A DNA stretch of 64,000 nucleotides. It comes from Faecalibacterium prausnitzii (GTDB taxonomy: Bacteria > Bacillota > Clostridia > Oscillospirales > Ruminococcaceae). The DNA is taken from positions 62,001 through 126,000 of the forward strand of contig NZ_PXUP01000008.1 in assembly GCF_003324185.1 (NCBI RefSeq), written 5' to 3'. This document shows positions 1 through 64,000 of this stretch, in pieces. Each line of letters opens with the position of its first letter. The first letter of the stretch is position 1. Below the pieces are notes generated by a model, which was given only the letters and a program-made list of their open reading frames with translations, made no database searches and was not told the DNA's origin. The position numbers and the translations under genes were made by a program.

Positions 1-1153
1 CGCACACCGGGTACTCCCCCTGTACTGCTTCGCCGCACAGCAGCTGCGCCTTGCCCACCGTCTGTCCCCGGGTCACCGGGGCTTCCAGCGTGTCGGGCAG
101 TTCCAGCTGCACGGTCAGCTGTCCGGCGCTTTCGGCGGGCAACAACGCGGTCTGCGGCAGAGCGGCGTAATCCAGCGGCACGGTCTCCTCCGTGCTGCCC
201 TTTACCTTTAATTGCAGCGGGCGCTCCTGCGGCAGGGGCACCGGTGCGGCACGGTAGGCCGCAAAGCCGTAGTCCAGCAGGGTGGTGGCGGCTTCGAACC
301 GTTCCTTGCTGGAGGGTGCACCCAGCACCACCGCGATGAGATTCAGCCCGTCCCGGGTGGCGCTGGCGGTAATGCACACGCCCGCTCCGCCGGTGGTGCC
401 GGTCTTGAGCCCGGTGATGCCGTTATAACGCCGCAGCAGCTTATTGGTGTTCACCAGCTGGGTCTGCCCGCCCCGCAGGGTGTCCGTCCAGATGCCGGTA
501 TAGTGCAGCACCTCCGGGCAGGTGTTCAGGATGGTGCGGCTCATGATGGCTACATCCCGTGCGGTGGAAAGATGCCCTTCTGTGTCCAGCCCGCAGGCGT
601 TGCGGAAGGTGGTGTGCTCCATGCCCAGCTCTGCGGCGCGGGCGTTCATCTGCTGCACAAAGGCAGGCTCGCTGCCGCCCACAAGCTCTGCCACCGCCAC
701 TGCTGCATCGTTGGCAGAGGACACGCAGATGGCCTTGAGCATCTCGTCCAGCGTGAACTGCTCCCCGGGCTCCAGCCAGATCTGACTGCCGCCCATGTGG
801 TAGGCGTGCTCACTAACCGGCACAGCGGTATCCATGGTCAGCCGCCCGGCGTGCACCGCCTCAAAGGTGAGCAGCAGGGTCATCACCTTGGTAATGGAGG
901 CGATGGGCATGGTCTGGTCAGCGTTCATCTCGTAAAGCACCGCGCCGCTGGTCTGGTCGATAAGGATCGCCGCGCGGCAGGGCAGGGTAAGCTGCGGCGG
1001 GGTGACCGTCAGGGTCTGCGCTGCCGGTTCTGCCTGCGTTTGCACCGCCGGTTGAATGCGCAGCCCCTTGCCCTGCGCCGTGCCGAAGGCCAGCGCAAAC
1101 AGCCAGAAGCAGACCACCCCCGCGCACAGCAACGCCAGATTTCTCCGTTCCAT
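1..1153 (-). CDS. D-alanyl-D-alanine carboxypeptidase (S11 family, DacF/PBP5-like), 3' end cut by window edge
   Basis: This is a serine D,D-carboxypeptidase that trims the terminal D-Ala of peptidoglycan stem peptides outside the membrane. The reading frame starts at 1153 behind a GGGAGGG-type ribosome site and runs off the left edge, so the C-terminus is missing. Residues 5-25 form a signal or anchor segment. All three penicillin-binding motifs are visible: SITK (nucleophile Ser) near residue 91, SAN near residue 149, and KTG near residue 251. A beta-rich C-terminal domain then begins, as in PBP5-type enzymes. There is about 230 nt to the divergent lipoprotein gene on the other strand. Family assignment is firm; which paralogue (DacA, DacF or DacB) cannot be decided from the visible part. 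Confidence 0.93.
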   Translation of the reverse strand, partial: MERRNLALLCAGVVCFWLFALAFGTAQGKGLRIQPAVQTQAEPAAQTLTVTPPQLTLPCRAAILIDQTSGAVLYEMNADQTMPIASITKVMTLLLTFEAVHAGRLTMDTAVPVSEHAYHMGGSQIWLEPGEQFTLDEMLKAICVSSANDAAVAVAELVGGSEPAFVQQMNARAAELGMEHTTFRNACGLDTEGHLSTARDVAIMSRTILNTCPEVLHYTGIWTDTLRGGQTQLVNTNKLLRRYNGITGLKTGTTGGAGVCITASATRDGLNLIAVVLGAPSSKERFEAATTLLDYGFAAYRAAPVPLPQERPLQLKVKGSTEETVPLDYAALPQTALLPAESAGQLTVQLELPDTLEAPVTRGQTVGKAQLLCGEAVQGEYPVC

Positions 1154-1380
1154 TTCCGTCCCTCCCCGTGCGAAGTCTCTTGCTGCTACTGTATGCAGTG
1201 GTCTTTTCAGGCATGCCGCTCGTCAATTTTGCCGTACTATTTTTCATATTGTGTTCGTTTTCTGTTAACTTTGGTACCTGTCCCTTGACTTTTCACGGCA
1301 AAACTTGTAAAATTGAACTGTTCCCAGAAGGGAGCAAGCCCAGTTTCATACAATCATGCAATCACAAGGAGGGTCTCATT

Positions 1381-1716
1381 ATGAATCTTTCTCGCCGTAA
1401 CTTTATAAAGATCGCCGGTCTGTCCGCTGCTGCTGTTGCAGGTGCCGCCCTGTTCACCGGCTGCTCCGGTCAGCTCATGCTGCCCGTCCGGTTCTCTGCT
1501 ACCGTGATCGGTAAAGATATCCAGAAGGCTCTGGACACCAAGCAGTTTTCTGTCGTGGCCAGCCTGAAGCCGGACGCCCAGGAGAACGCCATCAACGCTT
1601 TTGTGAGACGTCAGCTTCCCCTGTCTATGTACGAGGTCGATTTCATTGAGCGCAAGACCGATACACTGGACGGCAAGGAGACCGATTATCTGTTCGTTAC
1701 CCTGAAAAACAGCTAA
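1381..1716 (+). CDS. Small lipoprotein with twin-arginine-like signal, function unknown
   Basis: The product is 111 residues. The N-terminus carries SRRNFIK followed by a hydrophobic stretch and the lipobox FTGC, so it should be exported and lipid-anchored. The remaining 80 or so residues have no motif I recognise. The start at 1381 is chosen because AAGGAGGG lies 7 nt upstream and because it places the signal at the N-terminus. The gene stands alone and is followed by a strong terminator. It resembles the other RRxF lipoproteins in this window only in its signal. Confidence 0.75.
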   Translation: MNLSRRNFIKIAGLSAAAVAGAALFTGCSGQLMLPVRFSATVIGKDIQKALDTKQFSVVASLKPDAQENAINAFVRRQLPLSMYEVDFIERKTDTLDGKETDYLFVTLKNS

Positions 1717-1743
1717 CGGCTCGTCATTCCTTCCTGCAGCTTT

Positions 1744-1776
1744 GGGACGCGAGATTTTTCGCGTCCCTTTTTGTTT
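1744..1776 (+). terminator. Intrinsic terminator after the small lipoprotein
   Basis: A GGGACGCGA / TCGCGTCCC stem with a short T-rich loop is followed by TTTTTGTTTT. Confidence 0.85.
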
Positions 1777-1818
1777 TGACGCACTGCAAAAGACCGGTGT
1801 CTCCGTGCAAAAACAGTC

Positions 1819-1848
1819 TTGCACCCCGGTGGGCTTCTGTTATATAAT
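1819..1848 (+). promoter_or_regulatory. Sigma-A type promoter of mtaB
   Basis: TTGCAC (1819-1824) and TATAAT (1843-1848) are separated by 18 nt, about 50 nt ahead of the mtaB start. Confidence 0.65.
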
Positions 1849-1896
1849 GAGAAGAAATGCAAAACACCCCCGTTTTTATCGAAAGGATCGTTCCCC

Positions 1897-3192
1897 ATGC
1901 GAGTTTGTTTTTATACCCTCGGCTGCAAGGTCAACCTGAACGAGACCGGTGCGCTGGAACAGCTGTTCCGCGCCAACGGCTTTACCATTGCGCAGGAAGG
2001 CGAAGCAGCGGATGTGTTCATTGTGAACAGCTGCACCGTGACCAACTTCGGCGACCAGAAGAGCCGCAAGTGGCTGCGCCGCAAAAAGCGCGAAAATCCC
2101 GGTGCGGTGACGGTGCTGACCGGCTGCTACCCGCAGGCCTTCCCGGAGGAGGCCGCACAGTTCATGGAAGCCGACCTTGTGTGCGGCAACGGCGACCGCA
2201 AGGCCATTCTGGAGAACGTACAAAAGCTGCTGGACGGCCACGAGCGCATCGTAGCCATTGCCCCGCACCAGCGCGGCGAGCAGTTCGAGGAGCTGCCGGT
2301 GGAACGGTTCGAGACCCACACCCGCGCCTTTATCAAGGTAGAGGACGGCTGCAACCGGCAGTGCGCCTACTGCGTCATCCCCCGCGCCCGCGGGCCGGTG
2401 CGCAGCCGCGCCGAGGAGAGCATTCTGGCCGAGCTGCACCAGCTGGCCGCTGCGGGCTACCGCGAGGTGGTGCTCAGCGCCATCTCCCTGCCCAGCTACG
2501 GGCTGGACACCGGCACGAACCTTGTGGAGCTGGTGGAAAAATGCGCACAGGTGCCGGGCATCGAGCGCATTCGTCTGGGCAGCCTTGACCCCGATATGCT
2601 CACCCCGGAATTCATCTCCCGCTTGGCAGCGGTGGACAAGCTTTGCCCCCAGTTCCACCTGAGTTTGCAGAGCGGCTGCACCGCCACCCTGCGCCGGATG
2701 CGCCGGGTGTACACCGCGCAGGAGTACGCACAGGTGGTGGAGCAGATCCGCGCCGCCTACGGCAGCCGCCCGGTCAGCTTTACCACCGACTGCATCTGCG
2801 GCTTCCCCGGCGAGACGGCAAAGGACTTTGAGGAGAGCTGCGCATTTTTGAAAAAGATCGGTTTCCTTAAAGTGCATGTGTTCCCCTACTCCCGCCGCAG
2901 CGGCACCCCGGCTTATGATTTCCCGGATCAGATCCACGAGCGGGAAAAGCAGGAGCGCAGCCGCCGCATGAACGCCGTAGCCGAGCAGGTGCGCTGCGAG
3001 ACACTGGCCGCCTTTGAGGGCACCGAGGATGAGGTGCTGCTGGAAACGCCCCTGTCCGGTACGCTGTTCACCGGCTACACCCGGCTGTACATTCCGGTGG
3101 TGGTCTCTGCCCCCGGCTGCGAGAGCGGGCAGATCGTGCGAGTAAAGCTTGGCCGCTACGACGGCGAGCGGGTGCGTGCAGCACTTTGCTGA
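1897..3192 (+). CDS. mtaB: tRNA N6-threonylcarbamoyladenosine(37) methylthiotransferase MtaB
   Basis: A 431-residue radical-SAM methylthiotransferase, predicted to convert t6A37 to ms2t6A37 in ANN-decoding tRNAs. The N-terminal UPF0004 domain has the three cluster cysteines at 10 (GCKVN), 46 (NSCTVTN) and 77 (LTGCYPQ). The radical-SAM motif CNRQCAYC is at 152-159, and a TRAM-like beta domain ends the protein. The open frame extends further upstream. The ATG at 1897 is preferred because it follows GAAAGG and begins directly with the conserved RVCFYTLGCKVN. It is monocistronic between its own promoter and the hydrogenase. The GCKVN and VNSCTVTN motifs favour MtaB over MiaB. Confidence 0.93.
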   Translation: MRVCFYTLGCKVNLNETGALEQLFRANGFTIAQEGEAADVFIVNSCTVTNFGDQKSRKWLRRKKRENPGAVTVLTGCYPQAFPEEAAQFMEADLVCGNGDRKAILENVQKLLDGHERIVAIAPHQRGEQFEELPVERFETHTRAFIKVEDGCNRQCAYCVIPRARGPVRSRAEESILAELHQLAAAGYREVVLSAISLPSYGLDTGTNLVELVEKCAQVPGIERIRLGSLDPDMLTPEFISRLAAVDKLCPQFHLSLQSGCTATLRRMRRVYTAQEYAQVVEQIRAAYGSRPVSFTTDCICGFPGETAKDFEESCAFLKKIGFLKVHVFPYSRRSGTPAYDFPDQIHEREKQERSRRMNAVAEQVRCETLAAFEGTEDEVLLETPLSGTLFTGYTRLYIPVVVSAPGCESGQIVRVKLGRYDGERVRAALC

Positions 3193-3322
3193 ATTTTTTT
3201 CATTTTACTTGTACATTCTGTGCATCCGCATGAATACAATAAATTTTTAACAAATTTTGTGTTTTGCTCTTTCCATACGCACGTCTTTATGTTAAAATGA
3301 AGATGGATTTATCGGGTCCGGC

Positions 3323-3356
3323 GTGCTGTAAGCAACCAGCACGGTACCATCCGTGC
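3323..3356 (+). other. Two overlapping hairpins in the hydrogenase 5' leader
   Basis: GTGCTG (3323-3328) can pair with CAGCAC (3337-3342). GCACGG (3339-3344) can pair with CCGTGC (3351-3356). They share 3339-3342, so only one can form at a time. No riboswitch class is recognised. Otherwise the 245-nt gap before the hydrogenase holds only weak promoter-like A/T tracts such as TAAAAT at 3293. Confidence 0.4.
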
Positions 3357-3437
3357 CCGTATAGCGCCGTTTTTATGCTCTGCACACAGGGCAGGCGGCT
3401 CCGTTTTTTGGCTGTTTCTGAGCAAGGAGAGATTGGA

Positions 3438-4991
3438 ATGAGTTTCAGAGGAATCAATACTACGGTCATCCAGATCCGCCGTCAGGTGTTTACCGAGGTC
3501 GCCCGCATGGCTTACGCCAACGTCAAGGGCGAGCAGGCCAATCACCTGATGCGCAAGATCCCCTATACCATCATCCCCGGTGAGGAGGGCAAGCTGCGCA
3601 AGGACATCTTCCTGGAGCGCGCCATCGTTGAAGAGCGCGTGCGTCTGGCTATGGGTCTTCCCACCCGCCGCATGGACGAGCACAACAGCGTGGTCTCCGG
3701 TCTGGAGGATGCCTCCATCGCCGATAAGTACTATGATCCCCCGCTGGTCAACGTGATCAAGTTTGCCTGCAACCGCTGCCCTGAAAAGCTGGTCAAGGTG
3801 TCTGACCTGTGTCAGGGCTGCCTTGCACACCCCTGTATGGAAGTGTGCCCCAAGAAGGCCATTACTTGGGAGAGCGGCCGTTCCACCATCGATCAGGACA
3901 AGTGCATCAAGTGCGGCCGCTGCGTCACCGTCTGCCCCTACAATGCCATCGTCAAGACCGAGCGTCCCTGCGCCGCTGCCTGCGGCATGGGCGCGATCCA
4001 CTCTGACGAGCTGGGCCGTGCCGAGATCGATTACAGCAAGTGCGTGTCCTGCGGTCAGTGTCTGGTGAACTGCCCCTTCGGTGCCATTGCCGACAAGGGT
4101 CAGATCTATCAGCTCATTCAGGGCTTCAACCGCGGCGACCGCATCTATGCGCTGGTCGCTCCCGCCTTCATCAACCAGTTCCCCTCTCTGGCTTCCACCG
4201 GCAAGCTGAAGTCCGCCCTGAAGGCCATCGGCTTCTGCGACGTGGTGGAGGTTGCCATCGGTGCCGACCTGTGCACTGTGGACGAGGCACACGACTTCCT
4301 GGAGGAAGTGCCCGAGAAGCTGGACTTCATGGCTACCTCCTGCTGCCCGGCATGGAGCATGATGGCAAAGACCGCCTTCCCCGGCCTTGCCAAGAACATC
4401 TCCATGACCATGACCCCCATGGTGTTCACCGCCCGCATGATGAAGCAGGCCGACCCCGATGCCCGTATGTGCTTCATCGGACCCTGCGCCGCCAAGAAGC
4501 TGGAGGCCTCCCGCCGCACCGTCCGCTCCGACGTGGACTTCGTGCTGACCTTTGAAGAGCTGGCCGGTATCATTGAGGCAAAGGATCTGGATCTGGACAA
4601 TCTGGAAGTGGATCCCGCCGAGATGGATCTGTGCTACGCTTCTGCTGCCGGCCGCGGCTTTGCACAGTCCGGCGGCGTGGCCAAGGCCGTTGCCGACAAG
4701 ATCAAGGAATGGCGTCCCGACATGGAGGTGAAGATCGCCTCCGCACAGGGTCTGGCCGACTGCAAGAAGCTGCTGATGCTGGCCAAGGCCGGTAAGTACA
4801 ACGGCTACTTGCTGGAAGGCATGGGCTGCCCCGGCGGCTGCATCGGCGGTGCCGGTACCATTGCCGACCCCGTGCGCACCGCTGCTGTGCTGAACAAGTA
4901 TGTGAAGGACGCCACGTTCACCGACCCCGAGCAGAGCGCCTTTATGTCCAACATCCACATGCTGAAGGACGACCCCAACTTTGAGGTCTGA
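3438..4991 (+). CDS. Monomeric [FeFe]-hydrogenase, group B-like, with ferredoxin domains
   Basis: A 517-residue iron-only hydrogenase that would evolve or take up H2 with ferredoxin-type electron exchange in the cytoplasm. Residues 120-215 hold cysteine-rich [4Fe-4S] motifs, including KCIKCGRCVTVCP and KCVSCGQCLVNCP. The H-cluster motifs follow: TSCCPAW at 300-306, GPCAAKKLE at 348-356 and EGMGCPGGCIGGAG at 460-473. The TSCCPAW form of motif L1 is what suggests group B, rather than the TSCSPGW of group A. The start at 3438 follows AAGGAGAG; a longer open frame upstream has no ribosome site. The gene is monocistronic and ends in a strong terminator. No maturase (hydE, hydF, hydG) is in the window. 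Confidence 0.93.
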   Translation: MSFRGINTTVIQIRRQVFTEVARMAYANVKGEQANHLMRKIPYTIIPGEEGKLRKDIFLERAIVEERVRLAMGLPTRRMDEHNSVVSGLEDASIADKYYDPPLVNVIKFACNRCPEKLVKVSDLCQGCLAHPCMEVCPKKAITWESGRSTIDQDKCIKCGRCVTVCPYNAIVKTERPCAAACGMGAIHSDELGRAEIDYSKCVSCGQCLVNCPFGAIADKGQIYQLIQGFNRGDRIYALVAPAFINQFPSLASTGKLKSALKAIGFCDVVEVAIGADLCTVDEAHDFLEEVPEKLDFMATSCCPAWSMMAKTAFPGLAKNISMTMTPMVFTARMMKQADPDARMCFIGPCAAKKLEASRRTVRSDVDFVLTFEELAGIIEAKDLDLDNLEVDPAEMDLCYASAAGRGFAQSGGVAKAVADKIKEWRPDMEVKIASAQGLADCKKLLMLAKAGKYNGYLLEGMGCPGGCIGGAGTIADPVRTAAVLNKYVKDATFTDPEQSAFMSNIHMLKDDPNFEV

Positions 4992-5012
4992 GCCGCTATA
5001 ACGTAACCACCC

Positions 5013-5046
5013 AAAAGGACGCTGCAATGCTGCAGCGTCCTTTTTT
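5013..5046 (+). terminator. Intrinsic terminator of the hydrogenase gene
   Basis: AAAAGGACGCTGCA pairs with TGCAGCGTCC, followed by TTTTTT. Confidence 0.9.
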
Positions 5047-5108
5047 ATCACACCTTCCACATTTTGTGATGGATTCGCAACATTTTTGTGAAAGACTGCC
5101 AAGGCGCA

Positions 5109-5137
5109 TTGACAAGGCCCTCCGGTCATGCTATGTT
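5109..5137 (+). promoter_or_regulatory. Promoter of the secreted protein gene
   Basis: TTGACA (5109-5114), a 17-nt spacer, and TATGTT (5132-5137). A second TTGACA at 5142 has no well-spaced -10. Confidence 0.55.
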
Positions 5138-5217
5138 AGTATTGACAAATTAGCACCTTATGGAGCATTATATACTCTGTTTCACCATGCCGTAGCTGCG
5201 GCAGAAAGGATAAAACC

Positions 5218-5691
5218 ATGACTACCGCCTTAAAACGTACCGGCGCTGCCCTGCTGACGCTGCTGATGTTCTGTATGCTCACACTGGGCGCTTCTGCCGC
5301 CGCAAATACCCCCGTTGGGGTCAAATTCTGGAAGGAAAACTCCGACAAGGAATCCATGGCCAACTCCGGCATTGATTCTGACCGCGAGGCTACCCTTGCC
5401 CGCCAGTCCAACGGCACCTACACCCTGATGCTGCCCGTCAAGCAGGTGACCAAGCTTAATGTGACCGGCTGCCTGACCGGCCTGACCATCGGCGATGTGA
5501 CCTACACCGGTACCCTGACCGGCGAGATTGAAAAGGGCAACGGCATCCTGACCATCAAAAACCTGCCTGCCTCGGTGCTGACCGGCAGCGATGTGAGTAA
5601 GGCGCTGACCGTGACCTGCAACATCCAGATGGATCTGAGCCTGCTGGGCGAGATCAACACCACCGCCCGGATGTGCATCTGGGCAAAATAA
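5218..5691 (+). CDS. Secreted beta-rich protein, weakly NEAT-like, function unknown
   Basis: The product is 157 residues. Residues 5-27 form a classical Sec signal peptide ending near ASAA. The mature part is polar and beta-strand-like, with the pattern VKFWKENSDKESMAN followed by a TYTLMLPV strand. This recalls the start of NEAT (iron-transport-associated) domains, but the heme-binding YxxxY signature is not visible, so that similarity is only suggestive. There is no LPxTG anchor. The start at 5218 follows GAAAGGA. It has its own promoter and a terminator shared with the convergent small gene. Confidence 0.7.
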   Translation: MTTALKRTGAALLTLLMFCMLTLGASAAANTPVGVKFWKENSDKESMANSGIDSDREATLARQSNGTYTLMLPVKQVTKLNVTGCLTGLTIGDVTYTGTLTGEIEKGNGILTIKNLPASVLTGSDVSKALTVTCNIQMDLSLLGEINTTARMCIWAK

Positions 5692-5704
5692 ACCGCACGA
5701 TAAC

Positions 5705-5738
5705 AAAAGCGCCGTTCCACCCGGGACGGCGCTTTTGC
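5705..5738. terminator. Bidirectional terminator between convergent genes
   Basis: AAAAGCGCCGT pairs with ACGGCGCTTTT. It has A and T runs on both sides and serves the secreted protein gene and the small gene at 5742-5948. Confidence 0.85.
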
Positions 5739-5741
5739 TGT

Positions 5742-5948
5742 TCAGCAGTCGATGTGCTTTTCCACAAAGTCGGCGGCCATTTTATCCAGCTGCATCACCG
5801 CATTTTCCGCGCCCTTCATCACCTTGCGCACATTGCGGCGCATCTGGCGCTTGCTCTGGGTAGCCATCATGGCACCGGCAGCCCCAAGGACTGCACCGGT
5901 GGCCATGCCCACCACCATGCCTGCGGCGGAATTTTCTCGCTGTTTCAT
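5742..5948 (-). CDS. Small glycine-zipper (YtxH-like) protein
   Basis: The product is 68 residues. After the polar start MKQREN there is a glycine-zipper hydrophobic segment (GMVVGMATGAVLGAAGAM). It is followed by a basic stretch and an amphipathic helix, the layout of YtxH/glycine-zipper envelope proteins. The start at 5948 is chosen for the AAAGGAG site 8 nt upstream; a longer frame upstream lacks one and is charged without pattern. The function is unknown. It is probably membrane-associated. Confidence 0.65.
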   Translation of the reverse strand: MKQRENSAAGMVVGMATGAVLGAAGAMMATQSKRQMRRNVRKVMKGAENAVMQLDKMAADFVEKHIDC

Positions 5949-6112
5949 CCTGAATTTCTCCTTTCGGCCTGTCATGACAGGGCTTGCAGTGCTATTATTT
6001 CCGCAAAAGAATCTGGTATACGCTTTTTTTATGCAGCAATTTGTGGTATACTGTTCTATGATGCTTTTTATAAGCCGCTGTGCGCGGCTTTTCAGCAAGG
6101 AGGTTTTCCTAT

Positions 6113-6961
6113 TTGCAAAAACCCGTTGAACCAAAAAAGATCCTTTGCATCCACGATCTGTCCGGCGTGGGCCGGTGCAGCCTTGCGGTGATCCTGCCTG
6201 TGCTGTCGGTCATGGGCTTCCAGCCGGTGGCGCTGCCCACGGTGGTGCTCTCCACCCACACCGGCGGCCTTGGCACCCCCGCCCGGATGGACGGCAGTGC
6301 CTACGGCATGGCCGCACTGGAGCACTACCAGACCCTTGGACTGCAATTTGATTGTATCTATACCGGCTATCTGGGCGGCGAGGCACAGGTAGCGCTGGCT
6401 GAAAAAGCCTTTGCCCTGTGGCCTGCCGCCTACAAGGTGGTGGACCCCGTAATGGGCGATAACGGCAAGGCCTATTCCACCGTTACCCCGGCACTGGTCG
6501 AGCGCATCCGCAGCCTGTGCCGCGCGGCAGATCTGATTTTGCCCAACTACACCGAGGCGCAGCTGCTTTTGCAGCAGCAGCCGGTCACCGATGAGCTGGA
6601 CGATACCGCCGCGCAGGCACTGGCAGATGCTTTGCAGCCGCTGGCCTCCAACGCGGTGGTCACCGGATTGCCGCTGGGCAAGTACATCGGCTGTGCCGGT
6701 ACCGGCGCAGACCGCTTCGTCATCAAAAAGCTGCATATCAGCCGCAGCTTCCCCGGCACGGGGGATCTGTATGGTGCCGTGCTCATCGGCTCGCTGCTGC
6801 AGGGCAACGCCCTGAGCGCCGCCGCCGATAACGCTGCGGAGTTTGTTTCGCTGGCCATTCAGGGCACGCCCTGCACGCAGGACACCCGCTTCGGCGTGTG
6901 GTTTGAGCCGCTGCTGCCCCGCCTGTGCCCCCTGCGGGAGGAACCGGAGGGCATTTTATGA
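6113..6961 (+). CDS. pdxY: Pyridoxal/pyridoxamine kinase (PdxY-like, ribokinase superfamily)
   Basis: A 282-residue PfkB/ribokinase-fold kinase, predicted to phosphorylate B6 vitamers to salvage PLP. It begins KKILCIHDLSGVGRCSL, typical of PdxY, and has STHTGG, YTGYLG and DPVMGD early and middle motifs. A GTGDLYGA anion-hole/catalytic-base motif lies near residue 215. The start is a TTG at 6113, because AAGGAGG lies 9 nt upstream and no ATG in frame fits. A short hairpin with AAGCCGC arms (6073-6092) lies just before the ribosome site. The stop overlaps the next gene by 4 nt (ATGA), so pdxY-trmL are translationally coupled. PLP supply would suit the many PLP enzymes in this window. Confidence 0.88.
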   Translation: MQKPVEPKKILCIHDLSGVGRCSLAVILPVLSVMGFQPVALPTVVLSTHTGGLGTPARMDGSAYGMAALEHYQTLGLQFDCIYTGYLGGEAQVALAEKAFALWPAAYKVVDPVMGDNGKAYSTVTPALVERIRSLCRAADLILPNYTEAQLLLQQQPVTDELDDTAAQALADALQPLASNAVVTGLPLGKYIGCAGTGADRFVIKKLHISRSFPGTGDLYGAVLIGSLLQGNALSAAADNAAEFVSLAIQGTPCTQDTRFGVWFEPLLPRLCPLREEPEGIL

Positions 6962-7464
6962 TGGACAAGCCGACTTTGAATATCGTGCTGGTAGAGCCCC
7001 GCATCCCCCAGAACACCGGCAACGTGGCGCGCACCTGTGCCTGCACGGCCTGCCGTCTGCATCTGGTGGGCCCCATGGGCTTTGCCATTGATGACAAAAA
7101 GCTCAAGCACGCCGGGCTGGACTACTGGCACTATCTGGACATTACCTACTACGACGGCCTTGCGGACTTTTTTGCCCGCAACAGCGGCCCCTACTACTAC
7201 TTTACCACCAAGGCGCCCCAGCGCTACACCGATGTGCAGTACCCGGACGGGGCTTATCTGGTGTTCGGGCGCGAGGACGCCGGGTTGCCGGAGGCGCTGC
7301 TTGTGGAAAATCAGGAGCACTGCATCCGGATGCCCATGCGGGACACCTGCCGCAGTCTGAACCTTTCCAACAGCGTGGCGGTGGGCGTGTACGAGGTGCT
7401 GCGGCAGTGGGATTTCCCGGAGCTGCTGGACCACGGCCACCTACGAGATTATGAATGGAAATGA
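6958..7464 (+). CDS. trmL: tRNA (cytidine/uridine(34)-2'-O)-methyltransferase TrmL
   Basis: A 168-residue SPOUT methyltransferase, predicted to 2'-O-methylate the wobble base of certain leucine tRNAs. The family motifs are clear: VEPRIPQNTGNVART at the N-terminus, VFGREDAGLPE in the middle, and SLNLSNSVAVGVYE in the C-terminal knot. Two adjacent ATGs (6958, 6961) are possible. The first gives the ATGA overlap with pdxY and is 6 nt from GGAGGG. Its length matches the minimal TrmL type. It is in an operon with pdxY and degV. Confidence 0.92.
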   Translation: MMDKPTLNIVLVEPRIPQNTGNVARTCACTACRLHLVGPMGFAIDDKKLKHAGLDYWHYLDITYYDGLADFFARNSGPYYYFTTKAPQRYTDVQYPDGAYLVFGREDAGLPEALLVENQEHCIRMPMRDTCRSLNLSNSVAVGVYEVLRQWDFPELLDHGHLRDYEWK

Positions 7465-7472
7465 GGGAAATT

Positions 7473-8345
7473 ATGAGCAAGATCGCAATTCTGACTGATT
7501 CCTCCTGCGATATCCCGCAGGAGATGGCCGAAAAATACGGCATTGATATCATGAGTTTCCACATCCTGCTGGATGATGTGGACTACGTTGAGCGTGTGGA
7601 CTGCACCAACACCGAGTTCTACGATAAAATGCGTGCGGCAAAGGGTGTGCCCTCTACCGCCGCCATCACGCCCATCCAGTTCTGTGAAAAATACTGCCAG
7701 TATGTGGACGAGGGCTACACGGATGTCATCCATGTGCCCATTAACAAATCCGGCTCCTCCACCTACAACAACGCCCTGATGGCACAGGGGATGCTGCGGG
7801 AGGAGCGCCCGGAGCACCATCTGAACATCCATCTGCTGGACCCCCACACCTATTCTATGGTGTTCGGCTGGTATCTGTGCGAGATGGCACGCAAACTGCA
7901 TAACGGCGCAGAGATCCGCCACGTCATCCACGAATTTGAACGGCAGATGAACTGCATGGAGGTCGTGCTGGGGCCTTACAGCCTGAGGCAGATGAAAAAG
8001 AGCGGCCGCATCTCTGCCGCAGCAGCCGTCATGGGCGAACTGATGGGTATCCGTCCCATCATTACCCTGATCGACGGCAAGACCAAGGTAGAGGCCAAGG
8101 TGCGCGGCGATGAAAAAGTCGTGCCCGCCATGGTGGAGCTGTGCCAGAAGCGCGCCGGGGATGTGGAGGATTTTGAGTATATGATCGGCCACACCAACAT
8201 CCCGCAGGCCGCTGATCTGGAAAAGGCCTGCCGCAAGGCCTTTGGCAAGCCGCCGCTGGCCGTGTTTGAGCTGGGCGGCGTGGTCTCTGCCAACACCGGC
8301 CCCGACACCGTGGCGCTGACATATACCGGCCACCCCAGAGGGTAA
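7473..8345 (+). CDS. DegV family fatty-acid-binding protein
   Basis: A 290-residue DegV-fold protein. Such proteins bind a single fatty acid, and some (FakB) present it to the kinase FakA. It starts KIAILTDSSCDIP and carries the family's PINKSGSSTYNNAL and KSGRIS motifs. The start at 7473 follows GAGGGAA; two earlier in-frame ATGs lie inside or beside the end of trmL. The gap to trmL is 8 nt, so it is the third gene of the pdxY operon. No fakA is in the window, so a FakB role is open. Confidence 0.9.
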   Translation: MSKIAILTDSSCDIPQEMAEKYGIDIMSFHILLDDVDYVERVDCTNTEFYDKMRAAKGVPSTAAITPIQFCEKYCQYVDEGYTDVIHVPINKSGSSTYNNALMAQGMLREERPEHHLNIHLLDPHTYSMVFGWYLCEMARKLHNGAEIRHVIHEFERQMNCMEVVLGPYSLRQMKKSGRISAAAAVMGELMGIRPIITLIDGKTKVEAKVRGDEKVVPAMVELCQKRAGDVEDFEYMIGHTNIPQAADLEKACRKAFGKPPLAVFELGGVVSANTGPDTVALTYTGHPRG

Positions 8346-8425
8346 AAACATCCGGCAGAGGGCTGCCGCAGAATAGCATACCTTCAAAATATTGAAAGCT
8401 CCAAGACAGCTTCTCAAAAAAGGGT

Positions 8426-8470
8426 AAAAAAAGCTGAGCATCTGTGAAAGATCAGGTGCTCAGCTTTTTT
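8426..8470. terminator. Bidirectional terminator between degV and metA
   Basis: AAAAAAGCTGAGCATCT pairs with AGGTGCTCAGCTTTTTT. It ends both the pdxY-trmL-degV transcript and the minus-strand methionine operon. Confidence 0.9.
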
Positions 8471-8513
8471 GCATTTTTCGTTGACGCTGTTTCACAGCAG
8501 TCCTTTTTGTTAT

Positions 8514-9449
8514 TTATTTCTCGTGTTTTACTCGTTGGATATCTCCCAGATCGTAGGGGGTATTCTGGTAGACGTAATAGTTCAGCCAGTTTTCATACAG
8601 CAGGTGGGCGTGGGCGCGCCAGCGGAACAGCGGCGGCTTTGCGGGGTCGTCATCCGGGTAATAGTTGACGGGCACATGGATGGGCAGACCCTTGGCTACG
8701 TCCCGCTTATACTCGGCATCCAGCGTATACTTATCGTACTCCGGGTGACCGGTAACAAAGATCTGCCGCCCGTTCTCGGTGCTCATGAGGAAGGGTCCGG
8801 CGGCGTCGCTCTCGGCCAGAATGCGCAGTGCGGCGCAGTTGTCCACATCCTCCCGGCAGATGCCGGTATGACGGCTGTGGGGAGCGTAGAACACCTCATC
8901 AAAGCCGCGTACAAGCGGGTTTGCCGGGCGGGTGACCCGGTGCTCGAACACGCCGAACATCTTTTCCGGCAGCAGCTGCTTGCGCACGCCGTAGTGGTAG
9001 TACAGCCCGGCCTGTGCGCCCCAGCAGACATGGAGGGTGGAGTAGACGTTCGTTTCGCTGAAGTCCATGATCTCGCACAGTTCGTTCCAGTAGTCCACCT
9101 GCTCAAAATCCATGGTCTCCACCGGCGCGCCGGTGATGATCATGCCATCGTAGCGGTTGTTCTTTACCTCGTCAAAGGTCTTGTAAAAGGCCTCAAGGTG
9201 GGCAGCCGACACATGGGTGGCAGAGTGGCTGGCAGTTTGCAGCAGGGTCATGTGCACCTGCAGCGGGGTGTTTGCCAGCAGCCGGGCGATCTGGGTCTCG
9301 GTGGCGATCTTGGTGGGCATCAGGTTCAGAATCAGAATTTCCAGCGGACGGATATGCTGCGCCAGCGCCCGCTCCCGGTGCATGACAAAGACGTTTTCTT
9401 CATACAGGGCGTCAAAGGCGGGTAAGGTCTTAGGGATGATCAGCGGCAT
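8514..9449 (-). CDS. metA: Homoserine O-acetyltransferase (MetA fold)
   Basis: A 311-residue class I glutamine-amidotransferase-like enzyme that acylates homoserine in methionine synthesis. The catalytic Cys142 lies in [15 protein letters not shown], and His235 and Glu237 lie in GHPEYD. Residue 111 is Glu (GAPVETMDF). In characterised MetA proteins this marks acetyl-CoA rather than succinyl-CoA use, which fits the O-acetylhomoserine sulfhydrylase next door. The start at 9449 follows AAGGAGCG. It is the last gene of the T-box-metQ-metN-metI-metY-metA operon, 96 nt after metY. Confidence 0.95.
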
Positions 9450-9545
9450 AGGAAAGTCGCTCCTTTGCTAGACGATTCAAAAATGGCGCCGCGTTCGCTT
9501 TGCCATCTTCAGGGGTATCATGATTTTTGATTTCACGGGAAGGCA

Positions 9546-10820
9546 TCAGACCTTATCCAGTGCCTGCGCGATATCGGCGATGAGATCCTCGGCGGATTCC
9601 AGACCGCAGCTCATGCGCACCAGCTCAGCGGGCACACCGGCGGCAGCCAGCTGCTCGTCGTTCATCTGACGGTGGGTGCTGGAGGCGGGGTTCAGGCAGC
9701 AGGTGCGGGCATCCGCCACATGGGTCTCAATGGCGGCAAGCTTCAGCTCCTTCATAAAGGTGCTGGCGGCCTGACGTCCGCCGGCCAGACCAAAGCTCAC
9801 CACGCCGCAACTGCCGTTTGGCAGATACTTCTGCGCCAGTGCGTGGTAGGGGCTGCTTTCCAGCCCGCAGTAGTTCACATAGGCCACCTTGGGGTGGTTT
9901 TCCAAGAACTGTGCCACCGCCATGCCGTTGGCGCAGTGGCGCTGCATCCGAACGTGCAGGCTTTCCAGACCAAGGTTCAGCATATAGGCGTTCATGGGGG
10001 ACTGCATGGAGCCGAAGTCCCGCATGAGCTGCGCGGTAGCCTTTGTAATGAAAGCTCCCTCCTTGCCGAAGCGCTCGGCGTAGGTGATGCCGTGGTAGCT
10101 GTCGTCCGGGGTGCACAGACCCGGGAACTTCTCAGCGTGCGCCATCCAGTCGAACTTGCCGCCGTCCACGATGGCACCGCCCAGCACTGCGCCGTGGCCG
10201 TCCATGTACTTGGTGGTGGAGTGGGTCACGATGTCCGCGCCCCACTCAAAGGGGCGGCAGTTGACCGGTGTGGGGAAGGTGTTGTCCACCATCAGCGGCA
10301 CGCCGTGGGCGTGGGCGGCCTTGGCAAACTTTTCAATGTCCAGCACGGTCAGGGCGGGGTTTGCGATGGTCTCGCCGAACACCACCTTGGTGTTGGGCCG
10401 GAAGGCGGCGTTCAGCTCCTCCTCGGTGCACAGGGGGTCTACAAAGGTGGCGGTGATGCCCATCTTGGCCATGGTGACCGAGATGAGGTTGAAGGTGCCG
10501 CCGTAGATGGTGCTGGAGGCCACGATGTGGTCCCCTGCTTCGCAGATATTAAACAGCGCAAAGAAGTTTGCGGCCTGTCCGCTGGAGGTAAGCATGGCGG
10601 CAGTGCCGCCCTCCAACTCGCAGATCTTTTTGGCTACCATGTCGCAGGTGGGGTTCTGCAGACGGGAATAGAAATAGCCGTCTGCTTCCAAATCGAACAG
10701 CTTGCCCATGTCCTCGCTGGTGGCGTACTTGAAGGTGGTGGACTGGATGATGGGGATCTGACGGGGCTCGCCATTGCCGGGGGTGTAGCCACCCTGCACA
10801 CAGATGGTATCACGGTTCAT
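9546..10820 (-). CDS. metY: O-acetylhomoserine sulfhydrylase (MetY), copy 1
   Basis: A 424-residue fold-type I PLP enzyme of the Cys/Met metabolism family. It would combine O-acetylhomoserine with sulfide to give homocysteine. The Schiff-base lysine is Lys204 in HSTTKYMDGHG. Other family landmarks are the N-terminal IPIIQSTTF, YSRLQNPT, LTSSGQAA and the C-terminal LNPASSTHRQM. Length and landmarks suit MetY more than MetB/MetC. It lies between metI and metA in the T-box operon, with a long intercistronic hairpin upstream. A second, clearly different MetY is at 28314-29603. Confidence 0.93.
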   Translation of the reverse strand: MNRDTICVQGGYTPGNGEPRQIPIIQSTTFKYATSEDMGKLFDLEADGYFYSRLQNPTCDMVAKKICELEGGTAAMLTSSGQAANFFALFNICEAGDHIVASSTIYGGTFNLISVTMAKMGITATFVDPLCTEEELNAAFRPNTKVVFGETIANPALTVLDIEKFAKAAHAHGVPLMVDNTFPTPVNCRPFEWGADIVTHSTTKYMDGHGAVLGGAIVDGGKFDWMAHAEKFPGLCTPDDSYHGITYAERFGKEGAFITKATAQLMRDFGSMQSPMNAYMLNLGLESLHVRMQRHCANGMAVAQFLENHPKVAYVNYCGLESSPYHALAQKYLPNGSCGVVSFGLAGGRQAASTFMKELKLAAIETHVADARTCCLNPASSTHRQMNDEQLAAAGVPAELVRMSCGLESAEDLIADIAQALDKV

Positions 10821-10859
10821 ACAACATACTCCTTTGCTGGTTTTTTGGTCGGGAAGGAC

Positions 10860-10895
10860 GATTCCCCGCAGGAGAGCTGTCTCCGGCGGGGAATC
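10860..10895 (-). other. Intercistronic hairpin between metI and metY
   Basis: GATTCCCCGC pairs with GCGGGGAATC, with further pairing inside. There is no U-run after it, so it is more likely an mRNA-stability or processing hairpin than a terminator. Confidence 0.5.
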
Positions 10896-10911
10896 GAAAA
10901 TTCAAAGCTTC

Positions 10912-11568
10912 TTATTTCCGCAGGCGCTTATCGCTCTTGGTGGCCCACAGGGTACCCACAGACTGGAACGCCTGCACCATCAGCACCAGCAGCACCACAC
11001 AGACGATCATGATGTTGGTCTGGTAGCGGTAGTAGCCGTAGGACAAGGCGATCTTGCCCAGACCGCCGCCGCCGATGACGCCGGACATGGCGGAATAGCC
11101 CAGAATGGTGGTCAGCGCGGTGGTCATACTGGAGATCAGGCCAGGCAGGCACTCCGGGATCATGACCTTGGTGATGATCTGGAAGGGGGTCGCGCCCATG
11201 CTCTGGGCAGCTTCCACTACGCCTTCATCCAGCTCCCGCAGGCTGGTCTCCACTAGACGTGCCACAAAGGGGAAGGCGGCGACCACCAGCGGCACTACGG
11301 TGGCCTTGGTGCCCACCGTAGTGCCCACGATGGCGCGGGTAAGCGGGAACACGCAGATCATCAAAATCAGGAAGGGCACGCTGCGCAGGATGTTGATGAC
11401 GATATTGATCAGATGCATCAGCCAGCCGGGCAGGGGCAGAATGCCGTCCTTGTCACCGGCTACCAGCAGCACGCCCAGCGGCAGACCCAGCACCAGCGCA
11501 AAGGCGGTGGAGAGCACCGTTACATAAAAGGTCTCCCAGATGGCAAAGCCGTAATCTGCGATATTCAT
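10912..11568 (-). CDS. metI: Methionine ABC transporter permease MetI
   Basis: A 218-residue inner-membrane permease of the methionine importer. Five or so hydrophobic segments are visible. The EAA-type coupling loop (VVEAAQSMGATPFQIITKVMIPECLPGL) docks on MetN. The start at 11568 overlaps the metN stop by 4 nt (ATGA on the minus strand) and follows GGAGGTGACC. The length matches MetI. Order metQ-metN-metI is conserved apart from metQ leading. Confidence 0.95.
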   Translation of the reverse strand: MNIADYGFAIWETFYVTVLSTAFALVLGLPLGVLLVAGDKDGILPLPGWLMHLINIVINILRSVPFLILMICVFPLTRAIVGTTVGTKATVVPLVVAAFPFVARLVETSLRELDEGVVEAAQSMGATPFQIITKVMIPECLPGLISSMTTALTTILGYSAMSGVIGGGGLGKIALSYGYYRYQTNIMIVCVVLLVLMVQAFQSVGTLWATKSDKRLRK

Positions 11569-12578
11569 ATACCGGTCACCTCCTCTACCGTTACGCCAGA
11601 CTGGCTGCGCATATATTCCATAGCCTGCTGTGCGACAGCAAGCTCTGCGGGCAGCTTGAGCAGCATAGAGCCGTAGCACTGGCCGCTCAGATCGCGGGTA
11701 TCGGCGCTGAGCACCGACACCAGAATGCCTTTTTCGGCAGCAAGGCTTGCCACCAGCGGCTTTGCGGTGGAGGAACCATTAAAGGTAACGCGCACCACAT
11801 GGTCATCCGGCGCAAAACAGGAAAGATCCCGCGCTGCGCTGCCGCCGTTGGGCGCCACCAGACGCTTGGCAGCTGCCGTTTTGGGATTTGCAAAAATTTC
11901 CTGTACCGAGCCCTGTTCCACGACCACACCGCCGTCCAGAATAGCCACGCTGTCGCAGATTTCCTCCACCACGCTCATCTGGTGGGTAATGACCACCACG
12001 GTGATGCCCAGCTTACGGTTGATATCCTTGATCAGGGTCAGGATGGAGTGGGTGGTGTTGGGGTCCAGCGCACTGGTGGCCTCGTCGCACAGCAGCACCT
12101 TAGGGTTGGTAGCCAATGCACGGGCAATGGCGATGCGCTGCTTCTGACCGCCGGACAGCTGTGCCGGGTAGGCGTTGGCCTTATCCGGCAGTCCCACCAT
12201 CTCCAGCAGCTCCATGGCGCGCTTTTCCGCCTCGGCCTTTTTTACGCCTGCCAGCTCCATGGGGAAGCAGACATTCTTCAGGCAGGTGCGCTGCATGAGC
12301 AGGTTGAACTGCTGGAAGATCATGGTGATTTCCCGGCGGCGCTTGCGCAGCGAGACGGGAGACAAGGTCTCCATTGCCACGCCGTCGATCACCACGCTGC
12401 CGCCGGTGGGGCGCTCCAACAGGTTGATGCAACGCACCAGCGTGGATTTGCCCGCACCGGACATACCGATGATGCCGTAGATGGAGCCATCGGGAATGGT
12501 GAGGTTGATGTTCTGCAGCGCTTTCACCGCGCCATCCTTCATCTGGAAGGTCTTGGAAAGATACTTGAGTTCGATCAC
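11565..12578 (-). CDS. metN: Methionine ABC transporter ATP-binding protein MetN
   Basis: A 337-residue ATPase. Walker A is GMSGAGKST near residue 40, the signature is LSGGQKQR, and Walker B is VLLCDEATSALD. Residues from about 255 on form the NIL domain, which binds methionine and gives trans-inhibition of the importer. The start is a GTG at 12578, with AAAGGAG 8-9 nt upstream. It overlaps metI by 4 nt at its 3' end, so the two are translationally coupled. Confidence 0.96.
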   Translation of the reverse strand: MIELKYLSKTFQMKDGAVKALQNINLTIPDGSIYGIIGMSGAGKSTLVRCINLLERPTGGSVVIDGVAMETLSPVSLRKRRREITMIFQQFNLLMQRTCLKNVCFPMELAGVKKAEAEKRAMELLEMVGLPDKANAYPAQLSGGQKQRIAIARALATNPKVLLCDEATSALDPNTTHSILTLIKDINRKLGITVVVITHQMSVVEEICDSVAILDGGVVVEQGSVQEIFANPKTAAAKRLVAPNGGSAARDLSCFAPDDHVVRVTFNGSSTAKPLVASLAAEKGILVSVLSADTRDLSGQCYGSMLLKLPAELAVAQQAMEYMRSQSGVTVEEVTGI

Positions 12579-12592
12579 AGAAATTGCTCCTT

Positions 12593-12628
12593 TAGCTTAT
12601 CCCTCGATGGTAGATTATCCCTCGATGG
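12593..12628. repeat. 18-bp tandem duplication spanning the metQ stop codon
   Basis: The unit TAGCTTATCCCTCGATGG (12593-12610) is followed at once by TAGATTATCCCTCGATGG (12611-12628), a single base apart. On the coding strand each copy reads ...IEG-stop, so the last three codons and the stop of metQ are duplicated. Confidence 0.85.
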
Positions 12629-13529
12629 GTGCCAGACTGTCCTGCTTGCCGCCGTAGACGCCCATGGGCTCTACGTGAATACCGGCAACAGATACCAGAT
12701 GGGTACCCTTTTCGGCGTTGAAGTTGTCCAGATACGGCTGATGCTGGAAGTAGTTGGTGTCTACCTGACCGTCCTCGACGATCTGGTTGGGGATCACATA
12801 GTCGTCGTACTCCTGGATGTCCAGCGTGATGCCCTTGGCGGCAAGGATCTCCTTGCACACCTCCAGCACCTCGCAGTGGGGAGCGGGAGTAGCGGCGCAG
12901 CTGACGGTCTGGCCGTTCAGAGCGTCATAATCCACAGTGGAATCATAGCCGTCGGTGGGGTTCTCCACAACGGACACCACGGAGCCCTTGTAAGTTTCGT
13001 CCATGAAGTCCTTCACCTTCTGGCTCTGCAGGGCAGCAGCCAGAGCCTTGATCTTAGGCTCCTCCTGATTGCCGTCCTTGCACACCAGAATGTTGACGTA
13101 AGCAGAAGAGCCGTCCTCCATGGCCAGTGCATCGGTCATGGGGTTCAGACCGGCAGAGATGGCGTAGTTGGAGTTGATGACGGCGTAGTCCTCGTCCTGC
13201 AGGACGTTGGGCACCTGAGCGGCCTCCACCTCGTCCACGGTGACGTTCAGGGGGTTCTCCTCGATGTCGTTCTTGGTGGCGGTCAGGCCGGCATCTGCCT
13301 TCAGCTTGAAGAAGCCGTTCTTCTCCAGCAGGGTCAGGGCGCGGGCCTCATTGGTGGTATCGTTGGGCACAGCCACCTTGATCTTATCCAGCTTAGCTGC
13401 GGCAGAGGATGCCACGCTGCCGGATGCAGCGGCGGAAGAAGCAGTGGAAGAAGAACCACCGCAGGCAGTCAGGGCAGCGGCTGCGGCTGCCACACCGGTA
13501 ACTTTCAGAAAATCGCGACGAGTAATCAT
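12615..13529 (-). CDS. metQ: Methionine-binding lipoprotein MetQ with circularly permuted lobe order
   Basis: A 304-residue solute-binding lipoprotein for the MetNI importer. ITRRDFLK and the lipobox ending at Cys23 give export and anchoring, followed by a Ser/Ala linker. In NLPA/MetQ proteins the order is: PHAEIL..FQHxPYL..HxEPMGxY, then AVAIPNDPTNExRAL..AAVINxNYA. Here the order is reversed. AVPNDTTNEARAL is at 53-65 and AVINSNYA at 116-123, while TPAPHCEVLEV is at 214-224, NYFQHQPYL at 259-267 and HVEPMGVY at 285-292. The protein ends at the point where the canonical chain would continue into AxVAIPND. All recognisable blocks are present, so this looks functional rather than broken. It is the first gene of the operon, directly behind the T-box. 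Confidence 0.9.
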   Translation of the reverse strand: MITRRDFLKVTGVAAAAAALTACGGSSSTASSAAASGSVASSAAAKLDKIKVAVPNDTTNEARALTLLEKNGFFKLKADAGLTATKNDIEENPLNVTVDEVEAAQVPNVLQDEDYAVINSNYAISAGLNPMTDALAMEDGSSAYVNILVCKDGNQEEPKIKALAAALQSQKVKDFMDETYKGSVVSVVENPTDGYDSTVDYDALNGQTVSCAATPAPHCEVLEVCKEILAAKGITLDIQEYDDYVIPNQIVEDGQVDTNYFQHQPYLDNFNAEKGTHLVSVAGIHVEPMGVYGGKQDSLAPIEG

Positions 13530-13607
13530 AGTTTTGTTCCCTCTCTATTGTTCTCTATTATGTACTGCGACCCGCACGGCACCTTTCCGCGCGCGGCCTT
13601 GAACGGA

Positions 13608-13922
13608 TGAATGAAAAAATGCCCCCGTCCTTACGAGCCTTAGACTCTGCAAGGACGGAGGCATGAACATACTTCCGTGGTACCACCTTGGTTCACTGTA
13701 TCCTTACGGATACAGCCTCGATGCTGCGGCAGCGTGTACTGCTTACAGCCGGACGCTGTAACGGGCGCATCCCGTTGCGGGCTTAGCACTCCTGCGCCTC
13801 GTCCGCACGGCTCCGAGACCATTTTCAGCTTCCTGTTTCCTGCCCTTTTCCACCGCCCGGGCTCTCTGGTAAGGATCAATGCGAAGGCCTACTCTTCTCT
13901 TCACAGCCATTTTTGTGATATT
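13608..13922 (-). promoter_or_regulatory. T-box leader (tRNA-Met type) of the metQNI-metY-metA operon
   Basis: The minus strand carries the T-box sequence AAGGTGGTACCACGG (13675-13690). After it comes a terminator in which GCCTCCGTCCTT pairs with AAGGACGGGGGC and ends in TTTTTT (13612-13662). The candidate specifier region reads CTGAAAATGG. An ATG (Met) codon at 13822-13820 fits the operon, though a shifted register (AAT) cannot be excluded by eye. Uncharged tRNA-Met would prevent termination. Confidence 0.88.
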
Positions 13923-13928
13923 GACACT

Positions 13929-13957
13929 ATAATAAACCCATCGGCGGCATTTGTCAA
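13929..13957 (-). promoter_or_regulatory. Promoter of the methionine T-box operon
   Basis: On the minus strand TTGACA (13957-13952), a 17-nt spacer, and TATTAT (13934-13929). Confidence 0.8.
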
Positions 13958-14019
13958 CACCTTCAACGAAGTTTTTGGGTAGGGATATGGCTTCCGGCCT
14001 TTTGCCGCGCCCGTTTTGC

Positions 14020-14048
14020 TTGACAATGCGCACAAAAAGGGTTATACT
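14020..14048 (+). promoter_or_regulatory. Strong promoter of a short plus-strand RNA
   Basis: TTGACA (14020-14025), a 17-nt spacer, and TATACT (14043-14048). No plus-strand gene follows before the terminator at 14116. Confidence 0.8.
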
Positions 14049-14054
14049 ATAACT

Positions 14055-14153
14055 ACAAAAGGCACTGCGACAAGCGGTTGGCCCTTTAGGTTTTTAGTTT
14101 AACTTTTATCCAAAGAAAAACCGTCACCTGTGGGGGGTGGCGGTTTTTACTTT
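14055..14153 (+). ncRNA. Putative small RNA, convergent to the 20-aa peptide gene
   Basis: About 100 nt lie between a near-consensus promoter and a strong terminator, with no open frame that has a ribosome site. The 5' part contains GGCACTGC and GCGGTTGGCCCT. Nearly the same words (GGTACTGC, GCGGTTGGCTCT) occur in the 5' leader of the peptide mRNA read on the opposite strand. The 3' end overlaps the end of the peptide mRNA in the shared terminator. This is the architecture of a type I antitoxin, but the function is inferred only. Confidence 0.6.
14116..14148. terminator. Bidirectional terminator shared by the small RNA and the peptide gene
   Basis: AAAAACCGTCACC pairs with GGTGGCGGTTTTT. Both strands end in a U-rich run. 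The stop codon of the 20-aa peptide lies in the stem's right edge. Confidence 0.85.
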
Positions 14154-14209
14154 CTTACCTTGATCGTAAACGTAAATCCAAACAAGTGGAATGTCAAAGT
14201 AATAGGCAT
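14147..14209 (-). CDS. 20-residue cationic beta-patterned peptide, candidate type I toxin
   Basis: The peptide MPITLTFHLFGFTFTIKVRK has alternating hydrophobic and polar residues and a basic tail. The ATG at 14209 follows a near-perfect AAGGAGGTGAG site. It has its own consensus promoter 80 nt upstream, a small 5' hairpin and a 10-bp hairpin that buries the ribosome site. It ends in a terminator shared with a convergent small RNA. No annotated family is recognised. It is not the alpha-helical membrane type of Fst or TxpA. The gene features are directly visible; toxicity is inference from the layout. Confidence 0.65.
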   Translation of the reverse strand: MPITLTFHLFGFTFTIKVRK

Positions 14210-14211
14210 GT

Positions 14212-14235
14212 TCTCACCTCCTTCCGGAAGTGAGA
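14212..14235 (-). promoter_or_regulatory. Hairpin sequestering the ribosome site of the 20-aa peptide
   Basis: In the mRNA UCUCACUUCC (14235-14226) pairs over ten positions with GGAGGUGAGA (14221-14212) around a GGAA loop. The whole Shine-Dalgarno sequence is inside the stem. Confidence 0.75.
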
Positions 14236-14290
14236 GCCAACCGCCTGCCGTATGTGCAGTACCTTTCGATCGCTTTTCAGCGACAGGATG

Positions 14291-14319
14291 ATTATAACAT
14301 ATTCCGACCCTTTTCGCAA
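14291..14319 (-). promoter_or_regulatory. Promoter of the 20-aa peptide gene
   Basis: On the minus strand TTGCGA (14319-14314), a 17-nt spacer, and TATAAT (14296-14291). A TCGCT/AGCGA hairpin (14270-14283) would form at the very 5' end of the transcript. Confidence 0.75.
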
Positions 14320-14320
14320 G

Positions 14321-14350
14321 AAAGCTCTGGTGTTTCCAGAGCTTTTTATT
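14321..14350 (+). terminator. Terminator isolating the peptide locus from thrE
   Basis: AAAGCTCTGG pairs with CCAGAGCTTT, then TTTATT. It would stop plus-strand read-through before the thrE promoter. Confidence 0.65.
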
Positions 14351-14358
14351 ATACGCCC

Positions 14359-14387
14359 TTGTATGCGGCTGGTGCACATGATAAAAT
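14359..14387 (+). promoter_or_regulatory. Promoter of the split thrE genes
   Basis: TTGTAT (14359-14364), a 17-nt spacer, and TAAAAT (14382-14387). Confidence 0.55.
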
Positions 14388-14418
14388 AGGGTATCATCTT
14401 TTGCAAGGAGAGCAGGCA

Positions 14419-15210
14419 ATGAACAGCAGAGACCCTTTTCCCGATGAAGAGCTGCGCCGCCGCATCATGGATTTTATCATGGCCGCAGGGCAGACCCTGC
14501 TGGAAAACGGCGCGGAGGTGTTCCGGGTGGAGCAGACCATGGAGATCATGGCGCGCAGCTTCCATTTGCGGGAGTTCCACGTTTATGTGCTGACCAACGG
14601 CATTTTTGCCAGTGCCGGCACTGCCGAGATCAGCGAGGTGCGCAACGTACCGGTGCGCACCACCCATCTGGGGCGGGTGGCGGCGGTGAACGAGCTTTCC
14701 CGCCAGATCGCCCAGACCGGGATGACCTTGGATGAAGCCGAGAGCCGTCTGGTGCTGGCGCGGCAGCTGCCCTTCCCCAAAGATCACGTGCAGCTGCTGT
14801 CCGGGCTGTGCGGGGCGTTCTGCTTTGCCATGATGTTCGGCGGCAACCTGCGCAGTGCACTGGCAGCTGCCGGGGCGGGACTGGTGGCCAGCTGGTATCT
14901 GCTGTGGTGCGGGCGGCATGAAGTGCCCGGCGGCTTCCAGAAGATCAGCACCGCCGCGCTGATCACGCTGGTGTGCATTCTGCTGTGCAATCTGCTGCAC
15001 ACTTCTGCAAGCCACGCCATCATCGGTACGCTGATGATTTTGACCCCGGGCATCGCCTTTACCATGGGCATCCGGGACTTTGTGCAGGGCGACTACCTTT
15101 CCGGCACCATCCGCATGATCGACGCTTTGCTCATTGCCGCCAGCATTGCCATAGGCACCGGCCTTGTACTGCGGCTGTACACGGTATTTACGGGGGTGGT
15201 CGTGGTATGA
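14419..15210 (+). CDS. Threonine/serine exporter, ThrE N-terminal subunit (DUF1212 type)
   Basis: A 263-residue membrane protein. Residues 1-120 are the cytoplasmic domain with GQTLLENGAEVFRVEQTM, and about five membrane segments follow. In Firmicutes ThrE is often split into this large subunit and a short second one, as here. Substrate (Thr, Ser or related) is inferred from the family. The start at 14419 follows AAGGAGAG. The stop overlaps the second subunit (ATGA). Confidence 0.88.
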   Translation: MNSRDPFPDEELRRRIMDFIMAAGQTLLENGAEVFRVEQTMEIMARSFHLREFHVYVLTNGIFASAGTAEISEVRNVPVRTTHLGRVAAVNELSRQIAQTGMTLDEAESRLVLARQLPFPKDHVQLLSGLCGAFCFAMMFGGNLRSALAAAGAGLVASWYLLWCGRHEVPGGFQKISTAALITLVCILLCNLLHTSASHAIIGTLMILTPGIAFTMGIRDFVQGDYLSGTIRMIDALLIAASIAIGTGLVLRLYTVFTGVVVV

Positions 15211-15656
15211 TGTCCCTTACTGCTGCACAACTCAGCGAGCTGACGGCGCAGTTTTTTCTGGCCGGGCTGGGCACGCTGAGTTTTGCCATTCTGTTTGCGT
15301 GCCCCCGGCGCTGCCTGCCTTACTGCGCACTGGTGGGTGCTGTGGGCTGGCTGTGGTATGAACTGCTGACCCTGCTGGGCGCAGACGCCGCCACGGCCTC
15401 CCTGCTGGCGGTCATTCCGCTGACCATCCTTACCCGCGTGTTTGCCATCACCCAAAAAACGCCGGTCACGGTGTTTTTGCTGACCGGCATTTTCCCGCTT
15501 GTGCCGGGCGCGGGCATCTACTACACCGCCTACTACTTCATCCAGAACGAAAACGCCCTTGCCCTTGCCAAGGGCATCAGCACCTTTAAAATTGCGGTGG
15601 CGCTGGCTATCGGCATCAGTCTGGTGCTGTGCGTGCCGCTGCCGAAGAGGAAGTAA
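15207..15656 (+). CDS. Threonine/serine exporter, ThrE C-terminal subunit (DUF3815 type)
   Basis: A 149-residue protein with four or so membrane segments, and the conserved TGIFPLVPGAGIYYTAYYFI block. It is the short half of the split ThrE exporter and is translationally coupled to the large half by a 4-nt overlap. Two adjacent ATGs are possible starts; the first gives the overlap. No transcription terminator follows directly. A dispersed palindromic repeat does. Confidence 0.88.
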   Translation: MMSLTAAQLSELTAQFFLAGLGTLSFAILFACPRRCLPYCALVGAVGWLWYELLTLLGADAATASLLAVIPLTILTRVFAITQKTPVTVFLLTGIFPLVPGAGIYYTAYYFIQNENALALAKGISTFKIAVALAIGISLVLCVPLPKRK

Positions 15657-15668
15657 GACGGCGTTTTA

Positions 15669-15852
15669 CCCCCTCAGTCACGCCTGACGGCGTGCCAGCT
15701 CCCCCAAGGGGACGCCTTTGGGCTATGCCGGAAACTTTACCGCCGCTGCGAAAGCCGTCCCCTTGAGGGCTGACTTCCCCCGGCCGGGGGAAGATGTCGC
15801 GTAGCGACAAAAGGGGGAGTGTGGCAAAGCCGCAGGCTTTGACGGAAGGGGC
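15669..15852. repeat. Dispersed palindromic repeat, copy A
   Basis: It begins CCCTCAGTCACGCC, then GCCAGCTCCCCCAAGGGG. An internal GTCCCCTTGAGGGCTGAC follows, and it ends with GGGGGAGTGTGGC and GAAGGGGC. The ends are inverted, and variable short hairpins sit at the same relative places as in copies B, C and D. There is no coding capacity. It fills most of the 300-nt gap between thrE and the minus-strand lipoprotein. Confidence 0.8.
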
Positions 15853-15891
15853 TGCACGCTGCTGGAAAAGCGGTAGAACTGACTATAAGCA

Positions 15892-15930
15892 CAAAAAAGG
15901 ACGGCAGTCATACGACTGCCGTCCTTTCTA
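15892..15930 (-). terminator. Terminator of the lipoprotein gene
   Basis: On the minus strand GGACGGCAGTC pairs with GACTGCCGTCC, followed by a run of U. Confidence 0.85.
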
Positions 15931-15955
15931 TCGTCACGCAACGAGTATTCTACAA

Positions 15956-16534
15956 TCACACGTGCTGAATTGCAAACATCATATCAGCGCTGATGGGATA
16001 ATCCACATCTGCCTCATATGCACCCGGGAAAAACTCATAGCCCTCAGGCAGTTTGATCTGACCAATGCGAATAGTAGTTGCATCCTTGGCAACAGTGACC
16101 TTAACAATCTTCTTAGGGTCTTCGCCCAGAGTCGGGTTCGTCACATGCAACGTGACTTCAACTTCCTTGGTAGCGTAGGTCACATCAGTCACAAAGACGA
16201 TGATGTACTCGCCCTTAGAGGCATCCTTGCGAATCTCGACGACTGCCTTTTCGTTCTCCAGATGGTAACCTTCGGGCAACAGCTTCTTATCGATGTCAGC
16301 AACCTTCACAGAGTCCTCGGTCTTCAGAACATCAATCTTGGCAGTCTCACCCACAACCACGGTCTCGCCATTGCCTTTGTCTGCCATAAAGATGACCATC
16401 ACAGGACGAGTGGTCACTTCAGGAATCACAGGAACATCCTCCTTGGAGCAGCCAGCCAGCACGCCAGCAGCAGCAACAGCCAGAGTAGCGACACCTGCGC
16501 CCTTCAGGAACTGACGACGAGAGATATTAGACAT
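15956..16534 (-). CDS. Lipoprotein with internally repeated beta domain, function unknown
   Basis: The product is 192 residues. SNISRRQFLKG plus a hydrophobic segment and the lipobox LAGC give a twin-arginine-like lipoprotein signal. The mature part is Val/Lys/Glu-rich and beta-like. The element LPEGYHLEN near the middle recurs as LPEGYEFF near the end, suggesting two related strands or half-domains. The start at 16534 is preferred because it places the signal at the N-terminus and a GAGG lies 9 nt upstream. No known family is recognised. It lies alone between terminators and a divergent nitroreductase. Confidence 0.7.
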   Translation of the reverse strand: MSNISRRQFLKGAGVATLAVAAAGVLAGCSKEDVPVIPEVTTRPVMVIFMADKGNGETVVVGETAKIDVLKTEDSVKVADIDKKLLPEGYHLENEKAVVEIRKDASKGEYIIVFVTDVTYATKEVEVTLHVTNPTLGEDPKKIVKVTVAKDATTIRIGQIKLPEGYEFFPGAYEADVDYPISADMMFAIQHV

Positions 16535-16735
16535 AATAATCAACCTCACAATCTTTCTTTCAAGCACGCCTTACACTGCATGTAATGCGTTTACACCTAT
16601 ATAATACCTTTACCTACCCCCCATTGTCAAGTATTTCATGGAAACATTCACCAAAAAAATACAAGGATACAAGAATAAGTGTCACTATCCTTTACAATAC
16701 AGCCGCCGTATCCGCAAAAAACCACGCCGCAGCCA

Positions 16736-16764
16736 TTGCTGTGCGCCGGTGCATCTGTTATACT
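16736..16764 (+). promoter_or_regulatory. Promoter of the nitroreductase gene
   Basis: TTGCTG (16736-16741), a 17-nt spacer, and TATACT (16759-16764) with an upstream TG. Confidence 0.65.
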
Positions 16765-16818
16765 TTATATATAGTTTTTTCCGTTTTTGTATTTTACCGG
16801 ATAAAGGAGCGATTTATA

Positions 16819-17394
16819 ATGTCTGTTATGGAACTTCTGACCGCCCGCCGCACCTACCGCCGGTTTGCCCAAAAGGCCGTGCCGCAGGATGTGGTGGACG
16901 ATATCGTACAGGCCGTGCGACTGTCCTCCTGCGGGGCAAACCGGCAGGCGGTGCGTCTGGTGCTGGTGCAAAGCCCGGAGATGGTGGCCAAGGTACAGCC
17001 GCTGGTCAAATGGGCTGGCTATCTGCCGCCAGAGCAGGGCACGCCCAAGGCGGACGAGCTGCCCACCTTTTATGCAGCTGTGGTGCAGGATACCGCCATC
17101 CCCGGCGACCTTGCCACCGACACCGGCATTGCGCTGGCAAACATGACCCTTGCCGCATGGGACAAGGGCGTGGGCAGCTGCATCATGGGCGCAATCAATA
17201 AGCCCGCCCTGACCGCGCTGCTGGGCATCGAGGAGCCGCAGAAGCTGGCCTTTATGGTGGCTTTTGGCTACCCCACCCACAAAGCCCGCATCGTCCCCAT
17301 GACCGAGCAGACCGGTGTAAAGTACTATCTGGACGAAAACCGCGACTACTGCGTTCCTAAGCGCAGCGCGGAGGAGATCGCAAGAAGCCTGTAA
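16819..17394 (+). CDS. Nitroreductase family protein
   Basis: A 191-residue FMN-dependent nitroreductase-fold protein. MELLTARRTYRRFAQKAVP is the usual opening with the phosphate-binding Arg-Arg. NMTLAAWDKGVGSCIMGAI is the conserved dimer/flavin-contact block, followed by FMVAFGYP. These enzymes reduce nitro, quinone or related substrates with NAD(P)H; the natural substrate is unknown. The start at 16819 follows AAAGGAG and gives the normal family N-terminus. The longer upstream frame has no support. It is monocistronic. Confidence 0.9.
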   Translation: MSVMELLTARRTYRRFAQKAVPQDVVDDIVQAVRLSSCGANRQAVRLVLVQSPEMVAKVQPLVKWAGYLPPEQGTPKADELPTFYAAVVQDTAIPGDLATDTGIALANMTLAAWDKGVGSCIMGAINKPALTALLGIEEPQKLAFMVAFGYPTHKARIVPMTEQTGVKYYLDENRDYCVPKRSAEEIARSL

Positions 17395-17490
17395 ATAACG
17401 GTTTATACTGCATATATTCATACGTTTTCTCCGTTATTGCATAAATGTTTGCAAAATCGTTTCAATTTCACGGATTATTATGCACAAGTA

Positions 17491-17519
17491 TTGACTTTTT
17501 GTTTTGTACAAACTATACT
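17491..17519 (+). promoter_or_regulatory. Promoter of the amino-acid ABC operon
   Basis: TTGACT (17491-17496), a 17-nt spacer, and TATACT (17514-17519). The leader then has CCCCGA / TCGGGG (17529-17562) around GCGAT / ATCGC, a hairpin of no known class. Confidence 0.75.
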
Positions 17520-17602
17520 AAGTGCGTTCCCCGAAAGCGCGATGAATCGCATCCCATCGGGGCAAGGCAAACTATATTGCATAGATTGAGGAGTGTTTGA
17601 AT

Positions 17603-18439
17603 ATGAAAAAGATCTCTCGCCGCAGCTTCATGGCTGCCGCTGCTGTTTCCGTTGCTGCTCTGGCTCTGACCGCCTGCGGTGGTTCCGCAAGCTCTGCTGC
17701 TTCCTCTGTGGCAAGCTCTGCCGCTTCCTCCGAGGCTGTTTCTTCCGCCGCTGCCGCTGAGCTGACCACCGTGGAGGCTGGTAAGCTGACCATGGCCACC
17801 AACGCCACCTTCCCTCCGTACGAGATGACCACCGACTCCGGTGAGATCGAGGGCATCGATGTGGACACCGCCAAGGCCATTGCTGAAAAGCTGGGTCTGG
17901 AGCTGCAGATCGATGACATGGAGTTTGATGCCGCACTGCTCAGCGTGCAGCAGGGCAAGGCCGACATCGTGATGGCTGGCGTTACCGTGACCGACGAGCG
18001 CAAGGCTGTGATGGACTTCTCCGACAGCTACGCCACCGGCATCCAGTCCATCATCGTGCCCAACGATTCCGACATTGCTTCTCCCGACGATCTGGCCGGC
18101 AAGAAGATCGGCACCCAGCGCGGCACCACCGGCTACATCTACTGCTCCGATGACTTCGGCGAGGACTCTGTTGTGGCCTACGACAGCGGCCTGACCGCTG
18201 TGCAGGCACTGAACAACGGTCAGGTGGATGCAGTGGTCATCGACAACGCTCCCGCTACGGAGTACGTTGCCGCCAACCCCGGCCTGAAGGTGCTGGACAC
18301 CAGCTACGCCGAGGAGGATTACGCCATCGGCATGGCAAAGGGTTCTGCACTGGAGGACGCTGTCAACAAGGCTCTGGAGGAGCTGAAGGCTGACGGCACC
18401 CTGCAGGCCATCGTGGACAAGTACATCAACGCAAACTAA
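17603..18439 (+). CDS. Polar amino-acid ABC transporter, substrate-binding lipoprotein
   Basis: A 278-residue family 3 solute-binding protein. The signal has KISRRSFMA, a hydrophobic stretch and the lipobox LTAC, then a Ser/Ala linker. The mature domain has the family's TFPPYEM, GIDVDTAKAIAEKLG, ADIVMAGVTVTDERKAVMDFSDSY and KIGTQRGTTG blocks. The ligand is probably a polar amino acid; no finer call is possible. The ATG at 17603 is used rather than the TTG 6 nt earlier because GAGGAG is better spaced to it. It is the first gene of an SBP-permease-ATPase operon. Confidence 0.93.
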   Translation: MKKISRRSFMAAAAVSVAALALTACGGSASSAASSVASSAASSEAVSSAAAAELTTVEAGKLTMATNATFPPYEMTTDSGEIEGIDVDTAKAIAEKLGLELQIDDMEFDAALLSVQQGKADIVMAGVTVTDERKAVMDFSDSYATGIQSIIVPNDSDIASPDDLAGKKIGTQRGTTGYIYCSDDFGEDSVVAYDSGLTAVQALNNGQVDAVVIDNAPATEYVAANPGLKVLDTSYAEEDYAIGMAKGSALEDAVNKALEELKADGTLQAIVDKYINAN

Positions 18440-18471
18440 GCTGCGTGCCCTGTACCATTTCCGTACCCAAG

Positions 18472-18503
18472 GAGGCGCCCCGCTCCGGGGCACCTCTTTT
18501 TTT
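18472..18503 (+). terminator. Partial terminator between binding protein and permease
   Basis: GAGGCGCCCC pairs with GGGGCACCTC (one mismatch), followed by TTTTTTT. It would make the binding protein more abundant than the membrane parts. Confidence 0.75.
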
Positions 18504-18551
18504 AGAAAAAAGTGGTTACAATTTATTGACAAACAGAAAGCGAGGATGTGA

Positions 18552-19316
18552 ATGGCTGCGCAATACGAACTGCTCAAAGAGCTGCTCAACAGCGGCACAA
18601 AGCTAAGCTTTGAACAGGATTTCTTTTTCAAGTTTTATCAGGCCTTTCTGCTGAAGGACCGCTGGATGCAGTACATCAGCGGTGTGGGCACCACCCTGCT
18701 GGTCACCGCACTGGCGCTGGCGCTGGGCGTGGTGCTGGGCAGCGTGGTGGCGCTGGTGCGCGTGACCCACGACCAGCAGCGCCCCGGCCACAAAAACGCG
18801 GTGCTGGGCTTTTTTAACGCGGTGTGTCAGGTGTACACCACCATCATCCGCGGCACGCCCATGATGGTGCAGCTGCTGATCATGAGTATGGTCATTTTTG
18901 CCAACAGCCGCAACTTTACCATGGTAGGTGCGCTGACCTTAGGCATCAACTCTGGCGCGTATGTATCCGAGATCATCCGCGGCGGCCTGATGGCTGTGGA
19001 CCCCGGCCAGATGGAAGCCGGACGCAGCCTTGGCCTGAACTACATGACCACCATGGTGGTCATCATCATCCCGCAGGCCATCCGTGCGGTGCTGCCTGCA
19101 CTGGGCAACGAGTTCATCATTCTGCTCAAGGATACTTCCCTGATCACCACCATCGGCGGCAAGGAGCTGCTGTATGCTGCACAGGGCATTATGAACCGTA
19201 CCTACGACGCCATGTTCCCCCTGCTGGGCGTTGCATTGATCTACCTGATCCTTGTTATGCTGTTTACATGGCTGCTGAGCAAGTTTGAGAGGAGGCTGGC
19301 ACAAAGTGACCGATAA
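18552..19316 (+). CDS. Polar amino-acid ABC transporter permease
   Basis: A 254-residue HisM/GlnP-type permease with about five membrane segments. [15 protein letters not shown] is the classical family 3 motif. The coupling loop [41 protein letters not shown] contacts the ATPase. The N-terminal 35 residues are a soluble extension with many charged residues. The start at 18552 follows CGAGGATG. The 3' end overlaps the ATPase gene by 11 nt. Confidence 0.93.
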
Positions 19317-20070
19317 GATTTTGGAAGTACGCGGCCTGACCAAGACCTATGGCGGCGTAAAGAAGCGCGGCGCAAAAAAGGCCGACCCCACGCTGGACGT
19401 GCTGAAGGGCATCGACCTTGATATCTACCGCGGCGACGTGGTTTGCCTGATCGGCCCTTCCGGCTGCGGCAAGTCCACCTTTCTGCGCTGCCTGAACCGG
19501 CTGGAGACCCCCTCCTCCGGCTCTATCAAGTTTGAAGGCGTGGAGGTGGACGAAGCGCACATCGACCCCGTGCGCCAGAAGATGGGCATGGTGTTCCAGC
19601 ACTTCAACCTGTTCCCCCACCTGACCGTGAAAAAGAACCTTGAGCTGGCACCCAGCCTGCTGAAGCTAAAGGACAAAGAGGCCATCTCTGCCCGTGCAGA
19701 CGAGCTGCTGGCCCGCGTAGGTCTGGCCGACAAGGCCAACGTCTACCCCAAGAGCCTGTCCGGTGGTCAGCAGCAGCGCATAGCCATCGCCCGCGCGCTG
19801 GCTATGGACCCGGACGTGATCCTGTTCGACGAGCCCACCAGCGCCCTTGACCCCGAGATGGTGGGCGAGGTGCTGGAGCTGATGAAGGAGCTGGCACACA
19901 CCGGCATCACCATGCTGGTGGTCACCCATGAGATGGGCTTTGCCCGCGAGGTGTCCAACCGGGTCATCTTCATCGACGATGGCAAGATTCAGGAGGACGA
20001 GCCGCCGCAGGAGCTGTTCACCAACCCCAAGCACCCCCGCCTGAAAGCCTTCCTCTCCAAGATGCTGTAA
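19306..20070 (+). CDS. Polar amino-acid ABC transporter ATP-binding protein
   Basis: A 254-residue GlnQ/HisP-type ATPase. Walker A is [10 protein letters not shown]-loop region [12 protein letters not shown], signature LSGGQQQR, Walker [16 protein letters not shown] Lys-rich insert ([14 protein letters not shown]) lies before the first core strand. The start is a GTG at 19306 with GGAGG 11 nt upstream; a TTG earlier in frame is inside the permease and lacks a site. It is the last gene of the operon. Confidence 0.94.
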
Positions 20071-20084
20071 TAATATATAAAATT

Positions 20085-20122
20085 CAAGCCCGGAAGGTCG
20101 GTAGACCTTTCGGGCTTGTTTC
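20085..20122. terminator. Bidirectional terminator between the ABC operon and leuB
   Basis: AAGCCCGGAAGGTC pairs with GACCTTTCGGGCTT, then GTTT. It serves both convergent operons. Confidence 0.8.
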
Positions 20123-20142
20123 ATTAAAAATAGTGCTGCGGC

Positions 20143-21216
20143 TTAAAGCTCTGCCAGAATGGCGTTGCCCATGGCGGTGCAGCCAAGGCAGGTGCAGCCA
20201 TCGCTCATGTTGTCGGCTGTGCGCAGACCCTTGTCCAGCACACGGCTCACAGCGTTCTCAATGGCATCGGCTTCCTCTGCCATGCCAAAGGAGTACCGCA
20301 GCATCATGGCGGCGGACAGGATGCAGGCAGTGGGGTTTACGATGTCCTTGCCTGCAATATCCGGGGCCGAGCCGTGAATGGGCTCGTACAGGCCCCGGGT
20401 GCCGTCGCCAAGGCTGGAGGACGGGATCATACCGATGGAACCGGTGATCATAGAAGCCTCGTCCGACAGGATGTCGCCGAACATATTCTCGGTGACGATC
20501 ACGTCAAACTGCGCAGGGTTCTTCACGATCTGCATAGCGCAGTTGTCCACGAACATCTCGCTGTACTCCACGTCCGGGTACTCGGCCTGCAGCCGGTGCA
20601 TCACAGTGCGCCACAGGCGGCTGGTGTCCAGCACGTTGGCCTTGTCCACACAGCACAGCTTTTTGCGGCGCTTGCGGGCAGTCTCGAAGCCGATGCGGCC
20701 AATGCGCTCGATCTCGTGCTCCGCATAGGGCATGGTGTCCACGGCCTGCTTTTCGCCGTTTTCCAGCGTGTGGGTCTGGTGCTGGCCGAAGTACACGCCG
20801 CCGATCAGCTCCCGCACAATGATAAAGTCAATGCCCTGTGCCACGATCTCGGGCTTTAAGGGGCTGGCAGGCGCCAGCTGCGGCCAGATCTTGGCGGGGC
20901 GGTTGTTGGCGTACAGCCCCATGCCGGCGCGCAGCCGCAGCAGGCCCTTTTCTGGCCGCTGCTCCCCGGGCAGGCCCTCCCATTTGGGGCCGCCTACCGC
21001 GCCCAGCAGCACGCTGTCGGCGGCAAGACACTTGTCCAGCTCGTGCTGGGGCAGCGGGTCGCCGTACTTGTCAATGGCCTCGCCGCCCATGGCGGCAGCG
21101 GTGTAGTGGAAGGTATGGCCGTACTTTTCAGCCACCTTATCCAGCACCCGGAGGGTCTGCTTTACGATCTCCGGGCTGGAGCAATCGCCCCAGATGACAG
21201 CAATATTTTTTTCCAT
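20143..21216 (-). CDS. leuB: 3-isopropylmalate dehydrogenase LeuB
   Basis: A 357-residue decarboxylating dehydrogenase that oxidises 3-isopropylmalate with NAD+ in leucine synthesis. GPKW near 77, the substrate-binding LLRLRAGMGLYANNRP and the RELIGGVYFG block are typical. So is the metal-site FVDNCAMQIVKNP...TENMFGDILSDEASM and the cofactor loop GSAPDIAGKDIVNP. The length is normal. It is the fourth and last gene of leuA-leuC-leuD-leuB, 49 nt after leuD. Confidence 0.96.
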   Translation of the reverse strand: MEKNIAVIWGDCSSPEIVKQTLRVLDKVAEKYGHTFHYTAAAMGGEAIDKYGDPLPQHELDKCLAADSVLLGAVGGPKWEGLPGEQRPEKGLLRLRAGMGLYANNRPAKIWPQLAPASPLKPEIVAQGIDFIIVRELIGGVYFGQHQTHTLENGEKQAVDTMPYAEHEIERIGRIGFETARKRRKKLCCVDKANVLDTSRLWRTVMHRLQAEYPDVEYSEMFVDNCAMQIVKNPAQFDVIVTENMFGDILSDEASMITGSIGMIPSSSLGDGTRGLYEPIHGSAPDIAGKDIVNPTACILSAAMMLRYSFGMAEEADAIENAVSRVLDKGLRTADNMSDGCTCLGCTAMGNAILAEL

Positions 21217-21265
21217 GAGGTACTCCTTTTATGCTCCAAACACATTTTCACGGATGGGGATGGGC

Positions 21266-21748
21266 TTATTTCTGGATTGCCTTCATCAGGCCGCCGGCGG
21301 AGATGATGTTCTGGATAAAGGGCGGGAAGGGCTCGGCGTGGAACACCTTGCCGTTGGTCTCGTCGGTGATGACGCCGGTGTCAAAATCCACCCGAACGGT
21401 GTTCCCTGCCTCGATGGCGTCCACAGCCTCCGGGCATTCCATGATGGGCAGGCCGATGTTGATGCTATTGCGGTAAAAGATGCGGGCAAAGCTTTTGGCA
21501 ATGACCACCGCGATGCCGGCAGTCTTGATGCACAGGGGTGCGTGCTCGCGGGAGGAGCCGCAGCCAAAGTTCCAGCCGCCCACCATGATATCACCGGGCT
21601 GCACCCGGTTCACAAAATCCTTGTCGATATCCTCCATGCAGTGGCTGGCAAGCTCCTTGGCGTCCTGTGTGTTCAGGTGGCGTGCCGGGATGATGACATC
21701 GGTATCCACGTTATCCGGGTATTTGAAAACAGAACCTCTTGCGTTCAT
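21266..21748 (-). CDS. leuD: 3-isopropylmalate dehydratase small subunit LeuD
   Basis: A 160-residue swivel-domain subunit that pairs with LeuC to isomerise 2- to 3-isopropylmalate. [14 protein letters not shown] and [15 protein letters not shown] are the family motifs. Two in-frame ATGs exist. The second (21748) is chosen because AAAGGAG is only 1-2 nt from the first and about 7 nt from the second. It follows leuC after about 18 nt. Confidence 0.95.
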
Positions 21749-21766
21749 GCTCATGCTCCTTTCGGG

Positions 21767-23026
21767 TCAGACCGTGCGCGGGTCGGTGATGTAGCCGGTC
21801 AGGGCGCTGGCGGCGGCGGTGGCGGGAGAAGCTAGATAGACCTCACTGTCCACATGACCCATGCGTCCCACAAAGTTGCGGTTGGTGGTGGAAACGCAGC
21901 GCTCGCCCGCTGCCAGAATGCCCATGTAGCCGCCCAGACAGGGGCCGCAGGTGGGGGTGGATACGATGCAGCCCGCATCGATAAAGGCGGTAGTCCAGCC
22001 CCGCAGGATGCACTCCTTATAAACAGCCATGGTGGCGGGGATGATGATGCCGCGCACGCCCTTGGCGATGTGCTTGCCCTTGAGGATGTTGTAGGCGGCT
22101 TCCATATCCTCCAGGCGGCCGTTGGTGCAGCTGCCGATGACCACCTGATCGATCTTGATGTCCTTGCCCTCGCTGGCAACATGGGTATTCTCGGGCAGGT
22201 GGGGGTAGCTGACGGTGGGCTCCAGTGCGCTGAGGTCGATCTCGATGGTCTTTTCGTACACGGCATCGGGGTCAGCTTCGTAGAACACCGGCGGGCGCTG
22301 GCTGCGGCCTGCAAGGTAAGCCTTGGTCACCTCGTCCACCGGGAAGATGCCGTTCTTGGCACCGGCCTCAATGGCCATATTGCAGATGCACAGGCGGTCG
22401 TCCATGGTCAGGCCAGCCACGCCCGGGCCGGTGAACTCCATAGACTTATACAGTGCGCCGTCCACACCGATCATACCGATGATGTGCAAAATCAGGTCTT
22501 TGCCGGATACCCGGGGATTAAATTTGCCGGTAAGCACAAACTTGATGGCAGAGGGCACCTTGAACCATGCCATGCCGGTGGCCATGCCAGCGGCCATATC
22601 GGTAGAGCCTACACCGGTGGAGAAAGCACCCAGCGCACCGTAGGTACAGGTGTGGCTGTCCGCGCCGATCACGCAGTCACCGGCGGTGACGATGCCTTTT
22701 TCCGGCAGCAGCGCGTGCTCAATGCCCATCTGGCCGACATCGTAGAAGTTGAGGATATCGTATTTATTGGAGAACTCCCGGCACTGCTTGGACTGGGTAG
22801 CACTCTTGATATCCTTATTGGGTACAAAGTGGTCCAGCACGATAGCGATATGCTCTTTATCAAACACGCGGTCGAAACCGGCGCGTTCAAACTCGTTGAT
22901 GGCCACCGGGGTGGTGATATCGTTGCCCAGCACAATGTCCAACTTTGCGTTGATGAGCTGGCCTGCCTTGACCTCCGGCAGTCCGGCGTGTGCGGCAAGG
23001 ATCTTCTGCGTCAGGGTCATTCCCAT
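21767..23026 (-). CDS. leuC: 3-isopropylmalate dehydratase large subunit LeuC
   Basis: A 419-residue aconitase-type subunit carrying the [4Fe-4S] cluster. [41 protein letters not shown] and [11 protein letters not shown] contain the cluster cysteines and active-site residues. This is the short bacterial/archaeal type (about 420 residues), as expected for a separate LeuD. The start at 23026 follows GGAGAAAACTACC. The open frame goes further into leuA but has no site. It lies between leuA and leuD. Confidence 0.96.
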
Positions 23027-23042
23027 GGTAGTTTTCTCCTTT

Positions 23043-24695
23043 TTATCGATTGTTGATTGCGCTGACAAGGGCGCGGATACCGGCCACGATAATGTCGGTG
23101 TCGGTACCGGCACCCCATGTGACCGTGTTGTCTCCCCAGACAAGGCCTACATAGGAGGCTGCGCGGGAGGTAGAGCCCTCGTCCAAGCTGTGCTCAGAGT
23201 AGTTTTCCAGATGGAAGTCCATACCGGTGGCACTCTGGATAGCGTTGGCTACGGCATCCAGACGGCCGTTGCCCACCGAGGTGACCACCTTGCGCTGCCC
23301 GTTCAGCTCCAGCGTGACTGTGGCGGTAATGCCGTTTACCTGTGCAAAGTGGGCTTCCACCACGTTCAGCGGCTTTGCACGGTTGAGGTAGGTATCCTCG
23401 AAGATGTACAGCACCTCGGCGGCGCTCAGCTCCTTGTGGCTGTGGTCGGACACGCTCTTGACCTTGTAGCCCAGCGCCTCCCGCATCTTGGGGGGCAGAT
23501 TGTAGCCGTAGTTCTGTTCCAGCACAAAACCGATGCCGCCCTTGCCGCTCTGGCTGTTGATGCGGATGACATCGGCGTCGTAGGTGCGGCCGATGTCGTG
23601 GGGGTCCACCGGGATGTAGGGACAGGTCCAGCGGTGTTCGCCGGTCTGCTTGCGGTACGCCATGCCCTTTGCAATGGCGTCCTGATGGCTGCCAGAGAAG
23701 GCGGCAAACACCAGCTGTCCGGCGTAGGGGGTACGCTCGTAGATGTGCATCCGGGTCACCCGCTCGTAGGTGGCGCAGATAGCGGGCATATCCGAGAAGT
23801 CCAGCTTGGGGTCTACGCCGTGGCTGTACATATTCATGGCCAGCGTCACAGCGTCCACATTGCCGGTGCGCTCGCCGTTGCCAAACAGGCAGCACTCCAC
23901 GCGCTGTGCGCCCGCCAGCACTGCCAGCTCTGCGCAGGCCACGCCGGTGCCGCGGTCGTTGTGGGGGTGGGTGGAGATGATCACGCTGTCGCGGTATTTC
24001 AGGTGCTTGTCGCAATACTCGATCTGGTTGGCGTACACATGGGGCATACTCATCTCCACGGTCACCGGCAGGTTGATGATCATGGGGCGCTCCGGGGTGG
24101 GCTGCATGATATCCAGCACAGCGTTGCACACCTCTACGGCGTAATCCACCTCGGTGCCGGTAAAGCTTTCGGGGCTGTACTCAAACAGGAAGTTGCCCTC
24201 GTACTCCTCACTGAGCTGCTTGACCAGCTTTGCACCGTCCACGGCGATCTGCTTGATCTCCTCTTTGGACTTGTGGAACACCTGCTCCCGCTGTGCCACG
24301 GAGGTGGAGTTGTAGAAGTGGATCACCGCCCGGGGTGCGCCCTTGACCGCCTCGAAGGTGCGGCGGATGATGTGGTCGCGGCACTGGGTCAGCACCTGCA
24401 CGGTGACATCGGCGGGAATCATATTCTTTTCGATCAGGGTGCGTAGGAACTCGTACTCGGTCTCACTGGCGGCGGGGAAGCCCACCTCGATCTCCTTGAA
24501 GCCGATCTTCACCAGCATCTGGAAGAACTCCAGCTTTTCTGCAAGGCTCATGGGCACGATCAGCGCCTGATTGCCGTCCCGCAGATCCACGCTGCACCAT
24601 GCGGGAGCCTTTTCAATATGGTCTTTTTTTACCCAGTTGTCATAACCGGCGGGTACCGGGTAGTACCCCGGTGCGTACTTGGTAGCGTCCATCAT
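23043..24695 (-). CDS. leuA: 2-isopropylmalate synthase LeuA (long type)
   Basis: A 550-residue enzyme that condenses 2-oxoisovalerate with acetyl-CoA, the committed step of leucine synthesis. The TIM-barrel motifs are [13 protein letters not shown] (metal Asp), [13 protein letters not shown] (metal His-x-His) and [13 protein letters not shown]. From about residue 430 the chain forms the LeuA dimer/regulatory domain that binds leucine for feedback control. The length and [18 protein letters not shown] opening place it with the class II, actinobacterial-type LeuA. The start at 24695 follows GGAGGACAACAGG. Confidence 0.96.
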
Positions 24696-24731
24696 CCTGT
24701 TGTCCTCCTGATGTTGTGGTGCATAAAAAAG

Positions 24732-24869
24732 CACCCCTTCCGTCTGCTCGTTTCACTCGCATCCATCTTCCCCAAGGGGACGGCTTTCCGGAATGCGGTA
24801 AAGTTTGCGGTATTGCCCAAAGGCACCCCCTTGGGGGAGCTGGCATCGCGTAGCGATGCCTGAAGGGGT
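24732..24869. repeat. Dispersed palindromic repeat, copy B, inside the leuA leader
   Basis: It begins CACCCCTTCCGTCTGCTCG and CATCTTCCCCAAGGGGAC, and ends CCCCCTTGGGGGAGCTGGC, CGCGTAGCG and CCTGAAGGGG. It lies between the T-box terminator and the leuA ribosome site, so every full-length leu transcript contains it. Confidence 0.8.
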
Positions 24870-24879
24870 ATCCGCATAC

Positions 24880-25195
24880 AAAAAGGCTCCCGTCTTTCAA
24901 GGCGAAAACCTTGAGAGACGAGAGCCTGTAAATTGCTTTTACAGGGCACCCGTGGTACCACTCTCCTTGCTGTACGGTCAGGTACAGCCACTTTGCACGA
25001 TCGGCCAAAACAGCGAATCGCTGCCCCTGTAACGGTGGGCGTCCGTCAGAACCTACTTGTCCGTTCAGTTCTGCCGCTCAGGGGCCAGTATCCGAAGCCC
25101 TCTGCACCCGCCTTGCACCACCCGGCGGCTCTCTGCACGCAGAAGAAAGATCGTTTTATCCCCGTCAACGCATTTGCACTTTGTTGAAAGTGAGA
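24880..25195 (-). promoter_or_regulatory. T-box leader (tRNA-Leu type) of leuACDB
   Basis: The minus strand has the T-box core AGAGTGGTACCACGGG (24948-24964). The terminator has AGGCTCTCGTCTCTCAAGG facing CCTTGAAAGACGGGAGCCT and a U-run (24883-24930). The specifier loop reads GCAGAACTGAACGG, i.e. GAA-CTG-A, with CTG (Leu) at 25068-25066. Uncharged tRNA-Leu would allow read-through into leuA. Confidence 0.9.
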
Positions 25196-25197
25196 TA

Positions 25198-25226
25198 ATT
25201 TTAGCACGCCTGCCAGAAAGTGTCAA
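25198..25226 (-). promoter_or_regulatory. Promoter of the leu operon
   Basis: On the minus strand TTGACA (25226-25221), a 17-nt spacer, and TAAAAT (25203-25198). Confidence 0.75.
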
Positions 25227-25436
25227 GAAGTTTCGTTCAGGATAAAGATGAAAGCATTTCATAATGCCATGGGGTAAATCATGCAAAATTGAGGTCGTTG
25301 CTTCCCTGCCCCCTCATCCGGCAAGCCCTTTGCGCACCTATAATATGGTAACTGAGCGGCTTTAGCCCTCTTTGTTAAGAAACTGCTAAGTTTTTGCAAA
25401 GTTGCCCTCGCTGCGCTGTTGCTAGGCGGTAAGGTG

Positions 25437-25445
25437 TGGTATACT
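25437..25445 (+). promoter_or_regulatory. Probable extended -10 promoter of ftsH
   Basis: TGGTATACT lies 52 nt before the ftsH start; the -35 region is poor. The rest of the 270-nt gap between the leu promoter and ftsH shows nothing else I recognise. Confidence 0.45.
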
Positions 25446-25496
25446 GGACGCAGCAAACGGGTGGAAGCCCACTTTATATAGAAGGAGGAACATCCC

Positions 25497-27347
25497 ATGA
25501 AAGAAGTCAAGCCATCCAAAAAGCCGCTGGCTATCTACTATGCCATCGTGTTGCTGGTGCTGCTGGTCATCAACCTTGTGGTCATGCCGTGGCTGGCCGA
25601 GCGTCAGGTGCAGGAGGTAGACTACGGCACCTTTATGAGCATGACCGAGCAGGAAAACATCGGCAAGGTGGATATCCAGTCCAACCAGATCATTTTTACG
25701 GATAAGGACAACAAGCAGATCTACAAGACCGGCCTGATGAACGACCCCAGTCTGACCGAGCGCCTGTACGACGCAGGTGCACAGTTCTCCAGCGAGATCG
25801 TGGAGCAGGGTTCGCCGGTGCTCAGCTTTTTGCTGTGGTTCGTGCTGCCCATCCTGCTGTTCAGCTTCATCGGCAACCAGATGAACAAAAAGCTGATGGA
25901 AAAGGCAGGCGGCGGCCCGGGCTCCATGATGTTTGGCGGCGCGGGCAAATCCAACGCAAAGGTGTATGTGCAGTCCACCCACGGCATCCGCTTTGCGGAT
26001 GTGGCCGGTGAGGACGAAGCCAAGGAGAACCTGCAGGAGATCGTCAATTATCTGCACGACCCCAAGCAGTATGAGGAGATCGGCGCTTCCATGCCCAAGG
26101 GCATTCTGCTGGTAGGCCCTCCGGGCACCGGTAAGACCATGCTTGCCAAGGCCGTGGCAGGTGAATCCAACGTGCCCTTCTTCTCCATCTCCGGCTCGGA
26201 GTTCGTGGAGATGTTCGTGGGCATGGGTGCCTCCAAGGTGCGTGACCTGTTCAAGCAGGCCAAAGAAAAAGCACCCTGCATCGTGTTCATTGATGAGATC
26301 GATGCCATTGGCCAGAAGCGCAACAGCGGCCAGTTTGGCGGCAACGACGAACGCGAGCAGACCCTGAACCAGCTGCTTACCGAGATGGACGGTTTTGAGG
26401 GCAACACCGGTGTCATCATTCTGGCGGCTACCAACCGCCCGGATTCCCTCGACCCTGCCCTGACCCGTCCCGGCCGGTTTGACCGCCGTGTGCCCGTGGA
26501 GCTGCCCGACCTGAAGGGCCGCGAAGAGATCTTGAGGGTACACGCCAAAAAGGTGAAGATCGCCCCGGGTGTGGACTTCAACACCGTGGCACGCATGGCC
26601 TCCGGTGCCTCCGGCGCAGAGCTGGCCAACATTGTGAACGAAGCCGCCCTGCGTGCCGTGCGGGCGGGTCGCAAGAGCGTGACGCAGGCCGACCTTGAGG
26701 AGAGCATCGAGGTGGTCATTGCCGGCTACCAGAAGAAGAACTCCATCCTGACCGACCACGAAAAGTGCATCGTAGCCTACCACGAGATCGGCCATGCCCT
26801 TGTGGCAGCCAAGCAGTCCAACTCTGCCCCGGTGCAGAAGATCACCATCATTCCCCGCACCTCCGGCGCACTGGGCTACACCATGCAGGTGGACGAGGGC
26901 AACCACTACCTGATGAACAAGGCCGAGCTGGAAAACAAAATCGCCACCCTGACCGGCGGCCGCGCCGCCGAGGAGGTAGCCTTCAATTCTATCACCACCG
27001 GCGCGTCTAACGATATCGAGCAGGCCACCAAACTTGCCCGCGCCATGCTGACCCGCTACGGCATGAGCGATGAATTTGACATGGTGGCGCTGGAGACCGT
27101 GAACAACCAGTATCTGGGCGGCGATACCTCGCTGGCCTGCAGTGCCCAGACCCAGCGCGAGATCGATCAGAAGGTGGTAGAGCTGGTCAAGACCCAGCAC
27201 GAAAAGGCCATCCGCATCCTGACCGAGAACCGCGCCAAACTGGACGAGCTGGCACAGTACCTGTACCAGAAGGAGACCATCACCGGCGAGGAGTTCATGG
27301 ATATCCTCAACCGCGACGACACCGAAAATAAACCAGAAAATCCCTGA
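25497..27347 (+). CDS. ftsH: ATP-dependent zinc metalloprotease FtsH
   Basis: A 616-residue membrane-bound AAA+ protease that degrades damaged membrane proteins and regulators. Membrane segments are at about 10-30 and 103-121, flanking the external domain. Walker A is GPPGTGKT near 205 and Walker [12 protein letters not shown] near 260. A second-region-of-homology [13 protein letters not shown] and the zinc motif HEIGH (in [11 protein letters not shown]) follow. The start at 25497 follows AGAAGGAGG. The length is normal. It is monocistronic with a terminator at 27383. Confidence 0.97.
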
Positions 27348-27382
27348 AAATAAAAATTTTTGAATCTTTTGCAATAATCCGG

Positions 27383-27420
27383 CCGCCGTATCCGTTTACA
27401 AAGCAGATACGGCGGTTTTC
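27383..27420 (+). terminator. Terminator of ftsH
   Basis: CCGCCGTATC pairs with GATACGGCGG, then TTTT. Confidence 0.8.
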
Positions 27421-27520
27421 CATTGTGGATGCGCCGCAGCTGAACCATGGTTCCAAAAAAGATTATGATGCAAAAAAACAAGGCAGTCCCTGCGGCTGCC
27501 GTTTTCAGGAGGTATTTCCT

Positions 27521-28135
27521 ATGAAGATGCTGAACAAAAAGTTTGTCCGTACCCTGAGCTGTGCCGCTGTGGCGGTGTGTGCCGCTGCCATGCTGAGCGT
27601 GGGTGCCTTTGCCGCCGAGGTGGATTCCACCTGTGTGGAGGGCTATCTGCCCCCGCAGGAGCAGATGGTGCAGGGCGACATCGCACTGCACAGCGGTGAC
27701 GTTGCCGTGGGCGAAAAAGACCCCAGCTACGGCGGTTACGGTGCCCCGGAGGGCAACCCCATTCAGGGCAACATTATGCTGATCTCCGGCGATGAGCTGG
27801 CCGACACCGCCAAGACCGAGGCGCGCTACACCGTCAAGGGTCTGCTGGGCAAGCAGCTGTTGTACACCGCCCGCCAGAAGGACGGCGTGCTGACGCTGGA
27901 CGTCCCCGCCGAGGTGGCTACCTTCCGCACCACCATCGAGGATATGCAGACCCTGCAGGCCAACGGCGTGAAAACGCTGGTGCTGGTGACCGAGAAGAAC
28001 ACCACCACCCTGAACCTCTCGCTGCTGTGCGAGGGACAGAAGTCCGGCACCCGCGTCACCCTGCGGCACCTGGGCAGCAACGCTACCCTCTCTGTGGGTC
28101 TGCGCTGCCGCCGCGACCTGCTGATCGGCCGCTAA
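27521..28135 (+). CDS. Secreted protein of unknown function
   Basis: The product is 204 residues. A Sec signal peptide covers residues 1-32 (FVRTLSCAAVAVCAAAMLSVGAFAAE). The mature part has a Gly/Pro/Tyr-rich loop (DPSYGGYGAPEGNP) and then a region alternating short strands and acidic residues (GVLTLDVPAEVATFRTT). Three cysteines are present in the mature chain (TCVEG, LLCEG, LRCRR). No domain is recognised. The start at 27521 follows AGGAGG 7-8 nt upstream; the longer frame lacks a site. It has a long perfect terminator. Confidence 0.75.
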   Translation: MKMLNKKFVRTLSCAAVAVCAAAMLSVGAFAAEVDSTCVEGYLPPQEQMVQGDIALHSGDVAVGEKDPSYGGYGAPEGNPIQGNIMLISGDELADTAKTEARYTVKGLLGKQLLYTARQKDGVLTLDVPAEVATFRTTIEDMQTLQANGVKTLVLVTEKNTTTLNLSLLCEGQKSGTRVTLRHLGSNATLSVGLRCRRDLLIGR

Positions 28136-28158
28136 TCGGAAAAACGGCAGTATAATTT

Positions 28159-28201
28159 GTGGTTCAGAAACGCCCACAGGCGTTTCTGAACCACTTTTTT
28201 T
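28159..28201 (+). terminator. Terminator of the secreted protein gene
   Basis: A 16-bp perfect stem, GTGGTTCAGAAACGCC with GGCGTTTCTGAACCAC, then TTTTTTT. Confidence 0.9.
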
Positions 28202-28207
28202 AATGAT

Positions 28208-28242
28208 GACAAGACCCCCGGCGGGCAGCCGGGGGGCTTGTC
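28208..28242 (-). terminator. Hairpin downstream of metY copy 2
   Basis: GACAAG...CCCCGGC pairs with GCCGGGG...CTTGTC. The stem is strong but no U-run follows on the minus strand, so it may be a 3'-end stabiliser rather than a terminator. Confidence 0.4.
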
Positions 28243-28313
28243 GCACACTTATGGAGACTTGGACAGGAATAAAAGGAAGATCACATTCCCTTTGCGGGAA
28301 AGAGAATCGATGC

Positions 28314-29603
28314 TTACTTGCCGCGGACGGCTGCAAAGCCGGCTTCCAGATCGGCAAGGATATCATCAATGTGCTCGGTGCCGATGGACAGGCGGATGGT
28401 GTTCTGGTAGATCTGCTGCTCGGCCAGTTCGGCATCGGTCAGCTGGCTGTGGGTGGTGGAGGCCGGGTGGATGACAAGGCTCTTCACGTCCGCTACGTTG
28501 GCCAGCAGAGAGAAGATCTTCAGGTTATCAATGAAGGTAAAGGCCTCCTCGCGGCCGCCCTTGATGTTAAAGGTAAAGATGGATGCGCCGCCGTTGGGGA
28601 AGTACTTCTGGTACAGGGCGTGATCCGGGTGATCCGGCAGCGAGGGATGGTTCACCTTTTCCACCTGCGGGTGGTTGGCAAGGAACTCCACCACCTTTTT
28701 GGTGTTCTCCACATGACGCTCAATGCGCAGGCTCAGCGTCTCGGTGCCCTGCAGCAGCAGGAAGGCGTTGAAGGGGGAGATGGTAGCGCCGGTATCACGC
28801 AGCAGGATAGCGCGGATGTAGGTGACAAAAGCGGCAGGGCCTGCGGCATCCGCAAAGGAGACGCCGTGGTAGCTGGGGTTCGGGGCGGCAATGTTGGGGT
28901 AACGGCCGCTGGCCTTCCAGTCGAAGTTGCCGCTGTCCACGATGATGCCGCCCAGCGTGGTGCCGTGGCCGCCGATGAACTTGGTAGCAGAGTGCACCAC
29001 GATGTCTGCGCCGTGCTCGATGGGACGGATGAGGTATGGGGTGCCGAAGGTGTTATCAATGACCAGCGGCAGGCCGTGCTTGTGGGCAATGGCGGCAATG
29101 GCATCAATATCCGGGATATCGCTGTTGGGGTTGCCCAGCATCTCCAGATACACAGCCTTGGTGTTGGGCTGGATAGCGGCCTCCACCTGTGCAAGGTCGT
29201 GGGCATCCACAAAGGTGGTGTTGACGCCGAACTGGGTCAGGGTGTGAGCCAGCAGGTTGTAGCTGCCGCCGTAGATGGTGTTTTGTGCCACGATGTGGTC
29301 ACCGGCCTGTGCCAGTGCCTGAATGGTGTAGGTGATGGCGGCTGCACCGGAAGCGGTAGCCAGTGCTGCCACGCCGCCCTCCAGCGCTGCGATGCGCTTT
29401 TCGAACACATCCTGCGTGGAGTTGGTCAGACGGCCGTAGATGTTGCCTGCATCGGCCAGACCGAAACGGTCGGCGGCGTGCTGGCTGTTGCGGAACACAT
29501 AAGACGTAGTCTGGTAGATGGGCACCGCACGGGCATCGGTGGTGGGGTCGGCCTGCTCCTGACCGACATGAAGCTGCAGGGTCTCAAATTTATATTCAGA
29601 CAT
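28314..29603 (-). CDS. metY: O-acetylhomoserine sulfhydrylase / cysteine synthase-like (MetY), copy 2
   Basis: A 429-residue PLP enzyme of the Cys/Met metabolism family. Lys208 in HSATKFIGGHGTT is the Schiff-base residue; VPIYQTTSYVF, YGRLTNSTQDVFE, GNPNSDIPDI and HPASTTHSQL are family blocks. It differs widely in sequence from the copy at 9546-10820 and is closer to the classic OAH/OAS sulfhydrylase type. It is alone behind a long leader with a small Cys/Met-bearing open frame and an attenuator, so its control is probably translation-coupled. The start at 29603 follows AGAGAGG. Confidence 0.93.
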   Translation of the reverse strand: MSEYKFETLQLHVGQEQADPTTDARAVPIYQTTSYVFRNSQHAADRFGLADAGNIYGRLTNSTQDVFEKRIAALEGGVAALATASGAAAITYTIQALAQAGDHIVAQNTIYGGSYNLLAHTLTQFGVNTTFVDAHDLAQVEAAIQPNTKAVYLEMLGNPNSDIPDIDAIAAIAHKHGLPLVIDNTFGTPYLIRPIEHGADIVVHSATKFIGGHGTTLGGIIVDSGNFDWKASGRYPNIAAPNPSYHGVSFADAAGPAAFVTYIRAILLRDTGATISPFNAFLLLQGTETLSLRIERHVENTKKVVEFLANHPQVEKVNHPSLPDHPDHALYQKYFPNGGASIFTFNIKGGREEAFTFIDNLKIFSLLANVADVKSLVIHPASTTHSQLTDAELAEQQIYQNTIRLSIGTEHIDDILADLEAGFAAVRGK

Positions 29604-29649
29604 TGTTATTTGCCTCTCTTAATATACTAAAAGTATTATTGTTGTGTAC

Positions 29650-29684
29650 AAAAAATCCCGATGCGTTTTCAAAGGCGCACCGGG
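29650..29684 (-). terminator. Attenuator-type terminator in the metY copy 2 leader
   Basis: On the minus strand CCCGGTGCG pairs with CGCATCGGG (one G-U), followed by ATTTTTTG. Upstream leader sequence GCACCGG (within 29767-29776) could pair with CCGGTGC and prevent the terminator. Confidence 0.75.
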
Positions 29685-29711
29685 CAGTGTGGTCTACCGG
29701 AGCTGCTGCTG

Positions 29712-29840
29712 TCACATTCGGGTGCACATTCGCGCAGCCGAGGGCAACATACAGTACACATCCGATGCCGGTGCCCGGTGGGTATGCATTCGCCCACAGC
29801 GATAATTCGCGTGCAGCAGTTCTTTCCAGATCAGCTTCAT
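29712..29840 (-). CDS. Putative 42-residue leader peptide upstream of metY copy 2
   Basis: An open frame starts at 29840 directly behind the strong site GGAAGGAGGG (spacing about 8) and stops at 29712, 28 nt before the attenuator stem. It begins MKLIWKELLHANYRCGRMH. It contains three Cys codons and four internal Met codons, mostly in its last two thirds (NYRCGRM, VYCM, RMCTRM). The candidate antiterminator strand lies inside it. I infer a leader peptide sensing cysteine or methionine tRNA charging. It could also be a short real protein; no family is recognised. Confidence 0.55.
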   Translation of the reverse strand: MKLIWKELLHANYRCGRMHTHRAPASDVYCMLPSAARMCTRM

Positions 29841-29943
29841 CTTTGTGCCCTCCTTCCGGTAAAACTTTTCCATCCCTCTATGTACCACCCGCCGGAGAAC
29901 CTCTGTTTCATTTCCCTACAAGACTGGTGGATTGGATGTTTGC

Positions 29944-29972
29944 ATTATATCCCGTTCTACCTAGTTTGTCAA
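29944..29972 (-). promoter_or_regulatory. Promoter of the leader peptide-metY transcript
   Basis: On the minus strand TTGACA (29972-29967), a 17-nt spacer, and TATAAT (29949-29944): a fully consensus promoter. Confidence 0.85.
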
Positions 29973-30069
29973 TAGGTTAATTCCACTTTTTTCAAGGATG
30001 TATTTTTTGCATGATAATTTTGCCCGTACCGCCCCGCCCGACAGCATTTTGTACAGCGCCCCCTCTGAA

Positions 30070-30117
30070 CAAAAACGAAGCCCGGAACGTCTGCGGACGC
30101 TCCGGGCTTCGTTTTTT
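30070..30117. terminator. Terminator downstream of the MFS carrier gene
   Basis: AACGAAGCCCGGA pairs with TCCGGGCTTCGTT, with A/T runs on both sides. Confidence 0.85.
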
Positions 30118-30127
30118 CATAAAATGG

Positions 30128-31384
30128 TCAGACCTGCTTTGTCTCTTCCGTCCGGGTGGAAATGCCGAACAGTACAAAGCCGATGACAAACAGGATGGCA
30201 ATGGAGCCCACACCCACGTTGGCGCTGCCGGTCAGCTGGCTGCCCACGCTGACGATCATAGTGCCAAGGAAGGAGGCACCCTTGCCGCAGATATCGAACA
30301 GACCGAAGTATTCGCCGGATTTTTCCTGCGGGATGATCTTGGCAAAGTGGCTGCGGCTCAGTGCCTGCACACCGCCCTGGAACATACCCACCACCACGGC
30401 CAGCACCCAGAACTGCCACTGACTCTTCAGGAAGAAGGCAAAGACGGCAATGCCGGTATAGGCCGCGATGCACACCGGGATCAGGGTCTTGGATTCATAT
30501 TTCTGGCTCAGGCGGCCAAAGATCAGCGCCGAAGGGAAGGCCACGATCTGGGTGACCAGCAGCGCCAGCAGCAAACCGGTGGTGTCCAGCCCCAGTGCCG
30601 TGCCGTAGGCGGTGGCCATATCAATGATGGTATACACGCCGTCAATGTAGCAGAAGAAGGCCAGCAGGAACCAGAACACCTGCTTGTCCTGCGGCAGATG
30701 CTTCAAGGTCTGCCCGATGCGCACAAAACTCTGGCGGATGGCGTGCTGCTCCACCTCCACATAGTTGATCTGGCGGTATTTTTTCAGCAGCGGCAGGGTG
30801 ACCGCCAGCCACCACACAGCAGTAATGACCAGCGCGATAGACAGCGCGGTCATCTGGCTGAGCCCCACTGCGCTGCTGCCCAGCACCAGCGCCAGACAGA
30901 CCACAAAGGGCACGCAGCTGCCGATATAGCCCCACGCGTACCCGCGGGAGGACACCATGTCCATCCGCTCCGGGGTGGTCACATCGCCCAGCATGGAGTC
31001 GTAGAACACCAGACTGCCGGAGTAGCCGATTTTGGCAATGATAAAAATGACCAGAAAGGCCAGCCAAGTGCCCGCCAGACCCATAGCGCAGCAGCCGACA
31101 ACACCCACAAAGAGGCAGAGCATGAAGATAGGCTTTTTAAAGCCCTTGGTGTCGGCCAGCGTGCCCAGAATGGGGCCCAGAATGGCGGTGACCACCGTAA
31201 CGATGGAGCTTGCGTAGCCCCAGTAGGCCAGATAGTCCACCTTGCTCACCCCACCGGCCTCGGCCAGTGCATTGAAGAAGATGGGCACCAGCGTGGCGAT
31301 CATCAGCACAAAGGCCGAGTTGCCCACATCGTATAAGATCCATGACCGCTCCAGCGGTGTCACCTTGAATTTTTCAGTTTTCAT
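30128..31384 (-). CDS. MFS transporter, UMF1/Atg22-like family
   Basis: A 418-residue membrane protein with about 12 hydrophobic segments. The opening ERSWILYDVGNSAFVLMIATLVPIFF is typical of UMF1-type MFS carriers, which include YxiO-like proteins. So are VFYDSMLGDVTTPERMDMVSSRGYAWGYIGS and GGVQALSRSHFAKIIP. In yeast the related Atg22 exports amino acids from the vacuole; the bacterial substrate is unknown. The start at 31384 follows AAAAGGGA. The longer frame upstream crosses a hairpin and has no site. It lies 41 nt after the zinc phospholipase-like gene on the same strand. Confidence 0.9.
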   Translation of the reverse strand: MKTEKFKVTPLERSWILYDVGNSAFVLMIATLVPIFFNALAEAGGVSKVDYLAYWGYASSIVTVVTAILGPILGTLADTKGFKKPIFMLCLFVGVVGCCAMGLAGTWLAFLVIFIIAKIGYSGSLVFYDSMLGDVTTPERMDMVSSRGYAWGYIGSCVPFVVCLALVLGSSAVGLSQMTALSIALVITAVWWLAVTLPLLKKYRQINYVEVEQHAIRQSFVRIGQTLKHLPQDKQVFWFLLAFFCYIDGVYTIIDMATAYGTALGLDTTGLLLALLVTQIVAFPSALIFGRLSQKYESKTLIPVCIAAYTGIAVFAFFLKSQWQFWVLAVVVGMFQGGVQALSRSHFAKIIPQEKSGEYFGLFDICGKGASFLGTMIVSVGSQLTGSANVGVGSIAILFVIGFVLFGISTRTEETKQV

Positions 31385-31425
31385 CGTATTCCCTTTTCCC
31401 CTTGCACCGCCGGACGGTGCGTTTT

Positions 31426-32223
31426 TTAAAATTCCCCAAAGGTGTGGTCGTAGGCGGCGTCCAGCGGCTCGTCCGTGTCCAGCTTTGCCACATACTCTAA
31501 GATCAACCGCTCTGCCAGCGGCAAAGCCTTGGCGTACAGCGCATCCAGCTTGCGGTTGCTCTCGGTGCACTGTGGGTTCGGCTGCGGGTTTGCCACAAGG
31601 CCGTGCATTCCATCGTACTTGCCCAGCACCTTCATGCCGGTCAGCACCACCCAGCGCTTGACCGGGTTCGAGGCTTGCAGCACCTTATGCACCATGATCA
31701 TCCCCTTCAGGGATTCCAGCGCGGTCTGCTCCGAGATATCCTTGTAGAACGGCGCAATGACCCGGGCGTTCTCTGCGCTGGGGTGGATATGGCTGGCGGT
31801 AAAGAAGGTCAGCGGGTCATAGCCGTCCCGGCGCAGCAGCATATTGTCGAACTCGGTCTCGATCTCGCAGTGGGTCACACCACTCTCCCGGGTAAACTGC
31901 TCCACAAAGGGGTGGCAGGTGCTGTCCAGCGCAAAATGGCACACAAAACCCAACGCGTAGGCCAGCGCAGCCTCGCGGTCGGCTTCCTCGTGCACCACCC
32001 GCCGTGCACGGTCAAAGAACGTTCTGCCCGGCTCGTCGTGCATGGCGTTGCCCAGTGCGGCGACCGGGGTGGACTTTTCTGCATGGTAATAGAACAGCAG
32101 ATCCGGCCCGTGCAGACCGATATCGTACAGTTCCCGGTGCGCTTCCAGCTTTTCCCGCAGCGGCGCAGGCAGATGATCCAGCACATTTGCGCCAAAGCGG
32201 CGGTGTGCGTAGGTAGAGGGCAT
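31426..32223 (-). CDS. Zinc-dependent phospholipase C family protein
   Basis: A 265-residue all-helical protein. MPSTYAHRRFG begins with a His, followed by YDIGLHGPDLLFYYH, GFVCHFALDSTCHPFV and CEIETEFD. These give the His/Asp set (H-x2-pattern, GPDxxFY, HxxxDxxxHP) of the ZnPLC family. The zinc site should hydrolyse a phosphodiester, but many family members have unknown substrates. No signal peptide is seen, so it probably acts in the cytoplasm. The start at 32223 follows AAGGAGGAATGAGAG. Confidence 0.85.
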   Translation of the reverse strand: MPSTYAHRRFGANVLDHLPAPLREKLEAHRELYDIGLHGPDLLFYYHAEKSTPVAALGNAMHDEPGRTFFDRARRVVHEEADREAALAYALGFVCHFALDSTCHPFVEQFTRESGVTHCEIETEFDNMLLRRDGYDPLTFFTASHIHPSAENARVIAPFYKDISEQTALESLKGMIMVHKVLQASNPVKRWVVLTGMKVLGKYDGMHGLVANPQPNPQCTESNRKLDALYAKALPLAERLILEYVAKLDTDEPLDAAYDHTFGEF

Positions 32224-32399
32224 CTCTCATTCCTCCTTCTTGCAGTGCCAGCGCCCGCCGCCCTGTTCCGGCTGCACTGACCAATAATCCTATCGTTTTC
32301 AGTATAGCAGAAAGTTTGCCGACCTTCTACCCTTTTGTGTCTGTTTTCTGTAAAAAGTTTTAATAATTTTGCTGCACTTCCCGCCGCTCCCCCAAACAG

Positions 32400-32447
32400 A
32401 AAAGGGACCTCCTGAAATGCCCGCGGGCATTTCAGGAGGTCCCTTTC
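32400..32447. terminator. Long perfect palindrome acting as terminator of gpsA
   Basis: Arms of about 21 nt (AAAGGGACCTCCTGAAATGCC and its complement) around CGCG. It lies 14 nt past the gpsA stop. Confidence 0.8.
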
Positions 32448-32460
32448 TAATCATTCAGGT

Positions 32461-33495
32461 TCACACACTCTCATAGCCCTGCGGCATCTCGCTCTTGCGG
32501 TCGCGGGACATCAGGTTGCGCAGCGCGTCGCTGGCGCTCATGCCCTCCTTGACGATGGCGTTCACCGTCTGGGCGATGGGCATTTCCACATGGTACTTCT
32601 CCGCCAGTTCCATAGCGGCGGGCAGGGCGTTGATGCCCTCCACCACCATGCCGACCTCCTTCACGGCCTGCTCCGGGCTTTCGCCCTTGCCGATCAGGAT
32701 ACCGGCGCGGTTGTTGCGGCTGTGCATACTGGTGGCGGTAACGATCAGGTCGCCGATACCGGCCAGACCCGCAAAGGTCTGGACATTGCAGCCCATGGCC
32801 ACGCCCAGCCGGGCGATCTCGGCAATGCCGCGGGTGATCAGGGCGGCGCGGGCGTTATCACCGTAGCCAAGGCCGGTGGAGATGCCAACGCCCAGCGCGA
32901 TAACGTTCTTCATGGCACCGCTCAGCTCCACGCCCTTGATATCAGAGTTGGTGTACACGCGCATACAGGTGTTGCTGAACACCTCCTGCACCACCTCGGC
33001 AGCTTCCAGATCCGGGCTGGCGGAAACGATGGTGGTGGGCAGATCCAGCGCCACCTCCTCGGCGTGGGTGGGGCCGCTGAGCGCCACCAGACGCACCGCA
33101 CGGGGGCCGTTCTCGTGGCTCAGCTCGTCGGCAAGGATCTCGGTCATGGTATATAAGGTATCGGGCTCAATGCCCTTTGCCACGTCCACAATGATCTGTC
33201 CGGAGCGGATATAAGGCCGCGCCTTGGCTGCCGTGGAGCGCACGAACACCGACGGCACTGCAAACAGCAGCACGTCCTTGCCGGTGCACACTTCCTCTAT
33301 GCTTTTGGTAAAACGCAGTTCCTGCGGGATGACCATCCCCGGCAGATTGGGGTGTACCCGGGTGGCGGAAAGGTTGTCCACCTCGGCTTCAATAGCCGAC
33401 CACACCTGCACATCGTTGCCGCTGACAGTCAGCATCCGTGCCAGAGCCATGCCCCAGGTGCCTGCACCCAGAACACCAATACTAAACTTTTTCAC
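32461..33495 (-). CDS. gpsA: NAD(P)H-dependent glycerol-3-phosphate dehydrogenase GpsA
   Basis: A 344-residue enzyme that reduces dihydroxyacetone phosphate to sn-glycerol-3-phosphate for phospholipid synthesis. The Rossmann motif GAGTWGMA lies at residues 10-17. SGPTHAEEV, KGVELSGAMKNVIALG (catalytic Lys), NARAALITRGIAEIARLG and GIGDLIVTATSMHSRN are all conserved. The length is normal. It has its own promoter divergent from the cystine-type operon. Confidence 0.96.
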   Translation of the reverse strand: MKKFSIGVLGAGTWGMALARMLTVSGNDVQVWSAIEAEVDNLSATRVHPNLPGMVIPQELRFTKSIEEVCTGKDVLLFAVPSVFVRSTAAKARPYIRSGQIIVDVAKGIEPDTLYTMTEILADELSHENGPRAVRLVALSGPTHAEEVALDLPTTIVSASPDLEAAEVVQEVFSNTCMRVYTNSDIKGVELSGAMKNVIALGVGISTGLGYGDNARAALITRGIAEIARLGVAMGCNVQTFAGLAGIGDLIVTATSMHSRNNRAGILIGKGESPEQAVKEVGMVVEGINALPAAMELAEKYHVEMPIAQTVNAIVKEGMSASDALRNLMSRDRKSEMPQGYESV

Positions 33496-33590
33496 GTTCG
33501 TATCCTCCGTGTCTGCACCGGGCAGGAGCTCCTGCCGGTGGATTTGCGCCGCGCCGGGCCGTTGCCCCGCAGCTGCGCACTGTTATGTTC

Positions 33591-33619
33591 ATTGTACACG
33601 AAAGCACCCACAGCGTCAA
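33591..33619 (-). promoter_or_regulatory. Promoter of gpsA
   Basis: On the minus strand TTGACG (33619-33614), a 17-nt spacer, and TACAAT (33596-33591). The 357-nt gap to the divergent operon holds this and the promoter at 33766. Confidence 0.7.
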
Positions 33620-33765
33620 GCATCTGCCGCATTGCACAAATATTTAACAAGTTTATGCAATTTTTCGGTCACATCACGCGTTTTGTGCAAACCGTTTGCG
33701 CTGCGGGGCATTTCATGCTATTATAGTATTCTGGTAGGTTTTGTAGGGATTGGTGATTCAGTCTC

Positions 33766-33794
33766 TTGACTTTGACCCTACTTTAAGGTATATA
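33766..33794 (+). promoter_or_regulatory. Promoter of the cystine-type ABC operon
   Basis: TTGACT (33766-33771), a 17-nt spacer, and TATATA (33789-33794). The leader has a perfect CCGGCAAAG / CTTTGCCGG inverted repeat at 33804-33822 with no U-run. Confidence 0.6.
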
Positions 33795-33852
33795 CTGCTT
33801 TAGCCGGCAAAGGCTTTGCCGGTCTGCGTATTTTTATTTTGAGGAAAAACCA

Positions 33853-34536
33853 ATGTTTGAAGCACTTTTATCCAACCGCACGGTCGGCGTGCTGGTGGAG
33901 GCGCTGCCCCGCATCCTGACGGCAGGCCTGACCATGACCATTCCGCTGACCCTTCTCTCCTTCTTTTTTGCCATGCTCATCGCGGTGGCGGTAGCGCTGG
34001 TACAGTACGCCAATGTGCCGGTGCTGCGGCAGATCGCCCGGTTCTATATCTGGGTCATCCGGGGCACACCGCTGCTGGTGCAGCTGTTCATCATCTTTTA
34101 CGGTCTGCCCAGCGTGGGCATCATGCTGGACGCCTTTCCGGCGGCGGTCATCGCCTTCGCCTTCAACGAGGGTGCCTACTGCGCCGAGACCATGCGCGGT
34201 GCGCTGGAAAGCGTGCCGCAGGGGCAGCTGGAAGCCGGGTACTGTGTGGGCATGAGCTGGTGGCAGATCATGCGCCGCATCGTGCTGCCGCAGGCGCTGC
34301 GCACCGCCGTGCCTGCGCTGTCCAACTCCCTCATCGGTATGATCAAGGACACCTCGCTGGCGTCCAACATCACGGTGGCAGAGCTGTTCATGGCTGGGCA
34401 GCGGGTAGCCGCCCGCACCTACATCTTTTTGCCCATCTACTGCGAGGTGGCTGTGGTGTATCTGCTGTTCTGTACCGTCATCACCAAGCTGCAGGCGCTG
34501 CTGGAACGTCAGCTCAACGCCCGCGGCTTCCAGTAA
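33853..34536 (+). CDS. Cystine-type ABC transporter permease (TcyB-like)
   Basis: A 227-residue permease with about five membrane segments. FYIWVIRGTPLLVQLFIIFYGLPSVGI is the signature of the cystine/polar amino-acid class, and the EAA loop reads SVPQGQLEAGYCVGMSWWQIMRRIVLPQALRTAVPALSNSLIG. The start at 33853 follows GAGG 8 nt upstream. It leads an operon with ATPase and binding protein. The cystine call rests mainly on the binding protein's pattern. Confidence 0.9.
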   Translation: MFEALLSNRTVGVLVEALPRILTAGLTMTIPLTLLSFFFAMLIAVAVALVQYANVPVLRQIARFYIWVIRGTPLLVQLFIIFYGLPSVGIMLDAFPAAVIAFAFNEGAYCAETMRGALESVPQGQLEAGYCVGMSWWQIMRRIVLPQALRTAVPALSNSLIGMIKDTSLASNITVAELFMAGQRVAARTYIFLPIYCEVAVVYLLFCTVITKLQALLERQLNARGFQ

Positions 34537-34555
34537 AAAGAGAGGGTGAGCACTT

Positions 34556-35356
34556 ATGGCTATGCTTGAGATCCGCAATGTGCAAAAAACTTTCCGCACC
34601 TACGCAAAGCCCGGCTTTTTCCACCGCCCCGGTGCGCGGAAGGTCGTCAGTGAGCTGCCCGTGTTGCGCGGGGTAGACCTGACCGTGGAAAAAGGCGATG
34701 TGGTGGCCATTCTTGGGCCGTCCGGCTCCGGCAAGACCACCCTGCTGCGCTGTTTGAACTTTCTGGAAACCGCCGATGCCGGGCAGCTGGTATTTGACGG
34801 CGAAAGCTTCGACCTTGCCCATGCCAGCCGCGCCGACATTGCCCGGCTGCGCAAAAAGACCGCCTTTGTGTTCCAGAACTACAACCTGTTCCGCAACAAG
34901 ACCGCCCTGCAGAACGTGACCGAGGGGCTCATTGTGGCGCGGAAGCTGCCCAAGGAGCAGGCGGATGAAATCGGCATGAAGATGCTTGCCAAGGTAGGCC
35001 TTGCCGACCGCGCCGACTACTACCCCCGCCAGCTTTCCGGCGGGCAGCAGCAGCGGGTGGCGATTGCCCGCGCCCTTGCCGCCGACCCGGAGATCATCTA
35101 TTTTGACGAGCCCACCAGCGCCCTTGACCCGGAGCTGACCGGCGAGGTGCTCAGCGTGATGCGGCAGCTGGCCGAAGAGGGCATGACCATGCTGGTGGTC
35201 ACTCACGAGATGGGCTTTGCCCGCAACGTTTCCTCCAAGACCGTGTTTATGGAAAACGGCGTGGTGGTGGAGCAGGCACCCTCTCAGCAGTTCTTTGCAT
35301 CCCCCAAGGAGGAGCGCACCCGAGCTTTCCTGCGCAGGATCGCCCATACGGAATAA
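34556..35356 (+). CDS. Cystine-type ABC transporter ATP-binding protein (TcyC-like)
   Basis: A 266-residue ATPase. Walker A GPSGSGKTT, Q-loop FQNYNLFRNKTALQNV, signature LSGGQQQR, Walker [36 protein letters not shown] is typical of cystine transporter ATPases. An insert of about 20 residues (YAKPGFFHRPGARKVVSEL) sits between the first strand and Walker A. The start follows GAGGGTGAGC. It lies 19 nt after the permease. Confidence 0.92.
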   Translation: MAMLEIRNVQKTFRTYAKPGFFHRPGARKVVSELPVLRGVDLTVEKGDVVAILGPSGSGKTTLLRCLNFLETADAGQLVFDGESFDLAHASRADIARLRKKTAFVFQNYNLFRNKTALQNVTEGLIVARKLPKEQADEIGMKMLAKVGLADRADYYPRQLSGGQQQRVAIARALAADPEIIYFDEPTSALDPELTGEVLSVMRQLAEEGMTMLVVTHEMGFARNVSSKTVFMENGVVVEQAPSQQFFASPKEERTRAFLRRIAHTE

Positions 35357-35404
35357 AACCACTTCTCTTTTTGCATTTTTTACGACAGAAAGGAATATTT
35401 ACTT

Positions 35405-36232
35405 ATGAAACGCAGAACCTTTATTTCTCTGATGGGTGTTATGGCCGCAGCCGGGGTGCTGGGCCTGACCGGCTGCTCTTCCAAGGACACTGCCGCCAGT
35501 ACTGCCAGTTCCGCAACGCTGAATAAGCTGGACAGCATCCAGAAGAGCGGCAAGCTGGTGGTAGCGCTGGAGGGCGCATGGCAGCCGTGGAGCTACCATG
35601 ATTCCTCCGACACGCTGGTGGGCTACGATGTGGAGGTATCCCGCGCCATTGCCGAAAAGCTGGGCGTGGAGCCGGAGTATGTGGAGAGCGACTGGGACAG
35701 CCTGTTTGCCGGTCTGGACGCAGGCCGCTACGACATGGTGTGCAACGGCGTGGAAGTGACCGAGGAGCGTGCCAAGACCTACGCTTTCACCACCCCCTAC
35801 GGCTACATCCACACTGCTCTGGCTGTGCGCAAGGACAATACCGACATTACCAGCTTTGAGGACCTGAAGGGCAAGACCACCGCCAACAGTCTGGCTTCCA
35901 CTTACATGGAGCTGGCCGAAAGCTACGGTGCTACCGTGCAGGGCATCGACACGCTGGAGGAGACCATCCAGCTGCTGACTGCAGGCCGCATTGACGCCAC
36001 CCTGAACGCGGACGTTTCCTTCTACGACTACCTGAACGTCCACCCGGACGCAGACTTCAAGCTGGTGGCGCAGACCGCCGAGGCTTCTCATGTGGCCATC
36101 CCGGTGCTCAAGAGCGAGGACACCGCCTATCTGGACGCGCTGAATACTGCTATTGAGGAGCTGCGCGCCGACGGCACCTTAAAGACCCTGAGCGAAAAGT
36201 ACTTCGGACAGGATATCTCTTCTGAAAACTAA
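35405..36232 (+). CDS. Cystine-type solute-binding lipoprotein (TcyA-like)
   Basis: A 275-residue family 3 binding protein. KRRTFISLMG and the lipobox LTGC give the signal. GAWQPWSYHDSSDTLVGYDVEVSRAIAEKLGVEPEYVESDWDSLFAGLDAGRYDMVCNGVEVTEER is very close to the cystine-binding pattern, with DSLFAGLDAGR in the place of DSMLAGLNSGR. TTANSLASTYMELAESYGA is the matching second-lobe motif. It is the last gene of the operon; the terminator is supplied by the first arm of dispersed repeat C. Confidence 0.9.
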   Translation: MKRRTFISLMGVMAAAGVLGLTGCSSKDTAASTASSATLNKLDSIQKSGKLVVALEGAWQPWSYHDSSDTLVGYDVEVSRAIAEKLGVEPEYVESDWDSLFAGLDAGRYDMVCNGVEVTEERAKTYAFTTPYGYIHTALAVRKDNTDITSFEDLKGKTTANSLASTYMELAESYGATVQGIDTLEETIQLLTAGRIDATLNADVSFYDYLNVHPDADFKLVAQTAEASHVAIPVLKSEDTAYLDALNTAIEELRADGTLKTLSEKYFGQDISSEN

Positions 36233-36240
36233 GAAGCTCG

Positions 36241-36417
36241 ACCCTCTCAGTCTGCTCACTTCGTTCGCATCCAGCTCCCCCGAAAGGGGGAGCTTTTTTG
36301 TTAGGAACGAACTCCCTCTGGCGAAACCGGAAACTTTGCACTTGCACCAGAAACTGTACCGCCATGTCAAAGGCGCCCCCTTGGGGGAGCTGACGCCGCA
36401 GGCGGCTGAAGGGGTAA
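36241..36417. repeat. Dispersed palindromic repeat, copy C
   Basis: It begins ACCCTCTCAGTCTGCTCAC and CCAGCTCCCCC, and ends CCCCCTTGGGGGAGCTGAC and GGCGGCTGAAGGGGT. Its first hairpin serves as terminator of the cystine-type operon. Confidence 0.85.
36273..36300 (+). terminator. Terminator of the cystine-type operon, formed by repeat C
   Basis: AGCTCCCCC pairs with GGGGGAGCT around GAAA, then TTTTTTG. Confidence 0.8.
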
Positions 36418-36425
36418 ACTCCCTA

Positions 36426-36459
36426 TTGACTTATGCAATATTATATGATATATAATATT
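36426..36459 (+). promoter_or_regulatory. padR promoter with overlapping palindromic operator
   Basis: TTGACT (36426-36431), a 17-nt spacer, and TATATA (36449-36454). A perfect inverted repeat, AATATTATAT-GAT-ATATAATATT (36437-36459), covers the -10. PadR proteins commonly bind such A/T-rich dyads in their own promoters. Confidence 0.7.
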
Positions 36460-36496
36460 ATAGAAGCACGCCATATCGAAAGGAGGCTGTTCCTGC

Positions 36497-36814
36497 ATGA
36501 GTTTTCCCATCAGTGCCGCGCTGCTGGACGCCATTGTACTGTCCGTGGTGGCGCAGGAGCCGGAAGGTACCTACGGCTACAAGATCACCCAACAGGTCAC
36601 CCACACGCTGGAACTGAGCGAATCCACCCTGTACCCGGTGCTGCGCCGGCTGCAGAAAGACCAACTGCTCACGGTCTACGATGCGCCTTTCAATGGCCGC
36701 AACCGCCGCTATTATCAGATCACCTCCGCTGGGCGGGAGCAGCTTGCCGCCTACGCGCAGGAGTGGAGCCGCTACCGTTCTTCCATTGACACATTTTTCA
36801 GAGAGGTGGAATGA
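36497..36814 (+). CDS. PadR family transcriptional regulator
   Basis: A 105-residue winged-helix repressor of the short PadR type. LDAIVLSVVAQEPEGTYGYKITQQV and LSESTLYPVLRRLQKDQLLTVYD form the helix-turn-helix. GRNRRYYQITSAGREQLAAY is the wing and start of the dimer helix. The start at 36497 follows AAAGGAGG. It is followed after 3 nt by a DUF1700/DUF4097-like protein, a common pairing in Firmicutes. It probably represses its own operon through the dyad at 36437. Confidence 0.92.
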   Translation: MSFPISAALLDAIVLSVVAQEPEGTYGYKITQQVTHTLELSESTLYPVLRRLQKDQLLTVYDAPFNGRNRRYYQITSAGREQLAAYAQEWSRYRSSIDTFFREVE

Positions 36815-36817
36815 TCT

Positions 36818-37918
36818 ATGACCCGTACTGCATTTCTTGCTGCGCTGGAGCAGCTTCTGGCTCCCTTGCCGGAGTCCGAGCGCAAGGACGCTTTGAGTTA
36901 TTACGAGGATTATCTGGATGCCGCCGGGCCGGAAAACGAAGCCCGCGCCATTGCGGAGTTGGGCAGCCCGGAGGAGGTCGCCCGCAAGATTCTGGACGAG
37001 CAAAGCCCGCAAGGCGCCTCTGCCGCCCCGGCATCCCCTGCCCCGCGTTCCCGCTGGCGCATGGTGCTGGGCGGCGGGCTGGCGGTGCTGGTGCTGGCCT
37101 GCTTTTTCTTCCAGCATTCCAAAGCCACCCCGGTGCAGCCGGTCGAGCCTGCGTCCTCGGCAGCGGATAGCAGCTCTGTCCCGGAGGAGGCCAGCAGCAG
37201 CTACCTCGCTGTTCTGGCCGATACCGTCCCCCTCACCATTCCTGCTGATGACCTTGGGGAAAGCACCCTGCAGATCCCGCTGGAAAAGCTGGATCAGGAA
37301 CTGAAGCTCAGCCTGAACTACGGCTCTGTGACCTTTGTCACCGACCCGTCCCTTACCTCGGACAAATACGCCACCTTCCAGTTCGACAACTTCCCGCATT
37401 CGCCGGTTCTGCGCACCACCGGCGGGGATGGCCGTACTACCCTGACCTTTGAAATGCCGGAAAACTGGCAGGTAGCCGAGGATGCCCCCGAAGCCATGCT
37501 CACCGTCACCATTCCGGCAGACGCCCTCACCCGGCTGCTCATCAGCTTGGAGACCGGCGATGTCCGCCTTGCGCCCATGCAGCTGAAAACGCTGACTGTT
37601 GCGCTGACCAATGGCAGTCTGCGTGCCGAAAACCTGACCGTGACCCGCGACCTGCTGATCGAGCTTCCTGCTGGCAAATGTATGATCGATCACCTTTCCA
37701 TTGCGGAATACGCCAGTATCGCTGCAACCTACTGCATCCGCCTGCATCTGGATGGCGACCCCGCCGACTACACGACCGACGCCCGCACGGATGACGTTGT
37801 ACGCATCGGCAATAAGGAATATGATAAACGCTATACCTCTTCCGGTTCCAACGGGACCCTGAATCTTTACGCCAAAGGGCTGATTTATCTAAACGTTGAC
37901 GAACAACGCCCTGCATAA
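36818..37918 (+). CDS. DUF1700/DUF4097-like membrane protein, PadR partner
   Basis: A 366-residue protein. Residues 1-62 are a DUF1700/HAAS-like helical domain (LEQLLAPLPESERKDALSYYEDYLDAA...ELGSPEEVARKIL). One membrane segment is at about 80-98 and a Ser/Pro linker follows. From about 140 there is a DUF4097-like beta-helix of repeated short strands (GDVRLAPMQLKTLTVALTNGSLRAENLTVTRDLLIEL). The function is unknown; PadR-associated proteins of this kind are thought to take part in envelope stress sensing. Its distance of 3 nt from padR implies coupling. Confidence 0.85.
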   Translation: MTRTAFLAALEQLLAPLPESERKDALSYYEDYLDAAGPENEARAIAELGSPEEVARKILDEQSPQGASAAPASPAPRSRWRMVLGGGLAVLVLACFFFQHSKATPVQPVEPASSAADSSSVPEEASSSYLAVLADTVPLTIPADDLGESTLQIPLEKLDQELKLSLNYGSVTFVTDPSLTSDKYATFQFDNFPHSPVLRTTGGDGRTTLTFEMPENWQVAEDAPEAMLTVTIPADALTRLLISLETGDVRLAPMQLKTLTVALTNGSLRAENLTVTRDLLIELPAGKCMIDHLSIAEYASIAATYCIRLHLDGDPADYTTDARTDDVVRIGNKEYDKRYTSSGSNGTLNLYAKGLIYLNVDEQRPA

Positions 37919-37924
37919 CAGAAA

Positions 37925-37973
37925 GCGCCCCTCTTCCATGGCTTTGCGCCAGCGAAGAGGGGCGGTTTTGTGT
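37925..37973. terminator. Bidirectional terminator between the padR operon and uvrC
   Basis: CGCCCCTCTTC pairs with GAAGAGGGGCG, then GTTTT. Confidence 0.75.
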
Positions 37974-39824
37974 TTATGCCTGATGAAAATACTCGTAGAT
38001 GGTCTGCGCCAGCTGTTTGCCCACACCGGGGGTGTTTTCCAGCTGGTCGGGGGTGGCTTCCTTCACCGCGCCCACGCTCTTGAACTGCGCCAGCAGGGCT
38101 TTGGCTGTTTTGGGGCCTACGCCCGGTACTTCGGTCAGGGTGGAGGAGTAGCTTTTCTGCTTCATCTGCTGCTTGCGGTAGGCGTTGGCAAAGCGGTGCG
38201 TTTCGTCCTGAATGGCGGTGATGAAGGTAAAGGTGCCCCGGTTCATGTTGATAGCAATTTCCCGCCCATCGCTGTCAACGATGGCGCGGGTGCGGTGGTG
38301 GTCATCCTTTACCATGCCGTACAGCGGCACATCTGCCAGTGCCGTACCGGCAAGCGCATCCTTTGCGGCGCTCACCTGTCCCCTGCCGCCGTCCATCAGC
38401 AAAAGATCCGGCTTCTGCCCGAACCAGTTGCCGCTGGGCTGGCCGTTTTCGGCCTGTGCAGCGTATTTTTCGTACTCTGCCGCCCGGCGGGAGACGGTCT
38501 CTGCCAGCGAGGCATAGTCATCCGTGCCTGCAACAGTTTTCATTTTGAACTTGCGGTAGCCCGCCTTGAAGGGCTTGCCATCCTTGAAGGTGACCATGCC
38601 GCAGACGCTGCTGCCATCACCCCAGTTGGAGATATCGTAGCTTTCAATGGCGCGGGGCGGCTTTGAAAGCCCCAGCACCTGCGCCAGCTCGTCCAGCAGC
38701 TTTTCCTCCCGGGCGTAGCGGCCGCTCTCCCGTGCCAGACGCTCCACCGCATTGGTGTGTGCCATCTCTACCAGATGCGCTTTATCGCCCCGCTGGGGCA
38801 CATACAGCTGTACCTCGCTGCCCCGTTTCTGGTTCAGCGCCTGCTGCAAGGCATTCACGTCCGGCGGCAGTGCGTCCACCGCGATGATCTTGGGAATTTG
38901 TTCATCGTCCAGATAGTACCGGGGCAGAAATTCCTCCCGCACCGCGTCGATATCCGAGGTATCGTGGAACAAAAACTCCCGCTTGTCGGTCAGCCGTCCC
39001 TCCCGGAAGCGCAGCACCGCCGCGCACACGCTGTCCGGTGTGCCGGCAAGCGCCACCACGTCCATCTCCACGTCCGGGTCTACCACCACCTTCTGCCCTG
39101 CCGTCAGCTTGGTGATGGCGTTGATCTGGTCCCGCAGAAGGGCGGCGGTCTCAAATTCCAGCCGGTCGGAGGCCTCCTGCATCCGTTCGTTGAGGGTTTT
39201 CAGGATATCCTTTTTGCCGTAGCGGATCAGGTGCACCGCGTTTTTGACCGCCTGATTGTAGGTCTCGCAGCTGATCTTTCCGCTGCACACTGCCATACAC
39301 TTGCCGATATGGGCGTTCAGGCAAGGGCGTCCTTTGCCGATCTCCTGCGGGAAGCGTTTGGAGCAGCGCGGCAGCAAAAAGGCATCCATGGCCGTTTCTG
39401 CCATCTGCCGCGCCGCAAAGCTGGAGGTGTAAGGGCCGATATACTCCGCCCCGTCCTCCTCCTTTTGCAGGGTGAAGGAAAGGCGCGGCCAGTCCTCCCG
39501 GGTGACGCGGATATAGCTGTAACCCTTGTCATCCTTGAGCAGAATGTTGTACTTGGGGGTGTGCGCCTTGATCTGGCTGGCTTCCAGTACCAGTGCCTCG
39601 AACTCGCTCTGACAGACGATGACGTCAAAGGCGTAGGCGTGGGCGATCATCTGGCTGACCTTGTTATCGTGGGGCACGCCCTCGCGGAAATACTGGCTTA
39701 CCCGGATGCGCAGGCGCTTGGCCTTGCCGATATAGATGATGGTGTCGCTTTTGTCCCGGATGATATACACCCCGGGCAGCAGCGGCAGCATACAGGCTTT
39801 TTGATAGAGCTCGGCCTTGGTCAT
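37974..39824 (-). CDS. uvrC: Excinuclease ABC subunit UvrC
   Basis: A 616-residue nuclease that makes both incisions in nucleotide excision repair. The N-terminal GIY-YIG domain reads LPGVYIIRDKSDTIIYIGKAKRLRIRVSQYF. A UvrBC motif lies near residue 205-235, and the RNase H-like C-terminal nuclease domain has ESYDISNWGDG and DLLLMDGGRGQVSAA. Two helix-hairpin-helix motifs (EVPGVGPKTAKALL, NTPGVGKQLAQTIY) end the protein. The start at 39824 follows GGAGGAAGG; the longer frame lacks a site. Confidence 0.96.
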   Translation of the reverse strand: MTKAELYQKACMLPLLPGVYIIRDKSDTIIYIGKAKRLRIRVSQYFREGVPHDNKVSQMIAHAYAFDVIVCQSEFEALVLEASQIKAHTPKYNILLKDDKGYSYIRVTREDWPRLSFTLQKEEDGAEYIGPYTSSFAARQMAETAMDAFLLPRCSKRFPQEIGKGRPCLNAHIGKCMAVCSGKISCETYNQAVKNAVHLIRYGKKDILKTLNERMQEASDRLEFETAALLRDQINAITKLTAGQKVVVDPDVEMDVVALAGTPDSVCAAVLRFREGRLTDKREFLFHDTSDIDAVREEFLPRYYLDDEQIPKIIAVDALPPDVNALQQALNQKRGSEVQLYVPQRGDKAHLVEMAHTNAVERLARESGRYAREEKLLDELAQVLGLSKPPRAIESYDISNWGDGSSVCGMVTFKDGKPFKAGYRKFKMKTVAGTDDYASLAETVSRRAAEYEKYAAQAENGQPSGNWFGQKPDLLLMDGGRGQVSAAKDALAGTALADVPLYGMVKDDHHRTRAIVDSDGREIAINMNRGTFTFITAIQDETHRFANAYRKQQMKQKSYSSTLTEVPGVGPKTAKALLAQFKSVGAVKEATPDQLENTPGVGKQLAQTIYEYFHQA

Positions 39825-39896
39825 GCAGCACCTTCCTCCGTGTCTGTGGGACGGGGCTTCCGGCAATGGAAAGCCCTTTGCTCCCGGTAAAAAGCT

Positions 39897-39930
39897 TATC
39901 AAAAAAGCGGCAGGGAGCCCCCGCCGCTTT
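39897..39930 (-). terminator. Terminator of the HPr gene
   Basis: On the minus strand AAGCGGC pairs with GCCGCTT around a G/C-rich loop, then a U-run. Confidence 0.75.
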
Positions 39931-39950
39931 CTGTTGCTTGTGATACAGAC

Positions 39951-40214
39951 TTACTCTGCAAAGCCGGACTCCACCAGCTTGATCAGGCCGTCCACGGCAG
40001 CCTGCTCATCAGCGCCGTCAGCGATGATGCGGATGGTGGTGCCGCCAACGATACCCAGAGACAGAACGCCCAGCAGGCTCTTTGCGTTCACGCGGCGTTC
40101 TTCCTTTTCGACCCAGATGGAAGACTTGAACTCGTTTGCCTTCTGGATAAAGAAGGTAGCCGGACGAGCGTGCAGACCAACCTGATTTTCAACGGTAACT
40201 TCTTTTACGTACAT
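39951..40214 (-). CDS. ptsH: HPr family phosphocarrier protein
   Basis: An 87-residue phosphocarrier. His15 in GLHARPAT is the PEP-dependent phosphorylation site of the PTS. Ser46 in NAKSLLGVLSLGI is the HPr kinase site used in catabolite control. Both are intact, so it could serve either as PTS carrier or as CcpA co-factor. No enzyme I (ptsI) is adjacent. The start at 40214 follows AGGAGCG. It is monocistronic. Confidence 0.93.
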   Translation of the reverse strand: MYVKEVTVENQVGLHARPATFFIQKANEFKSSIWVEKEERRVNAKSLLGVLSLGIVGGTTIRIIADGADEQAAVDGLIKLVESGFAE

Positions 40215-40281
40215 AGTAAAGCGCTCCTATCTAATATCGTTTTGGTGTACAAAAGCATAGTGTGCCTGTTGTGTTACACTC

Positions 40282-40310
40282 ATTTTAGCGCAAGTCGAAA
40301 CGGTTGTACA
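40282..40310 (-). promoter_or_regulatory. Possible promoter of the HPr gene
   Basis: On the minus strand TGTACA, a 17-nt spacer, and TAAAAT (40287-40282). Apart from this the 280-nt gap to trmD shows no clear feature, and I see no convincing terminator after trmD. Confidence 0.4.
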
Positions 40311-40496
40311 GCCCCCTTTTGCATTTTTGGCGCTTTTCCCAATGAAACAGGGAGCATTTTTCAGGTTTTGTACAAAGACAATAAAATTATACCCCGAAGG
40401 TTAGAGGGGTAATACAAAAGTTTTCAACAACTTTTAGACTGCCGGGGAGTTTTCCTCTGAATTTTGTGTATTTTCACCGACATTTCCGGTGCTAGC

Positions 40497-41744
40497 TTAC
40501 TCCTGCACAGGGCCTGCGTAGCGCATCTGCACCAGTGCGCATTTACGCGTCACGGTGGGGTATTGCTTCGGGTCAAATTCCAGACTGGTGCTGCCGTCCA
40601 GCTGCCAGCCCATGCGGGTATACAGCGCAATGGCGCGGGTGTTGGTGTTCAGCACACTCAGCACCGGGTGTGCGTGCTCCGGCAGCTTTTTGCGGGCAAA
40701 ATCCAGCAGCTTTGCGCCAATGCCGTTGCCCCGGGCTTTTTCCGTGACAAACAGGTGCTCGATATGCCCCGCCTTGTGGCTGACACACACCATGCCGTCC
40801 GGCACATCTTTGGTGGTGTGCAGGTAGCATACCCAGCCCGCCGCCTTTTCCTGCTGCAATTGCAGCAAAAACTGCGGCTCGGTCAGAGTGCGGCAGTATT
40901 CCGGCGTCCAGTTGTCGGCGCAGACAGCCTGCCGTCCCTCGGCAAACAGCTTTGCGGCGGCGGCAAACTGCTCGGCGGTCTTTACCAGCCGGACATTCTC
41001 GCCCCGCTTCCACTTGGGCACTTCGGCAATGGGGTGGCTCGTACACCACTGCTCGTACAGTTCCGGGCGGCGCAGACGGGTGCGGGTACGGCTCTGCTCG
41101 CCGCGCCACGCGTCAATTTTTGCATGGTCGCCGCCCAGCAGCACCTCGGGCACAGCACGGCCTTCCCACACCTCGGGGCGGGTGTACTGGGGGTATTCCA
41201 GCAGGCCGTCCCAGTAGCTTTCCTCCTCGTAGCCCTTCTGCTCGGCCAATACGCCGGGCTTCAGGCGCAGCACGCTGTCTGCCACCACAAGGCTGGCAAG
41301 CTCGCCGCCGGTCAGGATATAATCACCAATAGAGATCTCCTCGTCCGCAAAAGCTTCGATGACGCGCTCGTCAATGCCCTCGTAGTGGCCGCAGACCAGC
41401 GTCAGGTTGTCATATTCAGCCAAGCGCTTTGCGTGCTCCTCGGTGTAGCGCTGACCGCCCGCCGTCAGAAACACGATGTGCGGGGCAGGGCGTCCCTGTT
41501 CTGCCACCTCGTGCTGCACTGCCCGCAGGCAGTCCGCGATGGGCTGGGCGTACAGCACCATGCCGCAGCCGCCGCCGTAAGGGTAGTCGTCGGTCTGTTT
41601 CTGCTTGTTCAGGGTATAATCCCGGATCTGGTGGCAGTGGGTCTCAATATAGCCCCGCTTTGCCGCCCGGCCGATGATGCTGGCATCCAGCACCTGCTGG
41701 CACATCTCCGGGAACAGAGTCACGATGTCCACACGCATTCCCAT
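40497..41744 (-). CDS. trmD: TrmD tRNA (guanosine(37)-N1)-methyltransferase fused to a GNAT acetyltransferase
   Basis: A 415-residue protein. Residues 1-240 are TrmD: MRVDIVTLFPEM, the SPOUT knot motifs LVCGHYEGIDERV and ISIGDYILTGGELA, and EVLLGGDHAKIDAWRGEQ. Canonical TrmD stops at about 230-250. Here the chain continues with about 170 residues in which VRLVKTAEQFAAAAKLF, HIEHLFVTEKARGNGIGAKLLDFARK and VLNTNTRAIALYTRMGW form a GNAT fold with the acetyl-CoA loop RGNGIG. The frame is continuous, with no internal stop. It is the last gene of the ylxM-ffh-rpsP-khpA-rimM-trmD operon. The GNAT substrate is unknown. Confidence 0.93.
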   Translation of the reverse strand: MGMRVDIVTLFPEMCQQVLDASIIGRAAKRGYIETHCHQIRDYTLNKQKQTDDYPYGGGCGMVLYAQPIADCLRAVQHEVAEQGRPAPHIVFLTAGGQRYTEEHAKRLAEYDNLTLVCGHYEGIDERVIEAFADEEISIGDYILTGGELASLVVADSVLRLKPGVLAEQKGYEEESYWDGLLEYPQYTRPEVWEGRAVPEVLLGGDHAKIDAWRGEQSRTRTRLRRPELYEQWCTSHPIAEVPKWKRGENVRLVKTAEQFAAAAKLFAEGRQAVCADNWTPEYCRTLTEPQFLLQLQQEKAAGWVCYLHTTKDVPDGMVCVSHKAGHIEHLFVTEKARGNGIGAKLLDFARKKLPEHAHPVLSVLNTNTRAIALYTRMGWQLDGSTSLEFDPKQYPTVTRKCALVQMRYAGPVQE

Positions 41745-41747
41745 GGC

Positions 41748-42284
41748 TTACTCCTCCTCCCGCTCGCTGTCAAAATCGTCATCCAGCAGACCGGGGATGG
41801 GGGTAACAAGGATATACCCCTCCGGCGGGTTACGCTCTTTCAAAAAGGCATCCACCCCGGGGAACATATACTCCTTGCCGCCGGGTGCTTTGACGGTGTA
41901 GATATCCTGCGCACCCGGGTGGTCCACGCTGGTCACCACGCCGTACACCTTGCCAGTGTCGGCATCCCGCACTTCGCACCCGATGAGGTCTGCCACATAC
42001 CACCGGCCTGCAGGCAGGGTGGCATCGTTGCGATCAAAGTAGAACACCTGCCCGCGCAGCGCCCGGGCGGCATCCATATCGCTGACCCCCTCCAGCTGGA
42101 GCAGCGCCATCTGCCCCTGCGGACGGATAGAAAGGATCTTATACGCCTTGCCGCCCTGCGCCGAAGGGTACAGGCGGCCCACTTTTTTCAAAAAATCCAC
42201 CCCGTCGCACCAAAGCTCCAGCTTCATTTCCCCGCGCACACCGTGGGTGGTAACAACTTTTCCGGCTTCCAGATATTGCTGCAT
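41748..42284 (-). CDS. rimM: Ribosome maturation factor RimM
   Basis: A 178-residue two-domain protein that helps mature the 30S head by binding S19. LEAGKVVTTHGVRGEMKLELW is the N-terminal beta-barrel motif. The PRC-barrel part has GRWYVADLIGCEVRDADTGKVYGVVTSV and PGGKEYMFPGVDAFLKE. The start at 42284 follows AGGAGAA. It lies 3 nt before trmD and downstream of a dispersed repeat that separates it from khpA. Confidence 0.95.
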   Translation of the reverse strand: MQQYLEAGKVVTTHGVRGEMKLELWCDGVDFLKKVGRLYPSAQGGKAYKILSIRPQGQMALLQLEGVSDMDAARALRGQVFYFDRNDATLPAGRWYVADLIGCEVRDADTGKVYGVVTSVDHPGAQDIYTVKAPGGKEYMFPGVDAFLKERNPPEGYILVTPIPGLLDDDFDSEREEE

Positions 42285-42301
42285 CGTTTTCTCCTGTAAG
42301 A

Positions 42302-42462
42302 ACCCTCTCAGTCAATGCCTGCGGCATTGCCAGCTCCCCCGAGGGGGGAGCTTTTTGACGAAGAGGTGGTGTATTGCTTGTTTGTTCAGAATGCTCCTGT
42401 GTACAGTCTGCTCCAAGCTCCCCCCTTTCGGGGGAGCTGGCGCGAAGCGCCTGAGAGGGTTT
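42302..42462. repeat. Dispersed palindromic repeat, copy D
   Basis: It begins ACCCTCTCAGTCAATGCC and GCCAGCTCCCCC, and ends GGGGGAGCTGGC, GCGAAGCGC and CTGAGAGGGT. The two ends are inverted copies of each other, the clearest example in the window. It lies within the khpA-rimM part of a translation operon. Confidence 0.9.
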
Positions 42463-42513
42463 TCTATAACCAAAAAGGCCCCTTGCCGCAAGGGCAAAGG
42501 GCCAGTAGGGTGC

Positions 42514-42747
42514 TCAGTCGATCTCAACAAGGACCTTTTCATCGACCCGCACAGCAGCCGCGCGCATCACCACACGAATGGCTTTTGCGATCCGGCCCTG
42601 CTTGCCGATGACACGGCCCATATCTCCCTCTGCCACGCTCAGGTGGTAGACGATGGTACCGTCCTCGCGGGGCTCGTCCACCGTAACCTTGACGGCGTCC
42701 TTGTCCTCCACGAGACCGCGGGCAACTGCCAGCAACAGCTCCTGCAT
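42514..42747 (-). CDS. khpA: KH-domain RNA-binding protein KhpA
   Basis: A 77-residue single KH domain. The RNA-binding GxxG loop is GKQG in VIGKQGRIAKAIRVVMRAAA. KhpA with KhpB binds small RNAs and mRNAs in Firmicutes and affects cell elongation. It sits 17 nt after rpsP, its normal place. The length is typical. Confidence 0.93.
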   Translation of the reverse strand: MQELLLAVARGLVEDKDAVKVTVDEPREDGTIVYHLSVAEGDMGRVIGKQGRIAKAIRVVMRAAAVRVDEKVLVEID

Positions 42748-42764
42748 GAGTCAGCCCTCCCTAC

Positions 42765-43007
42765 TTACAGAACGTTGGACTTCTTCAGCAGGACACGAAC
42801 GGTATCAGTGGGCTGAGCGCCGTTAGCGATCCACTGCTTTGCCTTCTCGGCATCGATCTTCACCTCAGAGGGCTCCTTGTTGGGATCGTAAGTGCCGATC
42901 TCCTCGATGAAGCGGCCATCGCGGGGGAAGCGGCTGTCAGCAACGACAACACGATAGAAGGGAGCCTTCTTGGCGCCAACGCGGCGCAGACGAATCTTAA
43001 CTGCCAT
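42765..43007 (-). CDS. rpsP: 30S ribosomal protein S16
   Basis: An 80-residue S16 with the standard opening [41 protein letters not shown]. The start at 43007 follows GGAGG. It lies between ffh and khpA as in most Firmicutes. Confidence 0.97.
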
Positions 43008-43076
43008 AATAGATATCCTCCAAAAATTGTTGTTTTTGATATATGTTACAAACCCCGCCGGGGTTGTATACCGTTG

Positions 43077-44432
43077 TTATTTCAGTCCGCGAAAGGCGTT
43101 GGGGTTGCCCATCATGCCGCCCAGACGGCGGGCAAAGCCCTTGGGGCTCTTCTTGAACTGCTTCATCATCTTCTGCATCATCTCGTACTGCTTGAGCAGC
43201 TTGTTCACGTCCTCCACGCGGGTACCGCTGCCTGCGGCAATGCGGCGCTTGCGCTTGGGGTTGATGATGGAGGGCTTTTCCCGCTCCTCTTTGGTCATGG
43301 AATAGATCATGGCCTCGATGCGGTCAAAAGCTTTTTCGTCGATCTGGCTGGCGTCGATGCCGGATGCGCCGGGCAGCATACTCAGCATTGCGCCTGCGCC
43401 GCCCATTTTGCGGATCTGGGCGAACTGCTCCAGCATATCGTTCATATCGAACTTGTTTTCCATCAGACGCTTGGCGGTCTCTTCAGCAGCCTTTTCGTCG
43501 GCGGCATCCTGTGCGCGCTCGATCAGGCTGAGCACATCGCCCATGCCAAGGATACGGCTTGCCATGCGGTCCGGGTGGAACACATCCAGATCATCCAGCT
43601 TTTCGCCGGTGCCCTGGAACTTGATGGGCTTGCCGGTAACGGCCAGCACGGAAAGCGCTGCACCGCCGCGGGTATCGCCGTCGGTCTTGGTGAGGATGAT
43701 GCCATCCACGCCCACCGTCTCGTTGAAGGTCTTGGCCACATTGACGGCATCCTGACCGGCCATGGCGTCCACCACCAGCAGGGTCTCATCCACGGGAACG
43801 GCGGCCTTGATGTCCACCAGCTCCTGCATCAGCACTTCGTCGATCTGCAAGCGGCCTGCGGTATCCAGAATGACGATGTCATTGCCGTAGTCCTTGGCGT
43901 GTGCCAGTGCCTTACGGGCGATCTCCGGCGGCTTTGCGCCGGGCAGGGTGAACACCGGTGCACCGGCCTGCTTGCCCACCACCTGCAGCTGGTCGATAGC
44001 CGCAGGACGGTAGATATCGCAGGCCACCAGCATGGGGCGGCGTCCCTGCTTGATATAGAACTTGGCAAGTTTTGCCGCGTGGGTGGTTTTACCGTTGCCC
44101 TGTAAACCGCAGAGCATGATGACCGTCTGGCCCTTGTTCTTGATGTTCAGGCGGGCAGCTTCGCTGCCGCCCATGAGGGCTACCAGCTCCTCATTGACGA
44201 TCTTGACCACCTGCTGGGCGGGGGTCAGGCTCTCCATGACCTCCTGTCCCATGGCGCGCTCGGACACCTTTGCGCAGAAGTCCTTGGCAACCTTGTAGTT
44301 GACATCGGCTTCCAGCAAAGCCATCCGCACCTCGCGCATGGCGGCTTTGATATCTGCCTCGGTCAGCTTACCGTGACCGCGCAGCTTTTTGAATACACCG
44401 GCAAGGCGGTCGGTCAGGGATTCAAATGCCAT
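43077..44432 (-). CDS. ffh: Signal recognition particle protein Ffh
   Basis: A 451-residue SRP GTPase that binds 4.5S RNA and signal sequences. The N domain is 1-90. The GTPase G1 motif is GLQGNGKTT near 104, followed by DTAGRLQIDE and TKTDGDTRGG. The M domain begins near 325, with a Met-rich C-terminus and the RNA-binding GSGTRVEDVNKLLKQYEMMQKMMKQF. The gap of 26 nt to ylxM indicates coupling. The length is normal. Confidence 0.97.
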   Translation of the reverse strand: MAFESLTDRLAGVFKKLRGHGKLTEADIKAAMREVRMALLEADVNYKVAKDFCAKVSERAMGQEVMESLTPAQQVVKIVNEELVALMGGSEAARLNIKNKGQTVIMLCGLQGNGKTTHAAKLAKFYIKQGRRPMLVACDIYRPAAIDQLQVVGKQAGAPVFTLPGAKPPEIARKALAHAKDYGNDIVILDTAGRLQIDEVLMQELVDIKAAVPVDETLLVVDAMAGQDAVNVAKTFNETVGVDGIILTKTDGDTRGGAALSVLAVTGKPIKFQGTGEKLDDLDVFHPDRMASRILGMGDVLSLIERAQDAADEKAAEETAKRLMENKFDMNDMLEQFAQIRKMGGAGAMLSMLPGASGIDASQIDEKAFDRIEAMIYSMTKEEREKPSIINPKRKRRIAAGSGTRVEDVNKLLKQYEMMQKMMKQFKKSPKGFARRLGGMMGNPNAFRGLK

Positions 44433-44458
44433 TGTGCGGTGCTCCTTTCAAAATTCGA

Positions 44459-44842
44459 TCAGCTTTCGTTTGCTTCATCCATCGAGCGGATGATCTCCAG
44501 CATTTTTGTCAACGTTTCCACATATTCCGTGGTGGTGATATTGGCGCGGGGCCCGGTGCACTCGAAACGGGTGTCAATGACCAGCTGTTCCAGCTGTTCC
44601 AGCTTCTGCTGCACCCGCCGGTAGCGGGCTGCAAAGCCTACCTTTTCTTCCAGTTCCTTCAGGGTGGTCTCGCCGTGCTTGATGGCGTCCCGTGCGCCCT
44701 GCCGGGTGATGCCGAAGTTTTCGCCGATCTCGCTCAGCGAAAGATCATCGTTGTAATACTGGCGCAGCATCTCGCGCTGCTTCTGGGTAAGCACCTCGCC
44801 ATAAAAATCCAGCAGATACCCCATTTCCAGATCTTTTGCCAT
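44459..44842 (-). CDS. ylxM: YlxM-type helix-turn-helix protein
   Basis: A 127-residue protein with the YlxM pattern MGYLLDFYGEVLTQKQREMLRQYYNDDLSLSEIGENFGITRQGARDAIKHGETTL, a sigma-like helix-turn-helix. It is always found before ffh and is thought to modulate SRP expression or function. The start at 44842 is preferred as it gives the family N-terminus plus a few residues; an upstream in-frame start would cover the promoter. The ribosome site (GGGGG) is weak. Confidence 0.88.
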   Translation of the reverse strand: MAKDLEMGYLLDFYGEVLTQKQREMLRQYYNDDLSLSEIGENFGITRQGARDAIKHGETTLKELEEKVGFAARYRRVQQKLEQLEQLVIDTRFECTGPRANITTTEYVETLTKMLEIIRSMDEANES

Positions 44843-44911
44843 TGCTGTTGACCCCCGGTGCTCTGCTGTCTGTGCTTGCTGTGTTGTAAAGTTTTTTTGC
44901 TTTACGGATGG

Positions 44912-44940
44912 AGTATACCAGAACCCCTGCCCCTTGTCAA
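44912..44940 (-). promoter_or_regulatory. Promoter of the ylxM-ffh-rpsP-khpA-rimM-trmD operon
   Basis: On the minus strand TTGACA (44940-44935), a 17-nt spacer, and TATACT (44917-44912). Confidence 0.85.
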
Positions 44941-45068
44941 GGGGATTTTGGAGTTTTTTCTGAAATATCTGCCCAAAATTCGCTGTTTTTGCCAAAAGGC
45001 ATCTTGACGCAGCTGGGGGCTTTGCGTTAGGATAATAGTGTTGTATCCCAAGAGAAAGGAGTGCCCTT

Positions 45069-45980
45069 GTGCCGATCTACTCTAATTTTTACCAGACCCT
45101 TACCACCGCCTGTCCCATTGTGGAGCTGCGGGGCTATGCCGCCGCCTGCGGGCTGAAGGGACATCTGTACGCGTATCTGGATTTTAACGGCCCCACCGGC
45201 ACCGCCCGGGACGGCCTTGCCGAGGGGATGCTGGCGCTTGCCATTGAAAAAAAGCAGCTTGCCCCGGGGCAGCCCATCATCGAGGCGGCCTCCGGCCCCT
45301 TTGCCACCGCCCTGACGCTGGCCAGCCTGACCGCCGGGCACCCTATCGTGCTGGTGATGCCGGAGGACGCCCCTGCCCTGCGGCAGGAGTACCTGCTGCG
45401 GCTGGGTGCACAGATCCGGCACAGCCCCGCCCGCAGCGGTCTGGCCGGGGCGCGGGCGCTGGCGGCGCAGACCGCCGCCGCAAACGGCTGGTACTATATG
45501 AACTGGCTGGCCAACGATGACAACCCGGAATACCACCGCCGGGTCACCGGCCCTGCCATTGTACAAAGCATTGCCCGGCAGAACCAGAGCCTTGTGGACG
45601 CCATTACCATCGGGGTGGGCAGCGCCGGCACGGTGACCGGCGTGGGCGAGACCATCAAGGCATGGACGAACGATGTGCGCATCGTGGCGGTAGAGCCGTA
45701 CGAAAATCAGGTACTGGGCGGCGGGCTTACCGGCCCCCACGGCATCCCGGATATCGGCTACGGCATCGTGCCGGAAAACTACAACAGCTATGTGGTGGAT
45801 AATGTTTCCGCCGTGGCAAGCCGGGACGCCCAGCGTGCCGCCCAGCAGGTGCTGCGCACCGATGCCATCCCTGCTTCGGTCAGCGCCGGTGCTGCCCTGC
45901 ACGCCGCAGCCCAGCTGCTGGCCAACTGCAACAGCCGCGCTGCGCTGGCCATTTTCAGCGGACGCGCCAGCATCGTGTAA
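45069..45980 (+). CDS. Cysteine synthase-like PLP-fold protein lacking the catalytic lysine
   Basis: A 303-residue fold-type II protein related to CysK/CBS. Where CysK has N-P-x-x-S-V-K-D-R with the PLP lysine, this protein reads GPTGTARDG, so Lys is replaced by Arg. The substrate loop TSGNTG is replaced by AASGPFA. The PLP-phosphate loop GVGSAGTVTG and the VEP motif are retained. It may be a pseudo-enzyme, a PLP sensor or an enzyme with a different mechanism. The start is a GTG at 45069 with AAAGGAG 7 nt upstream. It lies 38 nt before a MATE pump gene on the same strand. Confidence 0.82.
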   Translation: MPIYSNFYQTLTTACPIVELRGYAAACGLKGHLYAYLDFNGPTGTARDGLAEGMLALAIEKKQLAPGQPIIEAASGPFATALTLASLTAGHPIVLVMPEDAPALRQEYLLRLGAQIRHSPARSGLAGARALAAQTAAANGWYYMNWLANDDNPEYHRRVTGPAIVQSIARQNQSLVDAITIGVGSAGTVTGVGETIKAWTNDVRIVAVEPYENQVLGGGLTGPHGIPDIGYGIVPENYNSYVVDNVSAVASRDAQRAAQQVLRTDAIPASVSAGAALHAAAQLLANCNSRAALAIFSGRASIV

Positions 45981-46018
45981 GCGGCTGCTTCCATAAATAG
46001 GAAAGAAGGACGTCTTTC

Positions 46019-47347
46019 ATGACCAAGGACATGACCAGCGGTGCTATTACGCCGCTGCTGATCAAATTTACCATTCCGCTGGTGCTGGGCAACCTGTTCC
46101 AGCTTACCTACAACGCCGCCGACAGCATCATCGTGGGCAAGTTTGTGGGCGAGGATGCGCTGGCTGCCGTGGGCACCTCGAACCCCCTGATGACCCTTGC
46201 CATCCTGTTCATCAACGGGATGTGTCTGGGCGCGGGCATTCTGGTCAGCACCGCCTTTGGCGCTGGGGACACCGAGCTGGTGGAGCGGCAGGTATCCACC
46301 ACTGCCATTGCGGGCACGGTGTTCTCTTTGACCTTCTCTGCCCTGTGCGTGCTGCTGGCAGACCCGCTGCTGCGGCTGCTGCAGGTGCCTGCGGCTATTC
46401 TGCCCATTGCGGTGAACTACCTGCGTATCGTGTTTGCGGGGCTGATCTTCACCTTCTTCTATAATTTCCTTGCTGCCACCATGCGTGCGCTGGGCGACAG
46501 CAAGAGTGCGCTGTATTTTTTGATGATCAGCGCGGTGCTGAACATTGGCGGCGACCTGTTTTTTGTGGAGGCGCTGGGCTGGGGCAGCGAGGGTTGCGCC
46601 CTTTCCACCGTGCTCAGCGAGGCCGCCTGCTGCCTGCTGTGCGTGGTGTACATCCGTTACAAAGTGCCAGTCCTGCAGCTGGGCAGGCGGTGGCTGGTGT
46701 ATGACGGCAAGCTGCTGCGCAAGACCGTGAGCTACGGCTGGGCCAGCGCCATGCAGCAGGCCACGGTGCAGCTGGGCAAAATTGCGGTGCAGGCCATCGT
46801 GAACACCATGGGCGTCAACGCCATGGCGGCTTTTACCGCTGCCTCCCGCATCGACGACTTCGCCTACACCCCGCAGCAGAACATCGGCCACGCCATGACC
46901 ACCCTGATGGCGCAGAACCGGGGCGCGGGCAAGACCGACCGGGTACGGCAGGGCTACCACTGCGGTATGCGCATCGAATTTGTCTATGCGCTGCTGCTTG
47001 CCGGTGTCTGCCTGCTGTTTGCCGAGCCCATCATCCGGCTGTTTGCCGCCGACCCTGCTGTGGTGGACCTTGGCGTGCGGTTTTTGCGCACCATCTCGCT
47101 GTTTTATCTGATGCCCGCCGCCACCAACGGCATTCAGGGCTTTTTCCGGGGCATGGGCGATTTGAAGGTCACCCTGAACAGCAGTATGCTGAACATGGGC
47201 GGCCGTGTGGCTGCCGCCGCCCTGTTTGTGCTGGTGATGAAGATGGACATCGAAGCCTTGCCCTTCAGCTACGCGGTGGGCTGGCTGCTGATGCTGCTGT
47301 ACGAGCTGCCCCTGCTGGTGCGTTTTCTGCGCAGCAGCGAGATGTAA
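46019..47347 (+). CDS. MATE family efflux transporter
   Basis: A 442-residue, 12-segment multidrug and toxin extrusion protein (NorM/DinF superfamily). ITPLLIKFTIPLVLGNLFQLTYNAADSIIVGKFVGEDALAAVG is the typical first half opening. The second half repeats it as VSYGWASAMQQATVQLGKIAVQAIVNTMGVNAMAAF. Coupling would be to Na+ or H+; the substrate is unknown. The start follows GAAAGAAGGA. It ends in a strong terminator. Confidence 0.93.
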   Translation: MTKDMTSGAITPLLIKFTIPLVLGNLFQLTYNAADSIIVGKFVGEDALAAVGTSNPLMTLAILFINGMCLGAGILVSTAFGAGDTELVERQVSTTAIAGTVFSLTFSALCVLLADPLLRLLQVPAAILPIAVNYLRIVFAGLIFTFFYNFLAATMRALGDSKSALYFLMISAVLNIGGDLFFVEALGWGSEGCALSTVLSEAACCLLCVVYIRYKVPVLQLGRRWLVYDGKLLRKTVSYGWASAMQQATVQLGKIAVQAIVNTMGVNAMAAFTAASRIDDFAYTPQQNIGHAMTTLMAQNRGAGKTDRVRQGYHCGMRIEFVYALLLAGVCLLFAEPIIRLFAADPAVVDLGVRFLRTISLFYLMPAATNGIQGFFRGMGDLKVTLNSSMLNMGGRVAAAALFVLVMKMDIEALPFSYAVGWLLMLLYELPLLVRFLRSSEM

Positions 47348-47351
47348 GATA

Positions 47352-47396
47352 AAAAAACAATGCCGAAGCGCTGATGCTCCGGCATTGTTTTTTATA
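47352..47396. terminator. Bidirectional terminator between the MATE gene and upp
   Basis: AAAAAAACAATGCCG pairs with CGGCATTGTTTTTT. Confidence 0.88.
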
Positions 47397-47404
47397 GATA
47401 TGTT

Positions 47405-48031
47405 TTACTTGGTGCCGTAGATACGGTCGCCTGCATCGCCCAGACCGGGTACGATGTAGCCGTTCTCGTTCAGGCGGTCATCCTGTGCGCCCAGATAGAT
47501 GTCCACATCGGGGTGTGCCTCGTGCAGAGCCTTGATGCCCTCCGGTGCGCCCAGCAGACCGATGAACTTGATGCGCTTTGCGCCGTGCTTCTTGATCTGG
47601 GTGATGGCGTCGATGGCGCTGCCGCCGGTAGCCAGCATGGGATCCAGCACCAGAACGTCACGCTCAGCGATATCCTGCGGCAGCTTGCAGAAGTACTCCA
47701 CGGGCTGCAGGGTCTTTTCGTCGCGGTACAGGCCGATGAAGCCGACCTTGGCAGCGGGCAGCAGGGTCAGCATGCCGTCCAGCATACCCATGCCGGCGCG
47801 CAGGATGGGCACCAGAGCCAGCTTGCGGCCTGCCAGCACCTTGGTCTTTGCCATGGTGATGGGGGTCTCGATCTCCACCTCTTCCAGCGGCAGATCGCGG
47901 GTAGCCTCGTAGCACAGCAGCGTTGCGATCTCGCCAACGAGGTCACGGAACTCCTTGGTGCCGGTCTGTTTGTTGCGCAGCAGGCTGATCTTGTGCTGCA
48001 GCAGCGGATGTTCAACGATCATCGGGGTCAT
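47405..48031 (-). CDS. upp: Uracil phosphoribosyltransferase Upp
   Basis: A 208-residue salvage enzyme making UMP from uracil and [20 protein letters not shown], the PRPP loop [12 protein letters not shown] and the uracil loop [18 protein letters not shown] are all intact. The start at 48031 follows AAGGAGCG with 9-nt spacing. It lies 141 nt after rpiB on the same strand, separated by a strong hairpin without U-run. Confidence 0.97.
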
Positions 48032-48118
48032 AAAAACACGCTCCTTAATTTATATAGAACATTCTATCGGGTACTGATCTGTGGCCTTGCCCGCCCGGTG
48101 GGCGCACAAATAGCTTTT

Positions 48119-48157
48119 TTTCACAGAGAAGCTTGCAGTGCAGGCTTCTCTGTGAAA
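48119..48157 (-). other. Intercistronic hairpin between rpiB and upp
   Basis: TTTCACAGAGAAGC pairs with GCTTCTCTGTGAAA. On the minus strand it is followed by A, not U, so it is probably an mRNA processing or stability element. Confidence 0.5.
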
Positions 48158-48172
48158 TTACAAAAATTTCAA

Positions 48173-48619
48173 TCAGCGGTTTTCCAGTGCGGTCAGCTTG
48201 TCGATGCGGCGCTGATGACGGCCGCCCTCAAACTCGGTGTTCAGGAAGATATCCACCAGCTGGCAGGCAAGGCCTGCACCCACTACGCGGCCGCCCATGC
48301 ACAGGGCGTTGGCGTCGTTGTGGCGGCGGGTATACTCGCAGCTGAAGCTGTCGGAGCAGCAGCAGGCGCGGATGCCCTTGATCTTGTTGGCTGCCATGCT
48401 GATGCCCACACCGGTGCCGCAGAACAGCAGTGCCTTCTCGCACTGGCCGCTCACCACTGCGTCACAGGCGGGCACAGCCATATCGGGGTAGTCCACGCTG
48501 TCGGTGCTGTGGGTGCCAAAGTCGATATACTCCAGACCAAGCTCCTCCAGATGTGCCTTGACAGCCTCTTTCAGTTCAAATCCGCCGTGGTCGGCGGCAA
48601 GTGCGATGGGTTTTGCCAT
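48173..48619 (-). CDS. rpiB: Ribose-5-phosphate isomerase B
   Basis: A 148-residue LacAB/RpiB isomerase interconverting ribose-5-P and ribulose-5-P. IALAADHGGFELK, DFGTHSTDSVDYPD, the catalytic Cys in LLFCGTGVGISMAANK, and RRHNDANALCMGGRVVG are conserved. The length is normal. It follows tsaB by 27 nt in the tsaE-tsaB-rpiB-upp cluster. Confidence 0.95.
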   Translation of the reverse strand: MAKPIALAADHGGFELKEAVKAHLEELGLEYIDFGTHSTDSVDYPDMAVPACDAVVSGQCEKALLFCGTGVGISMAANKIKGIRACCCSDSFSCEYTRRHNDANALCMGGRVVGAGLACQLVDIFLNTEFEGGRHQRRIDKLTALENR

Positions 48620-48646
48620 GGAAAAACGTCCTTTCCCTGTGAGTAG

Positions 48647-49369
48647 TCACAGTTCCGCTTTTTTATTCTTTGCTGCGGCTTCGGCAGCCAGACGCTCCGC
48701 CCGCTCCCGCTCCGCCTGACTGAGACGGTGGTAGTCCGGCAGCAGCGCCTCCGGCAGCACAGCCTGCCCGGCTGCGGCCATCTGCTTTGCCACAAGTGCT
48801 ACGGCAGCGGCACGGCCGCCCCGCAGCGCCGGGGGTGTTTGCAGCACGCCCGGCACATTGCTGTATTTATTATAGCACAGACCCGCGCCATCACCAACAA
48901 AAAACAGAGGCTTTTTGCAATTTTCTACAAAATCCGCCAGATCTGTCACCGCCCGGGCGTCATCGTCCAGCAGGCGGGTGTGGGTGGAAAGGTCAAATGC
49001 AGCACTGTATACCTGTGCGCGGCGGGCGTCCAGTGCACAGAGCACGGTGCCCTCGCCGGTATGGGCAGCGGCCAGCGCTTCCAAGGTAGACACCGGGGCG
49101 CACAACGTCTCGCGCGGGAAGGCCAACCCCTTGACAGCGGCCAGCCCGATGCGCAGGCCGGTAAAGCTGCCCGGGCCTGCGTTGACGGCGTACAGGTCGA
49201 TGTCCGCGCAGGTCAGCCCGCACAGCTTTAAGCAGCTGTCGATCATGGGCATCAGCGTTTCGCTGTGGGTCATGCCGCCGTCCAGATATACCTCGTACAG
49301 CAGGCGATCATCCTGCAGCAGAGCCACACCGGCGGTCTTGCCCGCCGTATCCACGGCCAGAATATTCAT
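48647..49369 (-). CDS. tsaB: tRNA threonylcarbamoyladenosine biosynthesis protein TsaB
   Basis: A 240-residue member of the ASKHA fold that pairs with TsaD to make t6A37. ILAVDTAGKTAGVALL and HSETLMPMIDSCLKLCGL are the family start. VNAGPGSFTGLRIGLAAVKGLA is the diagnostic block. It overlaps tsaE by 4 nt. t6A made here is the substrate of MtaB at 1897-3192. Confidence 0.95.
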   Translation of the reverse strand: MNILAVDTAGKTAGVALLQDDRLLYEVYLDGGMTHSETLMPMIDSCLKLCGLTCADIDLYAVNAGPGSFTGLRIGLAAVKGLAFPRETLCAPVSTLEALAAAHTGEGTVLCALDARRAQVYSAAFDLSTHTRLLDDDARAVTDLADFVENCKKPLFFVGDGAGLCYNKYSNVPGVLQTPPALRGGRAAAVALVAKQMAAAGQAVLPEALLPDYHRLSQAERERAERLAAEAAAKNKKAEL

Positions 49370-49791
49370 ACCGTCACCCCCTCAATGGTGATCTTGCGGG
49401 TGGTATCGTCCAGACGTTCGATGTTCACCCGGATGGGGTTTTCCAGCGCCAGCAGGTCGGCAAAGTTCTCGCTCCACTCTGCCGCCACCACAGCGCCCTG
49501 ATCCAGATAATCGTAGAAGCCCGCCGCGCACAGATCGTTCTCGGTGGAAATGCGGTACAGGTCAAAGTGCGCCAGCGGGCGCGGACCCCGGTAGTAGTTC
49601 ACGATGGCAAAGGTGGGGCTGGACACCGGGTCGGTGCAGCCCAGACCCTCGGCAAGACCCTCGGTAAAGGCGGTCTTGCCAGCGCCCAGACCGCCGGTAA
49701 AGGCGATCAGCGCCCCGGGAGCCAGCACAGCGGCCATCCGCTTGCCCAGCGCCACCGTTTCGGTGCGGGAATGGGTGATATATTCTGACAT
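49366..49791 (-). CDS. tsaE: tRNA threonylcarbamoyladenosine biosynthesis ATPase TsaE
   Basis: A 141-residue ATPase of the t6A complex. Walker A is GGLGAGKTAF near residue 34, then PVSSPTFAIVNYY, HFDLYRI and AAEWSENF. The length and motifs are typical. It is the first gene of tsaE-tsaB-rpiB-upp and overlaps tsaB by 4 nt. Confidence 0.95.
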   Translation of the reverse strand: MSEYITHSRTETVALGKRMAAVLAPGALIAFTGGLGAGKTAFTEGLAEGLGCTDPVSSPTFAIVNYYRGPRPLAHFDLYRISTENDLCAAGFYDYLDQGAVVAAEWSENFADLLALENPIRVNIERLDDTTRKITIEGVTV

Positions 49792-49810
49792 GAAGGTTAC
49801 CTCATCGTTT

Positions 49811-49845
49811 CAAAAAAGGGATGGCAGACACTCTGCCATCCCTAA
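49811..49845 (-). terminator. Terminator of the secreted caspase-like protein gene
   Basis: On the minus strand AGGGATGGCAGA pairs with TCTGCCATCCCT, then TTTTTT. Confidence 0.85.
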
Positions 49846-49876
49846 GTATAATATAAAACACACAAAAGTGCAATGG

Positions 49877-51088
49877 TCAGGCGGCGGCAGGGGTCTGCTG
49901 CGCCGCTGCGCCGTTCGTCAACGTGCCGGGCGCGGTGAGCCGGGCAGCGGCATCGCCCTGAATGATGGGATAGGACGCCGCCGCGTGGGGACGCCGTCCG
50001 GTGTTCTGGTTGAGATACCACACGATGTCGTTTTCGCCGTAGACCTCAAGGCCGTAATCAATGGCCTGCTGCAAGGTCTCGCCCTCGATCATGCGGTTCA
50101 CGGTCGCCCACAGCATACTGCGGGAGTACACACTGTATACGTTATTCACAAAGCCTGCCACGGCCTTTGCCCCGCCGGAGAGCAGCCCGTCCGAAAGAGC
50201 GGTGTCCACATGGCCGCTGCGGCCGTAGAACTCGCAGGTCTCCGAAAGCACGATGGTGCCGTTCAGCTTACCGCCCCGGTAGGCATTGCCGAAAAAGTCC
50301 CCGGTGACGGCGTAGCAGCCGTTCACCTTGATGACCCGGTGGCTGAGCAGCTCCAAGCCGTAGCGCAGGTCGTTCCAGAAATCGGATTTTTCCAGCAGCA
50401 GGATGATGGGCGCGGTGGCCTGTTTTTTCCACAGCCAGCCGTACTCATAGGTATAGTACGCACCGTGGGCGCTGAGGACGGCAAGGTCGTAGTCTGCCAT
50501 CCGCTTCAGGTCGGAGACGGTCACCATCATGTCCAGATGGGTGTCCAGCCCGTAGCCGTTCCAGTAGTCCTTCATATAAGAATAGTAGGGGTAGCGGTTA
50601 CTGTTGACTCCATTATCAAAGGCATAGTAGATGACCGCATTGCCCACCGTGCCGTTCTCGGCAGCGAGCAGGGCGGGCGCATCCTCCATCTCCGGCCCGG
50701 GCAGGGCGGCGTCCGCCTCGCTCTCGGTATCGGTGAGCAGAATACCGCCCAGTGCGCCGCAGCTGTAAGTAAAGCTTACCATACCGTTTTTCGCATCCAC
50801 ATAGATGCTGTCTTTTTTCACAAGCCCCTGCGCCGCCAGTTCGTCCAGCTGCGCCAGCGCAGCCACCTGACGCTCTTCCTCCGACATCCCGGCGTAGGCG
50901 GCGCTGTCTGTCAGGGCGGTGACGGCGGCATCCGTCTGTTGCATCTCCTTTACCTCGGAAGCGGTCAGGGTCTGGGGGGTGCCGGTGGTTTCCTCCGGCG
51001 CGGCGGCCACTGCCGGGCACACTGCCGTAAAGGCCAGCGCAATGGCACACACCGCGCTGAGTAGACGGCGATAAAACGTATGTTCCAT
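49877..51088 (-). CDS. Secreted protein with caspase-like His/Cys pattern, possible clan CD peptidase
   Basis: The product is 403 residues. A Sec signal covers residues 1-30 (FYRRLLSAVCAIALAFTAVCPAVAAA). A helical pro-like region with EEERQVAALAQLDELAAQG follows. The main domain has a strand ending in a His (DLAVLSAHGAYYTYEYG) and a later strand ending in a Cys (GTIVLSETCEFYG), the order and setting of the catalytic dyad in caspase-like (clan CD) peptidases. A C-terminal helical region and a low-complexity Ala/Thr/Gln tail end it. No anchor is seen. The start at 51088 follows AAAAGAAGAA; an upstream ATG at 51118 has no site. Peptidase activity is inference. Confidence 0.7.
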   Translation of the reverse strand: MEHTFYRRLLSAVCAIALAFTAVCPAVAAAPEETTGTPQTLTASEVKEMQQTDAAVTALTDSAAYAGMSEEERQVAALAQLDELAAQGLVKKDSIYVDAKNGMVSFTYSCGALGGILLTDTESEADAALPGPEMEDAPALLAAENGTVGNAVIYYAFDNGVNSNRYPYYSYMKDYWNGYGLDTHLDMMVTVSDLKRMADYDLAVLSAHGAYYTYEYGWLWKKQATAPIILLLEKSDFWNDLRYGLELLSHRVIKVNGCYAVTGDFFGNAYRGGKLNGTIVLSETCEFYGRSGHVDTALSDGLLSGGAKAVAGFVNNVYSVYSRSMLWATVNRMIEGETLQQAIDYGLEVYGENDIVWYLNQNTGRRPHAAASYPIIQGDAAARLTAPGTLTNGAAAQQTPAAA

Positions 51089-51159
51089 TTCTTCTTTTCC
51101 GTTCCTCTCCCCCGGCACACCGCCGGGGCTGTTGTGCGCAAGGCTGCGCCCACAGGTTC

Positions 51160-51188
51160 ATTGTAGGATGCAACCGGGGCTTTGTCAA
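51160..51188 (-). promoter_or_regulatory. Promoter of the caspase-like protein gene
   Basis: On the minus strand TTGACA (51188-51183), a 17-nt spacer, and TACAAT (51165-51160). Confidence 0.75.
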
Positions 51189-51229
51189 GCACCCCGGCAA
51201 TGTTTTACCATTCCGTCACACCCGGCGCA

Positions 51230-51258
51230 TTGCATTGGCGCAAAGGTTTGTGTATAAT
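51230..51258 (+). promoter_or_regulatory. Promoter of the SEDS protein gene
   Basis: TTGCAT (51230-51235), a 17-nt spacer, and TATAAT (51253-51258). Confidence 0.7.
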
Positions 51259-51334
51259 AGCAGTATGCTGGGTTTTTATCGCCTGTACACAGGCACGCCC
51301 CGGCAGATTGTTCTGACGAAAGGCGGTGCTTTCC

Positions 51335-52552
51335 TTGGATAGCATTCGACAATATTTTAAGCGCACCGATAAGATGTATCTGCTGCTGTGCATTTTCAGC
51401 AGCGTGATGGCGGTGCTGGCGCTGTCCTCGTGGGCAGCCAAGCAGGGCAACGGCTTTGCCACCGACGAGGTGACCGGTGCCATCATCGGCATTGGCGACT
51501 ACCGCCGGGCGCTGGTGCAGGCGGGCGCTGCCGCCATTGGCATCGTGATTGCGCTGCTGCTCTCCTGCGTGGACTACCGCAGCCTTGTAAAGGTGTGGCC
51601 GGTGCACGTTGTGCTGACGTGGGGTCTGGTGCTGCCCACGCTGGTCATCCGAAACGTGTCCATCGGCCCGCTGACCATCGGCTACAACGCCGGCGATACC
51701 GACAACTACTCCTGGTACAAGCTGGGCGGCTTTACCTTTCAGCCCACAGAGCTGGCAAAGATCAGCTTTATCCTGACCTTTGCCATGCACCTGAACAACG
51801 TGCGCAGCCGTATCAATGAACCAAAGGAGCTGGCAAAGCTGCTGCTGCATCTGCTGGTGCCCATTGCCATCATCCATGTGCAGGGCGATGACGGCACGGC
51901 CATCATCTACGGCATCATCGGCTGCTGCATGATGTTTGCGGCGGGGCTGAGCTGGAAGTATATCTTTGCAGCCTTTGCGGCGGCGGGTGCTGCCGTGGCG
52001 GTGGCCTTTGCCTTTTTCAGCGATAAGATCGGCAAGGGGTACCAGTGGTACCGCATTCTGGCAGTACTGGACCCGGAAAACACCACCGGCTGGGCCCCCA
52101 GCGAGACGGTATGGAAGAACATCATCTACCAGCAGCAGCGCGGCGAGATCGCGCTGGGCTCCGGCGGCATCTTTGGCAACGGCCTATTCACCGGCAGGTA
52201 TTACAGCGTGCCCAACGCCCACAATGACTTCATCCTCAGCTGGATCGGCAACGTGGCGGGCTTCGTGGGCTGCTGCGTGGTGCTGGGCGTTCTGCTGGCG
52301 CTGGTGATCAAGACCTTTGCCACCGGTGCCCGCAGCGAAGATCTGCTGGGCAGCTACATCTGCGCCGGTATCGGCGGTGCCCTGATGGCGCAGATCGCCG
52401 TAAACGTGGGCATGAACCTGCGGGTGCTGCCGGTCATCGGTGTCACCCTGCCCTTCTACTCCGCAGGCGGTAGCTCGGTGCTTATGCTGTATATCTGTGT
52501 CGGTTTAGTACTGTCTGTATACTCTCACAACACTAAAAGCCTGTTCAGTTAA
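51335..52552 (+). CDS. SEDS family peptidoglycan polymerase (FtsW/RodA/SpoVE)
   Basis: A 405-residue protein with about ten membrane segments. Family blocks are GGFTFQPTELAKISFIL, VQGDDGTAIIYGIIGCCMMFAAGLSW, PNAHNDFILSWIGNVAGFVGC and the end motif NLRVLPVIGVTLPFYSAGGSSVLMLYICVGLVLSV. The FQPTELAK block and the ASxGGSS-like SAGGSS suggest RodA or FtsW; which one cannot be settled. The start is uncertain: TTG at 51335 has AAAGGCGG at good spacing, while the GTG at 51326 is too close to it. There is a divergent promoter pair with the secreted protein. Confidence 0.9.
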   Translation: MDSIRQYFKRTDKMYLLLCIFSSVMAVLALSSWAAKQGNGFATDEVTGAIIGIGDYRRALVQAGAAAIGIVIALLLSCVDYRSLVKVWPVHVVLTWGLVLPTLVIRNVSIGPLTIGYNAGDTDNYSWYKLGGFTFQPTELAKISFILTFAMHLNNVRSRINEPKELAKLLLHLLVPIAIIHVQGDDGTAIIYGIIGCCMMFAAGLSWKYIFAAFAAAGAAVAVAFAFFSDKIGKGYQWYRILAVLDPENTTGWAPSETVWKNIIYQQQRGEIALGSGGIFGNGLFTGRYYSVPNAHNDFILSWIGNVAGFVGCCVVLGVLLALVIKTFATGARSEDLLGSYICAGIGGALMAQIAVNVGMNLRVLPVIGVTLPFYSAGGSSVLMLYICVGLVLSVYSHNTKSLFS

Positions 52553-52567
52553 AGAATGTTCTATAAG

Positions 52568-52608
52568 CAAGGACGTGCAGCCCGCGGGCTGCACGTCCTT
52601 GCTTTTTA
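52568..52608 (+). terminator. Terminator of the SEDS gene
   Basis: AAGGACGTGCAGCCC pairs with GGGCTGCACGTCCTT, then GCTTTTTA. Confidence 0.85.
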
Positions 52609-52683
52609 GGTGATTTTAAAACAAACGCCATATTTGAAAAACAAAGATTCCTTAAATGATGCCCAGAGCAAAGCGGAGGGCAT

Positions 52684-53268
52684 TCAAGAGCGTCCCAGCT
52701 TTTCCAGTTCCACCACCGGCCAGCCAAGGGCGCGGATAGCGCTTTCATCGTGGGTGGCCAGCAGCACCGGCTTGCCCGCGCAGCGCTGCCGCAGCAGCGC
52801 CGCTGCCCGCTGCAAGGTGTCCGGGTCCATGCCGGTAAAGGGCTCGTCCAACAGCAGGGTGTCGCTGGGTGCCCACAGCGCCCGCAGCAGCGCCACCCGC
52901 CGCTTTTGCCCGCCGGAAAGCCTGCGGGCAGGCAGCTGCAAGGCGGCAGCATCCATTCCAATCTGTTGAAAACCGCTTGTAATTTGCTTTTTGTACTGGT
53001 TTTCCGCCCCCGGAAGCACCAAGGTGACGTTCTGCACCGCATTCAGCTGAGGACAAAGGCGGTCTTCCTGAAAGACCGCCGCCACCCGGCCCACGCCCTC
53101 CACGCTGCCGGTGGTGGGGCGTTCCAGCCCCATCAGGATGCGCAGCAGGGTGGTCTTGCCCCAGCCGCTTGGTGCCCACAGCACCACGGGAGCATCCACC
53201 TCCATGCACAGGTCTGTGAAGAGCGGTGCCGCGCCGAACCGTTTTGTCAGGTGTTGAAGCTTCAGCAT
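52684..53268 (-). CDS. ABC transporter ATP-binding protein, SsuB/TauB-like
   Basis: A compact 194-residue ATPase. Walker A reads APSGWGKTT, with Ala in place of the usual first Gly. The Q-loop is VFQEDRLCPQLNAVQNV, the signature LSGGQKRR and Walker B TLLLDEPFTGMD. FQEDRLCPW-type Q-loops are found in nitrate/sulfonate/taurine and thiamine-precursor importers. It overlaps the permease gene by 7 nt. No binding protein is encoded nearby. At 194 residues it is shorter than the usual 240-250. Confidence 0.85.
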   Translation of the reverse strand: MLKLQHLTKRFGAAPLFTDLCMEVDAPVVLWAPSGWGKTTLLRILMGLERPTTGSVEGVGRVAAVFQEDRLCPQLNAVQNVTLVLPGAENQYKKQITSGFQQIGMDAAALQLPARRLSGGQKRRVALLRALWAPSDTLLLDEPFTGMDPDTLQRAAALLRQRCAGKPVLLATHDESAIRALGWPVVELEKLGRS

Positions 53269-54032
53269 TTTGTCCCCTCCTCTCCCAGCACTGCGCCAAC
53301 GGCTTTATCCAGTGCAAACAGGAACAGCTTTTCAAAGCCTGCGCTCAGCAGAATGATGACAAAGGTCCACGCAAACAGTTCCCCGGTGGAAAGGGTGATC
53401 TTGGCACGGTACAGCGCATCGCCGATACTGCCGTTGGGCAGGCCGATGACCTCGGCCGCCACGCCGCTTTTCCAGCAGATGCCCAGCGCCACGCTGCACC
53501 CCTGCCGGAAGGCCGGCAGCACCGCAGGCAGCCAGATTGCCCGCAGGCGGCGGCCTGCAGGCAGACGGAACACCGCTGCCATTTCCAGCAGCTGCACGTC
53601 TGCCCCGGCAATGCCGGTGCGCACCGCGCCGTACAGCACCGGCAACACCATCAGAAAGCTGATAAGCACCGAAAGGGCGCTGCCCCGCACCCAGACCAGT
53701 GCCAGAATGATAAAGCTTGCCACCGGCGTAGCCTTGACCAGCTGCATCACCGGAGCCAGCAGCGCGTCGGCGGCGCTCCACCGGGCGGCGCACACCGCCA
53801 GCACCACGCTGACCACTGCGCCCAGCACAAAACCCAGCAAAATGCGCCCGGAGCTGAAGCCCACCCGCTGCCAGAAATCCGCCCTCGGCAGCAGCTGCAC
53901 CAATGTGCGCAGCGCCTGCACCGGCGATACCAAAAACACCTCCTGCCCGATGGCCATAGCTGCGGCCTGCCAGACCGCCAGCCAGAACGCCACCGCCAGC
54001 AGACGGCGGAAAAACTGCTTGTTCTGCTTCAT
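53262..54032 (-). CDS. ABC transporter permease, SsuC/TauC-like
   Basis: A 256-residue permease of the nitrate/sulfonate/taurine class with about six membrane segments. VSPVQALRTLVQLLPRADFWQRVGFSSGRILLGFVLGAVV and the coupling region AVFRLPAGRRLRAIWLPAVLPAFRQGCSVALGICWKSGVAAEVIG are typical. The start at 54032 follows GAGGG 6 nt upstream. It pairs with the ATPase at 52684. Upstream there is a palindrome GGTATA-G-TATACC (54062-54074) that could be an operator. The substrate is unknown without a binding protein. Confidence 0.85.
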   Translation of the reverse strand: MKQNKQFFRRLLAVAFWLAVWQAAAMAIGQEVFLVSPVQALRTLVQLLPRADFWQRVGFSSGRILLGFVLGAVVSVVLAVCAARWSAADALLAPVMQLVKATPVASFIILALVWVRGSALSVLISFLMVLPVLYGAVRTGIAGADVQLLEMAAVFRLPAGRRLRAIWLPAVLPAFRQGCSVALGICWKSGVAAEVIGLPNGSIGDALYRAKITLSTGELFAWTFVIILLSAGFEKLFLFALDKAVGAVLGEEGTKC

Positions 54033-54161
54033 AAACTGCCCTCTTCCCCTGCTTATTATAAGGTATAGTATACCATACCGCCCCGCAAAGGGGAATGACC
54101 TGTGCACCACCTGCGGCGGGTCGGCTTTCAATGTATATACTTTTATTCAACCGTCGTACGC

Positions 54162-54196
54162 TTGACATGAATTTGTATCCAGTGTAAACTGGATAC
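54162..54196 (+). promoter_or_regulatory. Promoter with perfect operator-like palindrome, ahead of a decayed brnQ
   Basis: TTGACA (54162-54167), a 17-nt spacer, and TAAACT (54185-54190). The inverted repeat GTATCCAGT / ACTGGATAC (54175-54196, 4-nt centre) covers the -10, the form of a GntR- or TetR-type operator. Confidence 0.7.
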
Positions 54197-54237
54197 AGTA
54201 TACGGTGCAACTTTGGCACCGGCGCAGGAAAGAGGGG

Positions 54238-54697
54238 ACAGTTTTGGCGCAAGCGCTCAAGGGCCGCTATCTTCATGCTGGCCTGCTTCAACACCTGTGT
54301 AGGGCTGATTGCCTGTGTGGGAGAGTATTTCCACACCCTGCTGCCCCGCATCCCCTACCCTGTTCTTGCCGCCTTTTTTGCCTCTGCCAGTATGCTGATC
54401 GCCAATCTGGGGCTGGCAGATATCCTACGGTTATCCGTCCCGGTGCTCAACGCCCTGTACCCGGTAGCCATTGTGCTGATTACGCTTTCCTTCGTGCCCG
54501 GGCTGGAGCAGCGCCGCCGGGTCTACCCGCTGTGCATCGGCTGCACCGCCGTGCAGAGCATTGCCGCCGCGCTGCCGCTTGGCCCGCTTTCTGCCCTTGC
54601 CAACGCCCTGCCGCTGGCGGCACTGGGCTTTGGCTGGGTGCTCCCGGCGGTCGTCGGGCTGCTGGCAGGCATCTTTTTAAGCTGCACTGAAGAATAA
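54238..54697 (+). pseudogene. brnQ: Remnant of a branched-chain amino-acid carrier (BrnQ), N-terminal two thirds lost
   Basis: The frame from 54275 gives about 140 residues beginning MLACFNTCVGLIACVGEYFHTLLPRIPY, then ANLGLADILRLSVPVLNALYPVAIVLI. This is the C-terminal third of the LIVCS family carrier BrnQ, whose full length is about 430-450. The preceding stretch 54238-54262 in another frame reads GTVLAQALKG, which also belongs to BrnQ. So there is both a large 5' deletion and a frameshift near 54262. It is unlikely to make a working carrier. The intact promoter and operator upstream suggest recent decay, or reuse. Confidence 0.75.
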
Positions 54698-54710
54698 AGG
54701 AGATATTACT

Positions 54711-55121
54711 ATGATCCAGCCTATCATGCACGACCCGTTGTTTCTGGCGCAGAAGTCCGCCCCTGCCACCCCGGAGGACGCCCCTGTTGCCCGGGACTTA
54801 CTGGAGACCCTGACCGCACACGCCGACGGCTGTGTAGGCATGGCTGCCAACATGATCGGCGTGCTCAAGCGCATCATCGCAGTGGAGGCCGAGGACGGGT
54901 ATCTGGTGCTGTTCAACCCGGTCATCCTGAAAAAATCCGGCCAGTACGAAGCCGAGGAGGGCTGTCTTTCGCTGGAAGGCATGCGGAAAACAAAGCGCTA
55001 CCAGAGCATCAAGGTGCAGTATCAGACCATGGACGGCCAACCGCGCATCAAGACCTTTACCGGCTGGACGGCGCAGATCATCCAGCACGAGATCGACCAT
55101 TGCGATGGGATCTTGATTTAA
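54711..55121 (+). CDS. Peptide deformylase-like protein
   Basis: A 136-residue metalloenzyme of the peptide deformylase family. Motif 2 EGCLSLEG (metal Cys) and motif 3 QHEIDHCDGILI (HExxH) are intact. Motif 1, normally GxGxAAxQ, reads VGMAANM, so the transition-state Gln is Met. It is shorter than usual PDF (about 150-190) at both ends. It may be a divergent PDF that acts on specific peptides. The start at 54711 follows AAAGGAG. It lies 13 nt after the brnQ remnant. Confidence 0.82.
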   Translation: MIQPIMHDPLFLAQKSAPATPEDAPVARDLLETLTAHADGCVGMAANMIGVLKRIIAVEAEDGYLVLFNPVILKKSGQYEAEEGCLSLEGMRKTKRYQSIKVQYQTMDGQPRIKTFTGWTAQIIQHEIDHCDGILI

Positions 55122-55137
55122 GTTTTTTTACCACGCA

Positions 55138-55176
55138 CAAAGCCCCCGAGGGTGTGACCCCCGGGGGCTTTGCTAT
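55138..55176. terminator. Bidirectional terminator between the deformylase and the sugar ABC operon
   Basis: CAAAGCCCCCGAGGG pairs with CCCCCGGGGGCTTTG. Confidence 0.8.
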
Positions 55177-55199
55177 ACTGTAACAGAGATGTCGGAATT

Positions 55200-56066
55200 T
55201 TAGCCTTTAACACCGCCCAGAGCAACGCCGCGGACGATGAACTTGGACAGCAGCAGGTAGACGACGATGACCGGCAGAATGGCGATGGCCACCATCATGT
55301 ACACCTTGCCCATATCGAACTTCAGGAAGTCCGCGCTGCGCAGCTGAGCGATCAGGATCGGCAGGGTCTTTTTGTCGGCGGTGTCCAGCACCAGAGCCGG
55401 AATGAAGTAGTTGTTCCAGCTGGCCACGAAGGAGAAGATGGCCTGCACAGCCAGAGCCGGCTTCATGATGGGCAGCACGATCTTATTAAAGGTATAGAAC
55501 TCGCCTGCACCGTCAATTCGGGCGGCCTCCACGATCTCCATGGGAAGGGAGGCGTCCAGATACTGCTTCATGAAGAAGAACACAGTGGGTGCCGCAATGC
55601 TGGGAACGATCAGCGGGATGAAGCTGTTTTTCAGCCCCATCTTGGAGATCAACTGCAGAAAGCCCAGTGCGGACACCTGTGTGGGCATGGTCATGATGAG
55701 CAGGATCAGGGCAAAGGCAGCCTTTTTGAATTTGAAGTTATAGGCGTAGATGCCGTAGGCCGTCAGAGCCGAGAAGTAAACGCTGAGCGCTGCCGAGCAG
55801 GCAGACACCAGCAGGCTGTTACGGATGCCGCTCACCACAGGGATGTTGGCGTCCGTAAGCACATTGCGGAAGTTTGTGATGATGGACTTGCCCGGCATCA
55901 GCGAGAAGCCCTTCTGGATCTCGAAGTGGGTGCGGGTGGAGTTGATGATCAGCACATAGAAGAAGAACAGGCACAGAAAGCTGATCAGCACCAGCACCAG
56001 ATAGCACCACGCACGGCGGGCGGTCAAGATCGCCTTTTCGGACTGGTTTTTAGGCGTATGTGCCAT
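55200..56066 (-). CDS. Carbohydrate ABC transporter permease (MalG/UgpE type)
   Basis: A 288-residue permease with six membrane segments and a long first periplasmic loop. The EAA loop reads LDASLPMEIVEAARIDGAGEFYTFNKIVLPIMKPALAVQAIFSFVASWNNYFIPALVL. It ends with FIVRGVALGGVKG, as is usual for CUT1 systems. It lies 2 nt after the other permease gene. With the GH94 enzyme next door, cello-oligosaccharide transport is the best guess. Confidence 0.93.
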   Translation of the reverse strand: MAHTPKNQSEKAILTARRAWCYLVLVLISFLCLFFFYVLIINSTRTHFEIQKGFSLMPGKSIITNFRNVLTDANIPVVSGIRNSLLVSACSAALSVYFSALTAYGIYAYNFKFKKAAFALILLIMTMPTQVSALGFLQLISKMGLKNSFIPLIVPSIAAPTVFFFMKQYLDASLPMEIVEAARIDGAGEFYTFNKIVLPIMKPALAVQAIFSFVASWNNYFIPALVLDTADKKTLPILIAQLRSADFLKFDMGKVYMMVAIAILPVIVVYLLLSKFIVRGVALGGVKG

Positions 56067-56068
56067 AC

Positions 56069-57046
56069 TTATTTCCCTCCTTTGGCAGCAGCCTTTTTGG
56101 CTGCCTTCAGTTCCTTGCGCTGAGCCTTGGTCAGGCCGTCATCTTCCTTGGTCAGCGAGAAGTACACGACGACGCACAGCACTGCACACACAAGGAACAG
56201 CACCACAGATACTGCACCGGCCATGCCGTAGTTCTTGCTGAACAGGTGGTTATTCAGGTACATGATCATGGTGGTGGAGGTACGGTCGGGGCCGCCCTTG
56301 CCGTTGGTCAAAATCTGCGGCACATCGAACATCTGCAAGCCGCCGATCATGGAGGTGATCATTACATAGACCAGAATGGGGCGGATCAGGGGCAGGGTGA
56401 TCTTCCAGAACATCTGGTTCGGGGTGCAGCCGTCCAGCTCTGCGGCCTCGTACAGGGTGGGGTCCACGCCCATAATGGCTGCCATCAGCATGATGGTGGT
56501 GTTGCCGAACCACATCAGGAAGTTCATCAGGCCCACAAGGCCACGGTTGCCCCACACAGTATTCAGGAAGCTGATGGGGGTCTTGATCCAGCCCATGCTC
56601 AGCAGCACTGCGTTCACCGGGCCGTTATCCGAGAACAGGGCGAAGAACAGCATTGCGAAGGCCGAGGCCATGATCAGGTTGGGCATGTAGATGACCGTCT
56701 TGAAGAAGGTCTGTCCCTTCAGCTTCAGTCGCAGGTCGGTGAACCATGCCGCCAGCAGCAGCGAGACGATGATCTGCGGGACGAAACCGATGATCCAGAG
56801 GATCAGCGTGTTGCTGAAATACTTGGGCAGATCGGTCGCGAACAGGGTGATGTAGTTTTTCAGACCCACAAAGTTGGGTCCGATGATCTTCAGACCGCTG
56901 CGGTAATACTCAAAAAAGCTGTAATAGATGGTGGATGCCAGAGGGATCAGCTGGAATACCGCGAAGATGATAAAGAACGGTGCAATGAAGATATAGCCCC
57001 ATTTCGCGTAGCTGATCGACCCTTTCTTCTTTGTTTTTTCTCCCAT
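56069..57046 (-). CDS. Carbohydrate ABC transporter permease (MalF/UgpA type)
   Basis: A 325-residue CUT1 permease. YAKWGYIFIAPFFIIFAVFQLIPLASTIYYSFFEY starts the membrane part, and the EAA loop is GVDPTLYEAAELDGCTPNQMFWKITLPLIRPILVYVMITSMIGGLQMFD. A Lys-rich C-terminal tail follows. The start at 57046 follows GGAGGGAGATCTC; the upstream frame to 57070 is not needed. It lies between the binding protein and the second permease. Confidence 0.93.
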   Translation of the reverse strand: MGEKTKKKGSISYAKWGYIFIAPFFIIFAVFQLIPLASTIYYSFFEYYRSGLKIIGPNFVGLKNYITLFATDLPKYFSNTLILWIIGFVPQIIVSLLLAAWFTDLRLKLKGQTFFKTVIYMPNLIMASAFAMLFFALFSDNGPVNAVLLSMGWIKTPISFLNTVWGNRGLVGLMNFLMWFGNTTIMLMAAIMGVDPTLYEAAELDGCTPNQMFWKITLPLIRPILVYVMITSMIGGLQMFDVPQILTNGKGGPDRTSTTMIMYLNNHLFSKNYGMAGAVSVVLFLVCAVLCVVVYFSLTKEDDGLTKAQRKELKAAKKAAAKGGK

Positions 57047-57079
57047 GAGATCTCCCTCCTGCCGGGTCACAGCAAAACC

Positions 57080-57113
57080 AAAGGGGCGGGCGAGATACGC
57101 CGCCCGCCCCTTT
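57080..57113 (-). terminator. Partial terminator between sugar-binding protein and permeases
   Basis: AAAGGGGCGGGCG pairs with CGCCCGCCCCTTT, followed by GGTTTTGC on the minus strand. It probably lowers permease expression relative to the binding protein. Confidence 0.6.
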
Positions 57114-57143
57114 GCTTCAATTTTCAGTTCGGAGTAAAACCGC

Positions 57144-58583
57144 TTATGCGGGCCATACCACGTCGGTCAGCTCGGGGTACTTCTCCTTGATGGCGGTCTC
57201 GAAGTTTGCCTTGGCGGCATCCTCCTCCACGTTGCCGGTGAAGTAATCCTTGAAAGCGTTCTGGAAGCTCTCGTTCAGGCCCTGATCGTACGGGCCGGCG
57301 TTGGACATATCGATCTTGGTTGCAGCTTCTGCAAACAGAGCGATGTGGTTCTGGCCGCCGAGGAAGTCGGACTTGTAATCGCTGTTGGCGATCTCGTTCA
57401 TGGCCTTCTCGTTGTTGGTGTAATCCTGCGTATCCATGGTGATCTGCTTCATGATGGCTTCATCGCAGGTCAGCTTCAGCATAACGTCCTTGATGGTTTC
57501 AAGGTTGTCGCTGCCGGCTGCGCCGCAGATCCAGGTGCCGCCCCAGTAGTAGGGCTGAGGGCCTTCGCACACAGCGTAGTCGCCGTAGATGCCGTTGCCA
57601 ACCTCTTCCTTGCCGCCCTCAGCGGTAGGAGTTGCCAGAGAGTTGCCCAGCAGGGTGAAGTTGATGCCCCAAGTGGAGTAGAAGAAGCCGAACACCTTAC
57701 CGGTGGGGCCCTGATCGGAAGCCCACTGGCTGTCCCACAGGCTGGACTTGTTGTTGTAGCCCTTGTCGGTGTACTCCTTGGTCTGGTCCACCCACTTCAT
57801 CAGGTTCTCGTCCACGGTAACGGTGGTGCCGGTGACCCAAGGTGCGGAGACGTTGTTGGAGAAGGTGCGGTATGCATCGTCAAAGCCGGACAGCATCTTG
57901 TAGCCCTTGGCAGCAGCCTTGGCAGCTACATCGTTGAACTTATCCCAGTCGGACAGGTAGGTCTGCACTTCGGCGGGGTCATCGGTGCCCAGCACCTCCT
58001 TGGCAATGCTGCGGCGGTATGCGAACAGACCCGGGGTAGCCTGCCAGGTGGTGCCGCGCTGGCTGCCGTCCACAGAAACGATATCCTTGGTGTACTGGTA
58101 CTGGCCGGCCAGATCGGAATCGGTCAGGCCGATATCCTTCTTGACATCCAGAACGTAGTCGGAATCCACATACTTCAGAGCGTAGTCAGCCTCGATCAGG
58201 AAAATGTCGATCTTGTCGTCATCGGCAGCGGAATCCTGATTCAGCAGAGCCTCGTCCAGCTTGTTCTGGTAGTTGTTGTTCTCGTTGGCGTTGATGGTCC
58301 ACTTCACGGTGGTGCCGTCCTTCAGGGTGGTGGTGGACTTGTCGGCTGCGATCTCCTTGACCTCGGGATAGTAGTCGTTGAAGCGGCTCTGGAACTCATC
58401 ATTCCAGCACCAAATGTTCAGCACCTTGCCCTCGGCGGAAGCGGGAGCGGCTGCAGAGGATGCAGGAGCAGCAGAAGAAGCAGCAGTGCTGCTGGAAGAA
58501 CTGCCGCCGCAGGCTGCCAGAGCAGCACCAACAGTCACGACACCGGAAGCGAGCAGGAAATTACGACGAGAGATCTTTTTCAT
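57144..58583 (-). CDS. Carbohydrate ABC transporter substrate-binding lipoprotein
   Basis: A 479-residue family 1 solute-binding protein. KKISRRNFLLASG, a hydrophobic stretch and the lipobox LAAC form the signal; a long Ser/Ala/Pro linker follows. LNIWCWNDEFQSRFNDYYPEV is the typical first strand. Many aromatic residues (YWGGTWICG, FYSTWGINF) would stack on sugar rings. The length and neighbourhood fit a cello-oligosaccharide binding protein. The start follows GGAGG. It lies 77 nt after lacI. Confidence 0.92.
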   Translation of the reverse strand: MKKISRRNFLLASGVVTVGAALAACGGSSSSSTAASSAAPASSAAAPASAEGKVLNIWCWNDEFQSRFNDYYPEVKEIAADKSTTTLKDGTTVKWTINANENNNYQNKLDEALLNQDSAADDDKIDIFLIEADYALKYVDSDYVLDVKKDIGLTDSDLAGQYQYTKDIVSVDGSQRGTTWQATPGLFAYRRSIAKEVLGTDDPAEVQTYLSDWDKFNDVAAKAAAKGYKMLSGFDDAYRTFSNNVSAPWVTGTTVTVDENLMKWVDQTKEYTDKGYNNKSSLWDSQWASDQGPTGKVFGFFYSTWGINFTLLGNSLATPTAEGGKEEVGNGIYGDYAVCEGPQPYYWGGTWICGAAGSDNLETIKDVMLKLTCDEAIMKQITMDTQDYTNNEKAMNEIANSDYKSDFLGGQNHIALFAEAATKIDMSNAGPYDQGLNESFQNAFKDYFTGNVEEDAAKANFETAIKEKYPELTDVVWPA

Positions 58584-58630
58584 AAGGGTAAACCTCCTTC
58601 ATGGTTTTCCATTAAAAAATTCATTCTCAA

Positions 58631-58652
58631 AAACTCCGCGCCGGGAGTTATG
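58631..58652 (-). terminator. Weak terminator-like hairpin between lacI and the binding protein
   Basis: On the minus strand AACTCC pairs with GGAGTT, then TTTGAG. It is only six base pairs, so read-through is likely. Confidence 0.35.
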
Positions 58653-58660
58653 GGTCTTTG

Positions 58661-59668
58661 TTAAAGGATACGGACGGAGCCGCCGTCCAGCAGTTTGCCG
58701 GACACCCGGATCTGCTCCGGCAGGGTCACACGCGGATGCTCGATCAGTTCGATCAGCTTATCCGCTGCCAGCCTGCCAAGGGATTTGGTGTTCTGCTGGT
58801 AGGTCACCAGCGAGGGTTTGACCACCCGGGAGAGATAGATGCCATCGTACCCCATCACCGAGATATCCTCCGGGATGCTCAGGCCTGCCTCGCTCAGGGC
58901 GTTGTAGCCGCCCAGTGCGGAAAAGTCATCCGGGAAGATGATGCAGGTGGGCCGCTGCGGCAGTGCCAGCAGCGCCCGGGTCTCCTCTGCGCAGCGGTCC
59001 ACATCGTGGTACACACCGCAGCGGACGTACTCCTCCGGCACCTTCAGCCCCAGCTCCTCGCAGGCTTGATAGAAGCCTGCCAAGCGGTTCTCGGTAACGG
59101 CGGTCTTTTCGCCGTGGATGAAGGCGATGCGCCGGTGTCCGCAGGCCCATGCCTGCTGTACCAGAGCCTTTGTGCCCACCACGTTGTCTGAAAGGATCGC
59201 CATCCGGTTGTTGAACACATGGTCGATGGTCACCACCGGCACATCGCCGTTGACCAGTTCCACCACCTGCGGATCGTAAAAGTTCACACAGGCGATCACC
59301 ACGCCGTCCACACCCCGGTAGTGGCAATGTTCCAGATAGCTCATGGACTTGCCGCTGATGTTGTGGTTGATGAAGGTGATATCGTAGCCGCGCTTTTCCG
59401 CTTCTACCTTGAAGCTGTCCAGCACTGCGGAGAAGTACTCGTGGGTCAGGCCGCTCTGTTTTTCATCTACGAACAGAACGCCAAGATTGTAAGTGCGGTT
59501 GGTTTTCAGCGCCCGGGCCGCTGCGTTGGGCAGGTACCCCATGCGGCGGGCCGCTGCACGGATGCGCTCCCGCGTGGCCGGTGCGATATCCGGCTGGTCG
59601 TTTAAAGCCTTGCTGACGGTTGCGACGGATACGCCGCATTCTTTCGCCAGATCCTTCAGGGACGGCAT
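58661..59668 (-). CDS. LacI family transcriptional regulator of cello-oligosaccharide use
   Basis: A 335-residue repressor. The LacI helix-turn-helix SLKDLAKECGVSVATVSKALNDQPDIAPATRERIRAAARRMGYLPNAAARALKTNRT is at 3-60, with the hinge helix after it. The periplasmic-binding-like core runs to the end (IAFIHGEKTAVTENRLAGF, GYDGIYLSRVVKPSLVTY). The start at 59668 follows GGAAGGAGG. It is upstream of the sugar ABC genes on the same strand and divergent from the GH94 gene. Two identical 14-bp operator-like sites flank the divergent promoters, so it should control both and itself. Confidence 0.93.
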   Translation of the reverse strand: MPSLKDLAKECGVSVATVSKALNDQPDIAPATRERIRAAARRMGYLPNAAARALKTNRTYNLGVLFVDEKQSGLTHEYFSAVLDSFKVEAEKRGYDITFINHNISGKSMSYLEHCHYRGVDGVVIACVNFYDPQVVELVNGDVPVVTIDHVFNNRMAILSDNVVGTKALVQQAWACGHRRIAFIHGEKTAVTENRLAGFYQACEELGLKVPEEYVRCGVYHDVDRCAEETRALLALPQRPTCIIFPDDFSALGGYNALSEAGLSIPEDISVMGYDGIYLSRVVKPSLVTYQQNTKSLGRLAADKLIELIEHPRVTLPEQIRVSGKLLDGGSVRIL

Positions 59669-59719
59669 CTTTTAGCCTCCTTCCGAGGATAGGAGCAGCG
59701 GGATGTTTCTCGCGAGTTC

Positions 59720-59733
59720 CTTAATCGTTTTCG
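59720..59733 (-). promoter_or_regulatory. LacI-type operator in front of lacI
   Basis: CTTAATCGTTTTCG contains AATCGTTT, the central CG dyad of LacI-family sites. It lies just downstream of the lacI -10. An identical 14-mer is at 60131. Confidence 0.65.
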
Positions 59734-59740
59734 CAACCTC

Positions 59741-59769
59741 AATATATCGCATTCTGTACCAAAAATCAA
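59741..59769 (-). promoter_or_regulatory. Promoter of lacI and the sugar ABC operon
   Basis: On the minus strand TTGATT (59769-59764), a 17-nt spacer, and TATATT (59746-59741). Confidence 0.65.
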
Positions 59770-60070
59770 GCGGAAACGCAAAAGTTTTAGCTCAGCTGCA
59801 TCACTTTTGGCATTTTGTTCCAATACGGCCTGTAAGAATTGTGCATCTCGATTCACTTTCGTTACATTTCGATTAAAACGAAAAAATTTTCGTTGCAGTT
59901 TCGTTATGGTTTTCGGTGCCGGAGGCCGTATGTATATATTACTTTTAAAATGGGGTTTCGGGTCTTTCGTTCGCCCTTTCGCCGGTGTACGCCGTGCCGA
60001 AAGTCCCAGAAAACTGCCGGGGCTTCGCAGATTATTTTAAAATTTCCGTTGAGATTTTTGCAAAAAGCTC

Positions 60071-60099
60071 TTGCATTTTTCGGTGGGATACGGTATGCT
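60071..60099 (+). promoter_or_regulatory. Promoter of the cellobiose phosphorylase gene
   Basis: TTGCAT (60071-60076), a 17-nt spacer, and TATGCT (60094-60099). The 300 nt between the two promoters is A/T-rich with several TTTCG words but no gene. Confidence 0.6.
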
Positions 60100-60130
60100 T
60101 AGCGTGATGAGATTGCTTCTTTCGCAGTGT

Positions 60131-60144
60131 CTTAATCGTTTTCG
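60131..60144 (+). promoter_or_regulatory. LacI-type operator in front of cellobiose phosphorylase
   Basis: CTTAATCGTTTTCG, identical to the site at 59720 and in the same orientation, placed about 25 nt downstream of the expected transcription start. Confidence 0.65.
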
Positions 60145-60196
60145 TTCATCGACACACTGCCCGCCCGACAAGGCGCAGTTTTAAGGAGGAAGCATT

Positions 60197-62632
60197 ATGA
60201 AGTTCGGATATTTTGATGACCAGAATAAGGAATACGTCATCACCACCCCGCAGACGCCCCTGCCCTGGATCAACTACCTTGGCAGTGAGGACTTCTTCAG
60301 TCTGGTCTCCAACACAGCGGGCGGTTACAGCTTTTACCGGGACGCCCGGATGCGCCGCCTGACCCGCTACCGCTACAACAATTCCCCGCTGGACATGGAC
60401 GGCCACCGGATCTACATCAAGGATGGCGAAACCGTATGGAATCCGGGCTGGCAGCCCACCAAGACCCCGCTGGACAGTTACAGCTGCCGCCACGGTCTGG
60501 GCTACACCATTCTGGAGGGCAAAAAGGACGGTGTGACCGCCCGGCAGGAGCTGTTCGTCCCCAAGGGGGATGCCTGTGAGCTGGACCGGGTGACAGTGTG
60601 CAACGGCAGCACCGTTGTCAAGGAGCTGGATCTGTTCAGCTATGTGGAGTTCTGCCTGTGGGATGCCGTGGACGACGGCTCCAACTTCCAGCGCAACTAC
60701 TCCACCGGTGAGGTAGAGGTAGAGGGCAGCGTCATCTACCACAAGACCGAGTACCGCGAGCGCCGCAACCACTACGCCGTGTTCTGGGCAAACTGCCCGG
60801 TAGACAGCTTTGACACCACCCGGGATGCCTTCTGCGGCGTGTACGGCGGTCCGGCAGACCCGCAGGCCGTCCGCGCCGGGCACTGCTCCGGCAGCATTGC
60901 CCACGGCTGGGCACCGGTGGGTGCGTTGCACATCCACCTGACCCTCGCCCCCGGCGAGAGCCACAGCATCCTGTTCGGTCTGGGCTACATCGAGAACCCG
61001 CAGCAGGAGAAGTTCATTGCCCCGGGCGTCATCAACAAGACCCGCGCCCACGCCATGATGGAGCGCTACGCCACCGATGCACAGGTCGATGCCGCCCGCG
61101 CCGCCCTGCGCACCCACTGGGAGCAGCTGCTGTCCACCTACCATCTGGAATCAGGCGAGGAAAAGCTGAACCGCATGGTCAATATCTGGCACCAGTACCA
61201 GTGCATGGTCACCTTTAACATGAGCCGCTCTGCCAGCTACTACGAAAGCGGCACCGGACGCGGCATGGGCTTCCGGGACAGCTGTCAGGATCTGCTGGGC
61301 TTTGTGCACATCATCCCCTCCCGCGCCCGGGAGCGCATTCTGGATATTGCCGCCACCCAGTTTGAGGATGGCAGCGCCTACCACCAGTACCAGCCCCTGA
61401 CCAAAAAGGGCAACCGGGATATCGGCACCGGTTTCAACGATGACCCGCTGTGGCTCATTGCCGGTACCGCCGCCTACCTGCGGGAGACCGGCGACTGGTC
61501 TATTCTGGAAGAACAGGTACCCTTTGATAACGACGCCACCAAGGCGCAGACTCTGATGGAGCACCTGCGCCGCAGCTTCAACTTTACCTGCACCCATCTG
61601 GGTCCCCACGGTCTGCCGCTCATCGGCCGCGCCGACTGGAATGACTGCCTGAACCTGAACTGCTTCTCCGAGCACCCGGGTGAGAGCTTCCAGATCACCG
61701 GCCCCAGCGAGGGTCCTGTGGCCGAAAGCGTTTTCATTGCCGGTATGTTCGTCAAGTACGGCCACGAATACGCCCAGCTGTGCGACCATCTGAATCTGAC
61801 CGAGGAGGCCGCTGCCGCCCGCAAGCACATTGATGCCGTGGAGCAGGCCACCCTGACCGCCGGTTGGGACGGCGCTTGGTTCCGCCGTGCCTACGATGCT
61901 TTCGGCAAGCCCATCGGCAGCAAGGAGTGCACTGAGGGTCAGATCTTTATTGAGCCGCAGGGTATGTGTGTCATGGCCGGCATCGGCAAGGAGAGCGGAC
62001 AGGCCGCGCAGGCGCTTGCCAGCGTGGAGGAGCGGCTGGACACCAAATACGGCGTGGTGCTGCTGCAGCCCGCCTACACCAGCTATCAGCTGAATCTGGG
62101 CGAGATCTCCAGCTATCCTCCGGGATACAAGGAGAACGCCGGTATCTTCTGCCACAACAACCCGTGGATCAGCTGCGCCGAAGCAACGCTCGGACACGGC
62201 GACCGCGCCTTTGCGGTGTACCGCAAGACCTGCCCCGCCTATATCGAGGACATTTCCGAGATCCACCGCACCGAGCCCTACGTTTACAGCCAAATGGTAG
62301 CCGGTAAGGACGCCCCCACCTTTGGTGAAGCCAAAAACAGCTGGCTGACCGGCACAGCGGCATGGACCTTCTTCAACATCAGCCAGTACATTCTGGGCAT
62401 CCAGCCCACCTTGGATGGCCTGAAGGTAGACCCCTGCATTCCTCACACTCTGTCCGGCTTTACCGTGACCCGCCGCTTCCGCGGTGCGGTGTACCACATT
62501 ACAGTGGATAACGCCGCCGGGGTACAGCACGGCATCAAGGCCGTTACCGTGGACGGCAAGGCCATCTCCGGCAACGTTCTGCCGCTGGCTGCCGCCGGGA
62601 CTGAGGTAACGGTGCAGGTGACCATGGGTTAA
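60197..62632 (+). CDS. Cellobiose phosphorylase, glycoside hydrolase family 94
   Basis: An 811-residue GH94 enzyme that would split cellobiose with phosphate into glucose-1-phosphate and glucose in the cytoplasm, saving one ATP. The opening [29 protein letters not shown] is typical of cellobiose phosphorylase. [15 protein letters not shown], the catalytic-acid motif [13 protein letters not shown] (Asp480/Asp483 region), and [21 protein letters not shown] (phosphate site) are intact. No signal peptide is present. The start follows AAGGAGGAAGC. It is divergent from lacI and the sugar ABC operon, which supplies its substrate. Cellodextrin or laminaribiose activity is possible but less likely from the sequence. 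Confidence 0.95.
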
Positions 62633-62673
62633 CCCGACTTTTTCTGCTTTTTCATATTATTCTCCTTTCTGTG

Positions 62674-62717
62674 ACCAAAGCCGCCGCGCAGACCCCTGCA
62701 CGGCGGCTTTGGTTTCT
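62674..62717. terminator. Terminator of the cellobiose phosphorylase gene
   Basis: ACCAAAGCCGCCG pairs with CGGCGGCTTTGGT, then TTTC. Confidence 0.75.
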
Positions 62718-62727
62718 ATCTCCCCTC

Positions 62728-62756
62728 TTGCATTTTTGGGGAAAGAGGTGTAGAAT
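62728..62756 (+). promoter_or_regulatory. Promoter of the thi operon
   Basis: TTGCAT (62728-62733), a 17-nt spacer, and TAGAAT (62751-62756). Confidence 0.65.
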
Positions 62757-62771
62757 ACAGTCACAATCAAA

Positions 62772-62860
62772 CACAGGGGAGCTCGTGCAGCGGGCTGAGA
62801 GGAAGTATAGCAAGCTTCGACCCTTTTACCTGATGCGGATAATGCCGCCGTAGGAAGTCA
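62772..62860 (+). promoter_or_regulatory. TPP riboswitch (THI element)
   Basis: CAGGGGAGC opens the aptamer. GGGCTGAGAGG carries the pyrimidine-sensing CUGAGA. A GAAG/CTTC helix follows, then GACCC. Next come ACCTGATGCGGATAATGCCG and CGTAGGAAG, which form the pyrophosphate-sensing half. The match to the class is nearly complete. A terminator follows at 62880, so TPP should stop transcription of thiW-thiM. Confidence 0.95.
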
Positions 62861-62879
62861 TACCCTTTATGATTTTTTG

Positions 62880-62915
62880 CAGGAGGAGCCGCGCCGGGCT
62901 CCTCCTGTTTTTTTG
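62880..62915 (+). terminator. Expression-platform terminator of the TPP riboswitch
   Basis: CAGGAGGAGCC pairs with GGCTCCTCCTG, then TTTTTTTG. Confidence 0.9.
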
Positions 62916-62916
62916 T

Positions 62917-63090
62917 ACCTCTGCGGAGGTTCCGCAGCCGGCTGAGGGGGAGCGCCCTGAGCCTTGGATGAATGCAGCGATGGGAAGCCGTGTTCCGGCG
63001 TGAGAGGAAGCCAGTAAGCTTCGACCGCACCTTCCGTACCTGTTCCCGCCTTGTTGCGGGCACGGGCTGTTTTGTTGCGGGAGCGCCGGT
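62917..63090 (+). other. Second, degenerate TPP-like leader segment
   Basis: It contains GTGAGAGGAAG, AGTAAGCTTCGACC and TACCTG in the order and spacing seen in the first aptamer (GCTGAGAGGAAG, AGCAAGCTTCGACC, TACCTG). The second half of the aptamer (GGATAATGCC-GCGTAGG) is missing after it. Upstream, GGCTGAGGGGG and GAATGCAGCGATGGGAAGCC also resemble aptamer words. GGGAA and TTCCC could close it. A hairpin CCCGC/GCGGG follows. It may be a decayed tandem aptamer. Confidence 0.5.
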
Positions 63091-63136
63091 GTTCGTCCTG
63101 CGCTGCCGCAGATGGTTGAAAAGGAGCTAATTTATC

Positions 63137-63652
63137 ATGAAGAATCTCTCTGTCAAAAAGCTTGCCCTCGCCGGTATGTTCTGTGCCCTGTGCGTAGTGG
63201 GCAGCGTGTTCAGCTTTCCCATGTTCGGCAGCAAGTGCGCCCCGGTGCAGCACATGGTCAACGTGCTGTGCGCTGTTCTGCTGGGGCCCTGGTGGGGCGT
63301 GGGCGTAGCCTTTGTGGCTTCCCTGCTGCGCAACCTGCTGGGTCTGGGCAGCCTGATGGCCTTCCCGGGCAGTATGTTCGGCGCGCTGCTGTGCGGCCTT
63401 GCATACCACAAGACCAAAAACCTGCTCGCCACCGTGGTGGGTGAGGTGTTCGGCACCAGCATTCTGGGCGGCCTGTGCGCATGGCCCGTGGCCATCTTCC
63501 TGATGGGCAAGAGTGCTGCGGATATCGCTTTCTACGCCTATATTGTGCCCTTCCTCATCTCCACCGCCGTGGGTGCGGTGATCGCCGGTGCTGTGGTGTT
63601 CAGCCTGCAGCGCTCCGGCGCTCTGCGCTCCATGCAGAACAGCCTTTCCTGA
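63137..63652 (+). CDS. thiW: Thiazole (HET) ECF transporter S component ThiW
   Basis: A 171-residue membrane protein with five or six helices. The pattern ALAGMFCALCVVGSVFSFPMFGSKCAPVQHMVNVLCAVLLGPWWGVGVAFVASLLRNLLG fits ThiW. This S component is predicted to import hydroxyethylthiazole with a shared ECF energising module. The link to TPP riboswitch and thiM supports the call. The start follows AAAGGAGC. No ECF A or T component is in the window. Confidence 0.92.
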   Translation: MKNLSVKKLALAGMFCALCVVGSVFSFPMFGSKCAPVQHMVNVLCAVLLGPWWGVGVAFVASLLRNLLGLGSLMAFPGSMFGALLCGLAYHKTKNLLATVVGEVFGTSILGGLCAWPVAIFLMGKSAADIAFYAYIVPFLISTAVGAVIAGAVVFSLQRSGALRSMQNSLS

Positions 63653-63667
63653 GCGGAGGTGCCGGGA

Positions 63668-64000
63668 ATGCTCAAGACCGCCTTTGAGAACCTGCGCAGC
63701 CGCAGCCCTCTGATCCACAACATCACCAACTATGTCACCGTGAACGACTGCGCCAACATGGTGCTGGCCTGCGGTGCATCCCCCATCATGGCCGATGATG
63801 CCGCCGAGGTGGAGGAGATCACCGCCATCTGCGGCGGGCTGAACATTAACATCGGCACACTGAACAGCCGCACCGTCACCAGTATGCTGCTGGCGGGCAA
63901 AAAGGCCAATCAGCTGGGTCACCCTGTGGTGCTGGACCCGGTGGGTGCCGGCGCTTCCCATCTGCGCACCGACACCGCCTTCCGCCTGCTGCGGGAGGTG
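63668..64000 (+). CDS. thiM: Hydroxyethylthiazole kinase ThiM, 3' end cut by window edge
   Basis: The first 111 residues are visible. SPLIHNITNYVTVNDCANMVLACGASPIMADDAAEV and GGLNINIGTLNS are characteristic of ThiM, which phosphorylates the thiazole moiety for thiamine salvage. GHPVVLDPVGAGASHLRT follows. The start at 63668 follows CGGAGG. It lies 15 nt after thiW in the same TPP-controlled operon; the ATP-binding part lies beyond the edge. Confidence 0.95.
   Translation, partial: MLKTAFENLRSRSPLIHNITNYVTVNDCANMVLACGASPIMADDAAEVEEITAICGGLNINIGTLNSRTVTSMLLAGKKANQLGHPVVLDPVGAGASHLRTDTAFRLLREV

Follow-up and report, generated by a model that had tools for sequence, protein, structure and literature searches.

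The question raised by this locus is whether a methionine-binding lipoprotein can be encoded with its two halves in swapped order and, if so, what such a protein does and how it arose. The window analysed here is a stretch of 64,000 nucleotides from Faecalibacterium prausnitzii (contig NZ_PXUP01000008.1, positions 62,001 to 126,000). A first-pass annotation of this DNA proposed that the open reading frame at 12615-13529 encodes a circularly permuted MetQ. It did not give the strand; the frame lies on the minus strand. The features of the locus are listed in Table 1.

Table 1. Features of the permuted metQ locus (positions are those of the window)
Feature	Position	Strand	Evidence
metQ, circularly permuted, 304 aa, ATG start	12615-13529	minus	ORF call, PF03180 matches, motif positions
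Signal peptide, residues 1-22, Tat-like ITRRDFLK; lipobox Cys is residue 23	13464-13529	minus	TAT_signal PF10518
Canonical second half, residues 50-186 (profile about 97-234); R63, N119/N121, N146	12972-13382	minus	PF03180, alignment
Linker, residues 187-205, old C-terminus to old N-terminus	12915-12971	minus	Linker HMM
Canonical first half, residues 206-304 (profile about 3-100); Y244, F261, H263, Y266	12618-12914	minus	PF03180, alignment
metN, ABC ATPase with NIL domain, 337 aa	11565-12578	minus	ABC_tran 124.3 bits, NIL 58.6 bits
metI, permease	10912-11679	minus	BPD_transp_1 71.9 bits
Cys/Met metabolism PLP enzyme, downstream neighbour	9546-10820	minus	PF01053 404.8 bits
T-box leader (RF00230-like), AUG (Met) specifier, GGTGGTACC box, terminator-like hairpin	13648-13913	minus	RF00230

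The protein matches the MetQ/NLPA family PF03180 with 249.1 bits in total (cut-off 27), in two stretches that together cover profile positions 3-234. Residues 49-186 correspond to profile positions 97-234, and the second stretch, downstream on the same strand, corresponds to positions 3-100. The collinear order of the profile thus fails for the natural protein and is restored once the halves are reordered: with the second piece moved to the front, a check proposed in the annotation, residues 6-236 match positions 3-234 in a single stretch (266.1 bits). The alignment with the best-matching solved structure, 4ib2, a canonical relative, agrees, query residues 205-302 corresponding to 9-106 and residues 51-185 to 111-249. 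The five motif blocks from which the swapped order was first read each occur once, at residues 53-65, 116-123, 215-224, 259-267 and 285-292. Chance or mis-framing is ruled out by these PF03180 matches, by the reordered match and by the plus-strand reading of 12615-13529, which matches no Pfam family at E-values up to 1. Family matches, the reordered match, the predicted fold and the relatives described below all speak for a true circular permutation of MetQ; the rearrangement is neither a loss nor a duplication. The chain of MetQ runs from lobe 1 to lobe 2 and back to lobe 1, and the new ends fit a position at the first crossover between the lobes.

The NCBIfam MetQ models score below their cut-offs (TIGR00363: 159.4 bits, cut-off 228.85; NF008285: 163.3 bits, cut-off 374). 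Because the reordered protein (175.6 and 178.2 bits, respectively) and a canonical relative, L059 (178.7 and 186.7 bits), also fall short, this reflects divergence and not permutation. Judged by its sequence, the protein is filed as a permuted variant, homologous but out of order, and not as an ordinary PF03180 member.

The permuted metQ is the only PF03180 gene in the source genome and is 99% identical to the Faecalibacterium loci L032 and L033. A search of related genomes, also proposed in the first-pass annotation, found a match in 30 of 31 genomes of the genus (8 of the 31 being single-contig assemblies), and the order is permuted in all 30. Among 33 loci with named records, it is permuted in 22/22 from Faecalibacterium and in Enteroscipio rubneri (L053; Actinomycetota), and canonical in the other ten. 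In wider genome sets, which overlap, mostly contain the source genome or Enteroscipio and may miss weak permuted genes, full-length permuted genes were found in at least 23 of the 118 genomes with a match in the source organism's own family (297 searched), in at least 31 of 122 in its order (394 searched), at least 18 of 171 in its class (391 searched) and at least 3 of 206 in its phylum (378 searched). The corresponding counts are at least 12 of 119 in the order of Enteroscipio (197 searched) and at least 1 of 29 in its phylum (246 searched). One further gene, of the clade D type described below, was found in each of the own order (G825), the own class (G1150) and the order of Enteroscipio (G410).

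The recurrence of the order in every matched genus genome, single-contig assemblies included, and in other families and another phylum makes an assembly or annotation artefact scarcely conceivable; nothing supports one, G028 alone having a frame break in the gene. Assembly error in particular is excluded by the genus genomes together with the 22 Faecalibacterium loci. The permutation is genus-wide, occurs also in other Clostridia and in Coriobacteriia, and is not particular to one locus.

Among the matches listed, the permuted gene is the sole profile match in 23/23 permuted genomes of the family, 31/31 of the order (G825 apart) and 18/18 of the class (G1150 apart). The exceptions are G012 and G410, each with an additional canonical gene, and G384, which has two permuted genes. 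The second NLPA protein of G012, a Faecalibacterium, is L003, which is divergent, in canonical order and without most of the methionine pocket residues. It is akin to L064 of Siminovitchia and probably binds another ligand.

Of the 285 ORFs with half-profile matches in the fetched loci, where one gene may recur in several loci, 176 have the second half first, 107 have the first half first and 2 have the second half only. Without near-copies there are 62 permuted and 89 canonical proteins, a ratio that is no frequency, the canonical loci having been hand-chosen from search matches. In G028, a single-contig genus genome (L093 / L031), a frame break in the first part of the permuted metQ divides the gene.

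Several features of the locus bear on function. The signal sequence matches TAT_signal (PF10518) with 29.2 bits (cut-off 22.7), and the lipoprotein signal noted earlier was recovered as a loose lipobox pattern, which is present in 62/62 non-redundant permuted proteins. An RRxFLK signal of twin-arginine type occurs in 7 of these 62, all from Faecalibacterium. TatC is encoded in the same genome as the MetQ with the Tat-like signal, and a nearby ORF (15956-16567) bears a similar twin-arginine-type signal, as judged by eye. Pfam and NCBIfam matches place metN and metI after metQ on the same strand, bearing out the proposed metQNI operon. The best NCBIfam match of metN is TIGR02314 (MetN; 370.9 bits, under the cut-off of 499.7) and that of metI is NF008049 (MetI; 205.4 bits, cut-off 212); the true metI start is probably nearer 11568. 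In other Faecalibacterium loci that extend far enough, the gene for the Cys/Met PLP enzyme again lies downstream. In loci of at least 5 kb, metN is present in 88 of the 92 locus rows with a permuted gene, among which one gene may recur, and absent in L040, L127, L152 and L221.

The leader upstream of metQ matches the whole RF00230 model (84.2 bits, E-value: 1.1e-18) and is named T-box-like because the gathering score of 93 is unreached. At gathering score, no Rfam family matches in positions 9000-17000 of the window, and 15 further loci gave five tRNAs only. In 8/8 aligned Faecalibacterium leaders the specifier-bearing GAAAATGG stretch and the AGGTGGTACCACGG box are identical, and the AUG specifier and the GGTGGTACC box are constant, with a terminator-like hairpin after them (specifier and hairpin identified by eye). 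The leader is thus predicted to work like a T-box and, since its specifier is AUG, uncharged tRNA-Met probably turns the operon on.

The ligand pocket is conserved. In N. meningitidis MetQ, methionine is contacted by R156, N213 and N238 on one domain and by Y81, F98, H100 and Y103 on the other (PMC6739813). By motif and spacing, the former map to R63, N119 or N121, and N146 of the permuted protein, and the latter to Y244, F261, H263 and Y266. All are invariant in 24/24 aligned permuted proteins of clades A-C (see below), including both N119 and N121, the alternative equivalents of N213. The equivalents in E. coli MetQ are Y69, F86, H88, Y91, R144, N202 and N229, the last of which is a binding-site residue (PMC12357092).

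AlphaFold2, run on the permuted alignment and in permuted order, gave the structure prediction that the annotation had recommended, with a mean pLDDT of 94.7 and a pTM of 0.87. MetQ structures occupy the top Foldseek ranks. The 26 MetQ/NLPA chains among the 50 matches listed align over 78-152 columns of the 255-residue model (TMq at most 0.44); such half-length alignments are what a sequential aligner would be expected to give with swapped order. Other binding proteins and HisG-like folds align loosely over about 200-310 columns, with rmsd values mostly of 6-9.5.

The permuted protein is homologous over its full length to canonical MetQ/NLPA proteins (PF03180; E. coli MetQ 4yah, R. gnavus 4ib2, T. 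pallidum Tp32 1xs5). It shares their pocket residues, their lipoprotein nature and MetN and MetI as partners, and differs from them in the order of the halves, in the position of the termini and lipid anchor and in having an added linker. We put at about 85% the probability that the permutation lies at the first lobe crossover and that the product serves a MetNIQ ABC importer as its functional methionine-binding lipoprotein. Methionine would be bound between the two lobes as in MetQ, and the protein would dock on MetNI and deliver it. It is improbable that the permuted protein has been repurposed, either for another ligand or for a surface lipoprotein role only. Its methionine binding is deduced from sequence, and a second role at the surface has been proposed for N. 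meningitidis MetQ (PMC8416018), but the invariant pocket residues, the Met T-box-like leader upstream, the adjoining metN and metI and the status of the permuted gene as the genome's sole MetQ all argue against such a change.

For a permuted MetQ that works as the methionine-binding protein, the path of the chain may be pictured as follows. With the new N-terminus at the first crossover, the chain would pass through lobe 2 first and then lobe 1, with a single crossing between them and one hinge strand lost. After the crossing it would run through the old C-terminus and the short linker into the old N-terminus, and would end at the hinge, past the thioether-binding residues Y244, F261, H263 and Y266. 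Going by the MetQ topology, the hinge would contain one covalent strand versus two in canonical MetQ, and the lipid anchor would depart from the hinge or the second lobe and not from the first lobe. The split of the contact residues between the halves agrees with the lobe 1-2-1 path of MetQ. The shift of the anchor is unlikely to be neutral, because the N-terminal lipid matters for the association of other MetQs with MetNI (PMC8416018).

Canonical MetQ proteins are of the Type II fold class, and permutation has already been described in a binding protein of another type. Tp0684 (MglB-2) of Treponema pallidum and relatives, classed as 'Type Ic / Cluster Bc', is a naturally permuted substrate-binding lipoprotein, and Gram-positive bacteria, often gut commensals, have related proteins (PMC4990184). 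It is a Type I glucose-binding protein whose C-terminus holds strands of one lobe found at the N-terminus in E. coli MglB; the moved strands add a fourth hinge crossover, the moved part is poorly conserved, and the authors of that study suggest that membrane anchoring may be linked to the topology (PMC4990184). The MetQ permutation differs in that it lies at a crossover, cutting the chain at a hinge crossing where that of Tp0684 adds one, in that both parts are well conserved and in that it seems to have been repeated. The protein falls outside Type Ic / Cluster Bc, being a PF03180 protein with MetQ as its best structure matches. No permuted MetQ or NlpA was found in a literature search that covered subscription journals thinly, in accord with the first-pass annotation, which knew of none. 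To the extent of these sources, permuted binding proteins were already known and a permuted MetQ appears to be new.

To how many events the permutation traces was examined with trees in which the permuted halves were returned to canonical order. Near-copies (over 93% or over 88% alike, depending on the set) and the broken G028 gene were removed beforehand. Clade labels A, B and C were assigned after viewing the 89-row tree, and the set of all permuted proteins was fixed by half order. The 89-row tree used every row; the 85-row analyses are without L129, L130, L003 and L064; a third tree left out L129, L130, L223, L003, L064 and the copies of L003. From the 117-row and half trees L241 and L245 were also left out, and clade A was thinned to 16 of its 43 rows. 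A hand-picked 47-row test comprised 10 of the 59 A-C rows, all three D rows and 34 canonical rows.

Clade A includes the source gene and has members in its own family, order and class. Clade B belongs to the same family (genera g9, g21, g26, g48 and g59) and clade C to the order of Enteroscipio, in the Coriobacteriia. Clade D consists of L129:3994-4917, L130:3912-4835 and L223:3050-4120, from genomes of different groups (G410, G825 and G1150). The clade D proteins are divergent, with at most 70% mutual likeness and linkers of 26-29 residues, and are closest to the E. coli type.

In the 117-row tree, A (100/99) has as its sister group four canonical proteins from its own family (99/92). B is nested in a canonical group from that family (97/84), and C is found among the canonical proteins of the order it comes from (100/96). 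The starred branches of this tree force three changes of order, and those of the 89-row and third trees force two; a single change was found in 0/200 bootstrap trees in each case. The starred branches of the half trees force two changes for the first half and one for the second. Both half trees keep A and B whole, by which a chimera of two binding proteins was rejected. They also both place the Enteroscipio MetQ with canonical proteins of its own order, starred in the first-half tree only. Canonical rows break up C, and forcing C together costs nothing (p = 0.525, 85 rows). In the 47-row tree D groups with E. coli MetQ (99/98).

Several origins of the permutation appear fairly likely on these sequence comparisons, with separate permutations probable in A, B, C and D; the better supported part is a division into two origins, A-C versus D. 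The estimate is tempered by the sister of A, which depends on the choice of rows: the L059/L160/L159 group adjoins A in the 117-row trees, the position is unresolved in the third tree, and in the 47-row tree the same group lies closer to B (88/90). Gene order and a short sequence difference are compatible with separate origins. Among the 63 locus rows of clade A, metN comes after metQ in 60 (the other three lack metN), and metN precedes metQ in 13/13 B rows and 12/13 C rows (one without metN), with D mixed. A four-residue stretch near residue 141 is absent in all clade A rows and present in B, C and 84/89 canonical rows, as counted by eye.

A single permutation event, its product then inherited vertically and passed on horizontally and canonical order regained in some lineages, is unlikely by comparison. 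A single clade of A, B and C is left standing by AU tests (p = 0.077 for 85 rows and 0.21 for 117 rows), the cut point is common to all three, B and C both have the gene order metN-metI-metQ, and the varying sister of A is also consistent with one event. Of the pairs, an A+C clade gives p = 0.035 with 85 rows versus 0.28 with 117 rows, a B+C clade gives p = 0.265 with 85 rows, and one quick tree of 85 rows placed A and B together with a support of 23. Against a single event, one clade of all permuted proteins including D, with E. coli MetQ in the test set, was rejected (AU p = 0.0077, 47 hand-picked rows; the long branch of D, 1.23, is a possible source of bias). The starred positions of A, B and C beside or among different canonical proteins, metQ standing first in A and last in B and C, and the four-residue stretch missing from A alone of the three likewise speak against it, and a reversal to canonical order would have to repeat the same rare steps.

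The linker offers a trace of how at least one of these permutations may have occurred. When an HMM of the clade A linker was compared with 89 canonical N-termini, L059, L158 and L160 scored 31.0, 29.9 and 27.0 bits, respectively; the next best canonical protein scored -0.1 bits and the best of 17,800 shuffles 7.3 bits. All three belong to the sister group of A in the 117-row tree (99/92). These scores indicate homology between the linker of clade A and the mature N-terminal spacer of these three canonical relatives. Permutation by duplication is a model in which such a relic is left (PMC3320104), and the homology is therefore the relic expected from duplication, fusion and trimming. The same trace would remain had a permuted gene reverted to canonical order. 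Among the same 89 N-termini, the clade B and C linkers match no canonical spacer beyond the level of shuffles. A resemblance by eye between the linker of L100 (clade C) and the spacer of canonical L057 was discarded, the clade C profile giving 3.4 bits (E-value: 0.9). Because the B and C linkers match no canonical spacer, evidence for the duplication route is confined to clade A, where the linker points to it.

In the proposed route for clade A, metQ would have been duplicated in tandem, the two copies would have fused in frame with the N-terminal spacer of the second kept as the linker, and the outer halves would then have been lost. The saposin/swaposin case has the same proposed route (PMC3320104), in unrelated proteins. 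Tandem canonical metQ pairs occur at five of the fetched loci (L295, L296, L298, L300 and L301), the copies ranging from a one-base overlap to 72 nt apart. Their junction has the order of the permuted protein, the second half of copy 1 followed by the first half of copy 2, but they are two separate genes, each canonical. At the tandem junction of G1692 the permuted profile matches across (281.5 bits) with a stop codon within; G1692 was considered as a fused double MetQ, but a stop separates its two copies and it is a tandem pair. No fused double MetQ intermediate was found among the 285 ORFs with half-matches. In some tandem pairs one copy has altered pocket residues. A 579-residue ORF (L297:1446-3185) combines a C-terminal canonical MetQ with an N-terminal part that resembles, by eye, an amino-acid binding protein.

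The lobes could instead have become separate genes by fission and been rejoined in opposite order, which is a general model for permutations (PMC3320104), but we consider this very improbable. The first half alone was seen in 0 of the 285 half-match ORFs and the second half alone in two, both pieces of the broken G028 gene, a count limited to loci fetched by MetQ matches; duplication, in addition, directly predicts a linker homologous to a canonical N-terminal spacer, as in clade A.

Duplication and trimming, then, is the route favoured for clade A, which keeps a trace of how permutation happens in the old leader spacer that would now serve as its linker; tandem gene pairs are still seen in other bacteria. 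Family annotation hides such rearrangements because the whole-protein Pfam score appears normal. A broader reading, tentative and short of even odds, is that gut anaerobes of clades A-D have permuted MetQ independently at the same lobe crossover at least three to four times, by duplication and trimming, and have kept the result for its hinge-sited anchor and single-strand lobe link, which would make a differently gated binding protein. If the permutation is recurrent, it provides matched pairs of canonical and permuted proteins with the same pocket and the same kind of transporter, sometimes in the same bacterial family. Such pairs would allow the roles of the hinge strands and of anchor position in ABC import to be addressed.
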